From contig CAMVPV010000007.1 in NCBI GenBank assembly GCA_947169455.1, positions 1 to 12,198 on the forward strand: 12,198 nucleotides of DNA, in the 5' to 3' direction. The stretch is from an uncultured Clostridia bacterium. GTDB taxonomy: Bacteria; Bacillota_A; Clostridia; Oscillospirales; Ruminococcaceae. Position 1 is the stretch's first letter; every line of letters starts with the position of its first letter. Made by a program: the position numbers and the translations under genes. This document shows, piece after piece, positions 1 to 12,198 of this stretch. Below the pieces are notes generated by a model, which saw only the letters and a list, made by a program, of their open reading frames with translations, searched no databases and had not been told where the DNA came from.

Positions 1-1
1 C

Positions 2-487
2 GAACTTCTGCTCGACAGCCGCGTGAAGGTGCACACCTTCATCGCAGACGGATATACTATCCTGCCGATGCCGTCGTTCCGCCCGGGACTGCTGCGCAGC
101 ATCTATATCAAGGGCTATTCCGCAGTGATCTGTTCCATGCTCACAAAGCATCAGGCACTGCTCGCAAAGCTGCTCGGCAGAACGGAAAGCTCGGTGAGAG
201 AGTCTCTATATACAGATGTGAGCAGACAGTCGATAATAAACAGCGTTGAAAGCGAGATAGGCTACCGCTATAAATTTGAAAGCTTCAACCTTACCGACTC
301 GTTCATATTCCACGGCTCCGCAGAAATGTCAGCGGCGCGGAAGGTACATAAGCTGAAAGCGAAAGGGATACGCTTCCGCCACAAGATATTCCGTGATACG
401 GGCCATGCGGAGCTTATCCACGGTGACCCGCGCTATCTGCTTAAATACATCGGCAAGGCGTACTCCCTCGGAAACAATAAAGAATGA
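2..487 (+). CDS. Alpha/beta hydrolase, C-terminal part (5' end outside window)
   Basis: The reading frame is open from the left edge of the window, so this is the last 161 codons of a longer gene; the in-frame GTG at 23 is internal. The visible part has the C-terminal half of an alpha/beta hydrolase: a strand followed by an ADG step near the left edge, a helical cap-like middle, then a strand ending in FHGSAE (usual position of the acidic residue) and a TGHAELIHG segment that supplies the likely catalytic His. The nucleophile Ser would lie upstream of the window. The protein resembles the minus-strand hydrolase at 11102-11831 in the same positions (ADGYTI against MDGCYV; FHGSAE against WCGSKE; TGHAE against GYGHGE), so the two are probably paralogs. 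The substrate is unknown. The DUF4015-type gene follows after 71 bases and could be co-transcribed. Confidence 0.7.
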   Translation, partial: ELLLDSRVKVHTFIADGYTILPMPSFRPGLLRSIYIKGYSAVICSMLTKHQALLAKLLGRTESSVRESLYTDVSRQSIINSVESEIGYRYKFESFNLTDSFIFHGSAEMSAARKVHKLKAKGIRFRHKIFRDTGHAELIHGDPRYLLKYIGKAYSLGNNKE

Positions 488-558
488 AACGGATATTTCT
501 GCTCATCGGCGGAAAAATATCTGTATAGATCACACGCACAGGAAAGGACATCGACATC

Positions 559-1716
559 ATGCCAAAGAAAATAAAGTACAGACCGCCGCGCCACCGTTCT
601 ATGGTGAAACGGCCGTACAAAACGAAGCTGCACACCTCGATAAACGTCGAGCGCGCCGAGAGGATACTTAAAAGGATACTCGCAGTGGGAGCGCTCGGTG
701 TACTGATCTTTGTCGGGTACAGCATCGCCCGCCCGATCATCAATTTCTTCACCGAAAAGAAGAACGCTCCCCCGCCCGAGACCGAGACTGCATGGACTCC
801 CCCGCCCGAGACGACCGTGACCACCGAGAAACAGACAACGGTCACTACGGCGGCAAAGGCGCAGGAGCAGAAGGATATCCTGCCCGAGGACAAGACCAAT
901 ATCATGGCGTATGCGCTCACGGTGGGCAGCTACGATGACACCGATGCACTTAAGGAAGAACTGACTATAATCAAGGACAGCGGCTTCAATACGGTCGTGA
1001 TGACGATGAAGGACGAGAACGGCTACTTCTACTACAACACCGTTTCGCCCTATGCCGATATGACCGACAGCGGGAATATCCGCTCAGAGCTGACCGCGAA
1101 GGAGCTTGCGGATATATTCAAGGAATGCGGACTCATACCTGCGGCGAAAATAAGCGTTCTCAAGGACAGTGCATATTACGGCGCAGAATCGGGGATGTCC
1201 TATCAGACCGAGAGCGGCGGGATATGGACGGACAAGGCGGGAAAGCCGTGGCTCTCTCCGTACAGCCACCAGACCGCCGATTATGTAACGCAGATAACAT
1301 CGGAGCTTGCAGAGGCGGGCTTCCGCTACATAATCTGCTCGGATATCGCTTACCCCGAGCTTGAAAAGGACGATTACTCCTCGATAGGCGAGGCGCTCGC
1401 ATTCGGAGACAGATACACCGCGCTCGTGAAGATATTCAACACCGCTTACGATACAGCGGCGGCGCAGGGTTCCGAGGTGATAATACAGATAAATTCAAGG
1501 GATGCTGTCGGCAGATCTGCGGAGGTATTCCGTCCGGACGAGCTGAAATGCAGGCGCGTCGCGCTGATGTGCGACGATGACAATATGCGCGATATCTCTA
1601 TGACCGACCCCGCATGGGGCGGCATGAGGGTGATACCCTGCTACGCAGGCGGCGACCCCGAAACTGCTCTCCATGTATTCATCGACAACGGTTTCCGCGA
1701 GAGCGTGATCTATTAG
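559..1716 (+). CDS. Membrane-anchored DUF4015-type putative glycoside hydrolase
   Basis: This 385-residue protein starts at ATG 559, 11 bases after GGAAAGG at 541-547. Residues 1-38 are strongly basic, residues about 39-57 form one hydrophobic helix (signal anchor), and residues about 66-105 are a Pro/Thr/Glu linker in which PPPET occurs twice. Residues about 112-385 form the globular part, placed outside the cell by the topology. It resembles the DUF4015 putative glycosyl hydrolase family, a TIM-barrel group: a strand with a following helix (TNIMAYALTVGS, then LKDSGFNTVVMTMKDENG), GLIPAAKISVLKD, the NGx-type GGIWTDKAGKPWLSPYS segment, then FRYIICSDIAYPE. The acidic residues at the ends of these strands are candidates for catalysis, but I cannot assign them. 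A role in cell-wall or polysaccharide turnover is an inference. It lies 71 bases behind the alpha/beta hydrolase and converges on the next gene. Confidence 0.75.
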   Translation: MPKKIKYRPPRHRSMVKRPYKTKLHTSINVERAERILKRILAVGALGVLIFVGYSIARPIINFFTEKKNAPPPETETAWTPPPETTVTTEKQTTVTTAAKAQEQKDILPEDKTNIMAYALTVGSYDDTDALKEELTIIKDSGFNTVVMTMKDENGYFYYNTVSPYADMTDSGNIRSELTAKELADIFKECGLIPAAKISVLKDSAYYGAESGMSYQTESGGIWTDKAGKPWLSPYSHQTADYVTQITSELAEAGFRYIICSDIAYPELEKDDYSSIGEALAFGDRYTALVKIFNTAYDTAAAQGSEVIIQINSRDAVGRSAEVFRPDELKCRRVALMCDDDNMRDISMTDPAWGGMRVIPCYAGGDPETALHVFIDNGFRESVIY

Positions 1717-1739
1717 CGATCAGACATCAGAATAAAAAT

Positions 1740-1794
1740 GCAAGAAGCAAGATCGAAAAAGCCTTTGCGGATGACCTTTCATCTTGCCTCTTGC
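1740..1794 (-). terminator. Long inverted repeat, probable terminator of the minus-strand gene
   Basis: The arm gcaagaagcaagat (1740-1753) pairs with atcttgcctcttgc (1781-1794), 13 of 14 positions matching, around a 27-base loop. The element lies between two convergent genes. Read on the minus strand, the hairpin is followed at once by ATTTTTATTCT, which suits an intrinsic terminator for the 1809-2222 gene. Read on the plus strand it is followed by a mixed CTCTTATC, so it would work poorly for the DUF4015-type gene. The loop is longer than usual and the arms contain the short repeat GCAAGA twice, so a dispersed repeat is an alternative. Confidence 0.5.
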
Positions 1795-1808
1795 CTCTTA
1801 TCCGGTGC

Positions 1809-2222
1809 TCAAAGGAATTTCTTCAGCCGGTCTATATACTCCTGCTCTTTTTTCAGCACCGACCTTGCCTGCGCCGCCGAAGCGGACGATATCCCGTTCT
1901 GTGAGTTCAGCACACGGTTAAGCTCGATGATGCCCATGTTCGTGCCCTGTATCATCATCTCTGCTATGTGCGAGCTGCCCGCATCCTTTGCGAGGCTGAC
2001 GGCAATGCCCGCCTTACTCATGAGAGAAGGCAAAGCGGGTACCGGTTCCGGCGTGAGCCTGTTCCTCGTCAGCTGTGAAACTGCGGCATTGCGCTCATTG
2101 TGATAGCTTCTCAGCTGACGCGAAAGCTCTGCGCGCAGAGCCTTGTTCCTGACCTTTGGCATGACCTGCCTTATCGCCGACGCACCCATGACGGCATTTT
2201 TATAGACCGAATTCTGTATCAC
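1809..2222 (-). CDS. Small helical conserved protein of unknown function
   Basis: Counted from GTG 2222 the product has 137 residues, no signal peptide and no membrane segment. It looks like a bundle of long amphipathic helices, with the conserved-looking core SHIAEMMIQGTNMGIIELNRVLN (around residues 84-106) and a basic/acidic C-terminal helix ending in DRLKKFL. I recall similar small proteins in many Clostridia, but no function that I can name. The start is uncertain. GTG 2222 lies 18 bases from the strong Shine-Dalgarno GGAAGGAGAG, too far for good use. Five codons upstream an in-frame ATT (2235-2237) sits 5 bases from AAGGAG and would give an N-terminus M-TEQSVIQNSVYK; no ATG or TTG lies in frame between the upstream stop and GTG 2222. 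The gene stands alone, divergent from the C_GCAxxG_C_C gene and convergent with the DUF4015-type gene. Confidence 0.7.
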   Translation of the reverse strand: MIQNSVYKNAVMGASAIRQVMPKVRNKALRAELSRQLRSYHNERNAAVSQLTRNRLTPEPVPALPSLMSKAGIAVSLAKDAGSSHIAEMMIQGTNMGIIELNRVLNSQNGISSASAAQARSVLKKEQEYIDRLKKFL

Positions 2223-2300
2223 GGACTGTTCCGTAATGATCTCTCCTTCCGGCTTATTTATGGGACCGTAAAGGTGTCCATACCGTTATGATTTGCCGCA

Positions 2301-2329
2301 TTGCGAAAAATATTCCCATAAAACATAAA
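2301..2329 (+). promoter_or_regulatory. Possible weak promoter for the C_GCAxxG_C_C gene
   Basis: TTGCGA (2301-2306) and CATAAA (2324-2329) are separated by 17 bases in the divergent intergenic region, about 20 bases ahead of the AGGAGG of the next gene. The match to the sigma-A consensus is partial in both boxes, so this is only a candidate. Confidence 0.3.
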
Positions 2330-2350
2330 ATTACACAGGAGGTATTATAT

Positions 2351-2722
2351 ATGACAGACAGAGCGGAAAAAGCGGTGGAACTCAAACTGCACGGACGGTG
2401 CAACTGCTGTCAGGCGGTGCTGCTGTCCTTCTCGGATATGCTCGATGCTCCCGATGATCTACTGATGAAAGCGGGTGCCTGCTTCGGGTGCGGGATGGGC
2501 GCGTTCGATGCGACCTGCGGCGCGCTCTGCGGCGCACAGATGATACTCGGAATGAAAAAATATTCCGGAAAGCCCCTGCTTGCCGATGCAAAGGCACTTC
2601 ACGCAGGATGCGGCAGCACATACTGCGATGAGCTGAAAGGGCTCGGCACCGGAAAAATGCTCTGCTCCTGCGAGGACTGCGTGAGAAATGCCGTCCGGCT
2701 GACGGAGACTGCACTGCTGTGA
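2351..2722 (+). CDS. C_GCAxxG_C_C family protein
   Basis: The 123-residue product begins at ATG 2351, 8 bases after a perfect AGGAGG (2337-2342). The frame is open upstream to 2288, but that stretch holds the promoter-like sequence and the ribosome binding site, so it is not coding. Twelve cysteines are spread over the chain: C17, C19 and C20 in RCNCCQAVLLSF; C44 and C47 in GACFGCGMG; C56 and C60 in ATCGALCGAQMILG; C87 and C92; and C105, C107 and C110 near the end. The order N-C-C-Q, then GCGMG, then TCGAL-GA--ILG, then C-terminal cysteines is that of the C_GCAxxG_C_C family (PF09719), a group often assumed to bind metal or a redox cofactor, with no proven reaction that I know of. It is cytoplasmic. 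The 186-residue gene follows after 39 bases and may share its transcript. Confidence 0.85.
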   Translation: MTDRAEKAVELKLHGRCNCCQAVLLSFSDMLDAPDDLLMKAGACFGCGMGAFDATCGALCGAQMILGMKKYSGKPLLADAKALHAGCGSTYCDELKGLGTGKMLCSCEDCVRNAVRLTETALL

Positions 2723-2761
2723 CAGGCGGGAACTGATACACACAGGGAGATATGATGAGAT

Positions 2762-3322
2762 ATGTTCGTAAACGGCATAGTTGTCCAGAAATATTCCGAT
2801 AATCCCTACAAAGGGATAGACGGCAGCGGATTCAGCGAAAAAACGGCTCAGAACTGGTTCCTGAACTATGAAGAGGATCTGGCTGACAGCTTCGGAGCAT
2901 ATTATGATGAGAATATCGGCATGACCTATTGGGATCTGAGCAGCCGTTCCCGGGTAGCTGCCTGTAACGATATGGATCACATATACAAATATGTCAGGGA
3001 AGCAGAAAAGCGAAATATAAGATACAGGCTGCTGCTGTGTGAAACAGACATACCGTCCCCGAGGTTTGACAGTACCGGTCTCAAAAAGATATTCTTAGGG
3101 TATGACTATGCATATGCCGGGGGTGACAATTATTCGGCTGTGTATAATGAGATCCCGTTCGTATTTCCTCAGTTTCAACTGAACCGATACGGGCTCTTCC
3201 GGACGCGGGAGGAGATCGGAGAATACCTTGCCGCAAGAGAACGATTCAAGCAGACCCACCCTCCGCTCACGCTGGAAGAAGGAGATTTTGCCGTCTTCAG
3301 ACTTCACGAGATATTTCTCTGA
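2762..3322 (+). CDS. Hypothetical protein, 186 residues, family not recognised
   Basis: I do not recognise this protein. ATG 2762 follows AGGGAGA (2744-2750) at 11 bases; two nearby ATGs at 2752 and 2755 are in another frame. The product is soluble, without signal peptide or membrane helix, and rich in aromatic residues (Tyr, Phe, Trp). Notable stretches are FLGYDYAYAGGDNYSAVYNEI around residues 111-131, a basic patch RFKQTHPP, and a final DFAVFRLHEIFL. The compact, aromatic, acidic make-up is like that of immunity proteins and other small single-domain accessory proteins, but there is no toxin gene beside it and I do not assign that role. Its codon use is less GC-rich than in the DUF4015-type gene upstream, which could mean separate acquisition. 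It probably ends at the hairpin at 3474-3508. Confidence 0.65.
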   Translation: MFVNGIVVQKYSDNPYKGIDGSGFSEKTAQNWFLNYEEDLADSFGAYYDENIGMTYWDLSSRSRVAACNDMDHIYKYVREAEKRNIRYRLLLCETDIPSPRFDSTGLKKIFLGYDYAYAGGDNYSAVYNEIPFVFPQFQLNRYGLFRTREEIGEYLAARERFKQTHPPLTLEEGDFAVFRLHEIFL

Positions 3323-3355
3323 AAGCTGCCTGACCTGACGGATCAACGAACAATG

Positions 3356-3462
3356 ATATTACTTCGGCAATTATTTATCGATAAAATCAAATATAACATA
3401 AAGCTGTATCTATCGGAAAATGTTTTATGTTTATTATAGATATTTAATTGCCGAAGTAATAT
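3356..3462. repeat. 107-bp imperfect palindrome with perfect 18-bp terminal inverted repeats (MITE-like)
   Basis: The arm atattacttcggcaatta (3356-3373) is the exact reverse complement of 3445-3462. The AT-rich interior holds a second inverted pair, aacataaa (3395-3402) with tttatgtt (3424-3431), and a perfect TTATCGATAA (3375-3384), so the whole element can fold into one long hairpin. It has no coding capacity. If the repeat begins at TTACTTCGG (3359) and ends at CCGAAGTAA (3459), it is flanked on both sides by TA (3357-3358 and 3460-3461), as expected after insertion of a Tc1/mariner-type miniature element. A folded RNA element or processed 3' end of the upstream gene is the alternative. 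Only one copy is visible, so mobility is inferred. Confidence 0.55.
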
Positions 3463-3473
3463 ATCCCCCGGAG

Positions 3474-3508
3474 CGATATGAAAACCGCCCCGGGGCGTTT
3501 TCATATAT
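3474..3508 (+). terminator. Intrinsic terminator, possibly two-way, after the 186-residue gene
   Basis: atatgaaaaccgcccc and ggggcgttttcatatat pair with a single bulged base, with the GC core CGCCCCGGGGCG at the tip and an A-run on one side and GTTTTC on the other. A competing stem uses CCCCGG at 3466-3471 with CCGGGG. The A/T-flanked GC palindrome suits termination from either direction and insulates the hydrogenase operon from the genes upstream. Confidence 0.6.
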
Positions 3509-3609
3509 ATGACCGAAAAAAGTCATACCTGCCGCATATGATATGTACTTATATATATTTTGTCAACAAAAAAAGGCATGAATTGCACAAAAAAAATTTG
3601 CAAAAGCAC

Positions 3610-3638
3610 TTGCAATAATAAGAAAATTGTAGTATAAT
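3610..3638 (+). promoter_or_regulatory. Sigma-A promoter of the hydCBA operon
   Basis: TTGCAA (3610-3615) and a perfect TATAAT (3633-3638) are separated by exactly 17 bases. Transcription should begin near 3645, giving a leader of about 58 bases before ATG 3703. The -35 box is one of a group of TTGCA motifs (3583, 3598, 3610), which may matter for control. Confidence 0.8.
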
Positions 3639-3658
3639 AGACTATATGACATATTTCA

Positions 3659-3672
3659 TGTATGGGCATACA
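3659..3672. promoter_or_regulatory. Palindrome TGTATG-GG-CATACA in the hyd leader, possible operator
   Basis: A perfect 6-bp inverted repeat with a 2-bp centre lies about 14 to 28 bases after the predicted transcription start. A dimeric repressor bound here would block the hydrogenase operon. No regulator gene is visible in the window and the match is not to a site I can name; a small leader hairpin is the alternative. Confidence 0.3.
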
Positions 3673-3702
3673 CTACAAGATAACTAACAGGAGGTTGGTG
3701 CT

Positions 3703-4212
3703 ATGAATGAAAAAAACCTGATACCGTTCAACGGAACGGCTGCTCAGGAAGATGAACTCAAAAAGGTCATCGCAGAACACCGCGACCAGAAGGGCGGGCT
3801 CATGCCTATCCTTCAGAAGGCACAGGGCATTTACGGCTATCTGCCCATTGAGGTGCAGACAATGATCGCAGAGGGACTCGGCATATCTCTCTCTGAGGTT
3901 TACGGAGTCGCTACGTTCTACTCACAGTTCTCCCTTACTCCGAAGGGCGAACACCGTATCAGCGTCTGTCTCGGAACAGCCTGCTATGTAAAGGGCTCGG
4001 ACAAGATACTTGAAGCTGTTGAAAACCGTCTCGGCATAAAGTCGGGCGAATGTACTCCCGACGGAAAATTCTCAATAGATTCCTGCCGCTGCGTAGGCGC
4101 CTGCGGACTTGCTCCCGTAATGCTCGTGGATGAGGACGTTTACGGCAAGGTAACTCCCGACCAGGTAGATGGTATCATAGATTCCTACCTTGCGGAAAAA
4201 GGAGGTAATTAA
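3703..4212 (+). CDS. hydC: [FeFe]-hydrogenase NuoE-like subunit, HydC
   Basis: This 169-residue protein is the NuoE-like (24 kDa-type) thioredoxin-fold subunit of a NAD-dependent electron-bifurcating hydrogenase. ATG 3703 lies 8 bases after AGGAGG (3689-3694). The N-terminal helical part (to about residue 80) contains GGLMPILQKAQGIYGYLP and YGVATFYSQF, both typical of the family. The [2Fe-2S] ligands are Cys89 and Cys94 (CLGTAC) and Cys130 and Cys134 (CVGAC), followed by GLAPVM. Length and cysteine spacing are normal. It passes electrons within the complex to the NuoF-like subunit, in the cytoplasm. The ribosome binding site of hydB overlaps its last codons (GGAGGT at 4201-4206), so translation is probably coupled. 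Naming follows the Thermotoga maritima HydABC convention. Confidence 0.93.
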   Translation: MNEKNLIPFNGTAAQEDELKKVIAEHRDQKGGLMPILQKAQGIYGYLPIEVQTMIAEGLGISLSEVYGVATFYSQFSLTPKGEHRISVCLGTACYVKGSDKILEAVENRLGIKSGECTPDGKFSIDSCRCVGACGLAPVMLVDEDVYGKVTPDQVDGIIDSYLAEKGGN

Positions 4213-4215
4213 GAG

Positions 4216-6108
4216 ATGACTATTGAACAGCTGAACAAGATAAAGGCTGAACACGAAGACCTTATAAAAGTCAGAAAGATCGTTGCCGAGGAAGGTGCCA
4301 AGCTCGCTGAAAAGACCGGCTACAGAAAGCAGGTACTCGTATGCGGAAGTACAGGCTGTACCTCCTCCGGAAGCAAGAAAGTCCTCGAAGCTCTCGAAAG
4401 CGAACTCAAAAAGCAGGGTCTTGAAGATGAGATCCTCGTAGTAAGGACAGGCTGCTTCGGTCTCTGCGCACTCGGTCCTATCATGATCGTTTATCCCGAG
4501 GGCACTTTCTATGCACAGGCTACTCCCGAGGGCGTAGTCCGCATCGTTGATGAGCACCTCAAGAACGGCAACGTCGTAAAGGATCTCCTCTACAAGGAAA
4601 CCGTACATACCGACGGTTCCATAATCTCTCTCTCCGAGACTGACTTCTACAAGAAGCAGGTCAGAATAGCACTCAGGAACTGCGGCGTCATCGAACCCGA
4701 AAATATCGCCGAATATATCGCAACAGACGGCTATCAGGCTCTCTATAAAGCCCTTACCTCCATGTCCCGCGATGACGTTATCAAGGAACTCATCGATTCC
4801 GGACTGCGCGGAAGAGGCGGCGGCGGATTCCCCACCGGCAAGAAGTGGATGTTCGCCAAGGCTTCCGAGGGCGATGTCAAGTATGTATGCTGCAACGCCG
4901 ACGAGGGCGACCCGGGCGCATTCATGGACAGATCCATACTTGAGGGCGACCCCCACGCTATCATCGAGGCAATGACGATCGCCGGCTATACCATCGGCGC
5001 TCAGCAGGGCTACGTATATGTCCGCGCTGAATATCCCGTTGCCGTTGACCGCCTCACTATCGCACTCAATCAGGCAAGAGAGTACGGTCTGCTCGGAAAG
5101 AACATCTTCGGCACCGACTTCAGCTTCGATATAGATATCCGCCTCGGCGCAGGCGCATTCGTATGCGGTGAGGAAACCGCCCTCATGACCTCTATCGAGG
5201 GTCACCGCGGCGAGCCCAGACCCCGTCCTCCGTTCCCGGCTGTCAAGGGTCTTTTCGGCAAGCCCACAGTACTCAACAACGTTGAGACATACTCCAATAT
5301 CCCGCAGATCATCCGCAAAGGCGCTGCATGGTACGCTTCAATGGGTACCGAGACCTCCAAGGGCACAAAGGTATTCGCTCTCGGCGGAAAGATCACAAAT
5401 GTCGGACTCGTTGAGATCCCCATGGGCACAACGCTCCGCGAGATCATCGAAGAGATCGGCGGCGGCATCCCCAACGGCAAGAAGTTCAAGGCTGCACAGA
5501 CAGGCGGACCTTCCGGCGGATGCATCCCCGCTGAGCATATAGATACTCCTATCGATTACGAGAGCCTCTCCGCACTCGGCTCCATGATGGGCTCCGGCGG
5601 ACTTATCGTAATGGACGAGGATACCTGTATGGTCGATATCGCTAAGTTCTACCTCAACTTCACCGTTGATGAGAGCTGCGGCAAATGTACTCCCTGCCGC
5701 GTAGGTACAAAGAGACTCCTCCAGTACCTCGAGAAGATAACTTCCGGCAAGGGCGAGCCCGATGACCTCGAAAAGATCGAAGAGCTCGCAAATCACATGA
5801 AGTCCTCCTCTCTCTGCGCACTCGGTCAGTCTGCTCCCAACCCGATACTCTCCACCATCAAGGCGTTCAAGGACGAGTACATCGAGCACATTGAGAACAA
5901 GCACTGCCCCGCAGGCGTCTGCAAGGATCTGCTCCAGTACGAGATCATCGCCGACAAGTGCAAGGGATGCACGCTCTGCGCACGCAACTGCCCTGTCAAG
6001 GCTATCTCCGGTACTGTAAAGCAGCCTCATGTCATCGACCAGTCGAAGTGCGTCAAGTGCGGACTCTGCCAGCAGAACTGCAAGTTCGGCGCAATAATCA
6101 AGAAGTAA
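4216..6108 (+). CDS. hydB: [FeFe]-hydrogenase NuoF-like flavin subunit, HydB
   Basis: This 630-residue protein is the flavin and NAD(H)-binding subunit. Domains in order: an N-terminal thioredoxin-like [2Fe-2S] domain (ligands Cys43, Cys48, Cys80, Cys84); the NuoF core with the FMN-binding loop GLRGRGGGGFPTGKKW (197-212) and CNADEGDPGAFMDR (226-239); an SLBB-type segment; the [4Fe-4S] site ESCGKCTPCRVG (Cys488, Cys491, Cys494) with Cys534; and a C-terminal 2x[4Fe-4S] ferredoxin domain (Cys582, 585, 588, 592 and Cys612, 615, 618, 622). The extra N-terminal and C-terminal cluster domains separate HydB-type subunits from NuoF of complex I. FMN would be where electrons from NADH and ferredoxin are combined or split. 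ATG 4216 follows GGAGGT at 9 bases, and hydC ends only 3 bases upstream. Codon use is strongly biased (CTC, ATC, AAG), as in highly expressed genes. Confidence 0.95.
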   Translation: MTIEQLNKIKAEHEDLIKVRKIVAEEGAKLAEKTGYRKQVLVCGSTGCTSSGSKKVLEALESELKKQGLEDEILVVRTGCFGLCALGPIMIVYPEGTFYAQATPEGVVRIVDEHLKNGNVVKDLLYKETVHTDGSIISLSETDFYKKQVRIALRNCGVIEPENIAEYIATDGYQALYKALTSMSRDDVIKELIDSGLRGRGGGGFPTGKKWMFAKASEGDVKYVCCNADEGDPGAFMDRSILEGDPHAIIEAMTIAGYTIGAQQGYVYVRAEYPVAVDRLTIALNQAREYGLLGKNIFGTDFSFDIDIRLGAGAFVCGEETALMTSIEGHRGEPRPRPPFPAVKGLFGKPTVLNNVETYSNIPQIIRKGAAWYASMGTETSKGTKVFALGGKITNVGLVEIPMGTTLREIIEEIGGGIPNGKKFKAAQTGGPSGGCIPAEHIDTPIDYESLSALGSMMGSGGLIVMDEDTCMVDIAKFYLNFTVDESCGKCTPCRVGTKRLLQYLEKITSGKGEPDDLEKIEELANHMKSSSLCALGQSAPNPILSTIKAFKDEYIEHIENKHCPAGVCKDLLQYEIIADKCKGCTLCARNCPVKAISGTVKQPHVIDQSKCVKCGLCQQNCKFGAIIKK

Positions 6109-6123
6109 GGGAGGAACCAGCTA

Positions 6124-7866
6124 ATGGCAACAGAAATGATAAATCTCAAGGTGAATGGGATACCTGTGTCTGTTCCGGCAGGCTCTACCGTTATCGAGGC
6201 AGCCAAGGCAGCCAATGTGGAGATCCCCTCACTTTGTTACCTCAAGGATATCAACTGCATCGGTGCCTGCCGCGTCTGTGTAGTTGAGATAAAGGGTGCA
6301 AGAGGTCTCGTGGCTTCCTGCACATATCCCGTAAACGAAGGCATGGAGGTATTCACAAATACCCCCAAGGTACGCGCTTCCCGCAAGACAACTCTCGAAC
6401 TCATCCTTTCCAGCCACAAGAAGAAGTGCCTCTCCTGCGACCGCAGCACAAACTGCGAACTCCAGAAGCTCGCTGTTGAGTACGGCGTTGATGAAGACCG
6501 CTTCCCCAGCGACGACAGAGGATATGAGATAGACGACAGCTCCGCTTACATAGTACGCGACAACAACAAGTGCATCCAGTGTATGCGCTGCGTTGCTGCC
6601 TGCTCCAAGGTACAGAGCGTAAGCTGCATCGGCGCTATCAGACGCGGATACAATGTTCACGTCGGCTGCGCATTCGATAAGAAGCTCGGCGATTCGCCCT
6701 GCGTAGGCTGCGGTCAGTGCATCGTTGCCTGCCCCGTAGGCGCTCTCACCGAAAAGAGCCAGACCAAGGAAGTATGGAACGCTATCGCAGACCCCGACAA
6801 GAAGGTCGTATTCTTTACTGCTCCTTCTGTACGTGCTACACTCGGCGAAGCATTCGGTATGCCCGTAGGCACCAATGTTGAGGGCAAGATGGTAGCTGCT
6901 ATCAGAAGACTCGGCCCCGATAAGGTATTCAACATGGACGTTACCGCCGACCTCACCATCATGGAAGAGGCTAACGAGCTTATCGACCGCATAAAGAACG
7001 GCAAGACTCTCCCGATGTTCACATCCTGCTGCCCCGGCTGGATCAAGTTCTGTGAGCATTATTATCCCGACTTCCTGCCGCATCTCTCCTCCTGCAAATC
7101 CCCGCAGCAGATGTTCGGCGCAGTTCTCAAGAGCTACTACTGCGAGAAGAACGGCATAGATCCCAAGAACCTCTTCGTTGTCAGCGTTATCCCCTGCACA
7201 TCCAAGAAGTTCGAGGTAACACGTCCCGAGCAGAGATCCCAGGATTTCGACGATGTCGATGTAGCACTCACAACACGCGAGCTCGCTAAGATGATCAAGG
7301 AAGCAGGTATCGACTTCACTGCCCTTGCAGATGAAAAGTTCGATGATCCCTTCGAGACAGCATCGGGCGGCGGCGCTATCTTCGGCGCAACAGGCGGCGT
7401 TATGGAGGCGGCTCTCAGAACTGCTGCCAATATCCTCGACGGTTCCTCCCAGGCGCTTGAATTCAAGGAAGTCCGCGGCACACAGGGCGTCAAGGAAGCC
7501 ACCTACACAGTCGGCGGCGTTGATGTAAAGGTAGCTGTTGTTTCCGGTCTTGCAAACGCAAGACAGATCATTGAAGCTATCAACAAGGGCGAGAAGGATT
7601 ACCAGTTCGTAGAGGTAATGGCTTGTCCCGGCGGATGCATCAACGGCGGCGGTCAGCCTCATCAGCCCGATTCCGTCCGCAACAATGTCGATCTCAAGTC
7701 TATCAGGGCAAAGGCTCTGTACGACCTCGACAGCTCTATGGAACTCAGAAAGTCTCATGAGAGCCCCGTTATGAAGCTCCTCTATGATGATTACTTCGAG
7801 GCTCCGGGCAAGGAGAAGTCGCACAAGCTGCTCCACACCACCTACGTTAAGAGAAGCTCTTTCTGA
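6124..7866 (+). CDS. hydA: [FeFe]-hydrogenase catalytic subunit, HydA
   Basis: This 580-residue protein makes or consumes H2 at the H-cluster. It has the Clostridium pasteurianum CpI-like layout: a [2Fe-2S] domain (Cys38, Cys49, Cys52, Cys66); a NuoG-type His/Cys [4Fe-4S] site (His98, Cys102, Cys105, Cys111); a 2x[4Fe-4S] ferredoxin domain (Cys150, 153, 156, 160 and Cys193, 196, 199, 203); the catalytic domain with L1 TSCCPGW (300-306), L2 as IPCTSKK (356-362) and L3 EVMACPGGCINGGGQP (497-512); and the small-subunit domain to the C-terminus. Ligands to the H-cluster are Cys303, Cys358, Cys501 and Cys505 by homology; Cys302 is the proton-relay Cys. L2 usually reads MPCxxK, so Ile356 is unusual. 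The extra C-terminal [2Fe-2S] domain of T. maritima HydA is absent. ATG 6124 follows GGGAGG (6109-6114). The complex should couple NADH and reduced ferredoxin to H2. Maturases HydE, HydF and HydG are not in the window. Confidence 0.96.
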   Translation: MATEMINLKVNGIPVSVPAGSTVIEAAKAANVEIPSLCYLKDINCIGACRVCVVEIKGARGLVASCTYPVNEGMEVFTNTPKVRASRKTTLELILSSHKKKCLSCDRSTNCELQKLAVEYGVDEDRFPSDDRGYEIDDSSAYIVRDNNKCIQCMRCVAACSKVQSVSCIGAIRRGYNVHVGCAFDKKLGDSPCVGCGQCIVACPVGALTEKSQTKEVWNAIADPDKKVVFFTAPSVRATLGEAFGMPVGTNVEGKMVAAIRRLGPDKVFNMDVTADLTIMEEANELIDRIKNGKTLPMFTSCCPGWIKFCEHYYPDFLPHLSSCKSPQQMFGAVLKSYYCEKNGIDPKNLFVVSVIPCTSKKFEVTRPEQRSQDFDDVDVALTTRELAKMIKEAGIDFTALADEKFDDPFETASGGGAIFGATGGVMEAALRTAANILDGSSQALEFKEVRGTQGVKEATYTVGGVDVKVAVVSGLANARQIIEAINKGEKDYQFVEVMACPGGCINGGGQPHQPDSVRNNVDLKSIRAKALYDLDSSMELRKSHESPVMKLLYDDYFEAPGKEKSHKLLHTTYVKRSSF

Positions 7867-7894
7867 TCCGCATCACGATCAGCAATGAATAACG

Positions 7895-7934
7895 ATCCCG
7901 CGTCTGTTTTTCAGGCAGACGCGGGATTTTTTTT
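7895..7934 (+). terminator. Strong intrinsic terminator of hydCBA
   Basis: atcccgcgtctg (7895-7906) pairs perfectly over 12 bp with cagacgcgggat (7916-7927) around a 9-base loop, followed by eight T (7927-7934). It lies 29 bases after the hydA stop and ends the operon. Confidence 0.95.
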
Positions 7935-7964
7935 CGGTACCTGACGGATAAGATCACGCCGAAC

Positions 7965-7993
7965 TTGACTTTTCGTTAAAAATATGATAATAT
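7965..7993 (+). promoter_or_regulatory. Sigma-A promoter of the tandem membrane-protein locus
   Basis: TTGACT (7965-7970) and TAATAT (7988-7993) are 17 bases apart, and a TG at 7985-7986 gives an extended -10. Transcription would begin near 8000, about 24 bases ahead of ATG 8024. Confidence 0.7.
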
Positions 7994-8023
7994 AAAAACA
8001 TATTTCAGATAACAGGTGATCCG

Positions 8024-8269
8024 ATGGCACTTATATCGTTCGTATTCATTATATTATTCATATTATTGGCAGCTGTACTGCTGGGTATGCTCACAGGCGG
8101 GGTGATACTCATAGTTGTGGGCGGCATAAAGCTGCGTGCCCACAAACGGAACGGCGAACCGCTCGTGCCCGCGGTGATATCGCTGGTGCTCGGAATACTG
8201 ATAGCGCTGGTGCCGCTCACCGTCGCAGGATTGATAATAGCCGGTATTATCGAGACGGCTTTCTTCTGA
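8024..8269 (+). CDS. Small two-helix membrane protein, tandem copy 1
   Basis: The 81-residue product starts at ATG 8024 behind AGGTGAT (8014-8020). It has two hydrophobic helices (about residues 5-33 and 47-75) joined by a basic loop, KLRAHKRNGEPLVP. By the positive-inside rule the loop is cytoplasmic and both ends face outward. It is the first of three tandem relatives; it shares with them GMLxGGVILxxVGGxKLRxHKRNGxPLxPAVISxVLGxxIxLVPL. It is the most diverged at its N-terminus (MALISFVF against MAFMGM). I do not know a named family or a function. It could act as a scaffold, oligomerise with the longer copy 3, or be a duplicated remnant under little selection. Confidence 0.7.
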   Translation: MALISFVFIILFILLAAVLLGMLTGGVILIVVGGIKLRAHKRNGEPLVPAVISLVLGILIALVPLTVAGLIIAGIIETAFF

Positions 8270-8307
8270 ACCGGAAGGGGGAAACATCTATGGCATTTAT
8301 GGGTATG
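8266..8307 (+). repeat. 42-bp direct repeat, copy 1 (stop, RBS and start of a tandem gene)
   Basis: Positions 8266-8307 are identical to 8496-8537, at a spacing of 230 bases. The repeat holds the stop codon of the gene before, the purine-rich Shine-Dalgarno CCGGAAGGGGGAAA and the first six codons (MAFMGM) of the gene after. It marks a duplication junction. Confidence 0.9.
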
Positions 8308-8499
8308 ATATTCATCATTCTGTTCGGTATGCTCGCCGGCGGAGTGATACTCATCATCGTGGGCGGCGTTAAGCTGCGTAATCACAAGCGGAACGGCGAC
8401 CCTCTCGCACCCGCTGTGATATCGTTTGTGCTCGGAACGCTGATAACGCTGGTGCCGCTCACCTTTGTTGCACTGGTTATCAAGTCGGCTTTGCCCTGA
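8290..8499 (+). CDS. Small two-helix membrane protein, tandem copy 2
   Basis: The 69-residue product starts at ATG 8290 with GGAAGGGGG upstream, 20 bases after the stop of copy 1. It has the same two-helix design with a basic loop, KLRNHKRNGDPLAP. Its first helix is 7 residues shorter than that of copy 3, while the rest matches copy 3 closely (PLAPAVISFVLG and ITLVPL are the same). The chain ends just where copy 3 continues into its outer domain, so this looks like the N-terminal module of copy 3 alone. The function is unknown. Because the start region and leader are the same as in copy 3, the two should be translated with similar efficiency. Confidence 0.7.
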   Translation: MAFMGMIFIILFGMLAGGVILIIVGGVKLRNHKRNGDPLAPAVISFVLGTLITLVPLTFVALVIKSALP

Positions 8500-8537
8500 A
8501 CCGGAAGGGGGAAACATCTATGGCATTTATGGGTATG
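8496..8537 (+). repeat. 42-bp direct repeat, copy 2
   Basis: This is the second exact copy of 8266-8307. It spans the end of tandem copy 2 and the start of copy 3. Perfect identity over coding and non-coding bases points to a recent duplication or gene conversion. Confidence 0.9.
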
Positions 8538-9596
8538 TTCATCATATTTATTGTGATAGCAGGCATCATACTGTTCGGTATGCTGGTCGGCGGTGTGATA
8601 CTTCTGGTCGTGGGCGGCGTCAAGCTGCGTGCTCACAAACGGAACGGCGAGCCCCTCGCACCCGCTGTGATATCCTTTGTACTTGGCGCGATGATAACGC
8701 TGGTGCCGCTCTCCGTCGCAGGACTGCTGATATTCGGCGGCGTTTCAAATTTCATAAAAATGGAAGCGGAGAGAAGTACTTACAGCAGTTTTATCGACAA
8801 GTGGAAAAACCCGGACGAAAAATTCATCACAGACACAGGCGCCATGAAAGACTGCTTCATTCCCCTTCTGCAAGCCGCTGACACCGGCGATCCGGAAGAA
8901 CTGAAAAAGCTCTTCGCCGAAAGCGAACAGAGCGTTATCCTCGACAACGAGATAAAGGTATTTCTGAACGAATACCCCAAGGGGCTGTCACTGTCGGAAA
9001 ACACGCATACCTACTCCGGCGGCAGCGGCAGGAAGAACGGTTCTGAACATTTCACCGCATACGCAGATGCCGAGCTGAACGGAGAATACTATTACATAAA
9101 CATTTACGCCTGTTTCCGCGATGAAGAACACCCTGAGAATGTCGGAATAAAACGCTTCACCGTCCGCTCGCAGACGGCAGAGGCGATACACCGCGATAAG
9201 TCATGGCACAGCAACGGCAGCTATGATACGGGATACAAGCACATTTTCTGCAAAACCATCACCCCCGAGGGGATAGATTCCTGCCGCGCCGAAACAGAGC
9301 CCTATATCTATCACGATACAGGACGGGTACTCACATTTGAGGAGGTGCAGGAAGCCGTGCGCACGATACACAGCTTCGATTCCTTCACGGAAAAATACGG
9401 TGAGCCGAATGTTTCATACGGAGACGGCTGGAAAAACTACTATGACCTCGAACCGGACGGCGGCAAACGGCGCTATCTTTGTATCTATCATCACGATGAC
9501 AAACCGCTCTCCCCTGATGATTTTATGGTCTGCGGCACCGAACGCGACCTGTATATATTTTTTGATGAGAACGGGAATATCAAGGAAAAGAAATAA
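8520..9596 (+). CDS. Two-helix membrane protein with large extracytoplasmic domain, tandem copy 3
   Basis: This 358-residue protein begins with the same module as copies 1 and 2 (helices at about 5-34 and 47-74, basic loop KLRAHKRNGEPLAP) and then carries about 280 more residues. The topology puts that part outside the cell. Residues about 105-216 (MKDCFIPLLQAADTGDPEELKKLFAES, then an acidic helix, then YYYINIYACFRDEEHPENVGIKRFTV) resemble DUF5104-type domains found on clostridial lipoproteins; this is recalled by pattern only. Residues about 270-355 (LTFEEVQEAVRTIHSFDSFTEKYGEPNVSY and following strands) resemble the small helix-plus-sheet fold of SmpA/BLIP-type domains. There is no lipobox and no enzyme motif. 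A binding or sensing role at the surface is an inference. The VanZ-like gene starts 2 bases after its stop, so the two are probably made together. Confidence 0.75.
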   Translation: MAFMGMFIIFIVIAGIILFGMLVGGVILLVVGGVKLRAHKRNGEPLAPAVISFVLGAMITLVPLSVAGLLIFGGVSNFIKMEAERSTYSSFIDKWKNPDEKFITDTGAMKDCFIPLLQAADTGDPEELKKLFAESEQSVILDNEIKVFLNEYPKGLSLSENTHTYSGGSGRKNGSEHFTAYADAELNGEYYYINIYACFRDEEHPENVGIKRFTVRSQTAEAIHRDKSWHSNGSYDTGYKHIFCKTITPEGIDSCRAETEPYIYHDTGRVLTFEEVQEAVRTIHSFDSFTEKYGEPNVSYGDGWKNYYDLEPDGGKRRYLCIYHHDDKPLSPDDFMVCGTERDLYIFFDENGNIKEKK

Positions 9597-9598
9597 TT

Positions 9599-10147
9599 AT
9601 GACTGAGATATCATTTTTTGCAGGTGAATTGCTATTCACTGTGATATGGCTGATCGTCCGCACTGCGGTATGCATAAAGGAAAAGCATTTCGATATAAAA
9701 CGCGAAGCCTTGCATATGCTGATGTACATCAACCTCGCTGTGATAATACGGTTCATATTCTACCCGTTCGATACGATAGACGGAAAGGTGCAGCCGCTGA
9801 TCTTCGAGCCGGACAGGATGTTCCCGCTGCGGGTAAATCTCGTTCCGCTCGTTCACATCACAGAATACGGCTCCACGCGCGATGCCGTGATAAATATCGC
9901 AGGAAATGCCGGGATGTTCGTTCCGAGCGGGATCATCATACCGATACTTTACAAGGATATTGATACCGTCGGCAAAGTGACCGCTGCGGGAGCGCTGATA
10001 TCGCTGTGCATCGAGATCATACAGCTGCCCTTTGCTGTGAGGGCGTCCGATGTCGATGATATCATAATGAACACCGCAGGCTGTTTTCTGGGCGCTCTGA
10101 TCTATTTCCTCGTGAAAAGGGTATCGGCAAAAAAGCATAATGCATGA
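9599..10147 (+). CDS. VanZ-like family membrane protein
   Basis: The 182-residue product has about five hydrophobic helices (near residues 5-24, 38-56, 97-118, 126-145 and 155-173). It carries the VanZ-like (PF04892) signature: NLVPL at 80-84, then NIAGNAGMFVPSGIIIP at 99-115, then ISLCIEIIQLPF---RASDVDDIIMNTAGCFLGALIYF at 134-170. VanZ of enterococci gives low-level teicoplanin resistance by an unclear mechanism; most family members are uncharacterised, and resistance should not be inferred here. ATG 9599 overlaps no better start, and its ribosome binding site (AAGGA at 9582-9586) is weak and 12 bases away inside the previous gene, so translational coupling to the 358-residue protein is likely. 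No clear terminator is seen in the 74 bases between this gene and the convergent HAD gene. Confidence 0.88.
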   Translation: MTEISFFAGELLFTVIWLIVRTAVCIKEKHFDIKREALHMLMYINLAVIIRFIFYPFDTIDGKVQPLIFEPDRMFPLRVNLVPLVHITEYGSTRDAVINIAGNAGMFVPSGIIIPILYKDIDTVGKVTAAGALISLCIEIIQLPFAVRASDVDDIIMNTAGCFLGALIYFLVKRVSAKKHNA

Positions 10148-10221
10148 TGCCTCTGTAAGGCAGACGCCGCAGGATTCTTTTCCGGAGCAAGCTCATCTAT
10201 CCGCATTTGTTCCCGATCATT

Positions 10222-11037
10222 TCAATATAACTCAGCATTTTCGGACAGCCATTCCGCCACACCGTCCTCGTCATTCGAGCGTATGATGCCGGTCGCTGTC
10301 CTTTTCAGTTCTTCATGTGCATTGCTTACGGCATATCCCTCATCGGCAGCCTCAAACATATCGATATCGTTTTTGCCGTCGCCGAAAGCTACTATCCTGT
10401 CACAGCCGAGCATCCTTTTCAGCTGCATCGCCGCATTCGCCTTTGATGCGGATAGCGGCAGCATTTCCAGCCACTGGTCGCCGGTATAGAAATCCCTCTG
10501 ATATACACAGTGATATTTTTCCTTGAATTCTTCATACATCGGAAGGAGCTTTTCAGGCTCTCCGATACAGGATATGTAGAAAATGTCCCCGCGTTTCAGT
10601 TCTTCGGGCGTTTCCACACTATTTGTTCGGATATCCCCTTTGCGGCTGTCCACGAAATCCTGCTCGCCGCGCGTGAGAAGTTCCGGTATGAATGAAAATT
10701 TTTCCTTTCCGTCAATGAAAGCATACACTATCGGATATATCCCCTCACCGAACAGGCGGTCGAGCAGACCATATACTGTATCGTCAAAATAATTGGACAG
10801 CAGTATCTCTTCGGTCACGTTGTCGATTATGAAAGTTCCGTTATATATGATAAGCGGTATCCTTGCGTCAAGCCCTTTCGTCACTTTTTTCGCGGTGATG
10901 AACGAACGCGCCGTCGCATAGGAAAACAGCATCCCCTTGCTGACGAAATCATTGATCGTGCGGGCAGTATTCTCCGACAGCTTTTCGCTGCTGCGCAGCA
11001 GCGTTCCGTCAAGATCTGAAACATATAATGTCTTCAT
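10222..11037 (-). CDS. Cof-type HAD-IIB phosphatase
   Basis: This 271-residue cytoplasmic protein is a HAD-superfamily hydrolase of the Cof/YidA type, likely to dephosphorylate small phosphorylated metabolites; the substrate cannot be read from sequence. Motif I is DLDGT with the nucleophile Asp8 and Asp10; motif II is Thr42 in SYATARS; motif III is Lys199 in LSASKANAA; motif IV is GDGKNDIDM with Asp220 and Asp224. The C2-type cap lies between about residues 82 and 190. Length is normal for the family. ATG 11037 is preceded on the minus strand by GGGGGA and AGGT within about 15 bases. The gene lies 64 bases downstream of the broken alpha/beta hydrolase and could share its riboswitch-led transcript, as only a weak hairpin separates them. 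Confidence 0.9.
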   Translation of the reverse strand: MKTLYVSDLDGTLLRSSEKLSENTARTINDFVSKGMLFSYATARSFITAKKVTKGLDARIPLIIYNGTFIIDNVTEEILLSNYFDDTVYGLLDRLFGEGIYPIVYAFIDGKEKFSFIPELLTRGEQDFVDSRKGDIRTNSVETPEELKRGDIFYISCIGEPEKLLPMYEEFKEKYHCVYQRDFYTGDQWLEMLPLSASKANAAMQLKRMLGCDRIVAFGDGKNDIDMFEAADEGYAVSNAHEELKRTATGIIRSNDEDGVAEWLSENAELY

Positions 11038-11101
11038 TGTGACCTATCCCCCATTTTGTAATACTATACCGGAAACATTGATGCATTCACGATATTTCCC
11101 T

Positions 11102-11831
11102 TTACAGGGAACTTTGTTTTTCAACCCGTATGGTATCCTGTATCTTTTTGCAGCATTCTTCTGTATGCTTCATCAGAAACTCCCCGTGTCCGTAACCCTC
11201 CATGATCTCCTCATGACAGTTTTGCAGATACCGCTTCAGCTCCTTATGTGATTTCAGAGCATAGGGTTCCTTGCTGCCGCACCATAGAAATACCCTTGTC
11301 CTGCTGCGGGATATTTCGGGACGGGTGCGGTAGGTATAGTTCTCAAGGAAATTACGCTTCAGCGATTCGTCCGAACACCCCATATAAAGCGAGTCCATCA
11401 TTCCGAGGTCCTCTTCCTTAAGCCCCATTAGCTTCATCATGAGCAGGATAAGCGGCGGAAATTTGCCCGTGTTCTTGAATTTCAGAAACATTTTATAAGT
11501 GATCCTGCCCGCTGTTTTCCCCTGATGGGCAACATAGCAGCCGTCCATGATAGCGGTATCTATGACGATATTGTTGCGGGTGAGCAGTTCGGTAAGCATA
11601 AGCCCGCCCTGTGAAGCGCCGTAAGCACCGCATACCCTGCCGGAATGATCAGCCTGGATATACTCCTCTATCTGCCGTGCCTGATCGGCAAATGATGTAA
11701 AATCGCGGCTGCCGTCGAAAGCTGTTTTCCAGAGAACCCAGCAGTTCATATTCACTGTGCCAGTCCTGCATCATCCCATGCAGGAGCAGCAGTGCGGGCG
11801 CATCCTTATTTCCGTATTCATTGAATAACAT
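11102..11831 (-). pseudogene. Alpha/beta hydrolase, broken by a frameshifting deletion
   Basis: Two adjacent minus-strand frames together encode one alpha/beta hydrolase. The first (from ATG 11831, behind GGAGAAAGG) reads MLFNEYGNKDAPALLLLHGMMQDWHSEYELLGSLENSF, with the oxyanion-hole LHGM. The second resumes with DGSRDFTSFADQARQIEEY and continues to 11102 with the nucleophile motif GASQGG, an ADG-like MDGCYV, WCGSKE and the catalytic-His region GYGHGE. The join is near 11711-11722. Homologs I recall have about a dozen residues of the type RLIIPxxDGxYDG at this point, so a single deletion of roughly 35 to 40 bases with loss of frame explains the data; short repeats of TTCGAC would favour such a deletion. 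An assembly or sequencing error is the alternative. The C-terminal half resembles the hydrolase at 2-487. An upstream in-frame ATG at 11912 lies inside the riboswitch platform and is not the start. Confidence 0.7.
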
Positions 11832-11848
11832 ACGATATCCTTTCTCCG

Positions 11849-11883
11849 AAAACAAGATCGGGCACAGCCGAAAGCCATGCCCG
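11849..11883 (-). terminator. Intrinsic terminator of the riboswitch expression platform
   Basis: On the minus strand CGGGCA (11883-11878) pairs with TGCCCG (11864-11859) around a 13-base loop, followed by ATCTTGTTTT. It lies between the riboswitch and the hydrolase start, just ahead of the ribosome binding site, as expected for transcriptional control. The T-run is interrupted, so read-through may be appreciable. Confidence 0.6.
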
Positions 11884-11943
11884 TAAAAGTCATATATACA
11901 GACTTCATGCATAGCCTGCGGCGGATATTGATGCCGTAAAAGT

Positions 11944-12038
11944 TACACATGAGTCTCGCAAATTAAAACACGCCGGACCATTCGGTCGGTATGTCGGCGT
12001 TGTTCCTCCGGAAAGAGCCTGCTACTCCCTCATATACA
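11944..12038 (-). ncRNA. yybP-ykoY (Mn2+) riboswitch aptamer
   Basis: The leader transcribed from the minus strand contains AUGAGGGAGUAGC (from 12033) and GCGAGACUCAU (to 11949), the two conserved joining-loop strands of the yybP-ykoY motif. They are closed by a P1 stem of AUGAG with CUCAU, extended by several A-U and G-U pairs. Between them is the conserved GACAUAC, which starts a hairpin: ACAUACC with GGCGUGU, then GACC with GGUC around GAAU. GGAGUAGC, GACAUAC and GCnAGAC in this order also occur in the Lactococcus lactis and Escherichia coli Mn2+ riboswitches. The first transcribed base should be close to the start of P1. The family usually switches on Mn2+ exporters (P-type ATPases, MntP, TerC) when Mn2+ is high. 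Here the next gene is an alpha/beta hydrolase. The identification is from memory of the consensus, without a covariance model. Confidence 0.82.
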
Positions 12039-12041
12039 TGA

Positions 12042-12070
12042 ATTATAATATATTTTTTTCGATTTGTCAA
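12042..12070 (-). promoter_or_regulatory. Consensus sigma-A promoter of the riboswitch-hydrolase transcript
   Basis: On the minus strand TTGACA (12070-12065) and TATAAT (12047-12042), both perfect, are separated by 17 bases. The start site falls near 12035, at the 5' end of the riboswitch P1 stem. This is the best promoter in the window and suggests strong initiation with control left to the leader. Confidence 0.88.
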
Positions 12071-12171
12071 TATTTTTTTACACAGATACAGACCAAACGC
12101 ATGAGTTACAATTATATTGCAAAATCGGTATATCAAATCTTTTTTTGTAACCGAAATGCAGCAGTTAGAAG

Positions 12172-12198
12172 GGGACGCCCTCTATCGCAGGGCGTCCC
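12172..12198. terminator. Perfect 10-bp GC-rich hairpin at the window edge, probable terminator
   Basis: gggacgccct (12172-12181) pairs exactly with agggcgtccc (12189-12198) around a 7-base loop, and the window ends with the stem. A T-run beyond the edge would make it a plus-strand terminator. On the minus strand it is followed by CCTTCTAACT, a poor tail. The stretch between this hairpin and the promoter at 12070 shows no gene. Confidence 0.45.

Follow-up and report, generated by a model that had tools for sequence, protein, structure and literature searches.

A short-form yybP-ykoY-type leader before a broken alpha/beta hydrolase gene in an uncultured Clostridia bacterium: a probable Mn2+ riboswitch with a rare target

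The locus

The DNA analysed here, called the window, is the stretch of 12,198 nucleotides at positions 1 to 12,198 of contig CAMVPV010000007.1 (assembly GCA_947169455.1), from an uncultured Clostridia bacterium of the family Ruminococcaceae. Near its end, an RNA leader precedes an alpha/beta hydrolase gene and a phosphatase gene on the minus strand. The features are given below in the direction of transcription, with scores from the Rfam model RF00080 and from R1, a covariance model built from leaders of relatives.

12042..12070, minus: predicted sigma-70-type promoter, TTGACA-17-TATAAT, 12/12 consensus matches
11939..12040, minus: short (P4-less) yybP-ykoY aptamer, 80 bits with R1 and 15.3 bits with RF00080
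12029..12033, minus: 5' strand of helix P1, AUGAG, pairing with 11953-11949
12023..12028, minus: 5' side of loop L1, GGAGUA
11970..12000, minus: P3.1/L3/P3.2, ACGCCG-ACAUACC-GACC-GAAU-GGUC-CGGCGU
11994-11988, minus: loop L3, with ACAUAC kept
11962..11967, minus: 6-nt linker UUUAAU, at the place of P4 in four-helix members
11949..11959, minus: 3' side of L1 and 3' strand of P1, GCGAGACUCAU
11901..11955, minus: predicted anti-antiterminator, the P1 3' strand (from 11955) with AUGCAUGAAGUC, in the minimum free energy (MFE) fold of the free leader
11872..11917, minus: predicted antiterminator, AGGCUAUGC (11917-11909) with GCAUGGCUU (11880-11872), in the MFE fold with the aptamer pairs enforced
11859..11883, minus: intrinsic terminator hairpin of 11 bp, -17.3 kcal/mol, followed by AUCUUGUUUU
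11839..11847, minus: purine-rich ribosome binding site GGAGAAAGG, 7 nt before the ATG at 11831
11102..11831, minus: alpha/beta hydrolase gene with a broken frame, by comparison with locus L001
10222..11037, minus: Cof-type HAD-IIB phosphatase gene, 64 bp after the hydrolase, with no conserved link to the leader

The original prediction had placed a consensus promoter, a terminator and a ribosome binding site around a Mn2+ riboswitch, and all three are borne out on the minus strand, the terminator as a terminator-like hairpin with an imperfect U tract. The signature of GGGAGUAGC, ACAUAC and GCGAGAC is likewise present, with each part at its correct structural place. Upstream, at the end of the contig (12165-12198, minus), an inverted repeat rich in G and C precedes CTTCT; it may terminate a gene farther upstream and thus insulate the leader.

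The first gene after the leader had been called an alpha/beta hydrolase. That is indeed its family, judging from weak Pfam matches to Abhydrolase_1/6, which stay below the cut-off, and from a match to the putative hydrolase in PDB 4rpc (E 3.9e-15), but the gene is not intact here, which was overlooked. The reading frame opened by the ATG at 11831 runs for 60 aa, to 11649; the remainder lies in another frame (11755-11102), because, compared with L001, a net 32 nt are missing at about 11726-11721. Conservation across the family is good (26 rows in alignment A1). Its nearest other member in a large protein set, P0002 (257 aa), is 87% identical to the hydrolase of the window and 91% identical to the intact hydrolase of L001. 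Among the 231 codons compared between the window and L001, 50 differences are silent and 27 replacing, so that constraint on the hydrolase apparently lasted until recently, unless the break is an assembly error. Since the window's own hydrolase is broken, selection on its link with the leader may be gone in this strain. A further alpha/beta-hydrolase-like gene, without a Pfam match of its own, is represented by its 3' part at 1-487 (plus); its product shares 29% identity with that of the gene right after the leader in locus L016.

Detection of the leader

The leader is a real element of the yybP-ykoY type. R1 finds it at 12040-11939 (minus) with 80 bits and an E-value of 1.5e-21, and this is the single match over the 12,198 bases of the window, with none else up to E 10. 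The model was built from 14 of 15 pattern matches among relatives, with the window excluded; its seeds include the leaders of L001 (= L058, the nearest relative), L009 and L016. The pattern itself matched 13 of 38 genomes, and a reversed-pattern control matched none of the 38.

The original prediction had staked the riboswitch on a significant hit with RF00080. The window gives none (Rfam release 15: 15.3 bits, E 0.95, cut-off 45), nor do the leaders of L001, L009 and L016 reach the cut-off (20.3, 24.4 and 24.0 bits). RF00080 is a poor criterion here, however, because the Escherichia coli mntP leader, which has been reported as a Mn-sensing riboswitch (PMC9603457), also falls under the cut-off (41.6 bits), as do all matches in the 297 genomes sampled from the family of G001, the genome on which sampling was centred. 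We therefore rejected RF00080 as a test of this leader as too insensitive. In the 291 genomes sampled from the class of G001 it again found nothing above the cut-off. At E ≤ 1e-3, under stricter filters that lose weak matches, RF00080 matched 19/297 family and 21/291 class genomes, against 122/297 and 72/291 for R1.

A short form of the aptamer

Members of this class are described as having four helices (PMC9495176) that meet in a four-way junction, with the second A of ACA in L3 as the metal-binding adenosine (A48 in Xanthomonas oryzae; PMC6754395). The window shares with RF00080 the two sides of L1 (GGAGUA and RAGA), the metal-binding adenosine of L3 and the order of P1, P2 and P3, and its core (GGAGUA/GAGA and ACAUAC) lies at the expected places. 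All three helices are present, with P2 consisting of only 3 standard pairs (CUC/GAG). In contrast to the class, P4 is absent and a linker of 6 nt stands in its place, which the original prediction overlooked; the score lies far under the Rfam cut-off. The aptamer measures 85 nt from P1 to P1.

This shortened architecture recurs in relatives. The 6-nt linker replaces P4 in 77 of 78 aligned leaders and in 91 of 92 of the classified set, most commonly as UUUAAA, counts that come from a model trained on short forms and do not show long forms to be absent. The L1 sequence GGAGUA is identical in 106/106 aligned leaders, which include a few duplicates and 14 seeds chosen by a pattern requiring it. 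Compared with the common P3.1 pairing AAGUCA/UGGCUU, the ACGCCG/CGGCGU of the window has changed both sides of 2 of the 6 pairs and one side of 1. The E. coli mntP leader has the same L1 and L3 and scores 23.1 bits with R1, but differs in having a hairpin between P3 and GGCGAGACC and in controlling an exporter. Judged by sequence, the window leader would thus be a short form working like the yybP-ykoY class, rather than a typical member.

Covariation is observed in the leader alignments. In 76 distinct leaders, 97.4% of the pair cells are standard and 19 of 25 pairs have changed on both sides, compared with shuffled means of 85.5% and 10.6, and with at most 44.4% and 8 for slid structures; this alignment was fitted to the covariance model. 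In a MAFFT alignment (A4), which left out the window and L052, 97.7% of the cells are paired and 7/25 pairs double-changed, versus 94.2% and 2.5 after shuffling, with no excess of pair types in A4 (16 versus 15.4).

Could the leader be a chance resemblance, with no riboswitch at all? The RF00080 E-value of 0.95 and the unremarkable fold energy of the bare aptamer (z -1.03) point that way. Plain folding of the bare aptamer, whose MFE fold differs from the conserved structure, was rejected as an uninformative test. The whole leader, by contrast, is more stable than all of 200 shuffles (z -2.91), and together with the covariation and the E-value of R1, which we take as refuting, this makes a chance resemblance hardly conceivable. 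Hence, of the predicted Mn2+ riboswitch leader, the element itself stands, whereas its recognition by RF00080 does not.

Expression platform

The folding calculations suggest, on thermodynamic grounds, a transcriptional ON switch. The free leader folds with the anti-antiterminator and the terminator (-73.8 kcal/mol). When the aptamer pairs are enforced, the MFE shifts unforced to the antiterminator (-63.9 versus -62.4 kcal/mol with the terminator), a preference of only 1.5 kcal/mol. Relative to the free fold, enforcing the aptamer costs 9.9 kcal/mol for the whole leader and 4.1 for a transcript ending at the antiterminator. In this calculation, Mn2+ binding or co-transcriptional folding would have to pay the 9.9 kcal/mol between the states.

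A similar platform is found in many relatives. Of 75 leaders, 33 were dropped because their L1 3' motif was inexact or their sequence too short. Among the 42 usable ones, 35 had an anti-antiterminator duplex with z ≤ -2 against shuffles (window: z -3.6), and 37 had a terminator hairpin at least as stable as -8 kcal/mol. The duplex of L001 is unremarkable (z -1.3).

An ON switch acting by antitermination would be consistent with the yybP-ykoY riboswitch of Lactococcus lactis as described in PMC11087558. It differs from a statement in one review, which terms yybP-ykoY riboswitches OFF switches (PMC11477304). The platforms also differ in build: the window has a separate anti-antiterminator and antiterminator, whereas the description of the L. 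lactis riboswitch places the 3' strand of P1.1 within the terminator stem (PMC11087558).

We infer the following mechanism. In the absence of metal, P1 would yield its 3' strand to AUGCAUGAAGUC, a pairing that ties up the antiterminator; the terminator would form, and the mRNA would end ahead of the gene. Mn2+ held between L1 (GGAGUA/GAGA) and L3 (ACAUAC) would close P1, leaving AGGCUAUGC free to pair with the 5' arm of the terminator, upon which the polymerase would read into the hydrolase gene.

Genes behind the leaders

The first genes behind the leaders of relatives are mostly transporter genes, here assigned by tblastn to clusters, with some of the leaders being near copies. Among the best 60 of 144 family matches, these are mntP (43), P-type ATPase (9), CaCA (2) and ABC transporter (2) genes, one gene for an ATC_hydrolase-like protein, the hydrolase of G001, and two without a class call. 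The class sample (the best 30 of 80 matches minus 2 already in the family sample) gave 16 mntP, 7 P-ATPase, 4 ABC and 1 CaCA gene. Examples of the clusters match Pfam PF02659, E1-E2_ATPase, Na_Ca_ex, ABC_tran plus FtsX, and ATC_hydrolase. This agrees with the predicted control of Mn2+ export by most members (43 mntP and 9 P-ATPase genes among the 59 family leaders besides that of G001), a linkage that is found in the relatives and not at the window locus. Because the leader elsewhere mostly precedes transporters, as is known for RF00080, Mn2+ is by analogy the likely ligand of the short form. The L3 of the window, ACAUACC, is identical in 4 of 60 mntP leaders.

Two other kinds of gene recur behind the leader. 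An ABC transporter comes first in L135, L159, L176, L181, L182, L183 and L204; five of these seven leaders have an L3 with ACAUCC, and ABC_tran plus FtsX were matched in L135. ATC_hydrolase-like proteins are found at L009:2741-3364 (PF14196), L016:4369-4959, L072 and L112, the last standing first behind the leader in G012.

The hydrolase is an uncommon target. We found 47 hydrolase loci, mostly in Clostridia from ruminant guts, and used 45 (L046 and L047 lacked upstream sequence). A leader lies upstream on the same strand in five: L001, L009 and L016, found by the pattern and included in the R1 seeds, and L008 and L011, newly found with R1. Assuming roughly one leader per 2.4-Mb genome, about 0.03 such co-occurrences would be expected. 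The comparison of gene order in relatives, as proposed in the original prediction, gave the following: in L001 the leader stands directly before the intact hydrolase, as in the window, and four more genomes have it in differing orders. In L008 and L011, the leader is followed by a small membrane protein and the hydrolase; in L016 by another alpha/beta hydrolase, an ATC_hydrolase-like protein and the hydrolase; and in L009 by mntP, ATC_hydrolase, DUF1232, a hydrolase-like gene, one more gene and the hydrolase. No leader was found upstream in the other 40 of the 45 loci, some with less than 1.3 kb of upstream sequence. In 14 of the 45, a TetR gene stands directly upstream of this same family of hydrolases (A1), without a leader.

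A protein tree of 37 of the 47 loci, five members of the protein set and the window fragment (without L033, L036, L038, L040-L042 and L044-L047, which were partial or near duplicates) puts the leader-linked hydrolases in three places. The best tree needs 3 label changes, whereas its supported branches force only 1, with L009 on an open fork. A single origin of the link with later losses is thus possible from the tree. In the family sample, the hydrolase was found in 5/297 genomes (E ≤ 1e-20), with three strong matches, among which only that of G001 stands behind a leader; in G012 the hydrolase is on another contig than its two leaders, and R1 found no match in G027, which has a strong hydrolase match. 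The recurrent linkage supports the hydrolase as a genuine, if rare, target of a Mn2+-type leader.

Hence, the leader is probably a Mn2+ riboswitch of the yybP-ykoY class that switches transcription on, with a shortened aptamer of three helices that lacks P4, and the hydrolase was probably recruited to the Mn2+ regulon. The hydrolase, which is paired with TetR in many relatives, would have joined this regulon in the lineage of the window, possibly also in others, and in the contig of the window the switch would now drive a damaged gene, or else the break would be an assembly error. The predicted new regulon member is thereby upheld as regards the link, which recurs in L001, L008, L009, L011 and L016, while Mn2+ as the ligand, the ON direction and a possible advantage of the hydrolase when Mn2+ is high are what we infer. 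Serine hydrolases need no Mn2+, so that biochemistry offers no rationale for the link.

Our literature search found no paper on a hydrolase behind a yybP-ykoY leader or on a P4-less form, the candidate papers having been examined in part. The Mn2+ class was reportedly defined by Dambach 2015 and Price 2015. If our reading is correct, RNA-based Mn2+ sensing would be undercounted in these bacteria (as the match counts of R1 and RF00080 given above would indicate), and a family of enzymes outside transport would become a candidate part of the Mn2+ response, a direct clue to the role of the hydrolase. The aptamer of 85 nt, as a natural minimal form, would be suited to testing the need of a fourth helix for metal docking.

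Alternative explanations

An alternative explanation might be that the leader is a relict that once belonged to mntP: an operon of the L009 kind, with the hydrolase at its far end, would have lost its exporter, and the hydrolase would merely have come to lie behind the leader. The predominance of mntP as first gene (43 of the 59, from the best 60 of 144 family matches) would fit this, as would the broken hydrolase and the draft genome of G001, which holds only distant P-ATPases and no MntP match. Yet, the gene order varies among L001, L008/L011, L016 and L009, and the window and L001 keep the direct arrangement, with hydrolases that differ mostly silently. Moreover, G015 and G012 each carry a leader at mntP and another elsewhere, which precedes a hydrolase operon in G015 and an ATC_hydrolase-like gene in G012, so that in these genomes a second copy of the leader fits better than a simple deletion. 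In G008 and G010, which like G012 and G015 carry mntP elsewhere in the genome, R1 finds no leader at mntP. The original prediction's alternative of an exporter simply deleted here finds no support for this contig, given L001, which shares the arrangement, and these four genomes. An older loss of mntP from an L009-like operon in the lineage of the window is possible; as a whole, we consider the relict explanation unlikely. Less probable by far is the suggestion that the switch really serves the HAD phosphatase gene, which follows that of the hydrolase. HAD-IIB enzymes are Mg2+-dependent, and no terminator-like site is listed on the minus strand in the gap of 64 bp, so that the gene may be read through from the hydrolase. 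However, in L001 the HAD gene is not adjacent to the hydrolase, and no HAD gene comes first behind any of the 85 leaders, besides that of G001, for which the first gene was classified (57 of 59 in the family sample and 28 of 28 in the class sample). We rejected it as target on these two grounds, and regard it as very improbable.

It might also be that the short form has changed its ligand and senses another ion before the hydrolase. Support comes from the leaders of L008 and L011, with ACAUCA or ACAUCC in L3 and CAGA in L1, and from the variation of L3 with the first gene: L3 begins with ACAUAC in 43/60 mntP leaders versus 9/28 leaders before P-ATPase, CaCA, ABC transporter or small membrane protein genes (Fisher p 0.0009, for a comparison chosen after seeing the data and ignoring kinship). 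Against this, the window and L001 retain GGAGUA/GAGA and ACAUAC like most mntP leaders, and we regard a changed ligand before the hydrolase as quite improbable. A hydrolase recruited under a Mn2+ switch remains our preferred explanation.

Variation of the core and other features

The variant core (ACAUCA or ACAUCC in L3, CAGA on the 3' side of L1) is found at L008:1884-1988 (plus), L011:4280-4382 (plus) and L176:1501-1606 (minus), before a small membrane protein and the hydrolase in the first two and before an ABC transporter in the third. CAGA also occurs in L1 of three P-ATPase leaders. The L3 variants may mark different metal preferences, which is the boldest lead of the analysis. Tentatively, and more easily doubted than believed, Clostridia of animal guts might have a separate branch of P4-less Mn2+ riboswitches with a three-state platform of its own, which escapes the Rfam cut-off and controls more than exporters. 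The hydrolase would have been recruited more than once, in some genomes with an ATC_hydrolase-like or small membrane protein, and core variants would track the target and might mark aptamers for another divalent ion.

Elsewhere in the window, the three genes at 3703-7866 (plus) encode NuoE-type, Nuo51-type and [FeFe]-hydrogenase domains (Pfam), a cluster that presumably resembles a multimeric electron-bifurcating hydrogenase. Three consecutive hydrophobic proteins at 8024-8750 (plus) have closely similar starts, as if by tandem duplication, and the third extends into a longer domain.
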